Shown here piece after piece: positions 1 to 44,967 of a stretch of DNA of 44,967 nt (its first letter is position 1; the number at the start of each line of letters is the position of its first letter). The DNA comes from a virus. The DNA is taken from the IMG/VR virus record IMGVR_UViG_3300017770_000030, positions 1-44,967 of that record. One strand, written 5' to 3'. Made by a program: the position numbers and the translations under genes. The notes below the pieces were generated by a model, which saw nothing but the letters and a program-made list of their open reading frames with translations, had not been told where the DNA came from and did no database searches.

Positions 1-848
1 CCCGCTCCAGAATCTGTTTGATCTGCTATTTGTGATGGTGAGTCACGGAGGGAGTCGTTACCTGCACCGGCTGCAACACTGAAGTTATTAACAGTCCAGT
101 TATTGCTACCAGCAGCATCGTTCCCCAAATTAGCCGATGAACTGTTGTCTTTGAAGTCGAGGTGAAAACCATTTGTTCCGTATGTTCCAGCGTATGCAAT
201 CGGCTGCAGTACACCGTTTGTATCGAATTCGGTGAATGCAGTATAATCAAGGGCTTGACCATCGACAAAGTGGATGTTAGCCATGAGGCCACCGAAGTGA
301 TCATAAGCAGTGCCACTTGTAGAAGCACTAGATGCACCTAAATTATGAGGAAATGTGTTATTAAATCCAACTTGAGTGTTTTGAGGAATAGTATATGAAG
401 TGCTAAAGTCCGTCAGCTGAACTCCGTTTACATACATTTTAAGCCGGTTAGAAGCAGTACCTTGAGTCGTGTCTAATGCAACTACAACGTGATACCAAGC
501 AGAGGAATCTCTAAAAACGGCTTGTGATCTATTGTGCCTATAGCTTGAACCGTCGTTAAAAGAAAATTGCAAATACGGGTCAGTAGCGTTATAGCTTATC
601 CAAGTCGGTTGACCATCATGCGTACCGAAGAAAATACTGCCACCGTAATTTGTATTTCTGTTGGCAAAATTTCCGTCAATCTTGATCCACCCAGACCAAG
701 TCCACGTCTTGCGATTACCCGCAGAACTTGGGGTTCGGTTAAGATAACTTGAGTCTCCTGAGTTGAACCTAAGACTACGTTCGTCAGAGCCACCACCGCC
801 GGTAGCACCACTGGCACCGGCTAAAATATTATTATTAAATACTGGCAT
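1..848 (-). CDS. LamG-type tail fibre, N-terminal part (continues at 44967-43929)
   Basis: This is the first 282 codons of a fibre that leaves the window at base 1 and continues in the same frame at base 44967, so the window is a circular assembly cut inside this gene. The start is ATG at 848, four bases after the upstream fibre gene stops. Residues about 45-165 look like a concanavalin A/LamG sandwich (WTWSGWIKID, then AWYHVVVALDTT and a MYVNGVQL strand), a fold phage fibres use to bind host-surface glycans. A second repeat-like segment follows and ends near DSPSQIADQTDSGAG at the junction. Receptor binding at the tail is inferred from the family and from position directly downstream of the gp17-like fibre. 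Confidence 0.85.
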   Translation of the reverse strand, partial: MPVFNNNILAGASGATGGGGSDERSLRFNSGDSSYLNRTPSSAGNRKTWTWSGWIKIDGNFANRNTNYGGSIFFGTHDGQPTWISYNATDPYLQFSFNDGSSYRHNRSQAVFRDSSAWYHVVVALDTTQGTASNRLKMYVNGVQLTDFSTSYTIPQNTQVGFNNTFPHNLGASSASTSGTAYDHFGGLMANIHFVDGQALDYTAFTEFDTNGVLQPIAYAGTYGTNGFHLDFKDNSSSANLGNDAAGSNNWTVNNFSVAAGAGNDSLRDSPSQIADQTDSGA

Positions 849-851
849 ATA

Positions 852-1427
852 TCAAGTGTACGCAAGGTTATCGGTTGCTACTGCATGAATCTTTCCAGCT
901 TCTTGAACGATGTAATCAATACGTGCACACTTACCAGTAGTACCAGTTAGAGCTGGAGCAGTGCCACCAGCAAAGTACCATTGGTTACCCCAAGTAGGGG
1001 CAGCACAAGTCGTAGAACCTTGAACAATAAAGATAGAACCACTTTGACCAGCTACTTCTGTCGTGGGATTAGCAAACAGAATGGCTGCATGTCCTGTGGT
1101 TAGGATAAAGTTATTAGACAGTGCAAAGTCAATAGTGATAGAAGCTGCGGATGTAAGTGTTGTTACCTGTCCACGTTGAGCTGCAGTGTATGTCTGAGCA
1201 GCATCAGTCTTTGCTGTGTCGGCATCAAAGGCTTGAATAGTAGAACCAATAGAACCACTAAGATCAACCTGTGTACTTACAAGAGCTGCTCCTTCTTTGA
1301 CATATAGTTTGTTTTGATCAGTTGCATAGCAAACCTCACCCTCTTGGATGTCGGCTACTGAGCTATTAAGATTAGAATATGTACCTCGTGCTACACGCAG
1401 AGGAGTTCGATTAGCAGGTGTTGGCAT
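852..1427 (-). CDS. tail fibre-like structural protein
   Basis: A 191-residue protein between the T7-type fibre and the LamG fibre; its start overlaps the stop of the upstream gene by one base. The N-terminal part (about residues 1-55) contains GEVCYATDQNKLYVKEG, a pattern found in fibre or baseplate-associated proteins of marine phages. The rest is Thr/Ala/Gly-rich beta-type sequence (TYTAAQRGQVTTL, then a region rich in small residues) typical of fibre shafts and tips. No catalytic motif is visible. Its place in the fibre block implies a virion role as accessory fibre or adhesin; the exact position in the particle is unknown. Confidence 0.6.
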   Translation of the reverse strand: MPTPANRTPLRVARGTYSNLNSSVADIQEGEVCYATDQNKLYVKEGAALVSTQVDLSGSIGSTIQAFDADTAKTDAAQTYTAAQRGQVTTLTSAASITIDFALSNNFILTTGHAAILFANPTTEVAGQSGSIFIVQGSTTCAAPTWGNQWYFAGGTAPALTGTTGKCARIDYIVQEAGKIHAVATDNLAYT

Positions 1428-2359
1428 TAGAAAGATCCTCCGTCGAATGTTGATGATGTTGATACCAGTGATGCTCCACTGTCAAAGTTGCCGCCGTCAG
1501 CCACAAGGATTGCATTTGAATCCACGTAGAGCTTTGTTGCAGCATGTAAGTTAGATGTAGGTGCTCCAGAAAGAGTTACTAGACCAGTAAATGTATCTCC
1601 AGACTTTTTAATAAATCTTTCGTTTACATCATTGGCATAGTAGTTTTGAAATACCCAGCTATTGGTTACATATTTTATGCGTACAGTTAGCCCAGAGTCA
1701 CCAACAAAACCTGAAGGTAGACTACTTAAAGGACTAAAACTTTCAATACCCGCAGAGTTCAGTACTTCTACGTAATCACCATTACTGGGTGATCCAGGAA
1801 TAGAACCAACATTAGCTATTGGTGCATAAAGCACCGCACTAGCCACTGCGGTTTGTGCTGCATTGGCTGTAGACACAGCACTATTAGCTGTAGTAACCGC
1901 ACCGTTAGCCGTAGTAACCGCACCGTTAGCTGTAGTAACCGCTGAGCCAGCCGTAGTAATAGCTGTATTTGATTGAACATATGCAGTATCAGCAACAGCC
2001 TGTGCATCTACAGAACGTATACTAGAGTCCTGTGAGACATAGAGAACTTGATTAAAGTTATTATTTAGGTCACTAGATCTAATTGCTGATCCAGGTTGAA
2101 AGGTAGCTGGAAGGCTAGTATTAGGAGTACACCTAAAGATCCTAATAGGACCACTAGGTGCAGTGACAAAATTAACAATGGTGGGGTTTGCAGAATCAAC
2201 AGCGTATTCAGTTGTATATGATGGGTACGTATAGTTAGGATATGTTCCTAATCGTACCTGTACATCAGCAGTATTATCGTATGGGAAGGTAAAGGTATAA
2301 GCGGTGGATGAACCATTACCTGTAAAATCATTGTATTGTACAGTAGGATTGCAAGCCAT
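1427..2359 (-). CDS. T7 gp17-like tail fibre, virion-attachment protein
   Basis: 310 residues. The N-terminal about 150 residues match the T7 tail-fibre attachment domain in style (YNDFTGNGSSTAYTFTFPY near residue 8, then FRCTPNTSLPATFQPGSAIRSSDLNNNF), the part that anchors the fibre to the tail. After it come seven-residue repeats of the type AVTTANG (about residues 138-165), expected to form a trimeric coiled shaft, then a short C-terminal region with a SGDTFTGLVTL-like segment seen in many fibre tips. It is much shorter than T7 gp17 (553 residues), so receptor recognition is probably passed to the following fibre genes. Confidence 0.85.
   Translation of the reverse strand: MACNPTVQYNDFTGNGSSTAYTFTFPYDNTADVQVRLGTYPNYTYPSYTTEYAVDSANPTIVNFVTAPSGPIRIFRCTPNTSLPATFQPGSAIRSSDLNNNFNQVLYVSQDSSIRSVDAQAVADTAYVQSNTAITTAGSAVTTANGAVTTANGAVTTANSAVSTANAAQTAVASAVLYAPIANVGSIPGSPSNGDYVEVLNSAGIESFSPLSSLPSGFVGDSGLTVRIKYVTNSWVFQNYYANDVNERFIKKSGDTFTGLVTLSGAPTSNLHAATKLYVDSNAILVADGGNFDSGASLVSTSSTFDGGSF
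1884..1967. repeat. 21-bp tandem repeat inside the fibre shaft
   Basis: About four consecutive 21-base units with the core GTAGTAACCGCACCGTTAGC; the first three are nearly identical and the last is degenerate. They encode the seven-residue shaft repeats of the fibre. Unit number can change by slippage or recombination and would alter shaft length. Confidence 0.8.
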
Positions 2360-2364
2360 TGTTA

Positions 2365-5300
2365 TTATTTAGGAATGTTTTGTAGAGCATCTAATTCATC
2401 AGCACGTTCAGTATTACCTAATCTACGTGCACGTTTTTCAAGAGCTTTAAATGATGCTTCTTCTGCAATGCGGCTTACTGAGGCGTCTTCAGCTAGAAGT
2501 TCAGCCCAAGCATTTAGCTTTGCTTCTCGAAATATTTGACGGATACGATCACCATGGACGGTATCATTGGGAGAAAACTTTTTACCATTCGAGTGTGAAA
2601 GTTCCATATCAAGGATTGATTTTAATACAGCAGGATCCTGAAATAGTTGAGTAAACTGTTTTTCTAAGCCCTGTTGACTGATTAAATATTGGAATCTTGA
2701 AATTACGTCAGGGTATTCTTTAAGTGATTCATCATTAGGTGTAGTAGTAAATGTCTGGTGTAAATTAACACCAGATCTAAATATAAGTTCTCGTGCTTGT
2801 GATCCAACTTTACTAATACGGAATGGTAGTGTCCGATTAATCATGTTAGTCATTGGATCCCAATCAGCTAACGGTTCACCAGTAAAGATGTCATAACGGT
2901 ATGGAAGCTTTCCATCTTCACCAACCATGAACTCAGCCCATAGGTTACGGTTCTTGATCTGTTCCATAAAGGAACCTTCCATCTCACGCATACCAGGGTT
3001 GAATGCTTTACCAATCTCGTTTCGTAGACTAGATAGTGGAGCCTGATTGTTTACTAGGTTTGCAGCCACAGCACCTACTGACTGACCTTTACCAGTCATA
3101 AGATCACCAAGCTGCATTAAACCAGCAAGGAAGGTCTTATTAGTAATGTTAGCCATAATTAGATACTGCAATTGACCAAGGCGATCCTCAGTAAACTGCT
3201 CACCCATTACACCTTGTGCATCACCAATATCAGCAACAGCTGCTAGGAATGCATTGAAGGGTTCAAGTGATTCATAACTAACCCACTTATCGCCAAGCTT
3301 GATTGATCTTGCTTGCCAACGTCCTGACTGCTCCCATGTTTTACGTAGCTTTTGGTCTGGCGGTCCATTACCTGATAACATTCCACCAAGGTATAAAGAA
3401 CCAGCAAGGCTGACCATACCTGCACCAATAGCTTCACGTCCTCTAAGGACAGCTCTAGCTTGTGCTAATTCATCAGCAGTACGAATACCATACCTAAGAA
3501 GGTCAGGATGTCCTGCTTCTTTAGACATAATATCAGCTGATTCACGTAGGAACCTATTTAATATTGGGGTATATTTACCAGTTAACTGCAGTGCATTGAC
3601 TCCAGTCTTCATGAATAGACCAACAAATGGTTTGATAGCAGGTAGTTGTTCAATACCAGCTTGAATCTTTTGTGCATAGTCTGGTAGATCACCAGTTAAT
3701 GCTGCTTCTTTCCATTGGAAATTAGCGAATTCATCTGATAGTTCACCTGTAGATTTCCATATCTTTTTATTGAAACGCTTTTCAGCTTCACGTACAGCTG
3801 TCTTCATTTCAAAATCACCAATACCAATACCACTATCAATCATTCGGTCATAGACTTCATTGAATGCTTTAGATCTAGCATTACCACGAGCAATCATTTG
3901 ACCAAAAAATGAGTCAGCTGCTTTCATAATCCGTGGTCCATACGATAGAAACGGGTTTTGGTTAAGACCACGCATCATCCTGTATGTATTAAACAATGAC
4001 TTTTCACCAGCAGTACCGCGTACTGCATAGTGTGCTGCCATAGCTTCGAACTCATCACCAGCTTGCTGTGCGGTGTAACCACGAAAGTCACCACCGTTAT
4101 CAAAGTAGGTATTGAAGTCAGCTACAGCCTTACGCCATGCTTCTGGAATACTCTCCAATAGACCACCAATCTGTGACATAGCAGCCATCTTTGTTTTACG
4201 ATCGCCAGTAACACTGGCACCAACAATTGCTGCTGCTGGTCTCATCATAGTATTGATACCAGTACCAATGACAGCCCTTACAGGTGTCTTAGGACCAGAC
4301 AACATAGAGTTAATACCCATAGTCATCAGCTCACCAACTACCTTATTACGCTGAAAATTATTAGGTCCTGAATAACCATTAAGTCGTTTAGCAAAGAACT
4401 CATCCATATCGGCCATGGTCATCAAGTTGCCATTAGATGCAGCACTGAAATATCTGAAGGCTTCAAATAGTTCACCTGTTTCATCTTCACGTATGACCTG
4501 AATCAATAGATCAGTTTGAGCATTAGCCCTACGTTTAGCTTCAGCTACTACCTCTAGTGCAGCTTTGGAACCAGGCTTAGGACCCTTACCAGGTGCACGG
4601 AATTCACGTAGTCGATTAGCAATCAATGATGTAGTCTGTTGACGCATACCCTGCAATACTTTATATCTTGCAGCAATCTCATCAAACATACCACCAGGTA
4701 CTTTGCTATCAATAACACCATCAACACTCAATGCAGCACGTGAGATATCACGCATCTCTTGAGACAGTTGACCAAGTACAACATCAGTCATTTGTACTTG
4801 TGCTTGAGTTAATGTACGAAAGGCGCTTGATCCCTTACCAGCACCCATGTAATCAGATGCTGGAACTATTTCTTTAGTAATAGGATCAATTTTTGGTTTG
4901 TTAGTAATAGGATCAATTTCTGGATCAAATGCAAGGATAAATTTTTGCAGTTCTTCAGAAGTAAAGTTTGTTGCTCTACCATTTGGTGTAATAAATTCCT
5001 GAAGTTCTATCGCTGCATACAACATGTCATCCTGAAGCTCCTTTGTAGAAGCTCCTTTATACATATTAAGGTACTCTTCGTTTTTGAATAATGCTTCAGC
5101 CTGTTTGGTAATTACATCGATATCTACACCTGATGTCTCTGCCATTTTATGGATCTGCGATGATGTCAGTACACCACGTACAGTACCTCGTTTACTACCA
5201 AAGTTAGAACGCATATCCATTTTATCCCTCAGAGATTTCAGTGGTACAGAAGAACCTGATGATAATGGATAGTTGGATGTATCAGTCTTATCAGCACTAT

Positions 5301-6603
5301 AGTAAGCACCAGCACGAGGTGTACCCTTACCTAAATCTACTTCAAGTTGATCAGCACCAATATCAAGATACTGCTCACCTTGCTTAACATTAAACTTAGC
5401 GTAGTTACGAGTATCACCAAAGTCGATATTCTTACTTAACGCCATATCGATAACTAGGTCTTGCTTTACAGCTTCATCTAGTTGATCCCATGACGGCTTA
5501 TACCAGGATTCATTAGTACCATCAACCTTGGATGGATTCTTCCAGGTTTCTCTCCACTCACCAATGGTAATGTCTTCATCAAGTACACCTTTACGTTTAA
5601 GAGATTTAAAGTAATCTGCTTCATACTTGGTCTTAGACATACCAGTAACTTTTAGAGTCTTAGCCTGGTATTCAGCTGCTTCTGATTTAACAAGTGTTTT
5701 ATTAATTGTAGACATGCTGTCAGCAATGTTCTCTGTAGGCTGGGTGACAGCAGTAGATGGTAAACCCTTTAGCTTTCTATAACCAACACCAGCAGCTTCT
5801 AAGGCTGCACCAGCTGCAGCTCCAATACCCATTGATTCAAAAAGGTTAAGGAAGGTTCTATGAGCTGGTGATAGATCACGACCATCTTCAAGTTGGAGTA
5901 AGTTCTGAGCTAATACTGGATTAGATTTAATTAGACCTTCAACGATACCTTCTTCTGTTGTTTGAGTAGAGTCCCATACATCAACAGCAGCACCTTTACC
6001 AGCATCGACAGCAGCACGTTTAAGTAACGCTGCTTTACCAGTTACATTAACAACCTTACCAGCTTTATTAATAGTCTTACCAGCCATCATGGCACCACGG
6101 ATACCTTTAATACCCATGCCAATCTTACCGACACCAACAAATCCAACACCTACATCAACAAAGTCACGTAGGAACATTCCCCATCGTGTCTTTGGCATCT
6201 GTTGTGCATTGAACTTTAGACCTGATGCAAAGGAATAGGGGTCTTGACCTTCATTACGTTCAGCATAAAACTTAGGATCCAAGTATTTACCAAGATCAAT
6301 AGTATTGTTCCATGCATTCTGTACACCAGTTACAACAGCTTTACCTGCATCTTGTAAGTTCTCCTTTACTCCAAAGTCTTCAGCATCTTTTGTTGCATGT
6401 GTATCCTGTAGGGTACCATCCTCGTTAGTCTTTTCTTTAACTTCTGTTGAAACAGCGTTAGCTTTGCTTTGTTGTATTTCTTGTAATTCTTTACCACCGT
6501 CTCTGTTTCCAAGTTCAGTCTGATGGTCAGAAATAATTTGTCTGTTTTTTTTCTGCTCCTCAGCAATCTGCTCAGGAGTCAGTTCATTTAATTCATTTTC
6601 CAT
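2365..6603 (-). CDS. gp16-like internal core / DNA ejection protein
   Basis: At 1412 residues this is the largest protein of the genome and lies where T7 gene 16 lies, directly before the tail fibre. In the T7 family this protein is ejected into the cell first and helps form the channel that pulls DNA in. The visible sequence has an acidic, charged N-terminus, a glycine-rich hydrophobic stretch at about residues 145-175 (FVDVGVGFVGVGKIGMGIKG) and long alpha-helical segments. Unlike T7 gp16, I see no lytic transglycosylase motif at its N-terminus; a lysozyme-like segment sits instead at the end of the neighbouring gp15-like protein. Confidence 0.75.
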   Translation of the reverse strand: MENELNELTPEQIAEEQKKNRQIISDHQTELGNRDGGKELQEIQQSKANAVSTEVKEKTNEDGTLQDTHATKDAEDFGVKENLQDAGKAVVTGVQNAWNNTIDLGKYLDPKFYAERNEGQDPYSFASGLKFNAQQMPKTRWGMFLRDFVDVGVGFVGVGKIGMGIKGIRGAMMAGKTINKAGKVVNVTGKAALLKRAAVDAGKGAAVDVWDSTQTTEEGIVEGLIKSNPVLAQNLLQLEDGRDLSPAHRTFLNLFESMGIGAAAGAALEAAGVGYRKLKGLPSTAVTQPTENIADSMSTINKTLVKSEAAEYQAKTLKVTGMSKTKYEADYFKSLKRKGVLDEDITIGEWRETWKNPSKVDGTNESWYKPSWDQLDEAVKQDLVIDMALSKNIDFGDTRNYAKFNVKQGEQYLDIGADQLEVDLGKGTPRAGAYYSADKTDTSNYPLSSGSSVPLKSLRDKMDMRSNFGSKRGTVRGVLTSSQIHKMAETSGVDIDVITKQAEALFKNEEYLNMYKGASTKELQDDMLYAAIELQEFITPNGRATNFTSEELQKFILAFDPEIDPITNKPKIDPITKEIVPASDYMGAGKGSSAFRTLTQAQVQMTDVVLGQLSQEMRDISRAALSVDGVIDSKVPGGMFDEIAARYKVLQGMRQQTTSLIANRLREFRAPGKGPKPGSKAALEVVAEAKRRANAQTDLLIQVIREDETGELFEAFRYFSAASNGNLMTMADMDEFFAKRLNGYSGPNNFQRNKVVGELMTMGINSMLSGPKTPVRAVIGTGINTMMRPAAAIVGASVTGDRKTKMAAMSQIGGLLESIPEAWRKAVADFNTYFDNGGDFRGYTAQQAGDEFEAMAAHYAVRGTAGEKSLFNTYRMMRGLNQNPFLSYGPRIMKAADSFFGQMIARGNARSKAFNEVYDRMIDSGIGIGDFEMKTAVREAEKRFNKKIWKSTGELSDEFANFQWKEAALTGDLPDYAQKIQAGIEQLPAIKPFVGLFMKTGVNALQLTGKYTPILNRFLRESADIMSKEAGHPDLLRYGIRTADELAQARAVLRGREAIGAGMVSLAGSLYLGGMLSGNGPPDQKLRKTWEQSGRWQARSIKLGDKWVSYESLEPFNAFLAAVADIGDAQGVMGEQFTEDRLGQLQYLIMANITNKTFLAGLMQLGDLMTGKGQSVGAVAANLVNNQAPLSSLRNEIGKAFNPGMREMEGSFMEQIKNRNLWAEFMVGEDGKLPYRYDIFTGEPLADWDPMTNMINRTLPFRISKVGSQARELIFRSGVNLHQTFTTTPNDESLKEYPDVISRFQYLISQQGLEKQFTQLFQDPAVLKSILDMELSHSNGKKFSPNDTVHGDRIRQIFREAKLNAWAELLAEDASVSRIAEEASFKALEKRARRLGNTERADELDALQNIPK

Positions 6604-6696
6604 TATTTATTTATAGTTAGGAACCGTCTAAGGAGTACATACGTTAATGTACAGAAAAGAAAGATAATGCCCGGTGAGTAATCAAAAGTAGGTTGA

Positions 6697-9540
6697 CTAT
6701 TTAGCTCTACTTTCCATACGTGCGTAATGGGCTGGATCAATTTCGGAGTCGGCAAAGGCGGTTCCTTGGATTCGCGGGTCAGCTTGAATCTGCTTAACTA
6801 TTTCAGTAAGTTCAGCATGAGAAACATTATTTTTAATACCATTCCAACGACCCATAATTCCTCCAACTGGATTGTTAGGGAAGTCTCTTATCGTTGAACG
6901 TATGTAAGCTATAGCTAATTGATCTTGTGTGTTTTGATCAAATAGTGTGTCCTTAGTAATATTACCAGGAACCCAGCCACGCTCAAACCCATCCTTTAAT
7001 GTATCACCTATAAATTGATAACGACCAGCAGCGTGCATTCCTTCTGGATCACTCAAGGGTAATGATTGTCGATACATAATATCTCCGACTCTCATCCCGA
7101 TCAATGGAGCACCAAAATGGATAGTGCCTGTATTACTACCGTGAGCTACGTCACCACCATGAGTACCATATAGATTCATAGCATCATAGCCATCATGCAC
7201 TGTGTCATTAGATGATTCATACGATGCCATTAAGTTTAAAAGTGGTCTATAAACTTCTGTACCTTTAGCACCTTGTGCACGAGTTTGAGCAGGTATCGCA
7301 ACACTTAAACTACTAACACTAGATACCGTACCTAATACTGCTTTAAACCTTGGGCTGATAACACCAAATGCATCTTCGGTACGATTGTATGGTAATTCAT
7401 ATTCAGAATCTTTACCAAAATACAAACGCACTTGAGAATTAAATAATGTTTTCCAGGGGATTTTTGTTTCTTCTGATAGTACTCGAAGCCATTGACTTGG
7501 TTGACCTGTTTCCTTGATGCTTGGAAGATCTCTCGCCCAACTATCCTCCTTGTCCATTGCACCTAACATCTTACTATCCAGATAACTTCGACTGTTATCT
7601 TTTAATTGATTTATAAATCTATCAAATTTTGGTTGTTGATTGACAACACTCTGATCAACTGCTGTGAAACCAGCATCAGTTCCTGTAATAAGCTTACCTT
7701 TATCCTTACCCGTTTGGTAGGTTTTACGCTCATAACCATTTGTTTGTTTTGTGATATCTACCTTATGTCGTCTTAGAACTTCCTCAGCGATCGTTTCATA
7801 AGTATTATTTTTCCAATCCTTAGAAGCTTTTAAATCCATCACATCAGAGGCGAATCTAGATTTCATCACCCTTATGATGCCAACAGTTGCTGCACCTGGA
7901 TCGACAAGATTACTACTCTTTAATGCTGATTTTAATATCTGCTCTAATTCATCAGTAAATTTACTAAAGCCACCACTACCACTTTGAGTAGATCCACTAG
8001 CACCGGATGCTTCTACTAAGCTTTTTCTTTGTGTAGCTTTGAGTGCAGGGTATTTAGCTTGAAGTTCTGCAGCATCAAATACTGCACCATCCTGAAGTTC
8101 ATTAAGTGCTAACTGATATTGGATATTACCATCTTCAGGAAGCTCTCTATTGACCATTAGATTTTGAACATCAGGTGGGAGCGGTCTACCTAAAGCTTTA
8201 ATTCTTTCAGCACCAGCTTCAACCTCAGCCCTACTAAGATCTTTTTCAACAGCTTCGAGACGTAAGCCCGTTACTATTTGTTCAACAACGCGATCTTTCT
8301 CACGTTCATTTCTCTGATAATCAGCATTGCTCCTATCTCTTAGAATAGTTTTTATTCTATTAAATGCAACAGCTGTAGTACCACCCTTTTCAATAAACTG
8401 TTTAAAAAAGGTTGTCTTCTTACCAGCAACAGTGATCTCTTGATCATAAAGGTCTAGTAAAGCATCCTGACCTATTAAGCCATCGGTAGCCAAGCGTGAT
8501 AAAGTTTCTCCTAACTTCTCACGAGCATCCTTACGAATGATTCCCCCTTGTCCACCAGTTTCACCCTGCATATGATTTTCAAAAGCGTACGGATTGCTTT
8601 TTAATTCTTCGACAAGATTAAGGACTGCTGTGTCTTGACTGTCTTTCTCATCTTTTTCAAATCTTTGCTGAGCTGCTGTTGCAAACTCTGCTTCTAACAT
8701 AGTATTAACCTGACGCATACCAGGAAACATATACTCCTCAGCAAATGCTAAGTCATATCCTTTATAAGGTTTTAGAAATTCACCAGCTATAATTCCACGA
8801 ATCTCTTTATATTCCTTAAATTGGCCTAATTCTTGAGCCTTAGCTAAAGAAAGTGTCAAACCACTTGTGGTCTTATATTCCTTGGTTTTTGTTTCTATAT
8901 TATCCATGTGCACCTTATACGCAAGCTTCGTATTACGTGCAATCTCTTTCTGAGCACCCATCAGTGCCCAACCATCTAACTCTCGAATCTGTTTAATTTC
9001 TGATGCTGTTGCTCCGTTAGCTTTAAGTCGTTGGATCACAGCAGTAGCTGCACCATGCTCAGCAGCAAGGTCATCCTCCTTAGCCCTTAGGTTTTGGAGA
9101 TCCTTTGCATCTAGTCCAAGTTGGAACACAAGTGCCATACCAGCTTCCTTGCGTTCATCCTTGTGGTTTTCATACAGGTCCTTTCCAACCTTTAGGGCTT
9201 CCTGAGAGAAGGTCCCTAAGCGGTCATAAGCTGATTTCTCTAATTCAGCTTTATCTTTCTGCTTTTGAATTTTTTGTTTGTAGCGTTTCTCCAAAGCTTT
9301 CTCGTAAGTGCTTTGGAAACGATCTTCTAATCTTTCATTCTTAGCACGTTGCTGGCTTTCAGCATTACGTACATTTTGTAAATCAGATAGATCTTCTTTT
9401 TGATTAGCAATTGTCTGCTGGTAATTAGCCCGTAGATCTTGTATTCTTTTAATACCAGCCGATTCTATACGTCTAGCATTATCAGGTAACGAGATGGCAT
9501 TAAAACCACTATTACGTGCAGACCCTCTAAATTGAGCCAT
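6697..9540 (-). CDS. gp15-like internal core protein with C-terminal lysozyme-like domain
   Basis: 947 residues in the position of T7 gene 15. The first about 330 residues are strongly helical and charged, as expected for an ejected core protein. Residues about 770-915 look like a peptidoglycan-cleaving lysozyme/transglycosylase fold: MASYESSNDTVHDGYDAMNL with a candidate acid in YESS, then AAGRYQFIGDTLK, and NTQDQLAIAYI near the end. Such a domain would open the cell wall locally during DNA entry. In T7 this activity is at the N-terminus of gp16, so here the activity appears to have moved to a different core protein. The family call rests on position; the domain call rests on motif reading. 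Confidence 0.7.
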   Translation of the reverse strand: MAQFRGSARNSGFNAISLPDNARRIESAGIKRIQDLRANYQQTIANQKEDLSDLQNVRNAESQQRAKNERLEDRFQSTYEKALEKRYKQKIQKQKDKAELEKSAYDRLGTFSQEALKVGKDLYENHKDERKEAGMALVFQLGLDAKDLQNLRAKEDDLAAEHGAATAVIQRLKANGATASEIKQIRELDGWALMGAQKEIARNTKLAYKVHMDNIETKTKEYKTTSGLTLSLAKAQELGQFKEYKEIRGIIAGEFLKPYKGYDLAFAEEYMFPGMRQVNTMLEAEFATAAQQRFEKDEKDSQDTAVLNLVEELKSNPYAFENHMQGETGGQGGIIRKDAREKLGETLSRLATDGLIGQDALLDLYDQEITVAGKKTTFFKQFIEKGGTTAVAFNRIKTILRDRSNADYQRNEREKDRVVEQIVTGLRLEAVEKDLSRAEVEAGAERIKALGRPLPPDVQNLMVNRELPEDGNIQYQLALNELQDGAVFDAAELQAKYPALKATQRKSLVEASGASGSTQSGSGGFSKFTDELEQILKSALKSSNLVDPGAATVGIIRVMKSRFASDVMDLKASKDWKNNTYETIAEEVLRRHKVDITKQTNGYERKTYQTGKDKGKLITGTDAGFTAVDQSVVNQQPKFDRFINQLKDNSRSYLDSKMLGAMDKEDSWARDLPSIKETGQPSQWLRVLSEETKIPWKTLFNSQVRLYFGKDSEYELPYNRTEDAFGVISPRFKAVLGTVSSVSSLSVAIPAQTRAQGAKGTEVYRPLLNLMASYESSNDTVHDGYDAMNLYGTHGGDVAHGSNTGTIHFGAPLIGMRVGDIMYRQSLPLSDPEGMHAAGRYQFIGDTLKDGFERGWVPGNITKDTLFDQNTQDQLAIAYIRSTIRDFPNNPVGGIMGRWNGIKNNVSHAELTEIVKQIQADPRIQGTAFADSEIDPAHYARMESRAK

Positions 9541-9555
9541 AGTTAAATCTATTTA

Positions 9556-11031
9556 TTAAAAAAATGATGCGATTTGAAGTCCAATATTTGCTACATCACC
9601 AACATCATTCCAAACACTGGTTTTACCCATTGCACCTTTAACAGGCTTAGGAGGATCAGATGGTGCAAGTGGCATTGCAAGTTGAGTCGTCGGTGTTTTA
9701 ATTGGTTTAGGTAATGGAATAGGCTTCTTCGGTTTCTGTGGAATTTTCCCTTGTGCAGCAAGGTTAGCTGCGAACTCATCTAACTTAATTTTATCTTTGT
9801 CAGCTATGAACTGGTTTTTAGCAGAATCATAGGTAGTTTTTACCTTACTCTTGTCTTGTTCGAAACGTAAGGTATCGAACCTTTCTTTAGTTCTTAATTT
9901 CTTAATCTGAATCTTAGCGTCATCAAACGTTTTGTTTTTCTGCGCTGTGCTGCGTTTTGATGCAAATCCTAATTCTTTAAGATTTTGCTTTAAGGCTCCA
10001 GTAAGCTTGCTAGATTGTATATTAAGTTTATCAAGCTTTCGATCTTTAGTTAATCTTCCAAGTTCTTTATCTGCTTTTAAAATCTCTCTATCCTTAGTTT
10101 TTAAATTAATTTGATAACCTCTTGTGCCTCCAATAGATGTTTCTGCAAGATCTTTATCTTCTTTGGCGAATACTAAATCATCAACCAATTTTGCTTGAGT
10201 CCGACCATACTCTGCAAGGGCACTTGTAGCCTCACGTTCAGCACTAAGACCTTCTCTACCAGCAGACCTAGCTGTTCCTTCTGCTTTTTCGCGTGCGATT
10301 AACGCATCAATACGCTGATTAAAATTAGGGACCTGAGCTTTCTCATATGTACGATTAGCTGCTTCTACATCCCAACCTGATTTATCTTCGAGAAAGGTGA
10401 TATCATCTTCAAGTTTGTCATAAGTATAATCTAATTTTTTTTGATCTTGCTCGAAGGAATCTTTTGTAAATGTTTTTTCTTGAGTAATATCTTTTTGATC
10501 TTTGCGGTTATTAAAACGAGCAAACTCTTTTTGAGATTTTATTTCTTCTTGATTTATATTATCTGTTTTCCTAGCAAAATCTTTAGTGTTACCAACTAAC
10601 TCTTTGTCAAATTTTATGTTTTTTTTGTTTTCTTTTTGATCATTCTTTAAATCTTGAATACCAAAAGTCTTTGAAATCAATGCTTCTTCTTCTGCTCTTG
10701 TAGCAGATTCTAAAGCTAATGCACCAGACATAGAATTCAATTGAGTCTGTGCTTTATAGTCTTTGAGACTTTGTTTATAGGATTTCTTATCTAACTTATA
10801 TTGTTTATTCTGAAGTTTCTTTTGAGATTTATAATCTTGTTTCTTGATTTCATCTTTATATTTGGCTTGTGTATCAAGGTTCGCCTGCTGTAATTTTCTA
10901 TCTAAAACTGCTTTGTCGAACTTTGCATCATTCTCTTGAATCTGATAATCTCGAAACTGTCTATCATATCTAAACTGTTTTTTTACCTGCTTGTTAGCAT
11001 CCTTAATTTTATCATTACTAAACCAGCCCAT
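9556..11031 (-). CDS. gp14-like internal core protein
   Basis: 491 residues, rich in Lys, Asp, Gln and Arg, and almost entirely predicted helix or coiled coil (many heptads between residues 10 and 400, e.g. KQDYKSQKKLQNKQYKLDKK). The C-terminal about 70 residues are Pro/Lys-rich (KPKKPIPLPKPIKTP) and end in a hydrophobic tail (NIGLQIASFF). Synteny between tail tube B and the gp15-like protein identifies it as the third internal or ejected core protein. It is much longer than T7 gp14 (196 residues). Confidence 0.6.
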   Translation of the reverse strand: MGWFSNDKIKDANKQVKKQFRYDRQFRDYQIQENDAKFDKAVLDRKLQQANLDTQAKYKDEIKKQDYKSQKKLQNKQYKLDKKSYKQSLKDYKAQTQLNSMSGALALESATRAEEEALISKTFGIQDLKNDQKENKKNIKFDKELVGNTKDFARKTDNINQEEIKSQKEFARFNNRKDQKDITQEKTFTKDSFEQDQKKLDYTYDKLEDDITFLEDKSGWDVEAANRTYEKAQVPNFNQRIDALIAREKAEGTARSAGREGLSAEREATSALAEYGRTQAKLVDDLVFAKEDKDLAETSIGGTRGYQINLKTKDREILKADKELGRLTKDRKLDKLNIQSSKLTGALKQNLKELGFASKRSTAQKNKTFDDAKIQIKKLRTKERFDTLRFEQDKSKVKTTYDSAKNQFIADKDKIKLDEFAANLAAQGKIPQKPKKPIPLPKPIKTPTTQLAMPLAPSDPPKPVKGAMGKTSVWNDVGDVANIGLQIASFF

Positions 11032-11060
11032 TAGTTAATTCTCCTTAAAGTGTTGTAATA

Positions 11061-13127
11061 TCATGCACGTTGATAATATCTAGGTGAATATTGTCCTTCC
11101 CATGTCATGCTTAATAACGAGACAGGGTAGGGTGAGTCAGATGTTAATCGAACATCGAAATTATCATTACGTTGATGGATAGGTAGTGTGAACATACGTT
11201 CATCATCGATGGGAGCTGAATCTAATAAGTACCAGTTAGACTGTTCAATTTCACCAACATCAATAAAGTTTTGAGAACCTCTAGGTTTCAATTCAAAACC
11301 AACTGCACCTGTTTTACCCATAGCAAATTTCATTCTAGAAATTGTAAGTGATGCTGTAAAATCAGCAGGTTCACCTGTACGGTAATATAATTTAGGGAGA
11401 TCAATACTATAAGGAAATGTAAACCCAAGTTGTACTGTAGAGTTTGTCAGATCCTCATTAACAGTATAAGTAGTGTCAGTTACTTTAGTTAGTTTATAGA
11501 ACTTACCGTTACCTGAACTACCAGTGTAAGTCTCAATAGCAACAGGACCCCATTCATTATTAAGTGGATCTGATGCAGAGGAAGTTAATGTGGTAAGACC
11601 AGTCGTTGCATCATAACTCTTAGATGGAGTATGCATATAATCTAATGATGGATTTGTAAGTACCCCTTCATTAGTTTGTACAAGAGGCGAATCAGTATTA
11701 GGATTAATGTATGCAGTCAACATATTTACTTTACCATTTGCAGATACTGCTATCTGTACTGCATCCTGTTCCATAAAACATGCAATAACTTTACCTGCCA
11801 TTTCCCATCTAAACCAGGTGTTGGTTGATTGATCATTTTGATTAGTTAAAGTCCTAAAGAAATAAATATAATTTGTGGTATTATCAAACATACCAATAAA
11901 ATCATTTTGATTGCTTCTAACAATCCTGTTTAAATCTTTAGGTAACCAGGTGGTTACAATTTTACTTACGTCCTCTACAAGTGGACTGTTATTATCACCT
12001 CGTGTAAGCATAGACATGACACGAGAATAACTATTAGCTTTGGCTGTGAAGTAAATCTTTTCTTTTAATAGTACAGGTTCTACAAGTTTGTTTATCTCAT
12101 ATTGAGATATAGAGGATATAGAAGCTGTCGATGGTGTTAAGACACTTGTGTTACCTGCAGTCATTACAAACTGCTCACGGGTACCAAACAACACCAAGCC
12201 TTGTATCATAGGCTGTACAGCAAACAAGCTTACGTCATCAAGACTGCTAGCTGTTAAATCAATTGGATCAGCATCTGTTGTAGTTAGTGAGCTATTACGC
12301 CAGAAGTTAAAAAACTCCAAGGGCTGACTCATAATTACATTATCTTCTGAAAGAAAGCCTAATCTATTCTTATAAAAAAACAGGTTAGAAATTTTTTGGC
12401 CAACAAATGAAGGCTGTCTACTTGTTCCTGTATTACCGGGTACACCAGAAACCCTTGATGTCCACGGTGAAGCAGCAAATGTAAAAGTATTTAATGATGT
12501 TCTAGTTAAAATATATGGTAATGATGTAGTATCAAAACTTATATTTACTCCAGGTAGTACTGTTTCAGTCCAAGTTTGACCGTCCCATTTAATAACATAG
12601 TCATCTGCTGCTCCATCGATTCCATTAATACGATAGATATCACCAGCAGATAAGGTGTTAGCAGCTGGTAACTCAGCAAGTGTATTAACGGTACCTGTTA
12701 ACGTACCAGAAGCTGTAGCTGAACTGATAGCTACGGTCTTATCTGTATTGAGAATGAACATATTCTCTCTACGTTGTAAGACTTTAAAGTTTTCTTTTGT
12801 TGTATTTAGGTATGCTTGATTTGCACCACTGATTGTAGCCTCTACACCAGTAGCAATGTTAAATACTTTTACTGTTGAATTGTAGATGACGCCTACATAC
12901 CTTTCTTCGAAATCATTGTATCTAAATATAAACCAGTATGCAGCATCTAAATCAGAAGAGTTACCTACTTCAATATTTAATTCTGTACCTGGTCTCTTCG
13001 TTAAACCGAATGTCATATCAGGATATCCGTTAAGAATATCATCAACCATTCCTGGTGCTTTATCCTTATCAGGTTCACGGGATACACCACCAAGATAGCT
13101 TTCTATAGTTTGAGTAACAGCAGCCAT
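11061..13127 (-). CDS. tail tube (nozzle) protein B, gp12-like
   Basis: 688 residues. The N-terminus (TIESYLGGVSREPD..., then MTFGLTKRPGTE) matches the pattern of T7 gp12-type nozzle proteins, which form the distal hexameric part of the short tail. Segments such as GTREQFVMTAG and WLPKDLNRIVRSNQND in the middle are typical of the family. The gene starts one base before the stop of tail tube A and is followed by the internal core genes, the standard T7 order 11-12-14-15-16. Confidence 0.85.
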   Translation of the reverse strand: MAAVTQTIESYLGGVSREPDKDKAPGMVDDILNGYPDMTFGLTKRPGTELNIEVGNSSDLDAAYWFIFRYNDFEERYVGVIYNSTVKVFNIATGVEATISGANQAYLNTTKENFKVLQRRENMFILNTDKTVAISSATASGTLTGTVNTLAELPAANTLSAGDIYRINGIDGAADDYVIKWDGQTWTETVLPGVNISFDTTSLPYILTRTSLNTFTFAASPWTSRVSGVPGNTGTSRQPSFVGQKISNLFFYKNRLGFLSEDNVIMSQPLEFFNFWRNSSLTTTDADPIDLTASSLDDVSLFAVQPMIQGLVLFGTREQFVMTAGNTSVLTPSTASISSISQYEINKLVEPVLLKEKIYFTAKANSYSRVMSMLTRGDNNSPLVEDVSKIVTTWLPKDLNRIVRSNQNDFIGMFDNTTNYIYFFRTLTNQNDQSTNTWFRWEMAGKVIACFMEQDAVQIAVSANGKVNMLTAYINPNTDSPLVQTNEGVLTNPSLDYMHTPSKSYDATTGLTTLTSSASDPLNNEWGPVAIETYTGSSGNGKFYKLTKVTDTTYTVNEDLTNSTVQLGFTFPYSIDLPKLYYRTGEPADFTASLTISRMKFAMGKTGAVGFELKPRGSQNFIDVGEIEQSNWYLLDSAPIDDERMFTLPIHQRNDNFDVRLTSDSPYPVSLLSMTWEGQYSPRYYQRA

Positions 13128-13783
13128 TAATATCTATTAAGTGATTGGATAGGTTGATATGTTCTGTACCCAGATGTATGGGCATCTAGACCAAAGAATG
13201 AGTAATCACCTTGACTGGTGTCATACTCCACAGCTTGTGCTCTACAAAATTCTTCTCTTTCCTTTAGCAGTTTATACTGATTCATATCACCTGTAATTCG
13301 TGAACTACAAATAGTAGCAGCACGTGCAATAATATATGCTTGAATAGGTACTGGAGCACTCTCCCAATCAAATAGAAATATCTTATTTACGATAGGGTCA
13401 TATGACCAAGTTTTAGAATGCTGCTCTTTATCATAAAGAATAATATTGCTACCATCTTTTCTGATAACAGCATTATGATTTAAGTTTGCTACGTCATTAA
13501 CTAGATCAACTTGCAATTCATTTTTATTTAACAAAATATAATTTACTGTACCAGTAGTTGCAGATCTATTTAATTGAATATGGTTCTCCCTATTGAATGT
13601 CCAACCTTCAGCTTGAACATCTCTAGAGGTAGACACCAATGTATTCCAAGCAATCGAAACGTCCGGGTTTGATGTGTCTAGGGTAGAAACGGGAGCCTGA
13701 CCAATAGATTGGAGCAGCTCATTAACAGCTGCTAATTGTTCTGCGGAAGGTGTTGATGGTGGATTTCTCCATGAATTTGTCAT
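13127..13783 (-). CDS. tail tube protein A, gp11-like gatekeeper
   Basis: 218 residues, close to T7 gp11 (196). Features typical of this adaptor are the segment AVNELLQSIGQAPVSTLD near residue 20, TLVSTSRDVQAEGWTFNRE at about residues 48-66, and the late ITGDMNQYKLLKEREEFCRAQAVEYDTSQGDYS. It forms the dodecameric ring below the portal and controls DNA release. It lies directly after a strong terminator and directly before gp12. Confidence 0.85.
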   Translation of the reverse strand: MTNSWRNPPSTPSAEQLAAVNELLQSIGQAPVSTLDTSNPDVSIAWNTLVSTSRDVQAEGWTFNRENHIQLNRSATTGTVNYILLNKNELQVDLVNDVANLNHNAVIRKDGSNIILYDKEQHSKTWSYDPIVNKIFLFDWESAPVPIQAYIIARAATICSSRITGDMNQYKLLKEREEFCRAQAVEYDTSQGDYSFFGLDAHTSGYRTYQPIQSLNRY

Positions 13784-13807
13784 CGATAATAGTTCTCAAT
13801 AAGGATT

Positions 13808-13833
13808 AAAAAAAAGGGACCCGAAGGTCCCCT
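13808..13833 (-). terminator. intrinsic terminator between capsid block and tail block
   Basis: On the minus strand a GGGGACC/GGTCCC stem closed by a TTCG-type loop is followed by eight T residues. It lies between the 144-residue gene downstream of the capsid gene and tail tube A, which is where T7 places T-phi after gene 10. Partial termination here would give more capsid than tail protein. Confidence 0.85.
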
Positions 13834-13837
13834 TATA

Positions 13838-14272
13838 TTAAGCAGCGGTTAGAGTTAGTACGCTACCAGCAATGCCATCTACAGAGACTTTATCACCAGT
13901 TGCATAACCTTCACCATTATCTGCACGAGTTACTGTGCCATTAACTGCACCAGAACCGTTAGTAGTGAAAGTGACAATTAGTCCTGCACCAGTACCAGTA
14001 ATGTTTGTAGTTGTAGCGACAACAGCTGTTGAAGCAGGGCCACCACTACCAGCTGTTGTGATAGTAGGGGCTCCACTAACATCATGATCAACGACAGTAC
14101 GACCACCGTTGAGCAGAGTTGCAGATCGACCTTCGAGAAGGCCACTATTTGTAGGAAGATCGTATCCATTCATACGACCAGTTGTTGTAGAGTAAACACT
14201 AGAATCAGCGATGGCACTACCACCGTATTGTTTCTGAGTTTTAGCTACAGAGTAAGCTTTAATTGTTGCCAT
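13838..14272 (-). CDS. capsid-associated hypothetical protein
   Basis: 144 residues, not recognised by family. The sequence is low in charge and rich in Thr, Gly, Ala and Ser. The C-terminal half (about residues 88-144) has a beta-rich pattern GTGAGLIVTF...ADNGEGYATGDKVSVDG that recurs in phage virion decoration and fibre proteins. It is transcribed with the capsid gene and followed by a terminator, so a high-copy head or decoration protein is a reasonable inference. Confidence 0.5.
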   Translation of the reverse strand: MATIKAYSVAKTQKQYGGSAIADSSVYSTTTGRMNGYDLPTNSGLLEGRSATLLNGGRTVVDHDVSGAPTITTAGSGGPASTAVVATTTNITGTGAGLIVTFTTNGSGAVNGTVTRADNGEGYATGDKVSVDGIAGSVLTLTAA

Positions 14273-14275
14273 TAT

Positions 14276-14461
14276 TTAGAGTCCAGTTGCGTTAGCACCC
14301 CCACCTCCCCAACAAGCAACAGTCGAAGTTGTACCGTCAGCATTTGCGCCGGACAAACGACCATACTCTTGAGGAGTAGGAGGGTTCATGGTTTCTGAAC
14401 CAACAGTTCCCATGTTATTTGTGCAAGTATCCTTGCGAAGTACACCAGGTATAAGAGACAT
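14276..14461 (-). CDS. small hypothetical protein between capsid and decoration-like gene
   Basis: 61 residues (MSLIPGVLRKDTC...), with two cysteines near the N-terminus and a Gly-rich tail (WGGGGANATGL). It starts 14 bases after the capsid stop and ends three bases before the next gene, so it is expressed with the capsid. No family recognised; a minor virion protein is possible from context only. Confidence 0.5.
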   Translation of the reverse strand: MSLIPGVLRKDTCTNNMGTVGSETMNPPTPQEYGRLSGANADGTTSTVACWGGGGANATGL

Positions 14462-14475
14462 TTATAAGGCTCCTA

Positions 14476-15516
14476 TCAAGCTGCACGCAGTTCAATCGCA
14501 CATGCAGGGTTCAGAGTACCTGCACCCATAGCCAAGCGACCAACGATGATGTCACCCTGGTACATGGTCTTAACGTCAGCACCTGTGGTCTGGACAGAAG
14601 GACCAATACCTTCAACAACAGCAGCAGCATCCTTCATGTAGATAAGTCCACAGGATGTACGGAAGTCACCGGAGTAGTCATTGTTCTCACCAGCAACACG
14701 ATCAATAGAACCAGAGTTGGAACCAGTCACCATGAATGGGAGGTTGTTAGAACGCTTGATAGAAATACCAGCGATCTCATATAGGCCATCACCTGAGTTC
14801 AAGTTACCTTGGCTGTTACCAAAGTCACGGTTCAGGATGTTGCTATCAACTTGAGAGACGAGTGCATAATACTGTCGTGGAGAAAGTACAGCAGTACGTC
14901 CATCACGAGGAATATTTTTTTCGTCCAAAATTGAAGCAGCTTCGAAGAAGGCGTCAACCAAAGACTGTGCATTGTACTGGTTGTTAGCACCAATGTTGAT
15001 GATAGAACCACCGGGCTCAGGGCCAGGAGCAGCAGTCACAGGATGTGCTTCACGTGCAGCAAGTGCAATAGTACGGAAGACTTTCTTGTCATATGCTTCG
15101 GCAAGAGCGTGTCCAATTTTCTTGGAGATCTCAGACCTAAGTGAGTAATGAGCAAGTGTCTCATCAAGGTCATAAATGAAAGCTGAACTAATCAGCAGGT
15201 CATCCATGATGATGGTCTTTTCAGCCACTGGAGGATCACCACTACCAAGAATCGGAGTTCCAGGTGTGTGGTATGAAGCATCCATACGACCAGTAAAGAT
15301 GAACTGCATCGACTTTCCATTACGGAGAGTACGATTTTGTACAGTACCTTTAGCGATACATGCTGATTCATAAGCTTTGAACATCTCACCTGAAAATAGT
15401 TTCAGATAAGTTGCGTACTTGCCAGTATCAAGGCCTCTATCGTAACCGGTAGACTTGGCGATAGAAGCGGGGTTCGAGTTTAGCGAACCAATTGGAGTAA
15501 TAGTAGCGTCAGCCAT
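14476..15516 (-). CDS. major capsid protein, gp10-like
   Basis: 346 residues, essentially the length of T7 gp10A (345). The HK97-fold capsid pattern is visible: N-terminal GLDTGKYATYLKLFSGEMFKAY, the central PPVAEKTIIMDDLLISSAFIYDLDE, the helix HALAEAYDKKVFRTIALAARE and the domain with RTAVLSPRQYYALVSQ. The ATG directly follows a T-run and lacks an obvious Shine-Dalgarno sequence. The 370-base leader upstream carries palindromes, a T-loop element and a 33-codon gene. It lies downstream of portal and scaffold as expected, but the hli-psbA moron cassette is inserted between scaffold and capsid. Confidence 0.95.
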   Translation of the reverse strand: MADATITPIGSLNSNPASIAKSTGYDRGLDTGKYATYLKLFSGEMFKAYESACIAKGTVQNRTLRNGKSMQFIFTGRMDASYHTPGTPILGSGDPPVAEKTIIMDDLLISSAFIYDLDETLAHYSLRSEISKKIGHALAEAYDKKVFRTIALAAREAHPVTAAPGPEPGGSIINIGANNQYNAQSLVDAFFEAASILDEKNIPRDGRTAVLSPRQYYALVSQVDSNILNRDFGNSQGNLNSGDGLYEIAGISIKRSNNLPFMVTGSNSGSIDRVAGENNDYSGDFRTSCGLIYMKDAAAVVEGIGPSVQTTGADVKTMYQGDIIVGRLAMGAGTLNPACAIELRAA

Positions 15517-15547
15517 TATATAAAAAAAGAGGTTTTGTTTACTTCCT

Positions 15548-15601
15548 CTTTGACGTCAAAGATATTCAATTATGTGTGGTCTATCCCACCGTCTAGACGG
15601 T
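15548..15601. promoter_or_regulatory. two perfect 14-bp palindromes upstream of the capsid gene
   Basis: CTTTGACGTCAAAG at 15548-15561 and ACCGTCTAGACGGT at 15588-15601 are both perfect inverted repeats, 26 bases apart, 32-85 bases before the capsid ATG. They could be operators for a dimeric protein or small RNA stems in the capsid leader. An AGAGG...CCTCT stem followed by seven T residues lies between them and the ATG. Confidence 0.5.
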
Positions 15602-15633
15602 CAGAGGTATCCGCGTACGGGCTCTAACCAATT

Positions 15634-15676
15634 GCTAAGGGAGGATTTGCACCTCCCAATTACAGAACTACTTAGC
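15634..15676 (-). ncRNA. T-loop hairpin element, copy 1 (capsid leader)
   Basis: On the minus strand: GCTAA, 14 unpaired bases, stem GGGAGG, loop TGCAAAT, stem CCTCCC, then TTAGC pairing back to GCTAA. The loop fits the T-loop pattern (U-G-N-R-A). The stop codon of the 33-residue gene lies inside the outer stem. The same architecture occurs at 17235-17275 and 35451-35491 with different stem sequence, which supports a structural rather than a coding constraint. Possible roles are mRNA processing, 3'-end protection or regulation of the next gene. Confidence 0.6.
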
Positions 15677-15773
15677 GGCTTTTAAGGTAAGCTACCCCGC
15701 GATACACAAGCTTCTGCTCTTTAAGAGCTTGGGCTTGCTCACGCACACGCTGACGAACTTCAACGTTTGGCAT
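15672..15773 (-). CDS. 33-residue protein with YRGVAY motif
   Basis: A tiny gene with a near-perfect Shine-Dalgarno sequence (AAGGAGG, 5 bases before ATG at 15773). The product is MPNVEVRQRVREQAQALKEQ followed by KLVYRGVAYLKSR. The C-terminal YRGVAY resembles the short DUF4278-type proteins common in cyanobacteria and their phages; function unknown. It sits between the psbA-linked 70-residue gene and the capsid gene, is preceded by a structured leader and ends inside T-loop element copy 1. Confidence 0.65.
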   Translation of the reverse strand: MPNVEVRQRVREQAQALKEQKLVYRGVAYLKSR

Positions 15774-15784
15774 AGTATCCTCCT

Positions 15785-15882
15785 TAGAGAATTGAGGGAC
15801 CCCGTTCCATGTCACCTCATGTCATGCGTCGTTTACCGAGATTGGTATCTTGTCCTGATCGACGGTATTCGATGAACGGACT
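15785..15882 (-). promoter_or_regulatory. candidate structured leader (riboswitch-like) of the 33-residue gene
   Basis: The about 100-base leader has no reading frame and carries compact blocks on the minus strand: CGTTCATC near 15873-15880, GACGCATGACATG near 15818-15830 and CATGGAACGGGG near 15800-15811. A CCCTC segment can pair with the GGAGG of the Shine-Dalgarno sequence, a usual expression platform. The CGTTCATC start and the tiny downstream peptide recall the glutamine-sensing glnA / Downstream-peptide RNA group of cyanobacteria and cyanophages, but the typical GGAAGUAGG block is not seen, so the class is uncertain. Confidence 0.4.
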
Positions 15883-15889
15883 TTTATAA

Positions 15890-16102
15890 TTAGCTAGCTA
15901 CTAGTTCAGCAGCAGCTGGTGTTCCATCTGCAGTATCACCAGCAAGGATATCGTTCTGAACGACACGTTGCGCTGATGTACCAGAGCTAGGGTTATCACC
16001 ATAACCAGTAGTTACTGGGAACCATTGGTCGCCAGTTGTTTTTACAACATACTGGACTTGAAAATCATTTGCACGGTTTTTAGGATTGTAAGCAAGTCCC
16101 AT
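15890..16102 (-). CDS. hypothetical 70-residue protein downstream of psbA
   Basis: 70 residues (MGLAYNPKNRANDFQVQYVV..., ending DTADGTPAAAELVAS), starting six bases after the psbA stop. The middle (KTTGDQWFPVTTGYGDN) looks like a small beta-strand fold; there is no signal peptide or membrane segment. The family is not recognised. Its place between psbA and the capsid leader means co-transcription with both; a minor virion protein is as likely as a photosynthesis-related one. Confidence 0.55.
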   Translation of the reverse strand: MGLAYNPKNRANDFQVQYVVKTTGDQWFPVTTGYGDNPSSGTSAQRVVQNDILAGDTADGTPAAAELVAS

Positions 16103-16107
16103 AATAG

Positions 16108-17166
16108 TTATCCGATAGTAGGAGTTTTGTATGTAGCCAGATCAAGTGGGAAGTTATGAGCATTACGCTCATGCATTACTTCCATTCCAAGTCCTGCACG
16201 GTTAAGTATGTCAGCCCAAGTAGGGACAACACGGTTCCCGTTATCGACAATGGATTGATTAAAGTTGAAGCCGTTAAGATTGAAAGCCATAGTGCTAACA
16301 CCCAAGCTAGTAAACCAAATGCCAACAACAGGCCATGCAGCCAAGAAAAAGTGGAGGCTACGTGAGTTATTAAACGAAGCATATTGAAAGATCAGTCGTC
16401 CAAAGTATCCGTGAGCAGCGACAATATTATATGTCTCTTCTTCCTGTCCAAATTTATACCCATTGTTCTGAGATACATTCTCGGTTGTCTCCCTAACAAG
16501 GGAACTTGTGACAAGAGAACCATGCATAGCACTGAACAAAGACCCACCAAATACGCCGGCAACGCCAAGCATATGAAAAGGGTGCATAAGAATATTATGT
16601 TCAGCTTGGAAGACGAGCATGTAATTGAAGGTCCCGGAAATGCCAAGAGGCATTGCATCTGAAAAAGAACCTTGTCCAAAGGGGTACACCAAGAAGACAG
16701 CAGAGGCCGCAGCTACAGGTGCGGAGTAAGCAACGAAGATCCAGGGACGCATACCTAGCCTGTAGCTAAGTTCCCATTCGCGTCCCATGTAAGAGTAAAT
16801 ACCGAGCAAGAAGTGGAAGACAATGAGTTGGAATGGTCCACCGTTGTATAGCCATTCATCGAGACTGGCTGCTTCCCAGATGGGATAGAAGTGGAGTCCG
16901 ATGGCGTTGCTAGACGGGACAACTGCTCCCGATATAATGTTATTTCCGTAAAGGAGCGATCCTGCAACTGGTTCACGTATGCCATCAATATCAACAGGGG
17001 GAGCGGCTACGAAAGCCAGGACAAAACAAATAGTTGCGGCTAGTAATGTTGGAATCATTAGGACTCCAAACCAGCCTACGTATAGACGATTATTAGTGGA
17101 TGTCACCCACTCGCAGAAGGACTGCCAGTTATTTAGTTTTTGTGGTCTTGAAAGTACAGCGGTCAT
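16108..17166 (-). CDS. psbA: photosystem II D1 protein
   Basis: 352 residues. D1 is the photosystem II reaction-centre subunit that turns over fastest in light; phage copies keep electron flow going during infection. Numbering matches cellular D1 without gaps: H118, Y161, D170, H190, H198 and H215 are all present at canonical positions. Residue 130 is Glu (GREWELS), the form linked to high-light D1. The mature end is A344, followed by an eight-residue C-terminal extension (TYKTPTIG), shorter than the 16 residues usual in cyanobacteria. The gene lies in the virion block just before the capsid leader, as in other cyanopodoviruses, and a T-loop element lies in its leader. Confidence 0.97.
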
Positions 17167-17234
17167 TTAAGTAATAGTTCATGGTTGGGTATGTATAATT
17201 AAGTAAGACCATTTTAAAGACTTGGCTGTCTAGA

Positions 17235-17275
17235 GCTAAGGAAGGAATTGCACCTTCCACATGAATCTATTTAGC
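17235..17275 (-). ncRNA. T-loop hairpin element, copy 2 (psbA leader)
   Basis: Minus strand: GCTAA directly after the stop of the outer-membrane-like gene, 12 unpaired bases, stem GGAAGG, loop TGCAATT, stem CCTTCC, then TTAGC. It has the same plan as copy 1, with two base-pair changes in the inner stem that keep pairing (GGGAGG/CCTCCC against GGAAGG/CCTTCC). It lies 69 bases upstream of psbA. PhotoRC-type RNA motifs are known upstream of phage psbA; whether this is one of them could not be checked. Confidence 0.6.
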
Positions 17276-17620
17276 TTAGAAGGTGTACTTCAAACCTGCT
17301 TTAGTTCCGTAGTTATTGTCAGCTTCAGCAGTCAAAACTGATACCTCTCCATAGAGAGCTAGCCGTTCACTAAGAGGTGCACTAGCACCGACTTTACCTG
17401 AGAATTCCAGATCAGAATCTGCACCATCATTAAGGACTACTGCAGGTCCTCCTTGGATATACCAGTTATCACCTTCGTATCCAACGTGATTATCAATGAC
17501 AGTAGAGCCACCGTACTCACTACCTACGAAGCCAGCATTAGCTTCGACGTTTACAAAGGGTCCAGCTTGTGCGGCACCAGCAGCGCCGAGTAGGAGTGAA
17601 GCAATAATAAGAGTTTTCAT
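17276..17620 (-). CDS. outer-membrane beta-barrel-like secreted protein
   Basis: 114 residues. It has a clear signal peptide (MKTLIIASLLLGAAGAAQA, cleavage before GPF) followed by alternating hydrophobic strands (WYIQGGPAVVL, LEFSGKVGASAP, LALYGEVSVL, KAGLKYTF) and a C-terminal Phe, the signature of outer-membrane proteins. It is too short for a classical porin and may form a small barrel or oligomer. It sits between hli-linked small genes and psbA, in the moron cassette. A possible role is envelope change during infection; this is inference. Confidence 0.65.
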   Translation of the reverse strand: MKTLIIASLLLGAAGAAQAGPFVNVEANAGFVGSEYGGSTVIDNHVGYEGDNWYIQGGPAVVLNDGADSDLEFSGKVGASAPLSERLALYGEVSVLTAEADNNYGTKAGLKYTF

Positions 17621-17641
17621 TTAAAATAATAGAGTGTTTGT

Positions 17642-17929
17642 TTAGTAAGTTTTCCGCTTGTTGTTCGGTCTTGTGATGTTACCAATCCTAGACTTAGGTG
17701 TCTTCTCTAAGTCGCCAATACCATTTTCATCGGTTGTATATTTTCTGTCGCTCGGCTGTATTGCGGGGGCACCATCTCCTTTGCCGTACCCTTTATCGAG
17801 CTTAGTATCAACATCAGGGGTTTCAGTAGGGGAGGTACCTAAAGTATTTGAGACTGCTTTAATACCTTTCAATACCTTGGCACCAGTTTTAATAGCATTT
17901 CGTCTTTTCCTATCTGCGTCGTCAACCAT
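17642..17929 (-). CDS. hypothetical basic protein in hli-psbA cassette
   Basis: 95 residues, strongly charged (MVDDADRKRRNAIKTGAKVL...), with no membrane segment and no recognisable domain. The C-terminus is basic (RIGNITRPNNKRKTY). The start overlaps the stop of the upstream 43-residue gene by eight bases. The combination of acidic and basic low-complexity stretches suggests a nucleic-acid or virion-associated protein. Confidence 0.5.
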   Translation of the reverse strand: MVDDADRKRRNAIKTGAKVLKGIKAVSNTLGTSPTETPDVDTKLDKGYGKGDGAPAIQPSDRKYTTDENGIGDLEKTPKSRIGNITRPNNKRKTY

Positions 17930-18053
17930 AATTAGAGTTAGGGGTATGTGATTTAATTGTCATGGACTTGTTTTGTAGAATTGGATTACCAATTGCTGCC
18001 ATTAACTTAGCCTTCTTCTTTACTTTAGGAGCTTTGTGTCCCTTCTTGTGCAT
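17922..18053 (-). CDS. 43-residue basic small protein
   Basis: A gene of 44 codons starting MHKKGHKAPKVKKKAKLMAA and ending HTPNSNYG. Its ATG overlaps the hli stop as TAATG, and its stop overlaps the next start, so it fits the coupled series exactly. Nearly a third of the residues are Lys or His; no family recognised. Confidence 0.5.
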   Translation of the reverse strand: MHKKGHKAPKVKKKAKLMAAIGNPILQNKSMTIKSHTPNSNYG

Positions 18054-18244
18054 TACCAAATACCAGGAATAAGTTGTCCAGTGATTGCATATGAACCGAG
18101 AGCTGCAATTACACCAAGCATTGCAAGGCGGCCATTCAACTTCTCAGCTTTTTCGTTGTGGTTTTCAGTGACGTTCATAACTTCCATAGGTGGTTCTTTG
18201 GCGAACATGTTTACACGTCCGCGTTCTTCAATGATGGTGGTCAT
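18053..18244 (-). CDS. hli: high-light-inducible protein (Hlip)
   Basis: 63 residues with one transmembrane helix bearing the chlorophyll-binding signature: EKLNGRLAMLGVIAA (residues about 33-47), followed by the conserved GQLIPG near the end. Hlips bind chlorophyll and quench excess excitation around photosystem II; phage copies are usually co-expressed with psbA. The ATG overlaps the stop of the preceding gene (AATGA) and its own stop overlaps the next start, so it is part of a tightly coupled run of tiny genes ending in psbA. Confidence 0.95.
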   Translation of the reverse strand: MTTIIEERGRVNMFAKEPPMEVMNVTENHNEKAEKLNGRLAMLGVIAALGSYAITGQLIPGIW

Positions 18245-18366
18245 TTCTTAATTTTTACACAGTTATTAACTCGGGTACCACTTTTTACTTTGGTACCTGA
18301 TTTCTTGTAGCCCTTCCAACATGAAGGATCTAAGCGTTGCTTTGTAGCCTTACGTTTTTTTGCCAC
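18241..18366 (-). CDS. 41-residue conserved-looking basic protein, GTG start
   Basis: Begins with GTG at 18366: MAKKRKATKQRLDPSCWKGY and continues KKSGTKVKSGTRVNNCVKIKK. The block RLDPSCWKGYKK with a second Cys near the end resembles a short conserved protein of cyanophages; no function is known. The stop TGA overlaps the hli ATG, and the start lies inside the 3' end of the preceding gene, which supports a real coupled gene. Confidence 0.55.
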   Translation of the reverse strand: MAKKRKATKQRLDPSCWKGYKKSGTKVKSGTRVNNCVKIKK

Positions 18367-18502
18367 TATTCATGACCGAAGAAATAAGGAGTCCAGCCAA
18401 ACCAAGGCCACCACCTGCAAGAAGTTTATTAAAGCCACTCGTTTTACCCTTACCTTTATTTTTATTCTTTGGTTTTAAATACTTAGGAGTTGTGTTTTCC
18501 AT
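18350..18502 (-). CDS. 50-residue small membrane protein
   Basis: MENTTPKYLKPKNKNKGKGK then a glycine-rich hydrophobic helix (residues about 27-45, LLAGGGLGLAGLLISSVM) and a short basic tail. It starts as TAATG with the scaffold stop. It probably inserts in a membrane with the basic N-terminus inside; function unknown. Confidence 0.5.
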   Translation of the reverse strand: MENTTPKYLKPKNKNKGKGKTSGFNKLLAGGGLGLAGLLISSVMNSGKKT

Positions 18503-19248
18503 TAATACATTAAGTCATTGGAACGTTCTAATTTATTCATGATGTCCTGTCGATAAGCAGGATCAACATCATACCTAGGATCACTCATGGCTTGAACAAC
18601 TTCAGCTTGGCTACGGAATACATCAGCAGTCTGGATAGGTGTACGACCTGAGATGAAATCATCAGGCTGCCATCCCTCCATCTCTGCCATACGGAAGGCC
18701 ATTGCTTGTACAGCAAAGAAGCATGACTCAAGGTCACCCTTCCCCATCACTGTGTCATACATTTCGATGGTCTGTTCATCACAGTTTTCAGCAGCCCATC
18801 GAAGCATGTTTGTATATTGTTCTTGACCACCAACAACATCATAAAGATCACTTGTTTCTTCAGATGTCAGTTCATGCTGTTGATTCTCAGCTCGATAATC
18901 TAGATAAGCTTGAGCAATATCAGCAGGGTCAGAGTTCCTTAAAGATTCAAGTGTATCTTCATCATATTCTGACTGTGACTGTTGCCACAATGCTTCCATC
19001 AAATCAATCTCAGCATCCACTACTTGTTCTTCAGGAGACTCTTCAGTAGTTGGTTGCTCTTCTTGGTTTGATCCAAACTTCTGTTGTAGTTCTAAGTAAG
19101 CTTGTTCTAGTTGTTCGGCTGATTCATACTTACCAGCAAGTAGCTGTTGTTGTTGTTCCTCTAATTGATTACCTACTTCAATAGAATTAAGTTCGTCTTC
19201 AGAGAATTCAGGTTGACCTTGATCAGGTTGATACGTCAGTGTTGTCAT
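18502..19248 (-). CDS. capsid assembly scaffold protein, gp9-like
   Basis: A highly acidic, Gln/Glu-rich protein of 248 residues if started at ATG 19248 (MTTLTYQPDQGQPEFSEDEL), preferred over an upstream non-ATG start because the former overlaps the previous gene only slightly. The middle contains long helices (EQLEQAYLELQQKFG), and the C-terminus a short helical tail (RQDIMNKLERSND) that in scaffold proteins contacts the capsid. Position directly after the portal is the T7 gene 8-9 order. It guides procapsid assembly and leaves the head before packaging. Confidence 0.8.
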   Translation of the reverse strand: MTTLTYQPDQGQPEFSEDELNSIEVGNQLEEQQQQLLAGKYESAEQLEQAYLELQQKFGSNQEEQPTTEESPEEQVVDAEIDLMEALWQQSQSEYDEDTLESLRNSDPADIAQAYLDYRAENQQHELTSEETSDLYDVVGGQEQYTNMLRWAAENCDEQTIEMYDTVMGKGDLESCFFAVQAMAFRMAEMEGWQPDDFISGRTPIQTADVFRSQAEVVQAMSDPRYDVDPAYRQDIMNKLERSNDLMY

Positions 19249-19504
19249 ATGCTGTTTCAGAGCGGAGGTTTCCAAGACCAACCTCAGTTACGTAAGCAGT
19301 TTCACGTCCGAGGGTTGGTGTACCTACCTTGGGTTTTCTTTGATATTTGTTTGATTGATTGGAGAGGTACCTCCGATCTCTAACTGAAAGGTCTTTAACC
19401 TTCGGGTCCTCCAGGGGTTGGAGGTGCTCCGCCTTCTCCACCGGCTTGCGTGGGGAGCGGGGCTGCGCCTTCTTCGGGGGGCGAACCGGTTTGGCTTGGG
19501 TCAT
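19223..19504 (-). CDS. overlapping small gene between portal and scaffold
   Basis: 93 residues from ATG 19504 (MTQAKPVRPPKKAQP...), in a different frame across the last 110 bases of the portal gene and ending inside the scaffold start. The part beyond the portal stop (YLSNQSNKYQRKPKVGT, then PTLGRETAYVTEVGLGNLR) looks like genuine protein and would otherwise leave 147 bases empty in a genome without gaps. The Arg/Pro/Lys-rich N-terminal third lies opposite the Gly/Pro-rich portal tail in an unusually GC-rich patch. The true start could also be a non-ATG codon nearer the portal stop. Confidence 0.5.
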   Translation of the reverse strand: MTQAKPVRPPKKAQPRSPRKPVEKAEHLQPLEDPKVKDLSVRDRRYLSNQSNKYQRKPKVGTPTLGRETAYVTEVGLGNLRSETAYDNTDVST

Positions 19505-21029
19505 TCGGATTGTTTGCTTGGAATTGAGATGCTTGTTTGGTGAGTGCAAGGTCTTGATCCATTGATGCTTGTTGCTGCATCTGTTCCTGCTGCTCACCTT
19601 TAACTTGATCCATACCTTTAACAAGACCAAGTTGATCAATACCCATCGATCCAGCTAGACGTCGAATGACTTCATCTGGATTGATATAGGTTTGTAATGC
19701 TTCAGGTCCCATTGTTTGAGATATTGTCTGAAGGAACTCAGTCAAGCTTTCACGATCAGCACCACGACCAAGAGCATTAATACCAGCAACAATTGTTGGT
19801 TTAACTAAATCTGTTGGTAGCTTTGGTATAGCCCGTGATTTTTGTAGCATGTCAAGTTTACGACTCAAGTAAGGTACAAGAAACTCAACAGTAAGCAGAC
19901 TAAATAGTCCACCAAGTTGTGATTCTAATTCCTGCTGAGTCATTCGTACTTCCTCTGCAGTTGTACGTTCAGAGTCACGAACATTCATGACAAGGAACGC
20001 TTCACTCAATCTCTTTTGAAAGACTTGTGATTGTTCAAATGCAGTGCGGAAGTCAGCGGTCTTACCAACTTGAACGACACCAATATCATCAGGTCTACCC
20101 TGAACAATGGCACCGTTACCAGCTGCCGCAAGAGTTGCTGGTTTAGTAGTACTAGAAGGGGATACAACAAACACAACCTTAGCTGCTGCTGCTGAACCTT
20201 CTACGAGTGCTTGGGATAAAGATTCAAGTGACTTAAGATCACCCATAAATTCTTCAACCCTACCTCTACCATAGGCTTCACCATCTACATAATTAAAACG
20301 TAGTGGTAGCCATGGGTTTTTATTTAATGGAGCCTTACCATAACTACTAGGGATTACCTTACCGTAGATTTCCTGATGCCATGTGACACGATTGTTATCA
20401 CGTTTGATGTGAGTATATACATCACACTCACCAGGATTGGTTTCATTATCATTAGCAGTTTGCTGGTAGGTTTTTTCAGGTAGAAATTTTTCGACTAATT
20501 TCTTACTGACTGTTTCACGTGTGATGATCTCTACAACATTACCGTTACCATCTCGTTCTACGACATAGCGATTAAGGGGATAGAGCTTCAGCTGTTCCTT
20601 ATTCATAAAGACCAGAGCATTACCCGCTACAACCAAGTGCTTTAACGCTTGGTGTACTACGACTCGATCATCAGAAGCTGCAATAGATTCCATGATCGTA
20701 CGCTCGATCTTTGCAAAGGATGTATCCATCTCTGTCTTAACACTAGGATTCTCTTGAAAGAGTCCTGGAGGAATACCTGTTTCATCTACCTGTAATTTAA
20801 AGAAGGTAGTTTGAGGAGGTAGTAAAGCAAGCATCAGTTTAGATGCCAAGGTAACTACACCTTTAGCACCAACTGATTGCCAAGGTGTTTTTAATACCTT
20901 TGCTCCTTTTGTGTATTCATCGTCACGACGAATGAGATATGGAAGTGTTAGCTGTGAAGCTTCCCATGCTTTATCTAGAAATTGTTGGCGGTCACTTTGG
21001 AGAACATCATATCGTTGCTTTGCTGCCAT
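19395..21029 (-). CDS. portal (head-tail connector) protein, gp8-like
   Basis: 544 residues, like T7 gp8 (536). The N-terminus (DRQQFLDKAWEASQLTLPYL), the GVVTLASKLMLALLPPQTTFFKL region near residue 60, the wing segment and LSEAFLVMNVRDSERTTAEEV near residue 355 are typical for T7-type portals. Twelve copies form the ring through which DNA enters and leaves. The C-terminal about 35 residues are Gly/Pro-rich low complexity in a local high-GC patch that another frame also uses. Confidence 0.93.
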   Translation of the reverse strand: MAAKQRYDVLQSDRQQFLDKAWEASQLTLPYLIRRDDEYTKGAKVLKTPWQSVGAKGVVTLASKLMLALLPPQTTFFKLQVDETGIPPGLFQENPSVKTEMDTSFAKIERTIMESIAASDDRVVVHQALKHLVVAGNALVFMNKEQLKLYPLNRYVVERDGNGNVVEIITRETVSKKLVEKFLPEKTYQQTANDNETNPGECDVYTHIKRDNNRVTWHQEIYGKVIPSSYGKAPLNKNPWLPLRFNYVDGEAYGRGRVEEFMGDLKSLESLSQALVEGSAAAAKVVFVVSPSSTTKPATLAAAGNGAIVQGRPDDIGVVQVGKTADFRTAFEQSQVFQKRLSEAFLVMNVRDSERTTAEEVRMTQQELESQLGGLFSLLTVEFLVPYLSRKLDMLQKSRAIPKLPTDLVKPTIVAGINALGRGADRESLTEFLQTISQTMGPEALQTYINPDEVIRRLAGSMGIDQLGLVKGMDQVKGEQQEQMQQQASMDQDLALTKQASQFQANNPNDPSQTGSPPEEGAAPLPTQAGGEGGAPPTPGGPEG

Positions 21030-21470
21030 TTATTTTTTCCCTTTTTTCTTGTTAACTAAAGACGCCAATTTTCCCCCTTTATTACCATCAACCTTACCAA
21101 TACCACCCCAGCTAGTAGAAATATAAGGTTTAACGTTAGTTTTAGGTACGTTAGTTTTAGTTTTAGTACTGGGTGCGTTTGGATAAGCTTTAGCAGCGTT
21201 CAACTTCTTAGGTGTAAATTTTTTCATTTTTCCTTTTAAGCCACTTGGGTTATCAACTTTAGTAGATTTAATTGTAGATAACTTTGGTAGCTTTGGCATA
21301 CCAGGTCTCTTAGGAAGATTATCCGTATATGTATTTTGCTTTACATCTAGTTTTTCAGGCTTGTAATTTTTAGCCCGAGTAATAGCTGCTTTTGTTTGAT
21401 TGATTGATTGCCGTCGAGCTTGTCTATCAGCTTTGTTGTAGCTGTATTCAGTGTCACGTTTCTTGGACAT
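21030..21470 (-). CDS. lysine-rich hypothetical protein before the portal
   Basis: 146 residues, very basic (MSKKRDTEYSYNKADRQARR..., ending LASLVNKKKGKK), low complexity in the middle with TKTKTNVPKTNVKP. It ends one base before the portal ATG. No domain is recognisable; the composition suggests DNA or RNA binding or a virion protein bound to packaged DNA. Equivalent positions in related phages hold small unknown genes. Confidence 0.55.
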   Translation of the reverse strand: MSKKRDTEYSYNKADRQARRQSINQTKAAITRAKNYKPEKLDVKQNTYTDNLPKRPGMPKLPKLSTIKSTKVDNPSGLKGKMKKFTPKKLNAAKAYPNAPSTKTKTNVPKTNVKPYISTSWGGIGKVDGNKGGKLASLVNKKKGKK

Positions 21471-21654
21471 TTGATTCCATGCGATTTAATAACCACTCCA
21501 CAACAGAACGTTGCCCAGATCTATACATGATCTTTTCAATAGTATCTTCTGGAGTAGGATTGATGGGTGGGAAATTTGTATCTAATTCATTGACAATGGC
21601 ATGAGTTTCCATGCCAAGAGTCTCAAGTATGTTTAGTGTTTGCATAACAGTCAC
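21454..21654 (-). CDS. hypothetical 66-residue protein
   Basis: Starts with GTG at 21654 (or ATG at 21645, giving MQTLNILETLGMETHAIVNE). The sequence is soluble and mildly acidic, with TPEDTIEKIMYRSGQRSVVEWLLNR in the second half, which reads as two amphipathic helices. No family recognised. It overlaps the zinc-ribbon gene upstream and the lysine-rich gene downstream, so it belongs to the coupled series between RNR and portal. Confidence 0.55.
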   Translation of the reverse strand: MTVMQTLNILETLGMETHAIVNELDTNFPPINPTPEDTIEKIMYRSGQRSVVEWLLNRMESNVQET

Positions 21655-21745
21655 GACAAGTTACTTCTGTAATTGGATAATTTGCATTAACCATCACGTC
21701 CTTATTGCAGACCTTACACTTTAATGTTTTGATTGGATCAAGCAT
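21623..21745 (-). CDS. 40-residue zinc-ribbon protein
   Basis: MLDPIKTLKCKVCNKDVMVN then ANYPITEVTCRDCYANTKHT. Two CxxC knuckles (CKVC and CRDC) spaced by 17 residues form a minimal zinc ribbon. The ATG overlaps the end of the NrdB-like gene (ATGCTTGA), and its 3' end overlaps the next gene. Such mini zinc ribbons often bind nucleic acids or a partner enzyme; no specific role can be assigned. Confidence 0.65.
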   Translation of the reverse strand: MLDPIKTLKCKVCNKDVMVNANYPITEVTCRDCYANTKHT

Positions 21746-22457
21746 ATTGTGGTAGGTTTACGCTAGAGTGTTCAAAAAATGCTGGCATTCTGGCTGACTT
21801 GGTAAAACTTAGTTCAGGTGCTTTACCCTGATACATAAGGTTGTCACTAGATTCCAGCCAAAATTTTTTATCTAAATATCTATTAGTAGTATTAATACCT
21901 AGTGGTTGCATCACCCAATTGATAGTTGCTTTGCGTAACTTGTCCAGGCTTGGAGAGATCTCTAGCCCTAGTTCTTTACATACAATTGAATTCGCGGCGA
22001 CATGCAATTGTTCATCTCGGCTGATATCTGCGCTCACTGTTCGCATTCCAGCGTCACCATTAGCGCGGAAGAATGGTAGAAGAACGAAGAAGATTGCACG
22101 TTCGGCCACCATTGCTTTGAGGATCGTGTGATCAGGATGCGCGATCCAAGCATCTCGTAGCCGTAACGCTTCGGCTTCAGCCTTTTCATCCACCCCGTAA
22201 GCATTGGCGATGTAACCAAGAGCCACGTCGTGGTTTTCTTCGTCTTTGACGTTTGATAGCAGTAGCTCCCTCGCCACATCTGGAACTTCACCGGCCAGTG
22301 CATCAGTTATAAAATCTCCCACAGGTACTTCCATGTGCCGCAATGCAAGGGCACGGTAAACAGTTTCCTCTGCACCCTCTTTGCATGTACCAGCAGTTGT
22401 CTGTACTGGTGTCCATTTTCTTTTCCTTGATAGTAGTTTCTCGTATGGGTTTTTCAT
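21738..22457 (-). CDS. NrdB-like ferritin-fold di-iron protein (RNR small subunit candidate)
   Basis: 239 residues. The ferritin-like metal ligands are all present: Glu in GAEETVYRAL (about residue 30), ExxH in KDEENHDVAL, Glu in MVAERAIFF and ExxH in SRDEQLHVAAN. In class I ribonucleotide reductase this subunit makes the radical used by the large subunit, whose gene lies directly upstream (ATGA overlap). It is much shorter than the about 375 residues of NrdB, and the residue four after the first metal-binding His is Leu where NrdB has the radical Tyr. It may use another radical site or metal, as in chlamydial-type enzymes. The RNR assignment rests on ligands and neighbour. Confidence 0.65.
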   Translation of the reverse strand: MKNPYEKLLSRKRKWTPVQTTAGTCKEGAEETVYRALALRHMEVPVGDFITDALAGEVPDVARELLLSNVKDEENHDVALGYIANAYGVDEKAEAEALRLRDAWIAHPDHTILKAMVAERAIFFVLLPFFRANGDAGMRTVSADISRDEQLHVAANSIVCKELGLEISPSLDKLRKATINWVMQPLGINTTNRYLDKKFWLESSDNLMYQGKAPELSFTKSARMPAFFEHSSVNLPQYA

Positions 22458-23824
22458 TCAGCGCAATCACATTGAGGTTCATTAGTTAATATTTCGTTCA
22501 GGTAATCATCAACTTCGTCCTCAGCAATAGCTGCGTAAGCATTGGTCTTATCCTGAACATCCCCCATTACCTGTAACGAGTAATAGAGAGAAGTCTGTGG
22601 AGACCTAAGCCACTCTTCAATGAAGTCCTCATCCATAATAGCCAAATCTGACCACCAATTAAATGAGTACCCATGGAGAAGTCCACTGGTTTGGTAGAGA
22701 CGCATGATGCCATCTGCTACCCGTTTGTAATTATCCCACCCTACTTCTGATGCAATCTCTACATCACCATATGAGTATGTCTGCACACCAAATGTGCCTG
22801 AGTCACGATCTACAGTACGACCAATAGGTGGTGCAATCTCAGGACAACATGTATAACCATCAGCATCCTTTGAGCGATAGCTACAAGAAGCTGTGGGGGC
22901 GATAGCAAAAGCTCGGACCATTCCATACTCATGAGCAATCAATGAAGCATCACGGATGCCATGAGATAGTTGCTCTACAAGAGAGTAAGCAGCAGTAGCT
23001 TTAATCTCTCCAGCTGAGTATTGATCTAAAGCTCGCCCGAACTGTTCATAGGAGACACCGTACCTCCGCAAGAGGTTCGCAAGACCCAGAATTCCAAGTC
23101 CAACCTGTCGATCTGTGGAAGAAGGTAGATATTCTCCAGTCTCTCCGACGTTTGTTTTTGAATGTAGCTCACAAAGTTCTTGCATCCCTTGAGAGAAAGC
23201 TTCAGGGATCTGTTTGAAGCTGCAGGCTCCAAGGTTAATGTGTTGTAGTAAGCATGTTCCCCTAGATGGCAGGTACACCTCAAGACATACATTTCCTCTA
23301 ATTCTTTTTGTCCCTTCATACTTTACTTTGTTAAGCCATATATCTCCAGCTTTAATCTTGGAGATTAGAATTACCTTATTACCAGGTGACATCTCATCCC
23401 ACCATTCTTGGCTGATGTTTACACATCGCTTAACCCAAGGTAGGGTATCTCGTGGTGCAACAAGGAAGTCTTTTAGGTCAGGATGATTTGCATCAAGGTG
23501 CAATACTACGGCACCATTTTTAAATTTTCCACCTCTTCTGAGAGTCTCGTTAAGAGCCGAATAGATTCGTCCAAATGATACAGGACCACTCGCAACGACC
23601 CCTGATGGTCTCTCGGTATCTTTAGCATCAAGTCTTGATAGATGGATAGCAACTCCTGCTCCGTTGCGTAGAGCGTGGGAACAAAAACGCCAACTTGCTT
23701 CAATTCCATTAGGTCCTTCGAGTTCATTGTCAACAACAAAAACCGTGCACGACACGGGAAGACGGCCATCAGGATCATCGATCCATGATTGAACACGTCC
23801 AGTTCTAGAAATTAATTCGCTCAT
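22454..23824 (-). CDS. nrdA: ribonucleotide reductase large subunit, compact class I type
   Basis: 456 residues against about 760 for NrdA; the N-terminal ATP-cone region is absent. Catalytic features are visible in order: Cys in LPVSCTVFV, the N-x-C-x-E triad in GNVCLEV, the partner Cys in CLLQHINLG, PTASCS in the phosphate loop, the Tyr pair in TSLYYSLQ used for radical transfer in class I enzymes, and a C-terminal CDC motif that takes electrons from thioredoxin-like proteins. It makes deoxynucleotides for phage DNA. It overlaps the MazG-like gene upstream and the NrdB-like gene downstream by ATGA, so all three are translated together. Loss of the ATP cone would remove dATP feedback inhibition (inference). 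Confidence 0.9.
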   Translation of the reverse strand: MSELISRTGRVQSWIDDPDGRLPVSCTVFVVDNELEGPNGIEASWRFCSHALRNGAGVAIHLSRLDAKDTERPSGVVASGPVSFGRIYSALNETLRRGGKFKNGAVVLHLDANHPDLKDFLVAPRDTLPWVKRCVNISQEWWDEMSPGNKVILISKIKAGDIWLNKVKYEGTKRIRGNVCLEVYLPSRGTCLLQHINLGACSFKQIPEAFSQGMQELCELHSKTNVGETGEYLPSSTDRQVGLGILGLANLLRRYGVSYEQFGRALDQYSAGEIKATAAYSLVEQLSHGIRDASLIAHEYGMVRAFAIAPTASCSYRSKDADGYTCCPEIAPPIGRTVDRDSGTFGVQTYSYGDVEIASEVGWDNYKRVADGIMRLYQTSGLLHGYSFNWWSDLAIMDEDFIEEWLRSPQTSLYYSLQVMGDVQDKTNAYAAIAEDEVDDYLNEILTNEPQCDCAE

Positions 23825-24198
23825 TTAACTAAGTCAGATAGATTTGGTGGTTGATAGTTAGGTCCTTTCATTATTTTCCCGTCAGACCTACGGATTGGTT
23901 TGTTATCCAGACCAAGCTTTGATAGATTTGATTTATGTACACGATCTAGTGCTTCCTCTAGATCCCATTCCATATTTTCTGCATACTGAAAGCAGACATA
24001 CACAAGATCTGCAAGTTCTTTTAGTTCGTCTTCATAGCCTTCTTCAGTGGCTGCATACATAAACTCTTTGAACTCTTCAACGATCAAATCCCGTTGCATA
24101 GTCCGGCTCTCCCTCGCGTTCTGGATCCCATACGCTGTACGAAATTCCAGGGCTTGATCGGACAGACTTTGAGATTGGGTGTGTGTGTTGTAATTCAT
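23821..24198 (-). CDS. MazG-like nucleotide pyrophosphohydrolase
   Basis: About 125 residues from ATG 24198 (MNYNTHTQSQSLSDQAL...). The all-alpha NTP pyrophosphatase signature is present: EEFKEF (EExxE-like) and, 15 residues later, DELKELADLVYV (ExxD). These enzymes hydrolyse nucleoside triphosphates or, in phages, possibly alarmone-type nucleotides. The longer upstream reading frame is not preferred because it lies inside the preceding gene. The stop overlaps the nrdA start (ATGA), placing it in the nucleotide-metabolism operon. Confidence 0.75.
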   Translation of the reverse strand: MNYNTHTQSQSLSDQALEFRTAYGIQNARESRTMQRDLIVEEFKEFMYAATEEGYEDELKELADLVYVCFQYAENMEWDLEEALDRVHKSNLSKLGLDNKPIRRSDGKIMKGPNYQPPNLSDLVK

Positions 24199-24370
24199 TT
24201 TCAAGATAGTGGATAGCCTTTTTAAGGTCTTCTGTTTTCGTGTGAACATCCTTGTAACCGGCTCGGCACACATACTTAATTGCATTACCTAAGTGGTAGT
24301 TAAGTTGTTGATCACGTATGAAATCCCATACTTCTATTGATCCTCGGGTGTAGTGACTGGGAGATTCCAT
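24077..24370 (-). CDS. DUF3310 family protein (T7 gp1.7-like nucleotide kinase domain)
   Basis: 97 residues. The N-terminal about 60 residues carry the DUF3310 pattern: SPSHYTRGSIEVWDFIRDQ, then FHLGN-like NYHLGNAIKYVCRAGYK and KTEDLKKAIHYLENEL. In T7 the protein with this domain is gp1.7, reported to have nucleotide kinase activity. The C-terminal about 30 residues lie over the start of the MazG-like gene and look like filler. Grouping with MazG-like and RNR genes fits a role in nucleotide supply. Confidence 0.75.
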   Translation of the reverse strand: MESPSHYTRGSIEVWDFIRDQQLNYHLGNAIKYVCRAGYKDVHTKTEDLKKAIHYLENELQHTHPISKSVRSSPGISYSVWDPEREGEPDYATGFDR

Positions 24371-24570
24371 GCTTTAAGTAATTCACCTATGTTGTTAGTA
24401 AGAATAAAATTTGTTGTTTGTAATTGTAGAAACAACTCAATCATTTGATCTGGAGGACATTTATCTAGCAAGTCCTTCATTCGGCGCAGCTTGAACTGCT
24501 GTTCCACAGTCAGATCTGTTATCGGCATCGGTGGGAGTCCATAGGATGGGTCTGTTCTTTTCGAAGTCAT
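24334..24570 (-). CDS. nblA: NblA-like phycobilisome degradation adaptor
   Basis: 78 residues from ATG 24570 (64 if the inner ATG at 24528 is used, the usual NblA length). The core LTVEQQFKLRRMKDLLDK, then DQMIELFLQLQ and a terminal GELLKAW follows the NblA layout of two antiparallel helices, beginning with the signature (L)(S/T)(V/L)EQQF. The terminal Leu and Lys pair is the part that binds phycobiliprotein alpha subunits in cellular NblA. NblA brings Clp protease to the phycobilisome. It overlaps the exonuclease gene by 110 bases in another frame. A phage copy would release amino acids and reduce light harvesting. The assignment is from motif reading only. Confidence 0.68.
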   Translation of the reverse strand: MTSKRTDPSYGLPPMPITDLTVEQQFKLRRMKDLLDKCPPDQMIELFLQLQTTNFILTNNIGELLKAWNLPVTTPEDQ

Positions 24571-25243
24571 AATCATCAGCAGTAAGTATCTTTGCAAGTC
24601 GCGCATTTTTAAGAGCTTCAGATTCAGGTAGATTTTTTGAATCAAATGCTCTGACTACTGAATTCCAGCTATAACCATATTCAGTAAAAAATTTTGTGCT
24701 AGTTTTTACGCCGTATCCAGGTGCACCACTGTATCCATCGGTACTATCACCACTTAGTGTCTGAATTAAAAACCATTCCCAACCAGCTTGTTTGTCGATT
24801 GTGAACGTCTCAATTAGATTGTAGAGAGTGCCAGGTATTTGTTTTAGATCCTTATCAGGGGATACTATTACACAGTCATCGTTCGATGTTGCGTAGATAC
24901 CTAATGCATCATCAGCTTCTAATGTTGGCATACGGATAACACGATACTCATCATGAAGATGGTGTATCACACGTTTATATCCACAAGGTTTCTTGCGATT
25001 ACGGTGTCCTTTGTAATCCTTATCAACTGACTTGCGAAAATTAATAGAATCACTAAAGAATAAAATGATTTCAGAATCTAAGTAGCCAGACTTAATTCTA
25101 CTAAGTTCACGTTTAACATTTGTATATGCTTCACTGAACCTGCTGCCAACCATTATGACATCATCACCCCAGTCAATGTCATACTCAGCTGCAGCACAGG
25201 CTTTATAAACAATGTAATCTGCATCTATTAGTAATGAAATCAT
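24461..25243 (-). CDS. 5'-3' exonuclease, gp6-like FEN/PIN nuclease
   Basis: 260 residues. Metal-binding acids appear in the usual order: LLIDADYIVYKA at the N-terminus, FSDSINFRK, TLEADDALGI (residues about 103-112), IVSPDKDLKQIPG, and the helix-hairpin region SGDSTDGYSGAPGYGVKT. This is the T7 gp6 type, which degrades host DNA and removes RNA primers. The last about 37 residues are shared in another frame with the NblA-like gene. It is coupled by ATGA to a 39-codon gene that follows the polymerase. Confidence 0.9.
   Translation of the reverse strand: MISLLIDADYIVYKACAAAEYDIDWGDDVIMVGSRFSEAYTNVKRELSRIKSGYLDSEIILFFSDSINFRKSVDKDYKGHRNRKKPCGYKRVIHHLHDEYRVIRMPTLEADDALGIYATSNDDCVIVSPDKDLKQIPGTLYNLIETFTIDKQAGWEWFLIQTLSGDSTDGYSGAPGYGVKTSTKFFTEYGYSWNSVVRAFDSKNLPESEALKNARLAKILTADDYDFEKNRPILWTPTDADNRSDCGTAVQAAPNEGLAR
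24794..24805 (-). promoter_or_regulatory. TCACAATCGAC motif, copy inside exonuclease gene
   Basis: Minus strand ACGTTCACAATCGACAAAC, identical over 19 bases to the intergenic copy at 34216. It lies 224 bases before the NblA-like start and could drive that gene and the RNR operon if it is a promoter; it also codes FTIDKQ. Confidence 0.4.
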
Positions 25244-25359
25244 TTACCCTGACCCCTACTCATCTTGCGATCACCTTTAGGTTTAGATAAACGACCTTGA
25301 CCTTGTGCTGTTTTCTTTTTAGTTGACTTGATTTCGTTCTTCTTCTTTGAATAAAGCAT
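25240..25359 (-). CDS. 39-residue lysine-rich protein
   Basis: MLYSKKKNEIKSTKKKTAQG then QGRLSKPKGDRKMSRGQGK. It starts as TAATG with the polymerase stop and ends as ATGA with the exonuclease start, filling the only gap between them exactly. About a third of the residues are Lys or Arg, so nucleic-acid binding is likely; no family recognised. Confidence 0.55.
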   Translation of the reverse strand: MLYSKKKNEIKSTKKKTAQGQGRLSKPKGDRKMSRGQGK

Positions 25360-26627
25360 TAGTGGGTTTCGCTCCAGTTGTTTCCGATAGTTGCTTCGGC
25401 ATCAATACGACACCTGATGTTGTAGTATTCACCAGCTTCTGTACTGCTAAGTACCAAGGATGAACATAAGTCTTCTGCATGTTTAGGGTCTACTTCGAAC
25501 TGAAGTTCATCATGGATGAACCCTAGTTGAGAGCAGCATAAATTTAATTCTTTAATGTGATCTTGGTTGATAATCATCCAACGCTTTGCTACTATTCCAG
25601 CCCCTGATTGGAGTAAATAGTTCAACGCTTTGTGAGGTGAATCAACTGTAATTTTTCTTCCATCGATAGATCGTATGGAGCCTTTCTCCGAAGCTTTCTT
25701 AATTGCTTCCAGGAGGTTTCCCAATCCTTCAACTGCTTCGATGTATGCAGCACGAATCTCTTTACCTTTTCGTTTAGCACTTGTAGAGGAGAGTTGTTTG
25801 TCATAACTAGTACCGATTTTTTCATCTCCAGCGCCATACAAAAATGCGTAAGTAACTGTCTTGACTAGCTTTCTGGAGATACCAATTTTGTCTGCGTTGA
25901 CCTGATGGATGTCTCCATTAAGGAGGATCTCTGCATATCTGCCACCATCAAACCTAGCGAGATAATGGCTAAGCATCCGTAGCTCAATCCCAGAAAGATC
26001 AGCACCGACCATGCATAAGCCTCTGCTTGGAACAAAGAGTTCTCTAAATCTTGGGTCTGCTGGCGTCTGACTGAGGTTTGGGTTTCGGTGTGCACAACGG
26101 TGTGTACTTGTTGCAACGCTGCAGTGATGATGTATCCGGTCATTCGTAACAAGCTTCAGCCATGCGTTGACGCCGTTCGAGAGCATCCCAAGCATTTTCG
26201 TTACCGTCAAACATCTCGCAAACTGCATAGCAATCTCCGATCCAATCTCGGTCAGAATAACTTCGTCGATAACTGTTTTCCCAGTAGGTGTCTTCTGCTT
26301 TGGTTTCCATCCGTAGTGTGTTTTCAATATCCATGAAATATGATCACGAGAGGTTGGGTTTAATTCTTTTAATCGAGTAAAGGGTGCACCCTTCGCATAT
26401 CCAGACGTGCTGTTATCTCGTTTTGGAGTGAATTCTGCTCCTGCAATGAGAGAGTGTTTCCTTCGTAGTGATTCTTCAATCTCTCGAAGCTCTTGTCTGA
26501 GAGTAGATGTAAGTTGCCATGCAGCATTCGAATCAAAGGACCATCCATGAATTTCTTGTTGTGTAAGTATTTGAGCTACCTGATGTTCGAATTGGATCCA
26601 TTCAGGTATTTGTGGAAATGCTTCCAT
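25359..26627 (-). CDS. DNA polymerase, family A polymerase domain (split gene)
   Basis: 422 residues from ATG 26627 (an in-frame TTG at 26684 is the outer limit). All polymerase motifs are present: motif A GADLSGIELRMLSH, motif B RKLVKTVTYAFLYGAGDEKIG with Tyr at the position numbered 762 in E. coli Pol I, and motif C FIHDELQF. Compared with T7 gp5 about 40 residues are missing before GYAKGAPFTRL...NPTSRDHI, the region of the thioredoxin-binding loop. The exonuclease domain is in the preceding, overlapping frame (-1 relation), and no start signal with a Shine-Dalgarno sequence is visible here. It may be a split two-chain enzyme, a frameshifted product, or a sequence error. Confidence 0.9.
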   Translation of the reverse strand: MEAFPQIPEWIQFEHQVAQILTQQEIHGWSFDSNAAWQLTSTLRQELREIEESLRRKHSLIAGAEFTPKRDNSTSGYAKGAPFTRLKELNPTSRDHISWILKTHYGWKPKQKTPTGKTVIDEVILTEIGSEIAMQFARCLTVTKMLGMLSNGVNAWLKLVTNDRIHHHCSVATSTHRCAHRNPNLSQTPADPRFRELFVPSRGLCMVGADLSGIELRMLSHYLARFDGGRYAEILLNGDIHQVNADKIGISRKLVKTVTYAFLYGAGDEKIGTSYDKQLSSTSAKRKGKEIRAAYIEAVEGLGNLLEAIKKASEKGSIRSIDGRKITVDSPHKALNYLLQSGAGIVAKRWMIINQDHIKELNLCCSQLGFIHDELQFEVDPKHAEDLCSSLVLSSTEAGEYYNIRCRIDAEATIGNNWSETH

Positions 26628-27118
26628 AGTTTGGTGGTAACGTTTACATCTTGTATGCAGTAATCTTCCATTTCTTGAGACCAACTACTCCAATCTGTTT
26701 GCTTACTAAATACTCCTTTGTACTCACCTAATCTGTATCCCCAAGCTTCTAGTGAATGTCTTGACCATAATTGTTGAGACATAAATCTCCACTTTGTTTT
26801 TTGGTCTATTTCTAGTAAGTTCGGGTGGTAAAGACGTGATAGCAATAAAGTATCAATGACAAGGCTAGGAGGCTCAAACCAAGGGTATAGTTTATTGAGT
26901 ACAGGAATATCGTACCCAATAACATTATGACCCAAGATGCAGTCAGCATCGGCCAACCGCTGTACCCCTCGTATGACAGGTTCTTCATTACCCGTGTCAT
27001 TGTATGCAATAGTTTCTTGCGTATTGCAGTCGTGAATAGCAATACAGTGGATGGCATTAGCATCAAATAATAGTCCGTTTGTTTCTAAATCAAATACAAG
27101 ACTCACTTCTTCTGCCAT
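26576..27118 (-). CDS. DNA polymerase 3'-5' proofreading exonuclease domain (split gene)
   Basis: 180 residues. Exo motifs are complete: VFDLETNGLL (Exo I), LGHNVIGYDIPVL (Exo II) and MEDYCIQDVNVTTKLW (Exo III), matching T7 gp5 residues 1-190. It then runs 17 codons past the point where the polymerase frame takes over and stops with NGSNSNIR. Overlap with the polymerase frame is at least 52 bases. The sequence at the crossing (ACC AAA CTA TGG) is not a classic slippery heptamer. The domain itself is intact, so proofreading is expected whether the enzyme is one or two chains. Confidence 0.88.
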   Translation of the reverse strand: MAEEVSLVFDLETNGLLFDANAIHCIAIHDCNTQETIAYNDTGNEEPVIRGVQRLADADCILGHNVIGYDIPVLNKLYPWFEPPSLVIDTLLLSRLYHPNLLEIDQKTKWRFMSQQLWSRHSLEAWGYRLGEYKGVFSKQTDWSSWSQEMEDYCIQDVNVTTKLWKHFHKYLNGSNSNIR

Positions 27119-27225
27119 ACATAAGTCTTGTCTATGAATTTCGCTTTACGAATCATTTCATCGGTAGGAGGATTTGGTTTAAAAATCTTTCCCTGGATCG
27201 AATTCTGGTTCTGGTTCAGTTTCAT
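27103..27225 (-). CDS. 40-residue overlapping small protein
   Basis: MKLNQNQNSIQGKIFKPNPP then TDEMIRKAKFIDKTYVWQKK. It begins inside the last codons of the primase-helicase gene and ends inside the start of the exonuclease-domain gene, covering the only gap between the two. The C-terminal half reads as a plausible folded peptide and continues without stop through the gap; an alternative start is the internal ATG giving MIRKAKF. No family recognised. Confidence 0.4.
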   Translation of the reverse strand: MKLNQNQNSIQGKIFKPNPPTDEMIRKAKFIDKTYVWQKK

Positions 27226-28765
27226 CGAATTTGCAAGTTTCAAGGTTATACGTTAATGAACAGGCTATCCCTGTCTCTCCTGAATGTCGATTCTTAAGGA
27301 CTCGCACAGTTGTTGTGCTGTCTTTATTGTCTGATTGCTGATTCCGCTCAAGTGCGATGACGCTGTCAGATAGTTGTGCAATCGCTGCGCTTCCACGTAG
27401 CTGTCCAAGAGTGACTCTTCCACCTTCCTCATGATTTTTGTCTGTAGTTGTTCTTCGTAAATGACTAACAAGAAATAAAGATATACCTGTGCGCTCCACG
27501 AGTGAGCGGAGGCGTGTCATGGTGACGTCTATCATTCGTCTCTCGTCTCCATCGAGTCCAGAAAGGAGGATGGAGAGGTGATCCAAGAAAATGATTCTAC
27601 AGTCGAGACCTTGTGCCAGGTACTCAATCCGATTATAGATAACATCAGGATCATAACTACCAAAACCATCAAATAGGAAAAGGTTCCAGTCTTTGATAGT
27701 CATATCGAATGCTTCTGTTAACTCATGATGTGTAGGCTCACCTAGATGTAAGGATTTACCTACAGCAGATGACATGAGACCTAGAGCTGTTCGTCTGTTT
27801 GATTCTTCAAGAGCCAAGTAACCGACTCTCTCTCCCCTTTGGAGTAATGAAGTTGCAATGTCCCTACAGAAGCTGGATTTGCCGATACCACTTCCTGCAG
27901 TGATCGTTGTAAGCTCTCCGTATCTAATACCATGTAGGAGTGTGTTGAGTCCTTGAAATGGATATTCATGATCGTTAGGTGGGTTTGGTGTAGTTACTAA
28001 TTCAAGTAGAGATTTACCTTCTACAATTCCATCAGGTCTGTATGGTTTAGCGTCCCAGAATGCATTCTCTATAGCCTTGTAATCATTAGCCTGTAAAGCC
28101 TCTGAGGCGTCCTTGTAAGCCTCTGCAACAGCTATGAATACCTTGCCAGGTGGTAATGCATTGGCAGCATCTTTAACAGCCTTCTGGCCTGGTTCATCAT
28201 TATCAAACCATAAGATGATCTTCTCAAATTGTTGTAGCCAATCATAGTTATTCTTGATTGCTTTCTTTGCAGCTGACGCACCTGATGGTAGAGATACACA
28301 AGGATAATCTCCTAATGCTTCTGCAACTGATGCTGCATCAAGCTCACCTTCTGTAATGACTACACTTTTACGTTTTCCTCCTTTAAAAAAGATGTGTTGT
28401 CCGAAGAATGCTCCATCATTTTCTCCTTCATAGCTAAAGACTTTGTTTTTTGTCCTGGTTTTGGCTCCGATTGGTCTGCCATCACTGTTGTGGTAGTACA
28501 TTCGAAGGAGATCACCTTCCTTATAGATCTTGTAACGTTCGCAGATCCTTTCAGATAAGTTTCTCTTCTGCAGCCTTTGAGCTGAGCCTTTGTAACTCAT
28601 GTGAGTTTTTGTCGATTGTGAATAAGAGCCATCACCCCTTTCGAAGTGATGACATACAAAGCAATAACGATTTCCATCGGAATAAACTGCTACACCATCA
28701 GATGAACCACATTCATTACAAGGTTCATGCCGCTCAAACGAACCATTCGAGTGGGATGTTTGCAT
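27179..28765 (-). CDS. primase-helicase, gp4-like
   Basis: About 528 residues from ATG 28765 (MQTSHSNGSFERHEPCNE...), chosen because it aligns with the T7 gp4 start and overlaps the endonuclease gene by only 32 bases. In order: zinc-binding domain (CNEC...CFVC), TOPRIM primase region (VVITEGELDAASVAEAL, then IILWFDNDEPGQKA), linker, and RecA-like helicase with Walker A GSGIGKSSF, Walker B RIIFLDHLS and LRGSAAIAQLSD. The ring helicase unwinds DNA and lays primers for the phage polymerase. The repeated motif TCACAATCGAC lies inside this gene at 28611-28621. Confidence 0.93.
   Translation of the reverse strand: MQTSHSNGSFERHEPCNECGSSDGVAVYSDGNRYCFVCHHFERGDGSYSQSTKTHMSYKGSAQRLQKRNLSERICERYKIYKEGDLLRMYYHNSDGRPIGAKTRTKNKVFSYEGENDGAFFGQHIFFKGGKRKSVVITEGELDAASVAEALGDYPCVSLPSGASAAKKAIKNNYDWLQQFEKIILWFDNDEPGQKAVKDAANALPPGKVFIAVAEAYKDASEALQANDYKAIENAFWDAKPYRPDGIVEGKSLLELVTTPNPPNDHEYPFQGLNTLLHGIRYGELTTITAGSGIGKSSFCRDIATSLLQRGERVGYLALEESNRRTALGLMSSAVGKSLHLGEPTHHELTEAFDMTIKDWNLFLFDGFGSYDPDVIYNRIEYLAQGLDCRIIFLDHLSILLSGLDGDERRMIDVTMTRLRSLVERTGISLFLVSHLRRTTTDKNHEEGGRVTLGQLRGSAAIAQLSDSVIALERNQQSDNKDSTTTVRVLKNRHSGETGIACSLTYNLETCKFDETEPEPEFDPGKDF
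28611..28622 (-). promoter_or_regulatory. TCACAATCGAC motif, copy inside primase-helicase gene
   Basis: Minus strand TTCACAATCGACAAAAAC. It is one of six sites sharing the 11-base core; being inside a gene it is also coding (SQST), so its role is less certain than that of the intergenic copies. T7 places promoters inside its primase-helicase gene as well. Confidence 0.35.
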
Positions 28766-29087
28766 AGCTTGTCCATGGAATGTTATGTCGATCGCACCAT
28801 TGTGCATATGTTGTTTTTGATTTTTTACTGATCTTATTGAATGGAGTTTGAAAGACCATACGGATATCAAGTTCAGGATGCTGTTGCTTTACTGCCTTGA
28901 TCTTGCGTCGGTCTTCTGCATCCCAATATCCTTTAGTTTCTAAAAAAATTCCATTTGGTAAAAGAAAGTCAGGTGTGTATGAGTGCATGATTTGATAAGG
29001 AACCTTTGTGGATTCATACTCATACTTCACTCCTAACTCAACCATCAGATCAGCAACCTTTTCTTCAAGGCCAGATCTGAATGCCAT
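28734..29087 (-). CDS. endonuclease I (Holliday junction resolvase), gp3-like
   Basis: 117 residues against 149 in T7 gp3; the difference is mainly terminal. The match to T7 is direct: FRSGLEEKVADLM, YEYESTKVPY, SYTPDFLLPNGIFLETKGYWD with the catalytic Glu, Asp, Glu and Lys residues (E in GLEEK, D in TPDF, E and K in LETKG), and QHPELDIRMVFQ. It resolves branched replication intermediates and helps degrade host DNA. Its ATG shares a base with the SSB stop. Confidence 0.95.
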   Translation of the reverse strand: MAFRSGLEEKVADLMVELGVKYEYESTKVPYQIMHSYTPDFLLPNGIFLETKGYWDAEDRRKIKAVKQQHPELDIRMVFQTPFNKISKKSKTTYAQWCDRHNIPWTSYANIPLEWFV

Positions 29088-29662
29088 TAGAAATCATCAT
29101 CTTCATTAACTGAACTTGGTGCAGCAGGTGTGATATTTGGTTCACTAGCTTTAAAACCTTTCATTGTTCCAAACAAAGCTACTACATCTTCTACATCCAT
29201 ATCACCGGTATCAACACCAGCCTGACCATTGACTGAAACAATCTGTACACCAAGACACTTTAAGGTTGTACCGTAGGTAATATTATCCTTAAGGATGTAT
29301 GGCTTCTGATAGAAAGCTACCTTAACCTTTGATCCAGAATATAGAGGTGTATTCTCATCTGTTACTGGTACACCTTCAGTGTCTACAATAGGTGGCCTGT
29401 TCTCTTCATTCCAACTGTATTTAACTTTATACTGTCCTTCGGATACTTCTTCCCAAGGTTCAGGCTTAAGAACGCTACGCTTTGGATTCTTCAATTTAGA
29501 CTCACACCATTTGAGTGATTCAGTGCGGTCATCTTCTAGTTGATCTACCAATTCTTGATCAATTACTGTCGATAGTGAGTAACCAAACTTACTTGGTTTC
29601 AATACAGCCTGATAACCTTCAAGGATAACGGGCTCTTTAGTTGTAAATGTGTTACGGGCCAT
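29087..29662 (-). CDS. single-stranded DNA-binding protein, gp2.5-like
   Basis: 191 residues. The OB-fold region covers about residues 10-150 (segments LEGYQAVLKPSKFGYSL, LYSGSKVKVAFYQKPYIL, GTTLKCLGVQIVSVNG), and the C-terminus is acidic and ends in Phe (SSVNEDDDF). That tail is the hallmark of phage SSBs, which use it to contact polymerase and helicase. It lies between RNA polymerase and endonuclease I as in T7-like cyanophages. Confidence 0.88.
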   Translation of the reverse strand: MARNTFTTKEPVILEGYQAVLKPSKFGYSLSTVIDQELVDQLEDDRTESLKWCESKLKNPKRSVLKPEPWEEVSEGQYKVKYSWNEENRPPIVDTEGVPVTDENTPLYSGSKVKVAFYQKPYILKDNITYGTTLKCLGVQIVSVNGQAGVDTGDMDVEDVVALFGTMKGFKASEPNITPAAPSSVNEDDDF

Positions 29663-29689
29663 AAATATAGTTCATCCATGTATGGATGG

Positions 29690-31963
29690 TTAGCAAAAAA
29701 AGTATGTGGATTCAATTACTGATTCGGGGCAGAGATCACCAATAATCGGAGGTTTAGTTTCAGCACCTATCTGCTCACCCCATGACGTCAAATAGTCATG
29801 CTCAGCAAACAAGTACATATATGTTTCTCGTACGACAGTGGACAGGTTCGTCATGTCGGTTGCTCTGCATAACACTGAATCATGTATCAGTGCTAATGGA
29901 GCATCAAATTTAAGTGCAGATAGATGGAGAAGGCTTGCATCTAACGAATGTATTAGGTTGGGTGCAGTTGCATTTTTATGGTGCAAAAGATCAACCTTGT
30001 CACTATCATCAGTAGCTATACGTATCTGGACACGACCAAGTAGTTGTAGTGTTACCCGCTCAAACAATTTCTTGTTTAACTTTTGAGTAACAATAAAACC
30101 TGATGGTGTTACCCATTTAAGTTCAGTTGCTCCACGTTTAATAGCCTTACCAACTTCTGACTCAATCCATTTCATTGCAGCCATAGGACCAGGTACTACC
30201 TCATCCATTGCATCACGTACAGCTTTAACAGTTGCAGTTAAATCATCCTTTTCAATTTCAATACCTTTTTCTTTCAGAGCATCTCTGATGTAACCCCTGT
30301 TTGAATGAGGTTTGGCATTATATGGGACTGTCATAACTACACGTTTAACTGTACGTCTATCCATATAAGGTTGGATACTTATAGGGACGTTTGGTTTAGC
30401 GTGCTCGGAGACAACGGCATATGCATCGGCGGGTCGTTCCCCTGGCAAGACATTGACAAGACTTGCAGTTCTTGCGTCTCTGCATAATCCGGCGAGTATC
30501 TGTAAACCACTGCAGGTGGCATCAGTTGCAATTGGCAGAGAAGTGTAATTTCGATCACAGTTAATAATACAGTGGTAATATTCATCACATGCAGCAAGGA
30601 ATTGCCACGGATCTTCGGCATCTCTCCATAGAGAAAGATTGCCAATAGGGTCTAGTGCGACAGCAGTAATCACCTCATCGTTCTCGGCTACCCACTTCAT
30701 ACGTTCGTGGATAGGTTCTTTATCTAGACCATAAGTGGTTGCTACTTGAAAAGCTAACCATTCCTCTGCATCTGGTGTCATAAACGCCTCTTCACTGAAT
30801 TTTAGTAATGATTTACCAAAGTCAGTATCTTGTGGCGTTAAAAAAGCAGGGATAGGATATACCCTACCTCTATAATCAAAGCTCCAAGGTAAAAAGAATT
30901 GTTCTCTACCCTCAAATAACTTTGCTGCTTCCATTGTCATGCGTGTTCTACATGACTTTTTGAATGATGCTGCATTGAGATTCATTGATTCTGCAGCTCG
31001 TCTCCTATATTCTTGCCGAGACTCTTTGTTCTCTGCAATATCTACAGGTTTTGGTGGAAGTGGTACCTCCACGATAGGGACAAACTTACCAATGGATATC
31101 CCTCTATCCATCAACGTTTTAGCAACGTCTATTGTGAATGGATTGATTCGATACCCAACTTTCTGTATTTTATTTAGAAATTGGTAAGGGGTTGGTCCCT
31201 GTATAGATGACGCACCTCGCCTAACCATGTCGTGTCCACGCATTACCTCATTGCAAAGATAACCTCCTTGTCTTGATTCTGACCAGTCATTAGGTTCAAT
31301 CAACATCGGATATGCAATCGGAGCAAATAATTCAGCGTTAGCCATTATTTCATCCTTTATTGACATAAACTCAGGTGTTGGTACTACAAGGTTTTCCTTC
31401 TTTTTTCCTTGCTGTTTAGTTTCCTTCATGAACCAACCACTCGACTCCATGATGCAATCAAGTAGCCAAGCTCCAAGCTTTACTCTGTCAGGTGCAAACC
31501 ATTTTGTCCACTGCGGTACATCATATCGCTGAATAAGGGTACGAATAACTACAAACTTTTGGTGTGTACCAGTGGTGTTGTGCCAGTAGTTTTTCTTAAG
31601 TACATTTAATAAGCCTGGACAGTTCTTCTCATAGAACTGCATTTGTGCTTCTTGTTCTACAGCAGTACCAATTGCTTCGCATACAGTGACAACTTTGTTA
31701 GCCTTATCCTTATAGCTAAATACTTTATCGAAAGTAATCTTTAAAGCAATAGATGCTGCTGCACCTGCATCAATGGGCTCTAAATACTGTTGAATCTCTT
31801 TGAATGATCTTCCAGTACATCCTTGTTTAATTCTAGTGTTGGTGTCTTCAATACGCTTGGTAACAAGAGGCAGCAAAGTAGAAATACTGCTGCACCCATA
31901 TACAGTTGCACTCGCATACGTTTTGTTTTCAAGGGCTCTTGTGTTCTCACGTAGACGCTTCAA
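29690..31963 (-). CDS. single-subunit phage RNA polymerase, gp1-like
   Basis: 757 residues from a TTG at 31963, but the conserved-looking protein extends in frame at least 25 codons further upstream (TPAQIDEQVKFERDAIRHGL) to about 32043, with no ATG, GTG or TTG available, so the real start is unresolved. Catalytic parts: DYRGRVYPIPAFLT, motif A TDATCSGLQILAGLCRD with the first catalytic Asp, motif B KRVVMTVPYNAKPHSNRGY with the NTP-binding Lys, and motif C LALIHDSVLCR with the second Asp. The C-terminus ends YFFC rather than FAFA. It transcribes the middle and late genes from phage promoters. Confidence 0.95.
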   Translation of the reverse strand: MKRLRENTRALENKTYASATVYGCSSISTLLPLVTKRIEDTNTRIKQGCTGRSFKEIQQYLEPIDAGAAASIALKITFDKVFSYKDKANKVVTVCEAIGTAVEQEAQMQFYEKNCPGLLNVLKKNYWHNTTGTHQKFVVIRTLIQRYDVPQWTKWFAPDRVKLGAWLLDCIMESSGWFMKETKQQGKKKENLVVPTPEFMSIKDEIMANAELFAPIAYPMLIEPNDWSESRQGGYLCNEVMRGHDMVRRGASSIQGPTPYQFLNKIQKVGYRINPFTIDVAKTLMDRGISIGKFVPIVEVPLPPKPVDIAENKESRQEYRRRAAESMNLNAASFKKSCRTRMTMEAAKLFEGREQFFLPWSFDYRGRVYPIPAFLTPQDTDFGKSLLKFSEEAFMTPDAEEWLAFQVATTYGLDKEPIHERMKWVAENDEVITAVALDPIGNLSLWRDAEDPWQFLAACDEYYHCIINCDRNYTSLPIATDATCSGLQILAGLCRDARTASLVNVLPGERPADAYAVVSEHAKPNVPISIQPYMDRRTVKRVVMTVPYNAKPHSNRGYIRDALKEKGIEIEKDDLTATVKAVRDAMDEVVPGPMAAMKWIESEVGKAIKRGATELKWVTPSGFIVTQKLNKKLFERVTLQLLGRVQIRIATDDSDKVDLLHHKNATAPNLIHSLDASLLHLSALKFDAPLALIHDSVLCRATDMTNLSTVVRETYMYLFAEHDYLTSWGEQIGAETKPPIIGDLCPESVIESTYFFC

Positions 31964-32039
31964 GCCATGTCTGATGGCATCTCTTTCAAACTTGACTTGT
32001 TCATCGATTTGAGCAGGTGTTGCCAGAGTAAATACCTCA

Positions 32040-32053
32040 GTCGATTGTGAATT
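32040..32053 (-). promoter_or_regulatory. TCACAATCGAC motif upstream of RNA polymerase
   Basis: Minus strand AATTCACAATCGAC, between a hairpin (32059-32082) and the RNA polymerase frame. It matches sites at 33418, 34216, 24794, 28611 and (one mismatch) 35090. Its position right before the polymerase gene suits a promoter or an autoregulatory site; no -10/-35 pair is evident. Confidence 0.45.
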
Positions 32054-32058
32054 AAGGA

Positions 32059-32082
32059 AGGGTATAAGCGAACCTATACCCT
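32059..32082 (-). terminator. hairpin between integrase and RNA polymerase
   Basis: A perfect 8-bp stem AGGGTATA/TATACCCT with an 8-base loop (GGTTCGCT) lies 39 bases after the integrase stop. It has no long T-run, so it is either a weak terminator or an RNA-processing site separating the MarR-int transcript from RNA polymerase. In related cyanopodoviruses the phage attachment site lies just downstream of int, so this interval (32054-32120) is also the place to look for attP. Confidence 0.5.
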
Positions 32083-32120
32083 AGTGTAATCAATTAGATT
32101 GTGACGTTTGGATGGCGGAT

Positions 32121-32978
32121 CTAAAAATTTATACTGGAGATGGCTTCTTTACGTGCATTATCTGTGACTTTCGCATACCTAAGTGTGGTTTCGATTTTCT
32201 TGTGGCCCATCAGGTCCATTAACACTCTTACAGGTACTCCGTCCTCAATCGCCCAAGTGGCAAATGAATGCCTAAGACAATGAAATACCATATGAGGTTC
32301 TAATCCAGCGTCTCTTACTGCCTTCTTAAAGTAGTGGAGAACTGAGTGTGCTCCGATCCATTGATCCCCAAAGATTGTCACGTCCTTTGGTACACCATCA
32401 CAGCGTGATTCCAACATAGGTAACAGCTTATCGTGGATAGGTACCGTTCTCCAATCACCATTCTTGGTGTTGAATTCTGGTCTACCTCCGATATAGATAA
32501 GGTTGTTATCTAGATCAATATCACGTACTGCTACCTTTATGCACTCTCCCCTGCGAGCACCAGTGAGTGCTGCAAACCGTACGAGCTCAGGTAAGCCTGT
32601 CTTATTCGTATGTGTACAAATAGTCTCAATGTCTACTTTTTTGAAGTAGTAAGGACGACCTTCATTCTCTTTGAAATGTGGTCTACGTGGTACGTTCATA
32701 TCTAGTTCTTCCTCATCAATGGCGTGAGTTAGAACTGTACAAACAGCAGACAACTTACGATTTAGAGTTGCATCCTCATATTCGTATTGGTCCTTGAGAT
32801 AATCAACAAAACCTCTTAAAGTCTTGCGGTCAATTTCATTGCATGGTGAGTCGCCTCCATAGTATTCAGTGAAATGTCTGGTATTGATACCAGGTTGTTT
32901 TAGTTCTAATCCCTTCCATTTAGGTCGGGTATCAAAACAAAGGTCAACTGCTTGTTGCCAGGTAACGATCTCAGCCAT
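32121..32978 (-). CDS. int: tyrosine-family site-specific integrase
   Basis: 285 residues from ATG 32978 (MAEIVTWQQAVDLCFDTRP...), which overlaps the MarR-like stop (ATGGCTGA). The SAM-like core-binding domain (residues 1-100) is followed by the catalytic domain with Arg in LTGARRGEC, a candidate Lys in the beta-hairpin FNTKNGDWRTVP, HCLRHSFATW (H-x-x-R), LMGHKKIETTLRYAK with His and the nucleophile Tyr. All catalytic residues are present, so the enzyme should be active. Integrases occur in several otherwise lytic T7-like cyanophages. No repressor of the CI type is seen. Confidence 0.92.
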   Translation of the reverse strand: MAEIVTWQQAVDLCFDTRPKWKGLELKQPGINTRHFTEYYGGDSPCNEIDRKTLRGFVDYLKDQYEYEDATLNRKLSAVCTVLTHAIDEEELDMNVPRRPHFKENEGRPYYFKKVDIETICTHTNKTGLPELVRFAALTGARRGECIKVAVRDIDLDNNLIYIGGRPEFNTKNGDWRTVPIHDKLLPMLESRCDGVPKDVTIFGDQWIGAHSVLHYFKKAVRDAGLEPHMVFHCLRHSFATWAIEDGVPVRVLMDLMGHKKIETTLRYAKVTDNARKEAISSINF

Positions 32979-33333
32979 AAAGGATGGATTTGATTTGGTG
33001 GACAAATTCCTCACCGTCAGAAGTGAGACATAACATGATCCTGCGTCCATTCTTAGGATCTGAGCTTTTAGTGACTAGACCTAACCCTGGAGTTTTAACC
33101 CGAGCACGACCATTGCCATCACTAATGGTGTCAATCATCCTTGAACATGATGCAGTAGTGAGACCTAGATCTTCCTCTATCGCTTGCTTATGACATGGAT
33201 TGTGTGAAGCAATGTAGAGGAGAACCGTTACAGCTTGCGCTGGTATCTCTCGATGCTTGGTCCTTAGTAACTCCCAACATGTGAGCAGAGATGCCAATGC
33301 ATCATCTGTTTGAAGCCTTTTTAGGGGGTCCAT
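32971..33333 (-). CDS. MarR-like winged-helix transcription regulator
   Basis: 120 residues. Helix-turn-helix region IEEDLGLTTASCSRMIDTISD (residues about 53-73), followed by a winged beta-hairpin GLGLVTKSSDPKNGRRIMLCLTSDGEEFV in the typical MarR order. It is translated with the integrase (overlapping stop and start) from a sigma70-like promoter just upstream, so it may control integrase or early gene expression. No ligand-binding information can be read from the sequence. Confidence 0.75.
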   Translation of the reverse strand: MDPLKRLQTDDALASLLTCWELLRTKHREIPAQAVTVLLYIASHNPCHKQAIEEDLGLTTASCSRMIDTISDGNGRARVKTPGLGLVTKSSDPKNGRRIMLCLTSDGEEFVHQIKSILYG

Positions 33334-33356
33334 GACGCCATGACATCTCCATGTAT

Positions 33357-33386
33357 ATTATACCACAGTGGATATGTAATGTTGAA
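33357..33386 (-). promoter_or_regulatory. sigma70-type extended -10 promoter for MarR-int
   Basis: On the minus strand TGGTATAAT gives a perfect -10 (33357-33362) with the TGn extension; a weak -35 candidate TTCAAC lies 18 bases upstream (33381-33386). The MarR-like ATG is 24 bases downstream of the -10. Host polymerase should therefore transcribe the MarR-int-RNAP segment early. Confidence 0.6.
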
Positions 33387-33417
33387 CAAACAATGGTTGA
33401 AGTGGTCCAGAGCTTTA

Positions 33418-33428
33418 GTCGATTGTGA
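33418..33428 (-). promoter_or_regulatory. TCACAATCGAC motif upstream of MarR-int promoter
   Basis: Exact core TCACAATCGAC in the non-coding stretch 33387-33559, 55 bases upstream of the -10 box. No gene is visible in this stretch apart from an 18-codon frame (MYFYENCIKRNY...) with no other support. The distance would suit an upstream activator or repressor site, or a second start point for a phage polymerase. Confidence 0.4.
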
Positions 33429-33559
33429 TCTTTGATTCTCAGGTAGAAATCAGGAAGCAAATTCAAGTAATTGATTATGAGAATCGATTGCAGCTTATTG
33501 GGCGATTAAGCTTAAGTAGTTACGCTTGATACAGTTTTCATAGAAATACATCTGCACAA

Positions 33560-33691
33560 TTACGCATCTTCTGCATTAAAGTCTCCTAAGATCTCTTCAA
33601 TAAGTTTGTTTAACTTTTTGTTGCTGTCATCATCCTTGTCACCATAAGCCAGAAAATAACTGTATTCCTCAGTGGACAGGTTGTCAATCAT
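33560..33691 (-). CDS. 43-residue acidic early protein
   Basis: MIDNLSTEEYSYFLAYGDKD then DDSNKKLNKLIEEILGDFNAEDA. The ATG overlaps the preceding stop (ATGATTGA). It is acidic and helical, a common type among phage early proteins that bind host enzymes; no homology is recognised. Confidence 0.5.
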   Translation of the reverse strand: MIDNLSTEEYSYFLAYGDKDDDSNKKLNKLIEEILGDFNAEDA

Positions 33692-34028
33692 TGTTTGAGT
33701 CATCAAATAGGTCATCTGTAAGTAGTGAGAATTGTGGCTTAATTAATGGAACAACAAATTCATGACTCGCAAGTACAACATCATGCGTACCTTGCTTGTC
33801 ATATGCTTTTAACCTCTTGGCTACAGCTGATGGCCTCTGATACACATGCTCTGTGATCTTGCCAGTCTCTTTATGCTCTGCTCTTAAGATGCAGCAGATC
33901 GAAGACGGTAGCTCCCATTGACATAGTCGCCATTCATAGAACTCCTCCCACGTAACAGGTTCAAAGTGTTTTGAATCGGCTTGTCTGTACTTTTCAAAGT
34001 TGTTTGGAAACTCTTTTTTACCACGCAT
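33684..34028 (-). CDS. early hypothetical protein, 114 residues
   Basis: Starts MRGKKEFPNNFEKYRQADSK at ATG 34028 and ends LTDDLFDDSNND. The middle part has WEEFYEWRLCQWELPSSICC and an RAEHKETGKITEHVYQRPSA segment, which reads as a small mixed alpha/beta domain. No membrane segment or motif of known families. It overlaps both neighbours by a few bases, so it belongs to the early operon. Confidence 0.55.
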   Translation of the reverse strand: MRGKKEFPNNFEKYRQADSKHFEPVTWEEFYEWRLCQWELPSSICCILRAEHKETGKITEHVYQRPSAVAKRLKAYDKQGTHDVVLASHEFVVPLIKPQFSLLTDDLFDDSNND

Positions 34029-34197
34029 CACAAACCCTCACGTTTTTTAGTTCACACCCACGGCGAGTGGATAGCTCCATTGCAGACCATGCAGCCTGCT
34101 CTGATGATGTAGCCATGACATACTCTGTGAATACATCATCACCGTCTTGCAATGTTATCTCGTAATCTTTATATTTTGATTGTCCAAGTAGTGCCAT
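34018..34197 (-). CDS. early hypothetical protein, 59 residues
   Basis: MALLGQSKYKDYEITLQDGD..., ending LKNVRVCDAW. The pattern KDYEITLQDGDDVFTEYVMATSSEQAAWSAMELS reads as two beta-strands and a helix, as in small proteins that adapt signals or reads of amino-terminal ubiquitin-like folds, but no family can be named. A TCACAATCGAC motif lies 20 bases before its start. Confidence 0.5.
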   Translation of the reverse strand: MALLGQSKYKDYEITLQDGDDVFTEYVMATSSEQAAWSAMELSTRRGCELKNVRVCDAW

Positions 34198-34215
34198 CAA
34201 ATACCTTCTTAGTTT

Positions 34216-34227
34216 GTCGATTGTGAA
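34216..34227 (-). promoter_or_regulatory. TCACAATCGAC motif in the early block
   Basis: Minus strand ACGTTCACAATCGACAAAC in the short gap before the 59-residue gene. This 19-base string occurs identically at 24792-24810 inside the exonuclease gene, an unlikely coincidence, and is the best-preserved copy of the motif. Confidence 0.5.
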
Positions 34228-34229
34228 CG

Positions 34230-34355
34230 TTAAATGATGCTAGCTAATAAACCTATGACTATGAATGTAAAGATAGCACTTGCATTGAATCCACATAAGA
34301 AACATGCAAGCGCACTAACACCCATACACATGATGAATCTATTAACGTTTGTCAT
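34230..34355 (-). CDS. 41-residue small membrane protein
   Basis: MTNVNRFIMCMGVSALACFL then CGFNASAIFTFIVIGLLASII. Almost the whole chain is hydrophobic and would form two transmembrane helices or one long hairpin. It overlaps the end of the previous 41-residue gene by 14 bases. Possible roles are a membrane-acting early protein or superinfection factor; unproven. Confidence 0.5.
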   Translation of the reverse strand: MTNVNRFIMCMGVSALACFLCGFNASAIFTFIVIGLLASII

Positions 34356-34467
34356 GTTTGTAATAGTTAGAGGTGATTCGATTACTACGCTGATAGATAA
34401 CAGCAGTAGAGAATAGACCTACCATCCCTACAATTGCAAGGATGATAGTTGATTCAGACCAGATCAT
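34342..34467 (-). CDS. 41-residue single-pass membrane protein
   Basis: MIWSESTIILAIVGMVGLFS then TAVIYQRSNRITSNYYKHDKR. One N-terminal transmembrane helix (about residues 6-25) followed by a basic soluble tail, inside by the positive-inside rule. It starts two bases after a copy of the 17-base TCCACT motif (34469-34485). Confidence 0.5.
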   Translation of the reverse strand: MIWSESTIILAIVGMVGLFSTAVIYQRSNRITSNYYKHDKR

Positions 34468-34468
34468 A

Positions 34469-34485
34469 CGTCAGTGGATAAGTTG
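34469..34485 (-). promoter_or_regulatory. 17-base TCCACT motif (copy A)
   Basis: Minus strand CAACTTATCCACTGACG, directly before the 41-residue membrane protein gene. It differs by one base from the intergenic copy at 39997-40013; weaker relatives lie at 36095, 33667 and 29833. It may be a phage promoter or a DnaA-box-like site (TTATCCACT against TTATCCACA). Confidence 0.4.
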
Positions 34486-34486
34486 A

Positions 34487-35107
34487 TTAGAAGTGAGCGA
34501 AGAAGAAGTACGTAACACCTTTGAATTCAATTGTTGAATAGTCATGTGACAAGTTACGTTCCCAACTAGCTTCCCAATCAATAACAACCCATGGCATGTC
34601 AATGAAGGTAGTACAACCATAAGAATCTGCTTCGTGCTCTGCAAACTCAGCGCCAGCGTTATGGCTTGATGTTTGATACATTAATGCATCTTCAAAATGG
34701 GAATCAGTAGTGATACCTATGCTGCTGAGTTCATCCATAAACTCTCGGCATTCTTCAGGTGTGTAATCATTGAAATCACCACATCTTTCTTGAATCTCAT
34801 TGATCAAGTCCTTATCTTGATCTTCAAGCGAATCATGCCAATCATCATACTCTTTGTCATCAGTATCTGATGCGTCAAGGTCTACACCCTTAGCCTCAAT
34901 CAAAGCCATGTAGAAATCAGTGTAGTTACAACCAATAGACCCATCTTTCAAGGTCTTGATGTAACCAGCACCATAACATTGTTGTTGCTTAGTCATTGAT
35001 TCATTACCCCTAATAAAAGCAAGTAACTCATCACCAACTAAACGCTCCTGCTTAGTAGCTAGATCAGAGCGTGGTGCAAGCTGTTGGTTGTCCATTGTGA
35101 ATGTCAT
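34487..35107 (-). CDS. acidic early protein, about 206 residues
   Basis: From ATG 35107 (MTFTMDNQQLAPRSDLATKQ...); the ATG of MDNQQ (35095) is an alternative. The chain is markedly acidic (YDDWHDSLEDQDKDLINEIQE, CRDFN-like CGDFNDYTPEECREFMDEL). Strong negative charge with mixed alpha/beta structure is common among phage inhibitors that mimic DNA, such as antirestriction proteins, but no ArdA or Ocr signature is recognisable. It is the largest gene of the early block. Confidence 0.6.
   Translation of the reverse strand: MTFTMDNQQLAPRSDLATKQERLVGDELLAFIRGNESMTKQQQCYGAGYIKTLKDGSIGCNYTDFYMALIEAKGVDLDASDTDDKEYDDWHDSLEDQDKDLINEIQERCGDFNDYTPEECREFMDELSSIGITTDSHFEDALMYQTSSHNAGAEFAEHEADSYGCTTFIDMPWVVIDWEASWERNLSHDYSTIEFKGVTYFFFAHF
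35090..35102 (-). promoter_or_regulatory. TCACAATCGAC motif variant at start of acidic early gene
   Basis: Minus strand TTCACAATGGACAACC, one mismatch from the core; it includes the ATG of MDNQQ. If the motif is a promoter, this copy would give a nearly leaderless transcript, so a coding coincidence is possible. Confidence 0.25.
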
Positions 35108-35133
35108 GATTGGTGGATTGGGTAAAGAAATCA

Positions 35134-35418
35134 TTAAACACAAACCTCTTGGTTGTAATAGTATGCATCAAAGTGATTAACAATGACACACTCACCATGG
35201 AGCTTGGTCTTTGTATCACATGATAGTAGGTTATGGTTAACCCATAGCCCAAGACTCATGCATGGATTACACATAAGTGATAGGATTGCACGCCGTGATA
35301 CACACGTGTATTGATAGATGCTCCCATTTAAGTAAGCAACTTCAACTACACCACGTATCAAGTCGACATACATAACCTCCACACACTTAGATGTACGGAA
35401 TGGAATACGAGTGAACAT
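35134..35418 (-). CDS. KTSC-like domain early protein
   Basis: 94 residues. The segment YVDLIRGVVEVAYLNGSIYQ then YTCVSRRAILSLM...SLGLWVNHNL (residues about 17-62) resembles the KTSC fold: strand, strand with NGSIYQY, helix ending in the SxGxWxN motif. KTSC domains are short and occur in phages and in proteins linked to RNA or lysyl-tRNA synthetases, with unknown biochemical role. The remaining C-terminal 30 residues are unlike the domain. It follows two hairpins in its leader. Confidence 0.5.
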   Translation of the reverse strand: MFTRIPFRTSKCVEVMYVDLIRGVVEVAYLNGSIYQYTCVSRRAILSLMCNPCMSLGLWVNHNLLSCDTKTKLHGECVIVNHFDAYYYNQEVCV

Positions 35419-35450
35419 GAATTAATGGCTACTCTCAGCGAGTAGCAATA

Positions 35451-35491
35451 GCTAGGCAGGAGAGTTGAACTCCTGCTTAATACCCACTAGC
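35451..35491 (-). ncRNA. T-loop hairpin element, copy 3 (early block)
   Basis: Minus strand: GCTAG, 10 unpaired bases, stem GCAGGAG, loop TTCAACT (an exact tRNA T-loop), stem CTCCTGC, then CTAGC. The outer pair extends by one A-T. It starts seven bases after the stop of the 58-residue gene. A second hairpin GCTACT/AGTAGC with a seven-base loop follows at 35427-35446, before the KTSC-like start. Two compensatory differences against copies 1 and 2 in both stems support the fold. Confidence 0.6.
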
Positions 35492-35497
35492 TGTAAA

Positions 35498-35674
35498 TCA
35501 ATAGCCAAGCCAATCAAGTAATGATTCGGCGTGTCTACAATTACCTGTGTATCCATCCTGCATCATTTGATACAGGCTTGTGTTGTGGTCCGTGATTAGT
35601 TGTGAGGCTAATTGAATGCTCAGCATCCCATCAGCATCAGTAGCGTCAAGGACTTGATCCTCATAATTGAACAT
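35498..35674 (-). CDS. 58-residue acidic early protein
   Basis: MFNYEDQVLDATDADGMLSI then QLASQLITDHNTSLYQMMQD, ending CRHAESLLDWLGY. The ATG overlaps the upstream stop as TAATG. The chain reads as two or three amphipathic helices and is acidic; no family recognised. T-loop element copy 3 follows directly. Confidence 0.6.
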   Translation of the reverse strand: MFNYEDQVLDATDADGMLSIQLASQLITDHNTSLYQMMQDGYTGNCRHAESLLDWLGY

Positions 35675-35841
35675 TAGTCTTCCTCACTGAATGATTTGAA
35701 GTTTTCAATCTCATCACTGAGTTTGTTACACATTTCATTCATTGAGATTCCTACAACTAACTCGAAGTCAGAAGCAAGACCATAAGCATCACCTTCGTAA
35801 CACTTAGCGAACTCTTCTAGATAAGAGATCAAGACTTTCAT
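35674..35841 (-). CDS. 55-residue acidic early protein, first gene of early block
   Basis: From ATG 35841 (MKVLISYLEEFAKCYEGDAY..., ending ENFKSFSEED); longer starts at 35871 and 35880 are possible. It is acidic and helical. It is the first gene after the 660-base non-coding stretch and should be expressed first on infection, which suits a host-takeover role, but nothing in the sequence identifies the target. Confidence 0.5.
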   Translation of the reverse strand: MKVLISYLEEFAKCYEGDAYGLASDFELVVGISMNEMCNKLSDEIENFKSFSEED

Positions 35842-36083
35842 TGTTGATACCGTAGTGAACAATTGAGCCATAAGACTCAACGCCTATGTGCACCAGTTGA
35901 AGTACATACCAGGGCTGGCCCTGCATAGGCTGCCATGATCAAACAAAGCATGTGGCTCTGCATAATAGTACATCTGTACTGCTCCCCCTTACACTGAGTC
36001 AGCGCCCTTGCACTGGCTACCTGGTGCCGCGGTAGCTCGCCTCTTAGTCAGCGTGTAGGTATTCGGTTGTCGAGGTGCTTGTG

Positions 36084-36113
36084 GCTAACCTATCCGGTAG
36101 TGGACAGGTTAGC
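36084..36113 (-). repeat. long hairpin with GCTAA/TTAGC closing stem
   Basis: Minus strand GCTAACCT, a mismatch, TCC, six-base loop, GGA, a mismatch, AGGTTAGC. Its outer pairs GCTAA/TTAGC are the same as in the T-loop elements, but there is no bulge and no T-loop. It contains a weak copy of the 17-base TCCACT motif (36095-36111). Confidence 0.6.
36095..36111 (-). promoter_or_regulatory. 17-base TCCACT motif (weaker copy in genome-end region)
   Basis: Minus strand TAACCTGTCCACTACCG, inside the hairpin at 36084-36113. Related copies at 33667-33683 and 29833-29849 fall in coding sequence, where they encode the same residues NLST, so only this one and copies A and B are intergenic. Confidence 0.3.
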
Positions 36114-36539
36114 TATGGTCTGTAACAATTTGAAATGTAAGCCCGTTCAGCTCATGATGATCATGTTTACTAAGGCTTGGTTCGACTGACTAAGCAAGCT
36201 GCTGTCGTTGCCGGTCGATGCATCAAACATGGCAGGTCAGCCAGCGAAAGTCAAGCAATCAATTCAACAACTGTCACATGGTACCCCTGTTATTCCTTGT
36301 AATCCATTGGTATCACTGGTCTCATTAGTTTAACTGATGGTAGCGCAAACAGATGATCACATGAAGAATTGTAAACAAGGTGTACGTAACCGTAACGAAT
36401 ACGTTCACAGCACTGTACACCTAGTCGAATCCATTAGATCACACATCCAATCAGCACCAAAACAACACACCAGGACCCCCCCTAGGGGTGAAAATGTCGG
36501 CACCTACGTAAACATAGGCTTCAGACATTTTTGTCATTT

Positions 36540-37175
36540 TTAATCAGTCACCCACATACCAGCATAACACTTAGGGAAATACTGAGCAATTTGCTCTTTT
36601 ACAGACGTTGCTATGGTCATATGCTCCATCTGTGTACCGTTAGATGTACGTAAATCAGCATATGTTAACCAAGACCTTAAATTGCCATGCATGTATAGCA
36701 CAGTAGGCGTAGATAGAGGTAATACATCTCTAGCACATTCTTTAGCTACACCAGCATCCAACATTTGACGATACAACCACATAGATTGATCATAATGTTG
36801 TCTAAGTTGTAATTGAAACTGTTGTTTATCGTATTCATTCATAGAATCAATAGAGTTTTGTCTATTGGAATGATCTTGAAGACGTAAGTCAGGAACGACA
36901 GGATCTAAAGTTACGGGAGCATAACGTTGAGAGAACTCTTGAAAGGAGAAGGATCTATGTCTAAGAATTTGAGCAGCTACACTTCTGGTAGTCTCAATTT
37001 TAAGACACATAGAGACCATTTCAAAAGGGGACCAATGCTTATGTTTAATAAGATAATTAATTAAACGAGGAGCAGTAGTAGTATTATTTTGATTAGACGG
37101 ATTAGAGACTCTAGCCATATAAGCTACTAAGTCATCACCATCAACAGTACTATGAATATAATGGGTAGTATGCAT
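36540..37175 (-). CDS. thyX: FAD-dependent thymidylate synthase
   Basis: 211 residues from ATG 37175 (MHTTHYIHSTVDGDDLVAYM...); earlier in-frame ATGs add a leucine-rich run that does not look like ThyX. The ThyX signature RHRxxSxxxxSxR is present as RHRSFSFQEFSQR, preceded by HWSPFEMVSMCLKIET and followed late by LRSWLTYADLRTSNGTQMEHM. It methylates dUMP to dTMP with FAD and methylene-tetrahydrofolate. It lies at the right end after the terminase, where related phages carry other metabolic genes such as transaldolase, and works with the RNR genes. Confidence 0.93.
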   Translation of the reverse strand: MHTTHYIHSTVDGDDLVAYMARVSNPSNQNNTTTAPRLINYLIKHKHWSPFEMVSMCLKIETTRSVAAQILRHRSFSFQEFSQRYAPVTLDPVVPDLRLQDHSNRQNSIDSMNEYDKQQFQLQLRQHYDQSMWLYRQMLDAGVAKECARDVLPLSTPTVLYMHGNLRSWLTYADLRTSNGTQMEHMTIATSVKEQIAQYFPKCYAGMWVTD

Positions 37176-37332
37176 AAGGGTGGGAATCATAATAATGATA
37201 AGTAGAGACAGTAATAACAATAATAGTTATACAGTTCTCCAAAATCATCAGTAGATAGTTATGTTTGTGTATTTGAGCCCGTAGGGCTTTAGGTAGTACT
37301 TACAGAATCAACATTCATGGTTGATTAGTAAA

Positions 37333-37369
37333 GGGAGTAGGACGACACATTTGTGTTGTATCTACTCCC
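37333..37369 (-). terminator. long hairpin between terminase and thyX
   Basis: Minus strand GGGAGTAG and CTACTCCC enclose a further near-perfect stem ACAACACA/TGTGTCGT, about 16 base pairs in all, followed by TTT. A second small hairpin (GCCC/GGGC) lies at about 37283-37293. Nothing else is seen in the 265 bases between the genes. It is probably a terminator or RNase III-type processing site after the packaging genes. Confidence 0.65.
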
Positions 37370-37440
37370 CCAGAGAGCGGGTCCACCCTTCCCTCTCCCT
37401 GTATAGATGACACACCTGAATATCGTAGTGATAGCAAGGG

Positions 37441-39174
37441 TTATGAAATCCAGGTTGGAACGACTTTTTTACCAGCCAACATACGAGCTTTACGGCGTTG
37501 ATCTAAGTCCATACCAAAGGCTAAATGGGAAGCAGCAGCTTCAGGATCATCTAACCATTCATCCATCATATCTTTCCAATCATCATGTTTACGAGTTTTA
37601 ACTGCTTCGTAAGCGGAGATAGCGAGAGCATCTGTGTAATATTTAACACCTTGTGCGAGACAATCTAATCTGTCATCATGTTTAACAGCACCTTTCTCTC
37701 TACACATACGAGACATTTGATAGAAGAGCATATACATAAGTCTATTTTCTGGAGCTTCATCAGGGTTAGATTTGAAGTCCCATTCAATAACTTTACGGTC
37801 TATAACAAGCCTGTGTTGGTTAAGAACAGGTTCAAGGCTATCAATGATTCGGTCTTCTTTACGTACGTTGGCACGTACTTCTTCGATATCAATTGCTTGT
37901 TTAGTTTGTTGGAGATGTTTACGGAAGAGTTCACCAACCATACCATCCCCGAAGTTAGTTTCAATAAGGAGTTTAGTAGCATTAAATTTCTTACAACCAC
38001 GAAGTATATCTAGCAATGTTTTATCAGTGTACCCATCTCTGTATGCACGCATTTCATGCAAGTAGAGGAAGCCATTTTTCTGAGATAAGAATGCTGCGGT
38101 AGTTTCGTCAGAGCCTCGACCCGATGGATCAATCGAGCAGATTGTTTCTGTGTAAGGGGTCCATTCTCCAACGAGTTGCATTGGAGAGTAAAAATAATCT
38201 CCTGGGAGACCGACTGTGGGTAAGTCTTTGATAACGTTTTGCGGGTCCGAGCACCAGACGACTGCATCAGGAGCAGTAGTAGGGTTAACGGAAGTAATAA
38301 CAAGATCAGCACATTTAAGTGGGAATTTTTCAGCATCACTAAGAGATGTATCGAGCATGAATTGCAACATAAAGTTGCTTCTGCCCATGGAAGCTTCACG
38401 TTCTAGAAGGTCATCTTTATCAAAGCGATCAGGATCAGTTGGTGACCATTCTTCAGCACCTTGTTCGATATCTTGCTGTAGCTGTGGAGCTAAGAGACCT
38501 TCATAGTTTTCTTTTTTACGAGGGTAACGAGCAGTCCAAACGAATGGTCTGTAGTTACGTTCAGCAAGTTTTCTGTATATGGTAAAGGTAGTTTGTGGTG
38601 TACCTAGTATGCAGATACGGGAATCAGTTTTAGGAGTAAGAATAGATTCAACTTCAGTAGTTAGTTGAAGAAGTTTCTCTCTCATAAGCTCTGTCATTGA
38701 GTTACCAGGAACTTCGATATCATCTAGTACCATCAGATCCGCACGAGAGCCCGTTAGCTGCCCCGTTATACCGACTGATTTAACAGAAGGAGCCTGGTGG
38801 GGGTTACAGTTAACATCGAACGATATACGGGACCAGCGAGAGTCATCTGATTTAGGTCTTAGGTGAGATAACCAGGGTGTTTCAATGATTAGTTTCTGTA
38901 AAAAGATAGACATGTTATCTGCACGTTCCTTAGAAGCAGAGATAATCATGATCTTCTTTTCACGATCATTAAATAAGTTCCAGAGAACAAAAGCACCAGT
39001 AATCCAAGACTTACCTACACCACGGAATGCTTGTATCTGTAGACGTTTAGGGCCGTGTTGTAAGTAGTCAGCGATTGCGTATTGTGCTCTAGTGGGTGAG
39101 GGTAGATCTAGTTGACCCCATAGTGCTTGTAAGAATATCTTAAAGTCACCTTGTAAGAGTTCAAGATCACTCAT
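37441..39174 (-). CDS. terL: terminase large subunit, gp19-like
   Basis: 577 residues, the T7 gp19 length (586). ATPase domain: Walker A QAFRGVGKSW (residues about 51-60), Walker B LMVLDDIEVPG, coupling motif CILGTPQT. Nuclease domain: CSIDPSGRGSDET, LLIETNFGDGM and KHDDRLDCLAQG, giving the three acidic metal ligands of the RNase H-like fold. It pumps DNA into the procapsid through the portal and cuts concatemers. It overlaps the upstream HNH-like gene by eight bases. Confidence 0.95.
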   Translation of the reverse strand: MSDLELLQGDFKIFLQALWGQLDLPSPTRAQYAIADYLQHGPKRLQIQAFRGVGKSWITGAFVLWNLFNDREKKIMIISASKERADNMSIFLQKLIIETPWLSHLRPKSDDSRWSRISFDVNCNPHQAPSVKSVGITGQLTGSRADLMVLDDIEVPGNSMTELMREKLLQLTTEVESILTPKTDSRICILGTPQTTFTIYRKLAERNYRPFVWTARYPRKKENYEGLLAPQLQQDIEQGAEEWSPTDPDRFDKDDLLEREASMGRSNFMLQFMLDTSLSDAEKFPLKCADLVITSVNPTTAPDAVVWCSDPQNVIKDLPTVGLPGDYFYSPMQLVGEWTPYTETICSIDPSGRGSDETTAAFLSQKNGFLYLHEMRAYRDGYTDKTLLDILRGCKKFNATKLLIETNFGDGMVGELFRKHLQQTKQAIDIEEVRANVRKEDRIIDSLEPVLNQHRLVIDRKVIEWDFKSNPDEAPENRLMYMLFYQMSRMCREKGAVKHDDRLDCLAQGVKYYTDALAISAYEAVKTRKHDDWKDMMDEWLDDPEAAASHLAFGMDLDQRRKARMLAGKKVVPTWIS

Positions 39175-39958
39175 AGCCTGCTAATTCAGGTCTAGTTACA
39201 CGGTCATATGATTCAGCAAATTCTTTTGAAGTCATTGCTGGAGAGTTATATTTAGCTACGATTTCATTAGCCTGTTTAATTTCATCTACCATTACTTTGG
39301 CAAACTTTAGTCGATCTTTCATTGACATACCTTTAAGTGATGCGTGGTTATATTTGAGTAATGATTTTTTGACGTATTCATTGTGCACTGAGGTATGATC
39401 AGGTTGTGATAAATGCTTAGCATTCCTTGGATCATTACCAATATATACACCTTTCTTTTCGAAGTAGTTAATCAGTTTACGTGCTTCAAATTCATCAAGG
39501 CCATCAAATAAGAAAGCAAGAGATTTAACAGGTGTAATATGATGAGAATCAACGTCTACGACTTGAGGTTTATCTTCTAAGAAGGAACCTCTTACTTCAC
39601 GTTTAGTTTGAAGTTTACCTTTTTGATCACGGTTAAGAACTTCTTGTTGTTTATCGTTAAGGTCTCTTAGCTGACTATTTTTCTTACCATTAAATTGGTG
39701 ATAATTAAGACGACCATCATCACCACGGAATTGCGGTTTCTGAAGACCTTTACGTTGATCAGTTCTAACAGCCATATCAGCTTTGAACCTACCGAAGCCT
39801 TTATGACCACCAGCTTTACCAGAGTATTCTGCTTTAGGTAATACACGTGGCGGTGGTTTAGGTGTACTCTTTGCAGCTTTCTTTGCAGCAGTTTGTACTA
39901 CTTCATCACCTTTTTTAAAAACTTGTTTAACTACTTTCTTTACAAAATGTCCTGGCAT
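39167..39958 (-). CDS. HNH/colicin-type nuclease-like protein next to the terminase
   Basis: 263 residues. The N-terminal 120 residues are very basic (HFVKKVVKQVFKKG...) and probably bind DNA. Residues about 138-200 hold DVDSHHITPVKSL, then IGNDPRNAKHLSQPDHTSVH, which matches the HHxxP...GNxxNxxxL...HxxVH pattern of HNH-superfamily nucleases of the colicin/Endo VII type. It lies directly upstream of the large terminase; HNH proteins next to terminases assist packaging or cleavage in several phages. The ATG follows a terminator T-run without spacing. Confidence 0.6.
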   Translation of the reverse strand: MPGHFVKKVVKQVFKKGDEVVQTAAKKAAKSTPKPPPRVLPKAEYSGKAGGHKGFGRFKADMAVRTDQRKGLQKPQFRGDDGRLNYHQFNGKKNSQLRDLNDKQQEVLNRDQKGKLQTKREVRGSFLEDKPQVVDVDSHHITPVKSLAFLFDGLDEFEARKLINYFEKKGVYIGNDPRNAKHLSQPDHTSVHNEYVKKSLLKYNHASLKGMSMKDRLKFAKVMVDEIKQANEIVAKYNSPAMTSKEFAESYDRVTRPELAGYE

Positions 39959-39982
39959 AAAAAAAGACCCCTTGCGGGGCCT
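39959..39982 (-). terminator. intrinsic terminator abutting the HNH-like start codon
   Basis: Minus strand GGCCCC, GCAA loop, GGGGTC, then seven T residues; the last T is next to the ATG of the HNH-like gene. It would reduce read-through into the terminase genes, or the stem may stabilise the mRNA 5' end after processing. Confidence 0.85.
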
Positions 39983-39996
39983 GAGTATTGTTTATT

Positions 39997-40013
39997 CGTT
40001 AGTGGATAAGTTG
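39997..40013 (-). promoter_or_regulatory. 17-base TCCACT motif (copy B)
   Basis: Minus strand CAACTTATCCACTAACG, in the gap after the basic 197-residue gene and just before the terminator at 39959. One mismatch from copy A (34469-34485). A promoter placed so closely before a terminator would be unusual, unless the terminator is leaky or the hairpin is the start of the transcript. Confidence 0.4.
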
Positions 40014-40014
40014 T

Positions 40015-40608
40015 TTACTTACGTACCCATTTCGTCCCGTTGTAGATCATTACGTTTCCAAAGGGCTTTTTATATAAGTCATTCTTTTTAGGGTTCTTAG
40101 AAGGACTAGCAGGAATACCAGTATTACTGAAAGCTTTCTTTTGATTTTGTCTACGTGTATCAGCATTTCGTTTGCGTGTAGCAGCTTCCATGTCTCTCAC
40201 ATTGTTCCTTAGACCTCTTGCACGGGGATCCTCTTTTCTGCGGTTACCACCGTGTGTAGATGCTTTACGAGGTTGAGTTTTAAGTGCAGGGTCACTTTGA
40301 ATAGGTTTAGATTTAGCCTGAACAGGTTTGTTATTTTTAACTTCAGTAGATCTTGAACGTTTGACAGGAATAGGTTTTACTGAACCATCACCTTTAGTCT
40401 TCGCTGAATTAGTACTTGTGGATGCACTCCTTACAGCTTTAGTAGGTTTAGGTGCAACTTTTGCGGCCTTACGAAAATTTTCAACGTTAACTTTTCGTTG
40501 AGCAGGAGTCATAGAAGACCACTGCTTTTTCATTGATGCCAGTGATTTTCCCAAGAATGGGTTATTAACGCGTGACATTGCGTCACCAGTAGAAGTAGAT
40601 CTAGCCAT
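40015..40608 (-). CDS. very basic low-complexity protein
   Basis: 197 residues, dominated by Lys, Arg, Ser, Pro and Thr. The N-terminal 45 residues (NNPFLGKSLASMKKQWSSMT...) are the most protein-like part, followed by disordered KPIPVKRSRSTEVKNNKPVQ-type sequence, and the C-terminus ends in a small ordered block NVMIYNGTKWVRK. It probably binds DNA non-specifically, perhaps in the head or during packaging. It overlaps the HNH endonuclease gene upstream by eight bases. Confidence 0.55.
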   Translation of the reverse strand: MARSTSTGDAMSRVNNPFLGKSLASMKKQWSSMTPAQRKVNVENFRKAAKVAPKPTKAVRSASTSTNSAKTKGDGSVKPIPVKRSRSTEVKNNKPVQAKSKPIQSDPALKTQPRKASTHGGNRRKEDPRARGLRNNVRDMEAATRKRNADTRRQNQKKAFSNTGIPASPSKNPKKNDLYKKPFGNVMIYNGTKWVRK

Positions 40609-40924
40609 TTGTGTAATTAGTAATAAGTAATTCTCTTAGTGGATTGTCGAAGCGAGCTATGTAAACTCGCCAATTGGTACTTCCTTTTTCCTGATTGCAG
40701 CGTAGACATGCTGCAACTGTGTTCCTATTGTCTCCACCGCCATGACAGCGCGGCTGGACGTGATCAAGTGTAAGTTCATTAATGTCATAAGTTTCTCCGC
40801 AATAAGCACATGTGCAGTCAAAATGTTCTTTAATGCTGCGCCTCCAAAGGCGCTTTGCTTCAGAGGACGTCATGGCTATTAGGTAGTGTAAGTAGTGATC
40901 AGGAGTTGGAAGTAGTGGGGTCAT
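40601..40924 (-). CDS. HNH endonuclease
   Basis: 107 residues (an inner start at ATG 40873, MTSSEAKRLWRRSIK, may be the real one). Complete HNH motif with zinc knuckles: CAYCG, LTLDHVQPRCHGG (the catalytic His of HV), then DNRNTVAACLRCNQEKG. Small HNH proteins like this are either homing-type nucleases or packaging helpers. It overlaps neighbours on both sides, so it is integrated in the operon. Confidence 0.9.
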   Translation of the reverse strand: MTPLLPTPDHYLHYLIAMTSSEAKRLWRRSIKEHFDCTCAYCGETYDINELTLDHVQPRCHGGGDNRNTVAACLRCNQEKGSTNWRVYIARFDNPLRELLITNYTNG

Positions 40925-41184
40925 TTAATCCTTCGGTGTTTAGAAGCAGACATAACTTGAAGTTGGCCGTTAGGTTTATGGTGTACATCACCACCACCTT
41001 TACCTTCCATACCGTTATCACGACGGTATCGTCTGGTTTCAGCATTCTTCTTTTTACGATCTGGTTTCTTTGCCGCCTTAGTTGAGGAAGCGTGATGCTT
41101 TTCCTCGTGCACAGTTCCTTCTTTTTGTCGGTAAAATTTACCAGTACGGCTTAGTTGATTAAACGGAAGTTTCTCTCTTGCCAT
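40921..41184 (-). CDS. small basic hypothetical protein
   Basis: 87 residues (MAREKLPFNQLSRTGKFYRQ..., ending VMSASKHRRIK), rich in Lys, Arg and His with a hydrophilic repeat-free middle (KKPDRKKKNAETRRYRRDNG). No folded domain is obvious; probably nucleic-acid binding. It overlaps the small terminase candidate by 26 bases and the HNH gene by four. Confidence 0.5.
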   Translation of the reverse strand: MAREKLPFNQLSRTGKFYRQKEGTVHEEKHHASSTKAAKKPDRKKKNAETRRYRRDNGMEGKGGGDVHHKPNGQLQVMSASKHRRIK

Positions 41185-41416
41185 AGAGCCTCCGTTGTAC
41201 TAATTCAGGATCCACTTGTGGAATTACCCTTGCTAATTTATCTAGTGCTGTGCCTTCATAAGCAACACCACTGATGTCATTAGTCTTTAACCAATCACAA
41301 GCAGCTCTTAATTCTTGAGCTGTTGCTTCACCCGATTTAATACGAGCCAAGAATTCTTTAGTGACTAGGTTATGGAGTTCATTAAACTGGTCTTCTGTAG
41401 CTTTCTTTTTAACCAT
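41159..41416 (-). CDS. terS: probable terminase small subunit, gp18-like
   Basis: 85 residues against 89 for T7 gp18. Pattern: N-terminal helix EDQFNELHNLVTKEFLARIK, the block TAQELRAACDWLKTNDISGVA (residues about 36-56), and a C-terminal basic tail VQRRLYGKRE. This layout is typical of T7-type maturase A, which recognises phage DNA and loads the large subunit. In T7 gp18 and gp19 are separated by small lysis genes; here small basic and HNH genes lie between. Confidence 0.6.
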   Translation of the reverse strand: MVKKKATEDQFNELHNLVTKEFLARIKSGEATAQELRAACDWLKTNDISGVAYEGTALDKLARVIPQVDPELVQRRLYGKRETSV

Positions 41417-41663
41417 TATTACGTATAACTATTTGATCTAGTTTGTTTTCAATACGCACCATATGGTCCTCCATACGTTGAACCATAACTGAGAGATCAG
41501 CCTTAGATACATAGTCTTGAGCAACGCCAAGTTCAATGGCATCGATACGTCTGTCAAGACCACTAATGCGATCATGTACATTATTTATTCGGTTGTGTAA
41601 TCTGTTGTTTAGTGCTGAGCCGCCTGCAACTATTGCAATGACAGCTGCTACTATTGCTTCCAT
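41409..41663 (-). CDS. membrane-anchored coiled-coil protein
   Basis: 84 residues. One N-terminal transmembrane helix (MEAIVAAVIAIVAGGSAL) followed by a long coiled coil (about residues 20-80, RINNVHDRISGLDRRIDAIE...MVQRMEDHMVRIENKLDQIV). This is the architecture of phage inner-membrane spanins and of hemolysin-type small lysis proteins. Placement next to the holin-like gene supports a lysis role; no direct proof. Confidence 0.55.
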   Translation of the reverse strand: MEAIVAAVIAIVAGGSALNNRLHNRINNVHDRISGLDRRIDAIELGVAQDYVSKADLSVMVQRMEDHMVRIENKLDQIVIRNNG

Positions 41664-42109
41664 TATTCGAGAGAGACTATTGGTACTACGTCATGGCATA
41701 AGACTTCGACACGACTGCCAGGTCTAAAAGTAAACCCAGATTTCATAATCTCAGTACATTTAAGAGCACGAACAAGTTCGTAGTCAAGACGCATTTTTTG
41801 TTCGTGTTTACGAGCTATAGCTTTACAGGTTTCGATCATTCCACCATCTAGTGGCACTGAAAAGTTCAGTTGTACGCCGAAGTTATTGCTTCGTACATAC
41901 CCAGTGTGATCGTGTGGAACAGTATCATTCCCCATATAAAAGGGCGACAATTGCATCGTTGTTCCATTACAACTATTATTACCTGCAAAGTATTGACGAG
42001 ATGGTGCTCCATTGTTCTGGAATTGCACAGCTTGATTAGTCACATTGCCCGTTGCAGCGGCTACAGGGTTTGCTGTATTACTAACTGTTGGTTCTTCATT
42101 AGCAAACAC
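41663..42109 (-). CDS. secreted-type conserved-looking protein, start unresolved
   Basis: The called start is GTG 42109 (148 residues), but the frame is open upstream and encodes a credible signal peptide (YYILVGLLTVTPVFA|NEE) that lacks any ATG, GTG or TTG within reasonable distance. The mature part has TGNVTNQAVQFQNNGAPSRQ, two to four cysteines (CNGTT, TCKAIARKHEQKM, ALKCTEIM, EVLCHD) and ends VVPIVSLE. Similar proteins are common in marine cyanophage genomes, with unknown function. It probably acts in the periplasm or outer layer; it directly follows another signal-peptide protein. Confidence 0.55.
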   Translation of the reverse strand: MFANEEPTVSNTANPVAAATGNVTNQAVQFQNNGAPSRQYFAGNNSCNGTTMQLSPFYMGNDTVPHDHTGYVRSNNFGVQLNFSVPLDGGMIETCKAIARKHEQKMRLDYELVRALKCTEIMKSGFTFRPGSRVEVLCHDVVPIVSLE

Positions 42110-42114
42110 TGGTG

Positions 42115-42462
42115 TTACTGTGAGAAGACCGACAAGGATGTAGTAACAGTATTTTGCTGGACTGTTTCGGTAATTAAACTTTCTTCGATGATCCCTGCTG
42201 CTCTTGTCACTGTTTCGAGTTGAAATTGATCTCCAGCTGTGTGGACTGAATAAGTTGTAGTTGCATCGTTGATCGCCGCACTTGGTACGACGTTTGTACC
42301 TGACCATGATGTATAAGCGCCACCATAAGTTGTTGTATCAATGGTTCTGTCAATATCAATGGTGGTAGTTGTTGTTGACTGCATTGAACCTTGAGTAAAA
42401 TTAGGAGTCACCTGAGCAGATACTGGACTAGCTAAAAACAATAAAAGTAGTAATCGTTTCAT
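42115..42462 (-). CDS. secreted Thr-rich protein with signal peptide
   Basis: 115 residues. Signal peptide MKRLLLLLFLASPVSA then QVTPNF. The mature part is Thr/Ser-rich (QSTTTTTIDIDRTIDTTTYG...YTSWSGTN), with alternating beta-type residues and C-terminal TVTTSLSVFSQ. It has no cysteine. Paired with the next secreted gene in a cassette between holin-like and terminase genes, it may act on the cell envelope or as an exported virion component. Confidence 0.6.
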   Translation of the reverse strand: MKRLLLLLFLASPVSAQVTPNFTQGSMQSTTTTTIDIDRTIDTTTYGGAYTSWSGTNVVPSAAINDATTTYSVHTAGDQFQLETVTRAAGIIEESLITETVQQNTVTTSLSVFSQ

Positions 42463-42767
42463 TCTTCTTTCTTTTTAGGATCAGGAGATTTGTTATTAGA
42501 TTTACTATTAGAAGTCGTTAAACCGAAAGTAGCTAAAGCGCCAGTAAATACAGAAGCAACAAAAGTAATGTCACCACCACTCTGACCTTTTTTGATCATA
42601 GGTAGCTCGACATAATTAAGAGTAATAATAAAACCACTCCAAATAACAACACCTAGACGTACAAAAGTCCCGAGAATCTGTAATTCATCTTCTGTATTTT
42701 CTTTGACCTTAGCTAAGAAGTTTTTTGTTTTTCCGGTAGGGTCTTCTTTTTTGCTATCTTGTTCCAT
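42459..42767 (-). CDS. holin-like protein
   Basis: 102 residues. Hydrophilic N-terminus, then two predicted transmembrane helices (LGTFVRLGVVIWSGFIITLN at about residues 32-51 and ITFVASVFTGALATFGLTTS at about residues 67-86) and a charged tail (SPDPKKKEE). Size, topology and charged tail fit class II holins, which make holes in the inner membrane at lysis time. No endolysin gene is recognised nearby. It overlaps the proline-rich gene by 55 bases. Confidence 0.6.
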   Translation of the reverse strand: MEQDSKKEDPTGKTKNFLAKVKENTEDELQILGTFVRLGVVIWSGFIITLNYVELPMIKKGQSGGDITFVASVFTGALATFGLTTSNSKSNNKSPDPKKKEE

Positions 42768-43174
42768 GCTTGCTTTAATATGGGTTTCATAATCATCACT
42801 AAATGTTTAAATAGTGATGTAGCAGTTAGGGTGGCAGCCACAGAAATTGCAGCTGTAGTAGCTGCTGTAGTCATGATCGTAGTTGTAGGAAGTGGTACTT
42901 CAATATCCGTAAACGGAATCCCTACGATCTGAGCTTCAGGTGGGATTATTGGTGGAGTAAAAGTAGGTGATGGTGGAGTTTTGGTTTTAGCTTTAGGTGC
43001 CGGATCTGAGTTAACACCTTCTATACCTGGTGGCGGCCTAAGCGTGTTAGGAGGTACTACAAGCGGTTTGTACGAGGGTACATCAGCCTGTGGTACCTCT
43101 AGTATAGGTATAGGTAAATCAGGTGCGTTAGGGAGTAATAGAGATGGTAGTTGAGGGGGGTTAGCCCACTCCAT
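42713..43174 (-). CDS. proline-rich membrane protein
   Basis: 153 residues. The N-terminal 95 residues are Pro-rich (LPSLLLPNAPDLPIPILEVP..., PPGIEGVNSDPAPKAKTKTP), followed by a transmembrane helix (about residues 100-125, TTTIMTTAATTAAISVAATL) and a basic amphipathic tail. The pattern resembles envelope-spanning proteins that bridge the periplasm with a rigid Pro-rich rod, such as spanin-like or structural proteins. It ends inside the holin-like gene. Confidence 0.5.
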   Translation of the reverse strand: MEWANPPQLPSLLLPNAPDLPIPILEVPQADVPSYKPLVVPPNTLRPPPGIEGVNSDPAPKAKTKTPPSPTFTPPIIPPEAQIVGIPFTDIEVPLPTTTIMTTAATTAAISVAATLTATSLFKHLVMIMKPILKQAWNKIAKKKTLPEKQKTS

Positions 43175-43335
43175 TACTTAGATCCGAATAAACCACGTTC
43201 GATGAAATCAACAGCTTGATCATCTACGGTATTGTCTGTTGTAGTAGCAAGCTTACGTAGCATATCAATAATCAATCGTTTAACCTTTGGTGATTCAATA
43301 AACGAAAACAGAACTGGACGGATAAGAGTAATCAT
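43174..43335 (-). CDS. small hypothetical protein downstream of tail block
   Basis: 53 residues from ATG 43335 (MITLIRPVLFSFIESPKVKR..., ending VDFIERGLFGSK). The N-terminal LIRPVLFSF and the short helices with ESPKVKRLIIDMLRKLA suggest an amphipathic, possibly membrane-associated protein. No family named. It starts three bases after the previous stop and shares its last base with the next start. Confidence 0.5.
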   Translation of the reverse strand: MITLIRPVLFSFIESPKVKRLIIDMLRKLATTTDNTVDDQAVDFIERGLFGSK

Positions 43336-43337
43336 AA

Positions 43338-43922
43338 TTAAATAGGTGTAGGCCATGCCGTAGCAATGGCAGGGTTAGGTACGTCTTCCATGACTGGTTT
43401 ATTGTCTGAATCAACAACAGCCTCACCGTCAGAATCTTTCTTCTGTTGAGTAAGGGTAGGTTGACCGAATAGAAGCTCCTTTAGAGCTGGTACATCAGCG
43501 GCATTGCCAATCTCTGTCTGACGTGTATTACATGCAGTACGGACAGCAGCACGGTAAGTCTTCCAAGCAGACGGAATATTAGTTCCTGTCTCCTTAGCTT
43601 TAATGATGCGCCAGTCACTAGGAGCTAGCAGTGAAGCTGCAATCTCTCCTTGAGTGGCTGACCATTGTGTCTTCAAGCCAGTCTGTGTGTAGCCAAGATC
43701 TTTGCCGTCTTCATCGACAGCAGGTTGATCATTAAGTTGCTTAGGGTTATCTACACCCCAGTAGAAGCGTTGGTCATACGTGGGGTCATTTGCAACTTCA
43801 GTAATACCAATGGCTTTCTTCTCTTCAAGTGAAGCCAAGCGCAGCCAATTGGATGGATACTGAATATCATTATGTGTAAATGCCCTATCATAAGATAGGG
43901 GCTTGTTATCTAGTTTAAGCAT
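43338..43922 (-). CDS. tail fibre-associated / assembly-like protein
   Basis: 194 residues. The N-terminus LKLDNKPLSYDRAFTHNDIQYP then NWLRLASLEEKKAIGITEV resembles the fold of tail-fibre assembly chaperones and fibre-tip proteins, where a conserved YPxxWL...LxxxE block recurs. The C-terminal half has AWKTYRAAVRTACNTRQTEI and an acidic SDGEAVVDSDNKPVMEDVP segment. It lies directly after the LamG fibre gene, the usual place of its chaperone. Confidence 0.5.
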   Translation of the reverse strand: MLKLDNKPLSYDRAFTHNDIQYPSNWLRLASLEEKKAIGITEVANDPTYDQRFYWGVDNPKQLNDQPAVDEDGKDLGYTQTGLKTQWSATQGEIAASLLAPSDWRIIKAKETGTNIPSAWKTYRAAVRTACNTRQTEIGNAADVPALKELLFGQPTLTQQKKDSDGEAVVDSDNKPVMEDVPNPAIATAWPTPI

Positions 43923-43928
43923 AATTAA

Positions 43929-44967
43929 TTAATAAGCACGGGAATATTTAAAAGGATTTTCCGCCACACAATAATAAATTACTGTTTTGCCAGAGTCACC
44001 TAGAGGTGAACCATTGTGGCGAATTTTAAATCCATTACTTAGGAAGTCAAAACCAACTTGACTGCTATTGTAATAACTATCTTCGCCATTAGCTACGTTA
44101 GCAACTAATGTTCCACCTGTAGGACCATTAGGGCGTCGAGAGGTATCGAGCATCATCCAATCACCTGCAGAAGTGAACCTTGCTAAAATAAATTTAGGTT
44201 TAAACCCGGTATAGACGAAAATATTATCATTTGTACCATTAGGGCTGCAAGAACCAACTGCGCTGTAGCCCTCGACAGGCGCGAAGCAGTACATAATTGT
44301 GTCACCTGTGGACCCCATAGAATGTGGCTCACCTCTGGTGCTGACTACAGAACTTGTTGGCTCAGTATTGTTCCAAAAATCTGAGCTGGTTCCCGCTGTG
44401 TTGTTCAAGTCTAAATATAAATGTTTTGTAGCGCCTAGCGATCCGTGATAAACGGGCCAATGACTCGTGCCAGATGTTTTCTTCCAAATAATTAGTTCAG
44501 GTTTAGCATTTAGCCCATGCCCGACACTTGAATTAGATGCTGTATTCGTAAATTTTATAATACTGAACCCAGCACTTGGCTGTGCTCTTACTTGTGCAGA
44601 TATGCTGCCGTCAGTATTAGTTACCGTGGAAGATCCGGCGTCCCACGCCCAACCTACATAAGAAGTATTGTTTTCGTTCCAACCTGCAGAGTTCCCGTAT
44701 CCAGTAGATCCGTATTTAACAGTAAAGCCGTTAGAATCAAAGGAAGAGAACCAATCTGCGCCTGACGCTGTATTTTCACCACCAGTACTGTTACTGTTCA
44801 TATATGCAAAAGAGCCACGCACAACATCTTGTAAATAGTGAGAGACACCTGCAGATCTGTTTTTTATCCACACAAAGCCTGGTGACAATTCAGAATTAGA
44901 CATTGTTAACGCCTGCGTCCCACCATTTCCTAAATATGTTTTAGCTTCAAAATGTTTACTCGGGTCC
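43929..44967 (-). CDS. LamG-type tail fibre, C-terminal part (continues from 1-848)
   Basis: Together with bases 848-1 this makes 628 residues. Two bases remain at base 1 and one at base 44967, so the glycine codon at the junction is completed and the frame is preserved. The joined sequence reads DPSKHFEAKTYLGNGGTQAL just after the junction, a block commonly met in phage fibre tips, followed by SPGFVWIKNRSAGVSHYLQD, a second lectin-like region (FIKFTNTASNSSVGHGLN..., LIIWKKTSGTSHWPVYHG) and a C-terminal HNGSPLGDSGKTVIYYCVAENP. The internal ATG at 44903 is not the true start. Confidence 0.85.
   Translation of the reverse strand, partial: DPSKHFEAKTYLGNGGTQALTMSNSELSPGFVWIKNRSAGVSHYLQDVVRGSFAYMNSNSTGGENTASGADWFSSFDSNGFTVKYGSTGYGNSAGWNENNTSYVGWAWDAGSSTVTNTDGSISAQVRAQPSAGFSIIKFTNTASNSSVGHGLNAKPELIIWKKTSGTSHWPVYHGSLGATKHLYLDLNNTAGTSSDFWNNTEPTSSVVSTRGEPHSMGSTGDTIMYCFAPVEGYSAVGSCSPNGTNDNIFVYTGFKPKFILARFTSAGDWMMLDTSRRPNGPTGGTLVANVANGEDSYYNSSQVGFDFLSNGFKIRHNGSPLGDSGKTVIYYCVAENPFKYSRAY

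Follow-up and report, generated by a model that had tools for sequence, protein, structure and literature searches.

An nblA gene of a T7-like cyanophage and its exonuclease neighbor: evidence for an overlap by encroachment from both sides

How can a gene for an NblA-like protein come to share 110 of its 237 bases with an exonuclease gene read in another frame? This question is raised by a locus in the IMG/VR virus record IMGVR_UViG_3300017770_000030, the whole of which (44,967 bases) was analyzed and is called the window. The first-pass annotation had located the NblA-like gene correctly and had offered overprinting or a translation start within the older exonuclease gene as its origin. Its strand, which was not stated earlier, is the minus strand: the plus strand of positions 24334-24570 contains stops, and the minus strand encodes an uninterrupted protein of 78 amino acids from an ATG. 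The extent of the overlap was exactly as reported, 110 bases (24461-24570), with nblA in the +1 frame of the exonuclease. This gene is very probably a viral nblA of a T7-like cyanophage, the product of which would form a dimer, dock to ClpC and to phycobiliproteins, and feed the antenna to the protease, the overlap having arisen by encroachment. Phage nblA genes are already known; new here is how this nblA came to overlap its neighbor.

Table 1. Features of the window that are discussed in the text
Feature	Position	Strand	Evidence or remark
psbA (photosystem II D1)	16108..17166	-	PF00124, 295.8 bits
Hli-like (high-light-inducible) protein	18053..18244	-	PF00504, E 0.0014, 19.6 bits (below cut-off 22.3)
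DUF3310 gene, downstream of nblA	24077..24370	-	PF11753, 59.8 bits
nblA, 78-aa NblA-family protein	24334..24570 (stop included)	-	PF04485, 29.9 bits (cut-off 25)
T7-like 5'-3' exonuclease, 260 aa	24461..25243	-	PF02739, E 1.2e-10
Overlap part B	24461..24532	-	NblA core start (PxP..LTVEQQFKL..) read -1 as 23-aa exonuclease tail
Overlap part A	24533..24570	-	Conserved exonuclease end (..YDFEKNRPILWTP) read +1 as NblA residues 1 to ~13
ATG of nblA	24568..24570	-	From exonuclease Tyr225-Asp226 (TAT GAC read +1; tATGay)

The gene set of the record is that of a T7-like cyanophage, with a split family-A DNA polymerase, exonuclease, RNR, D1, and integrase. Residues 4-239 of the exonuclease match the phrog_107 exonuclease, and the first 37 bases of the DUF3310 gene are shared with the 3' end of nblA. 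D1 and Hli had both been named as companions of NblA in this phage. D1 was recovered with its Pfam family, and the second protein can be called Hli-like only, with a score below the PF00504 cut-off and an ExxNGRLAMxG-type motif read by eye. Adjoining psbA, positions 17276-17620 encode a protein matching PF24653 Phage_OMP (cyanophage outer-membrane-like beta barrel). The DNA polymerase (25359-27118) consists of two overlapping frames, an RNase H-like 3'-5' exonuclease part (26576-27118) and a polymerase part (25359-26684); a split DNA polymerase was also noted in the S-TIP37 record. A phage integrase (PF00589) is encoded at 32121-33050 of this podovirus genome. No tRNA gene and no Rfam match were found in the record, and the promoter and terminator scans gave fewer sites than in shuffled sequences.

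A profile search had been proposed as a check of the NblA assignment, and it supported it: residues 19-66 matched positions 1-48 of the 50 positions of PF04485 (E = 7.6e-7), above the gathering cut-off. The product also matched phrog_27006, a family without an assigned function. The narrow NCBIfam equivalog model for NblA, NF045916, yielded 26.2 bits at a cut-off of 100, and the NblA of S-TIP37 likewise remained below this cut-off with 28.4 bits. The resemblance to the Synechococcus elongatus protein including its PP-x-P region, seen earlier in the letters alone, was reproduced by phmmer as a weak single-sequence match (E = 0.017), in which LPPMPITDLTVEQQF of the window protein was aligned with LPPLPDFSLSVEQQF of 3cs5, colinear through LPPxP and (S/T)VEQQF and with LTVEQQF opposite LSVEQQF. 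When a profile of 27 phage sequences was compared with the PDB, the four best matches were the four solved NblA chains, with E values of 5e-8, 2.2e-6, 5.1e-6, and 1.3e-4, followed by the next match at 0.14. We take these chains, 3cs5, 2q8v, 2qdo, and 1ojh, to be NblA of S. elongatus, T. vulcanus, and Anabaena. Passages of PMC7966870 served as part source for the species. PF04485 was matched at E<=1 by 24 of the 25 members of the window-like alignment. The L-T-x-E-Q motif and the C-terminal Leu, Lys, and Trp that had been pointed out are present. The Leu/Lys pair is L64 and K66, and the 1ojh chain has ELLKHqW at the aligned site. K66 corresponds to the phycobiliprotein-side lysine named for Anabaena in the literature, the pair there being L51/K53, and the L-x-x-E-Q-Q-F region to the N-terminal motif that docks ClpC, for which LTVEQQF is the candidate in the window protein.

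Variability was evaluated as the mean column entropy per codon position in 98 distinct exonuclease-nblA stretches, the window and 97 of 163 fragments from loci L001 to L197. Fragments with no near-complete match to both genes, with unusual length, or being near-copies were dropped, and S-RIP1 and P-GSP1 were not included. The set contained 35 window-like sequences, 13 from isolates or fosmids, and 50 P-SSP7-like sequences. Downstream of the exonuclease, the entropy at nblA codon positions 1, 2, and 3 was 1.09, 0.58, and 1.49; the nblA frame evolves as a protein there, and the strong variability of the third position was present in all three groups. Q24, N59, L64, and W68 were invariant in all 98 sequences, and E23 occurred in 94 of them. 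A spurious open reading frame was ruled out by this codon phase. The third-position variability and the invariant core also make decay or inactivity of this nblA very improbable, a reading that would explain the weak single-sequence similarity to cellular NblA and the broken frame in the S-RIP1 record. In that record (L105 1993-2402), nblA is split over two frames, and since the exonuclease is broken as well, a sequencing error is likely.

Structure prediction, a further proposed check, gave a divided result. AlphaFold2 with 25 window-like sequences predicted helices at residues 22-36 and 40-67 behind a disordered start, with a mean pLDDT of 76.5, a pTM of 0.48, and block means of 89-94 over residues 21-60. 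The monomer is thus predicted to be a two-helix hairpin. A Foldseek search of the PDB gave one meaningless match (E = 9.7) and none of the NblA chains, a hairpin of 78 residues being a poor query; VIA-align found nothing at Z>=2. We attribute the Foldseek miss to the limited power of the method for so short a hairpin, yet it is not support. The protein would form a helical-hairpin dimer of the NblA type.

Relatives were found by tblastn in 37 of 50,697 phage records, all of them named cyanophages or uncultured phages, and at 49 IMG/VR loci; judged by these relatives, the reading frame is not a product of chance. With P-SSP7 as the query, 95 IMG/VR relatives were obtained and 80 kept. The nearest isolates, which infect Synechococcus strains, are only 49-53% identical to the window NblA. 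In S-TIP37, S-RIP2, S-CBP3/4, and others, nblA occupies the same locus, following the exonuclease. Among 26 phage records examined at this locus, nblA was present behind the exonuclease in 19 and absent in seven (P-SSP10, NATL2A-133, S-TIP28, SS120-1, S-CBP42, Syn5, and P60). Presence was called by open reading frame and then by profile; P-GSP1 and S-RIP1, the latter with its broken frame, were recovered only in the second step. In a PF04485 scan of ten relatives, only S-TIP37 and L085 passed the cut-off; KBS-P-1A, S-CBP4, and S-SRP01 matched below it, and no match was seen in P-SSP7, P-SSP3, NATL1A-7, P-GSP1, and WH11-B.

A coding sequence in the nblA frame is annotated in eight of the 19 nblA-bearing records, none of the 19 names it NblA, and S-TIP37 has no coding sequence there. 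The gene is missed or shortened in annotation because it is hidden in the 3' end of the exonuclease gene. Correct annotation matters, viral NblA being reported, in passages of PMC12892361 on Nadel et al. 2025, to make oceanic cyanobacteria capture less light. On the host side, PF04485 was matched (E<=0.001) by five of 300 genomes from the family that includes Synechococcus RCC307, two of these matches being located in phage gene neighborhoods, and by none of seven genomes in a first set. This low count may reflect divergence of picocyanobacterial nblA, since such sequences appear in a published tree (in the part of PMC9602691 consulted).

The overlap itself consists of two parts with different behavior (Table 1). 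All p values given here compare positions 1 and 3 and are guides only, alignment columns not being independent of phylogeny. In sequence belonging to the exonuclease alone, the entropy at exonuclease codon positions 1, 2, and 3 was 0.72, 0.44, and 1.38 (p = 3.8e-13). In part B, the values were 1.52, 0.96, and 0.52 (p = 3.8e-7), near those of the nblA-only sequence (1.49, 1.09, and 0.58; p = 1.0e-7). Part B evolves like nblA, and the exonuclease tail therefore looks like a passive reading of it. This indicates, on codon phase, that the last ~23 residues of the exonuclease are a shadow of nblA without visible selection of their own. In part A, the values were 0.82, 0.59, and 1.00 (p = 0.29, not significant alone). 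Part A leans to the exonuclease with a damped pattern and seems to be constrained from both sides. The switch in phase occurred close to where the exonuclease core ends, separately in the window-like, the isolate or fosmid, and the P-SSP7-like sequences. Encroachment in two directions is indicated, the first ~13 residues of NblA overlying the exonuclease's own end.

A start of translation within the older exonuclease gene, one of the two earlier proposals, agrees with the position of the nblA ATG in the Tyr225-Asp226 codon pair. At this site, the exonuclease residue was Tyr in 95 of 98 sequences and its codon was TAT in 81 of these 95, vs 128 of the 298 Tyr codons elsewhere in the same exonuclease stretches; the excess of TAT therefore suggests that the ATG is under selection. 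Each of the 98 sequences had an ATG at least 9 codons ahead of the core motif, and the overlap counted from it was 41-191 bases long (median, 92). No Shine-Dalgarno-like stretch was seen by eye before the nblA ATG, and the starts of psbA and RNR show none either.

Relatives at the same locus bear on the order of events. The exonucleases of all seven nblA-less isolates end at or within 2 residues of P-I-L-x-T-(P/S), and those with nblA mostly run on for ~17-24 residues, in S45-C4 and KBS-P-1A for only ~6. In L283, a locus of phage type within a cyanobacterial genome, nblA (1471-1686; 28.1 bits with PF04485, above the cut-off) lies 301 bases behind the exonuclease and starts with MNPLPPPVTKLT; this is apparently the same phage as IMG/VR locus L286. 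Five further IMG/VR loci, L287 to L291, have an overlap of 41 bases with the exonuclease tail present and the NblA extension absent. In these relatives with a gap (L286) or a 41-base overlap (L287 to L291), NblA starts with MNPLPPP, MKPLPPP, or MKFLP and has no extension. In an exonuclease tree of 27 rows, the L283 phage grouped with Syn5, P60, S-CBP42, SS120-1, and S-TIP28 (100/100), and P-SSP10 and NATL2A-133 stood beside the nblA-bearing S-SRP01 (96/87); many forks of this tree are unresolved, its root is unknown, and its bootstrap had not settled. The former cluster is presumably MPP-A. The position of P-SSP10 and NATL2A-133 points to a loss of nblA there.

The occurrence of nblA in Syn5/P60-like phages (L286 to L291, and L283 by its exonuclease) is an observation of its own, none of the five examined isolates of that group having the gene. 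In P-SSP10 and NATL2A-133 (L111 2186-2494 and L112 2180-2488), the DUF3310 gene starts inside the exonuclease and its product has an NblA-like lead, MTAKNQSYGP or MTAKSQSYGP, which looks as though nblA had dropped out from between the two overlaps. In a PDB profile search with six Syn5/P60-like sequences, 1ojh appeared only at E = 1.2, as the fifth of five matches. In profile comparison with the window's group, the P-SSP7 type gave E = 5.8e-33 and the Syn5/P60-like type 5.6e-17, and both are linked to NblA by this comparison, by the locus, and by partial Pfam matches.

From these relatives, we infer the order no overlap, exonuclease read-through, upstream shift of the nblA start. A ready-made nblA would have been located behind the exonuclease without overlap; the exonuclease would then have lost its stop, run into nblA, and gained the tail. 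Subsequently, the nblA start would have shifted upstream into the exonuclease at the Tyr-Asp codon pair, giving NblA an N-terminal extension largely dictated by the exonuclease sequence. That the frame is spurious, shadowing the exonuclease, or else belongs to a gene overprinted de novo is hardly conceivable: the 110 of 237 bases inside the exonuclease gene would fit it, but the frame continues open and constrained for 127 bases past the exonuclease stop, the start-site Tyr codon is biased to the synonym that makes the ATG, and relatives without an overlap contradict it. The earlier proposal of overprinting thus does not hold for the body of the gene, since the core (residues ~14-68) shares homology with cellular NblA; conserved exonuclease sequence underlies residues 1 to ~13 only, the rest of the overlap being exonuclease tail on nblA. 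De novo origin was ruled out by this homology together with the non-overlapping relatives. Stepwise growth of the overlap would make the locus a clear example of two genes that have each extended into the other, neither of them born inside its neighbor.

The relatives in Prochlorococcus phages raise a question of function. The P-SSP7-like genes (L106, L108, and L118 to L197) are under protein-level selection, and their products clearly belong to the same family as the window NblA because of the profile comparison. Ten of 20 members matched PF04485 at E<=1 (best, 1.9e-4); the alignment alone had 3cs5 at the top of the PDB list at a not significant E of 0.21, and the hairpin was again predicted, with helices at residues 21-35 and 41-68 (mean pLDDT, 64.2). 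At the site of K66, 38 of the 50 distinct P-SSP7-like sequences have Glu or Asp. Recorded hosts of the relatives include Prochlorococcus MIT9312 and NATL1A. To our knowledge, Prochlorococcus has no phycobilisomes; Synechococcus bears them. The host of P-SSP7 is Prochlorococcus MED4 (as given in passages of PMC3350473). Nothing among the literature matches listed connected NblA with P-SSP7 or Prochlorococcus phages, the studies of Nadel et al. of 2019 and 2025 being known via citations. What role an adaptor for antenna degradation may have in a host without that antenna is thus a question raised by these genes. One tentative answer is that the P-SSP7-type branch is a retargeted NblA, a ClpC adaptor for another host protein, with the window gene as the antenna-directed form at the same locus.

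The window protein itself could, by the same argument, descend from NblA and serve as a ClpC adaptor for a target different from the phycobilisome. K66 on the phycobiliprotein side varies, with Lys in 30 of the 98 distinct sequences (16 of 35 window-like, 8 of 13 from Synechococcus-phage isolates or fosmids, 6 of 50 P-SSP7-like) and Glu or Asp in at least 40, and phages of Prochlorococcus, a genus without phycobilisomes, keep a relative under protein-level selection. The window protein, however, still has L64, K66, and a complete LTVEQQF motif, its Pfam score exceeds the cut-off, and its nearest isolates infect the phycobilisome-bearing Synechococcus, so this retargeting is improbable for the window gene.

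For the antenna-directed reading of the window NblA, family membership, the hairpin prediction, protein-level selection, and the fixed place between exonuclease and DUF3310 were computed here, and binding of ClpC, binding of phycobiliproteins, and bleaching are presumed. The conserved N-terminal LTVEQQF would be the docking site for ClpC, the host chaperone in the ClpCP protease, and the end of the C-terminal helix (L64, K66, W68) would grip phycobiliproteins. The host antenna would thereby be fed to the protease during infection, and the freed amino acids and a lower excitation pressure would serve a phage carrying its own D1 and an Hli-like gene.

T7-like cyanophages, perhaps S-TIP37, are said to have been used in the 2025 study of Nadel et al. 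Freshwater Ma-LMM01, MaMV-DC, and PaV-LD, phages of other types than that of the window, likewise encode a viral NblA. Cellular NblA is described as a ClpC adaptor for phycobilisome proteins with a helix-loop-helix fold and dimers forming four-helix bundles (passages of PMC7966870); its N-terminal motif binds ClpC, and its C-terminal motif binds phycobiliproteins (passages of PMC4103541). A survey of 2010 saw no nblA in marine cyanophages or marine cyanobacteria, according to passages of PMC3037559. By 2019, predictions of nblA covered 14 cyanopodovirus isolates, and nblA taken from marine viral metagenomes had shown activity when expressed (PMC9602691 on Nadel et al. 2019, in part). The same passages of PMC9602691 report a loss of phycobilins when phage nblA genes are expressed, for the three freshwater phages a decrease of phycobilins upon infection or their loss upon nblA expression, and a tree in which marine and estuarine cyanophage nblA is distant from freshwater cyanophage nblA. 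Nadel et al. 2025 (Nature 648:434; cited in passages of PMC13386980) found that viral NblA reduces light capture of oceanic cyanobacteria, as stated in part of PMC12892361. By analogy, an antenna-cutting role of the window NblA fits this published work on other phage NblAs.

As far as these citing sources go, the nblA of T7-like cyanophages treated by Nadel et al. (2019, 2025) and that of the window agree in family, phage type, and locus behind the exonuclease. Compared with the isolates, the window NblA is distant even from the nearest, and its gene shares the 110 bases with the exonuclease. Like cellular NblA (PF04485), it has the LPPxP lead (3cs5), L-(S/T)-x-EQ-(Q/E)-F, two predicted helices, and the C-terminal Leu/Lys; unlike cellular NblA, it has ~11-13 extra N-terminal residues and a C-terminal tail of the TTPEDQ type, and both extensions are located in the overlaps with the neighboring genes.
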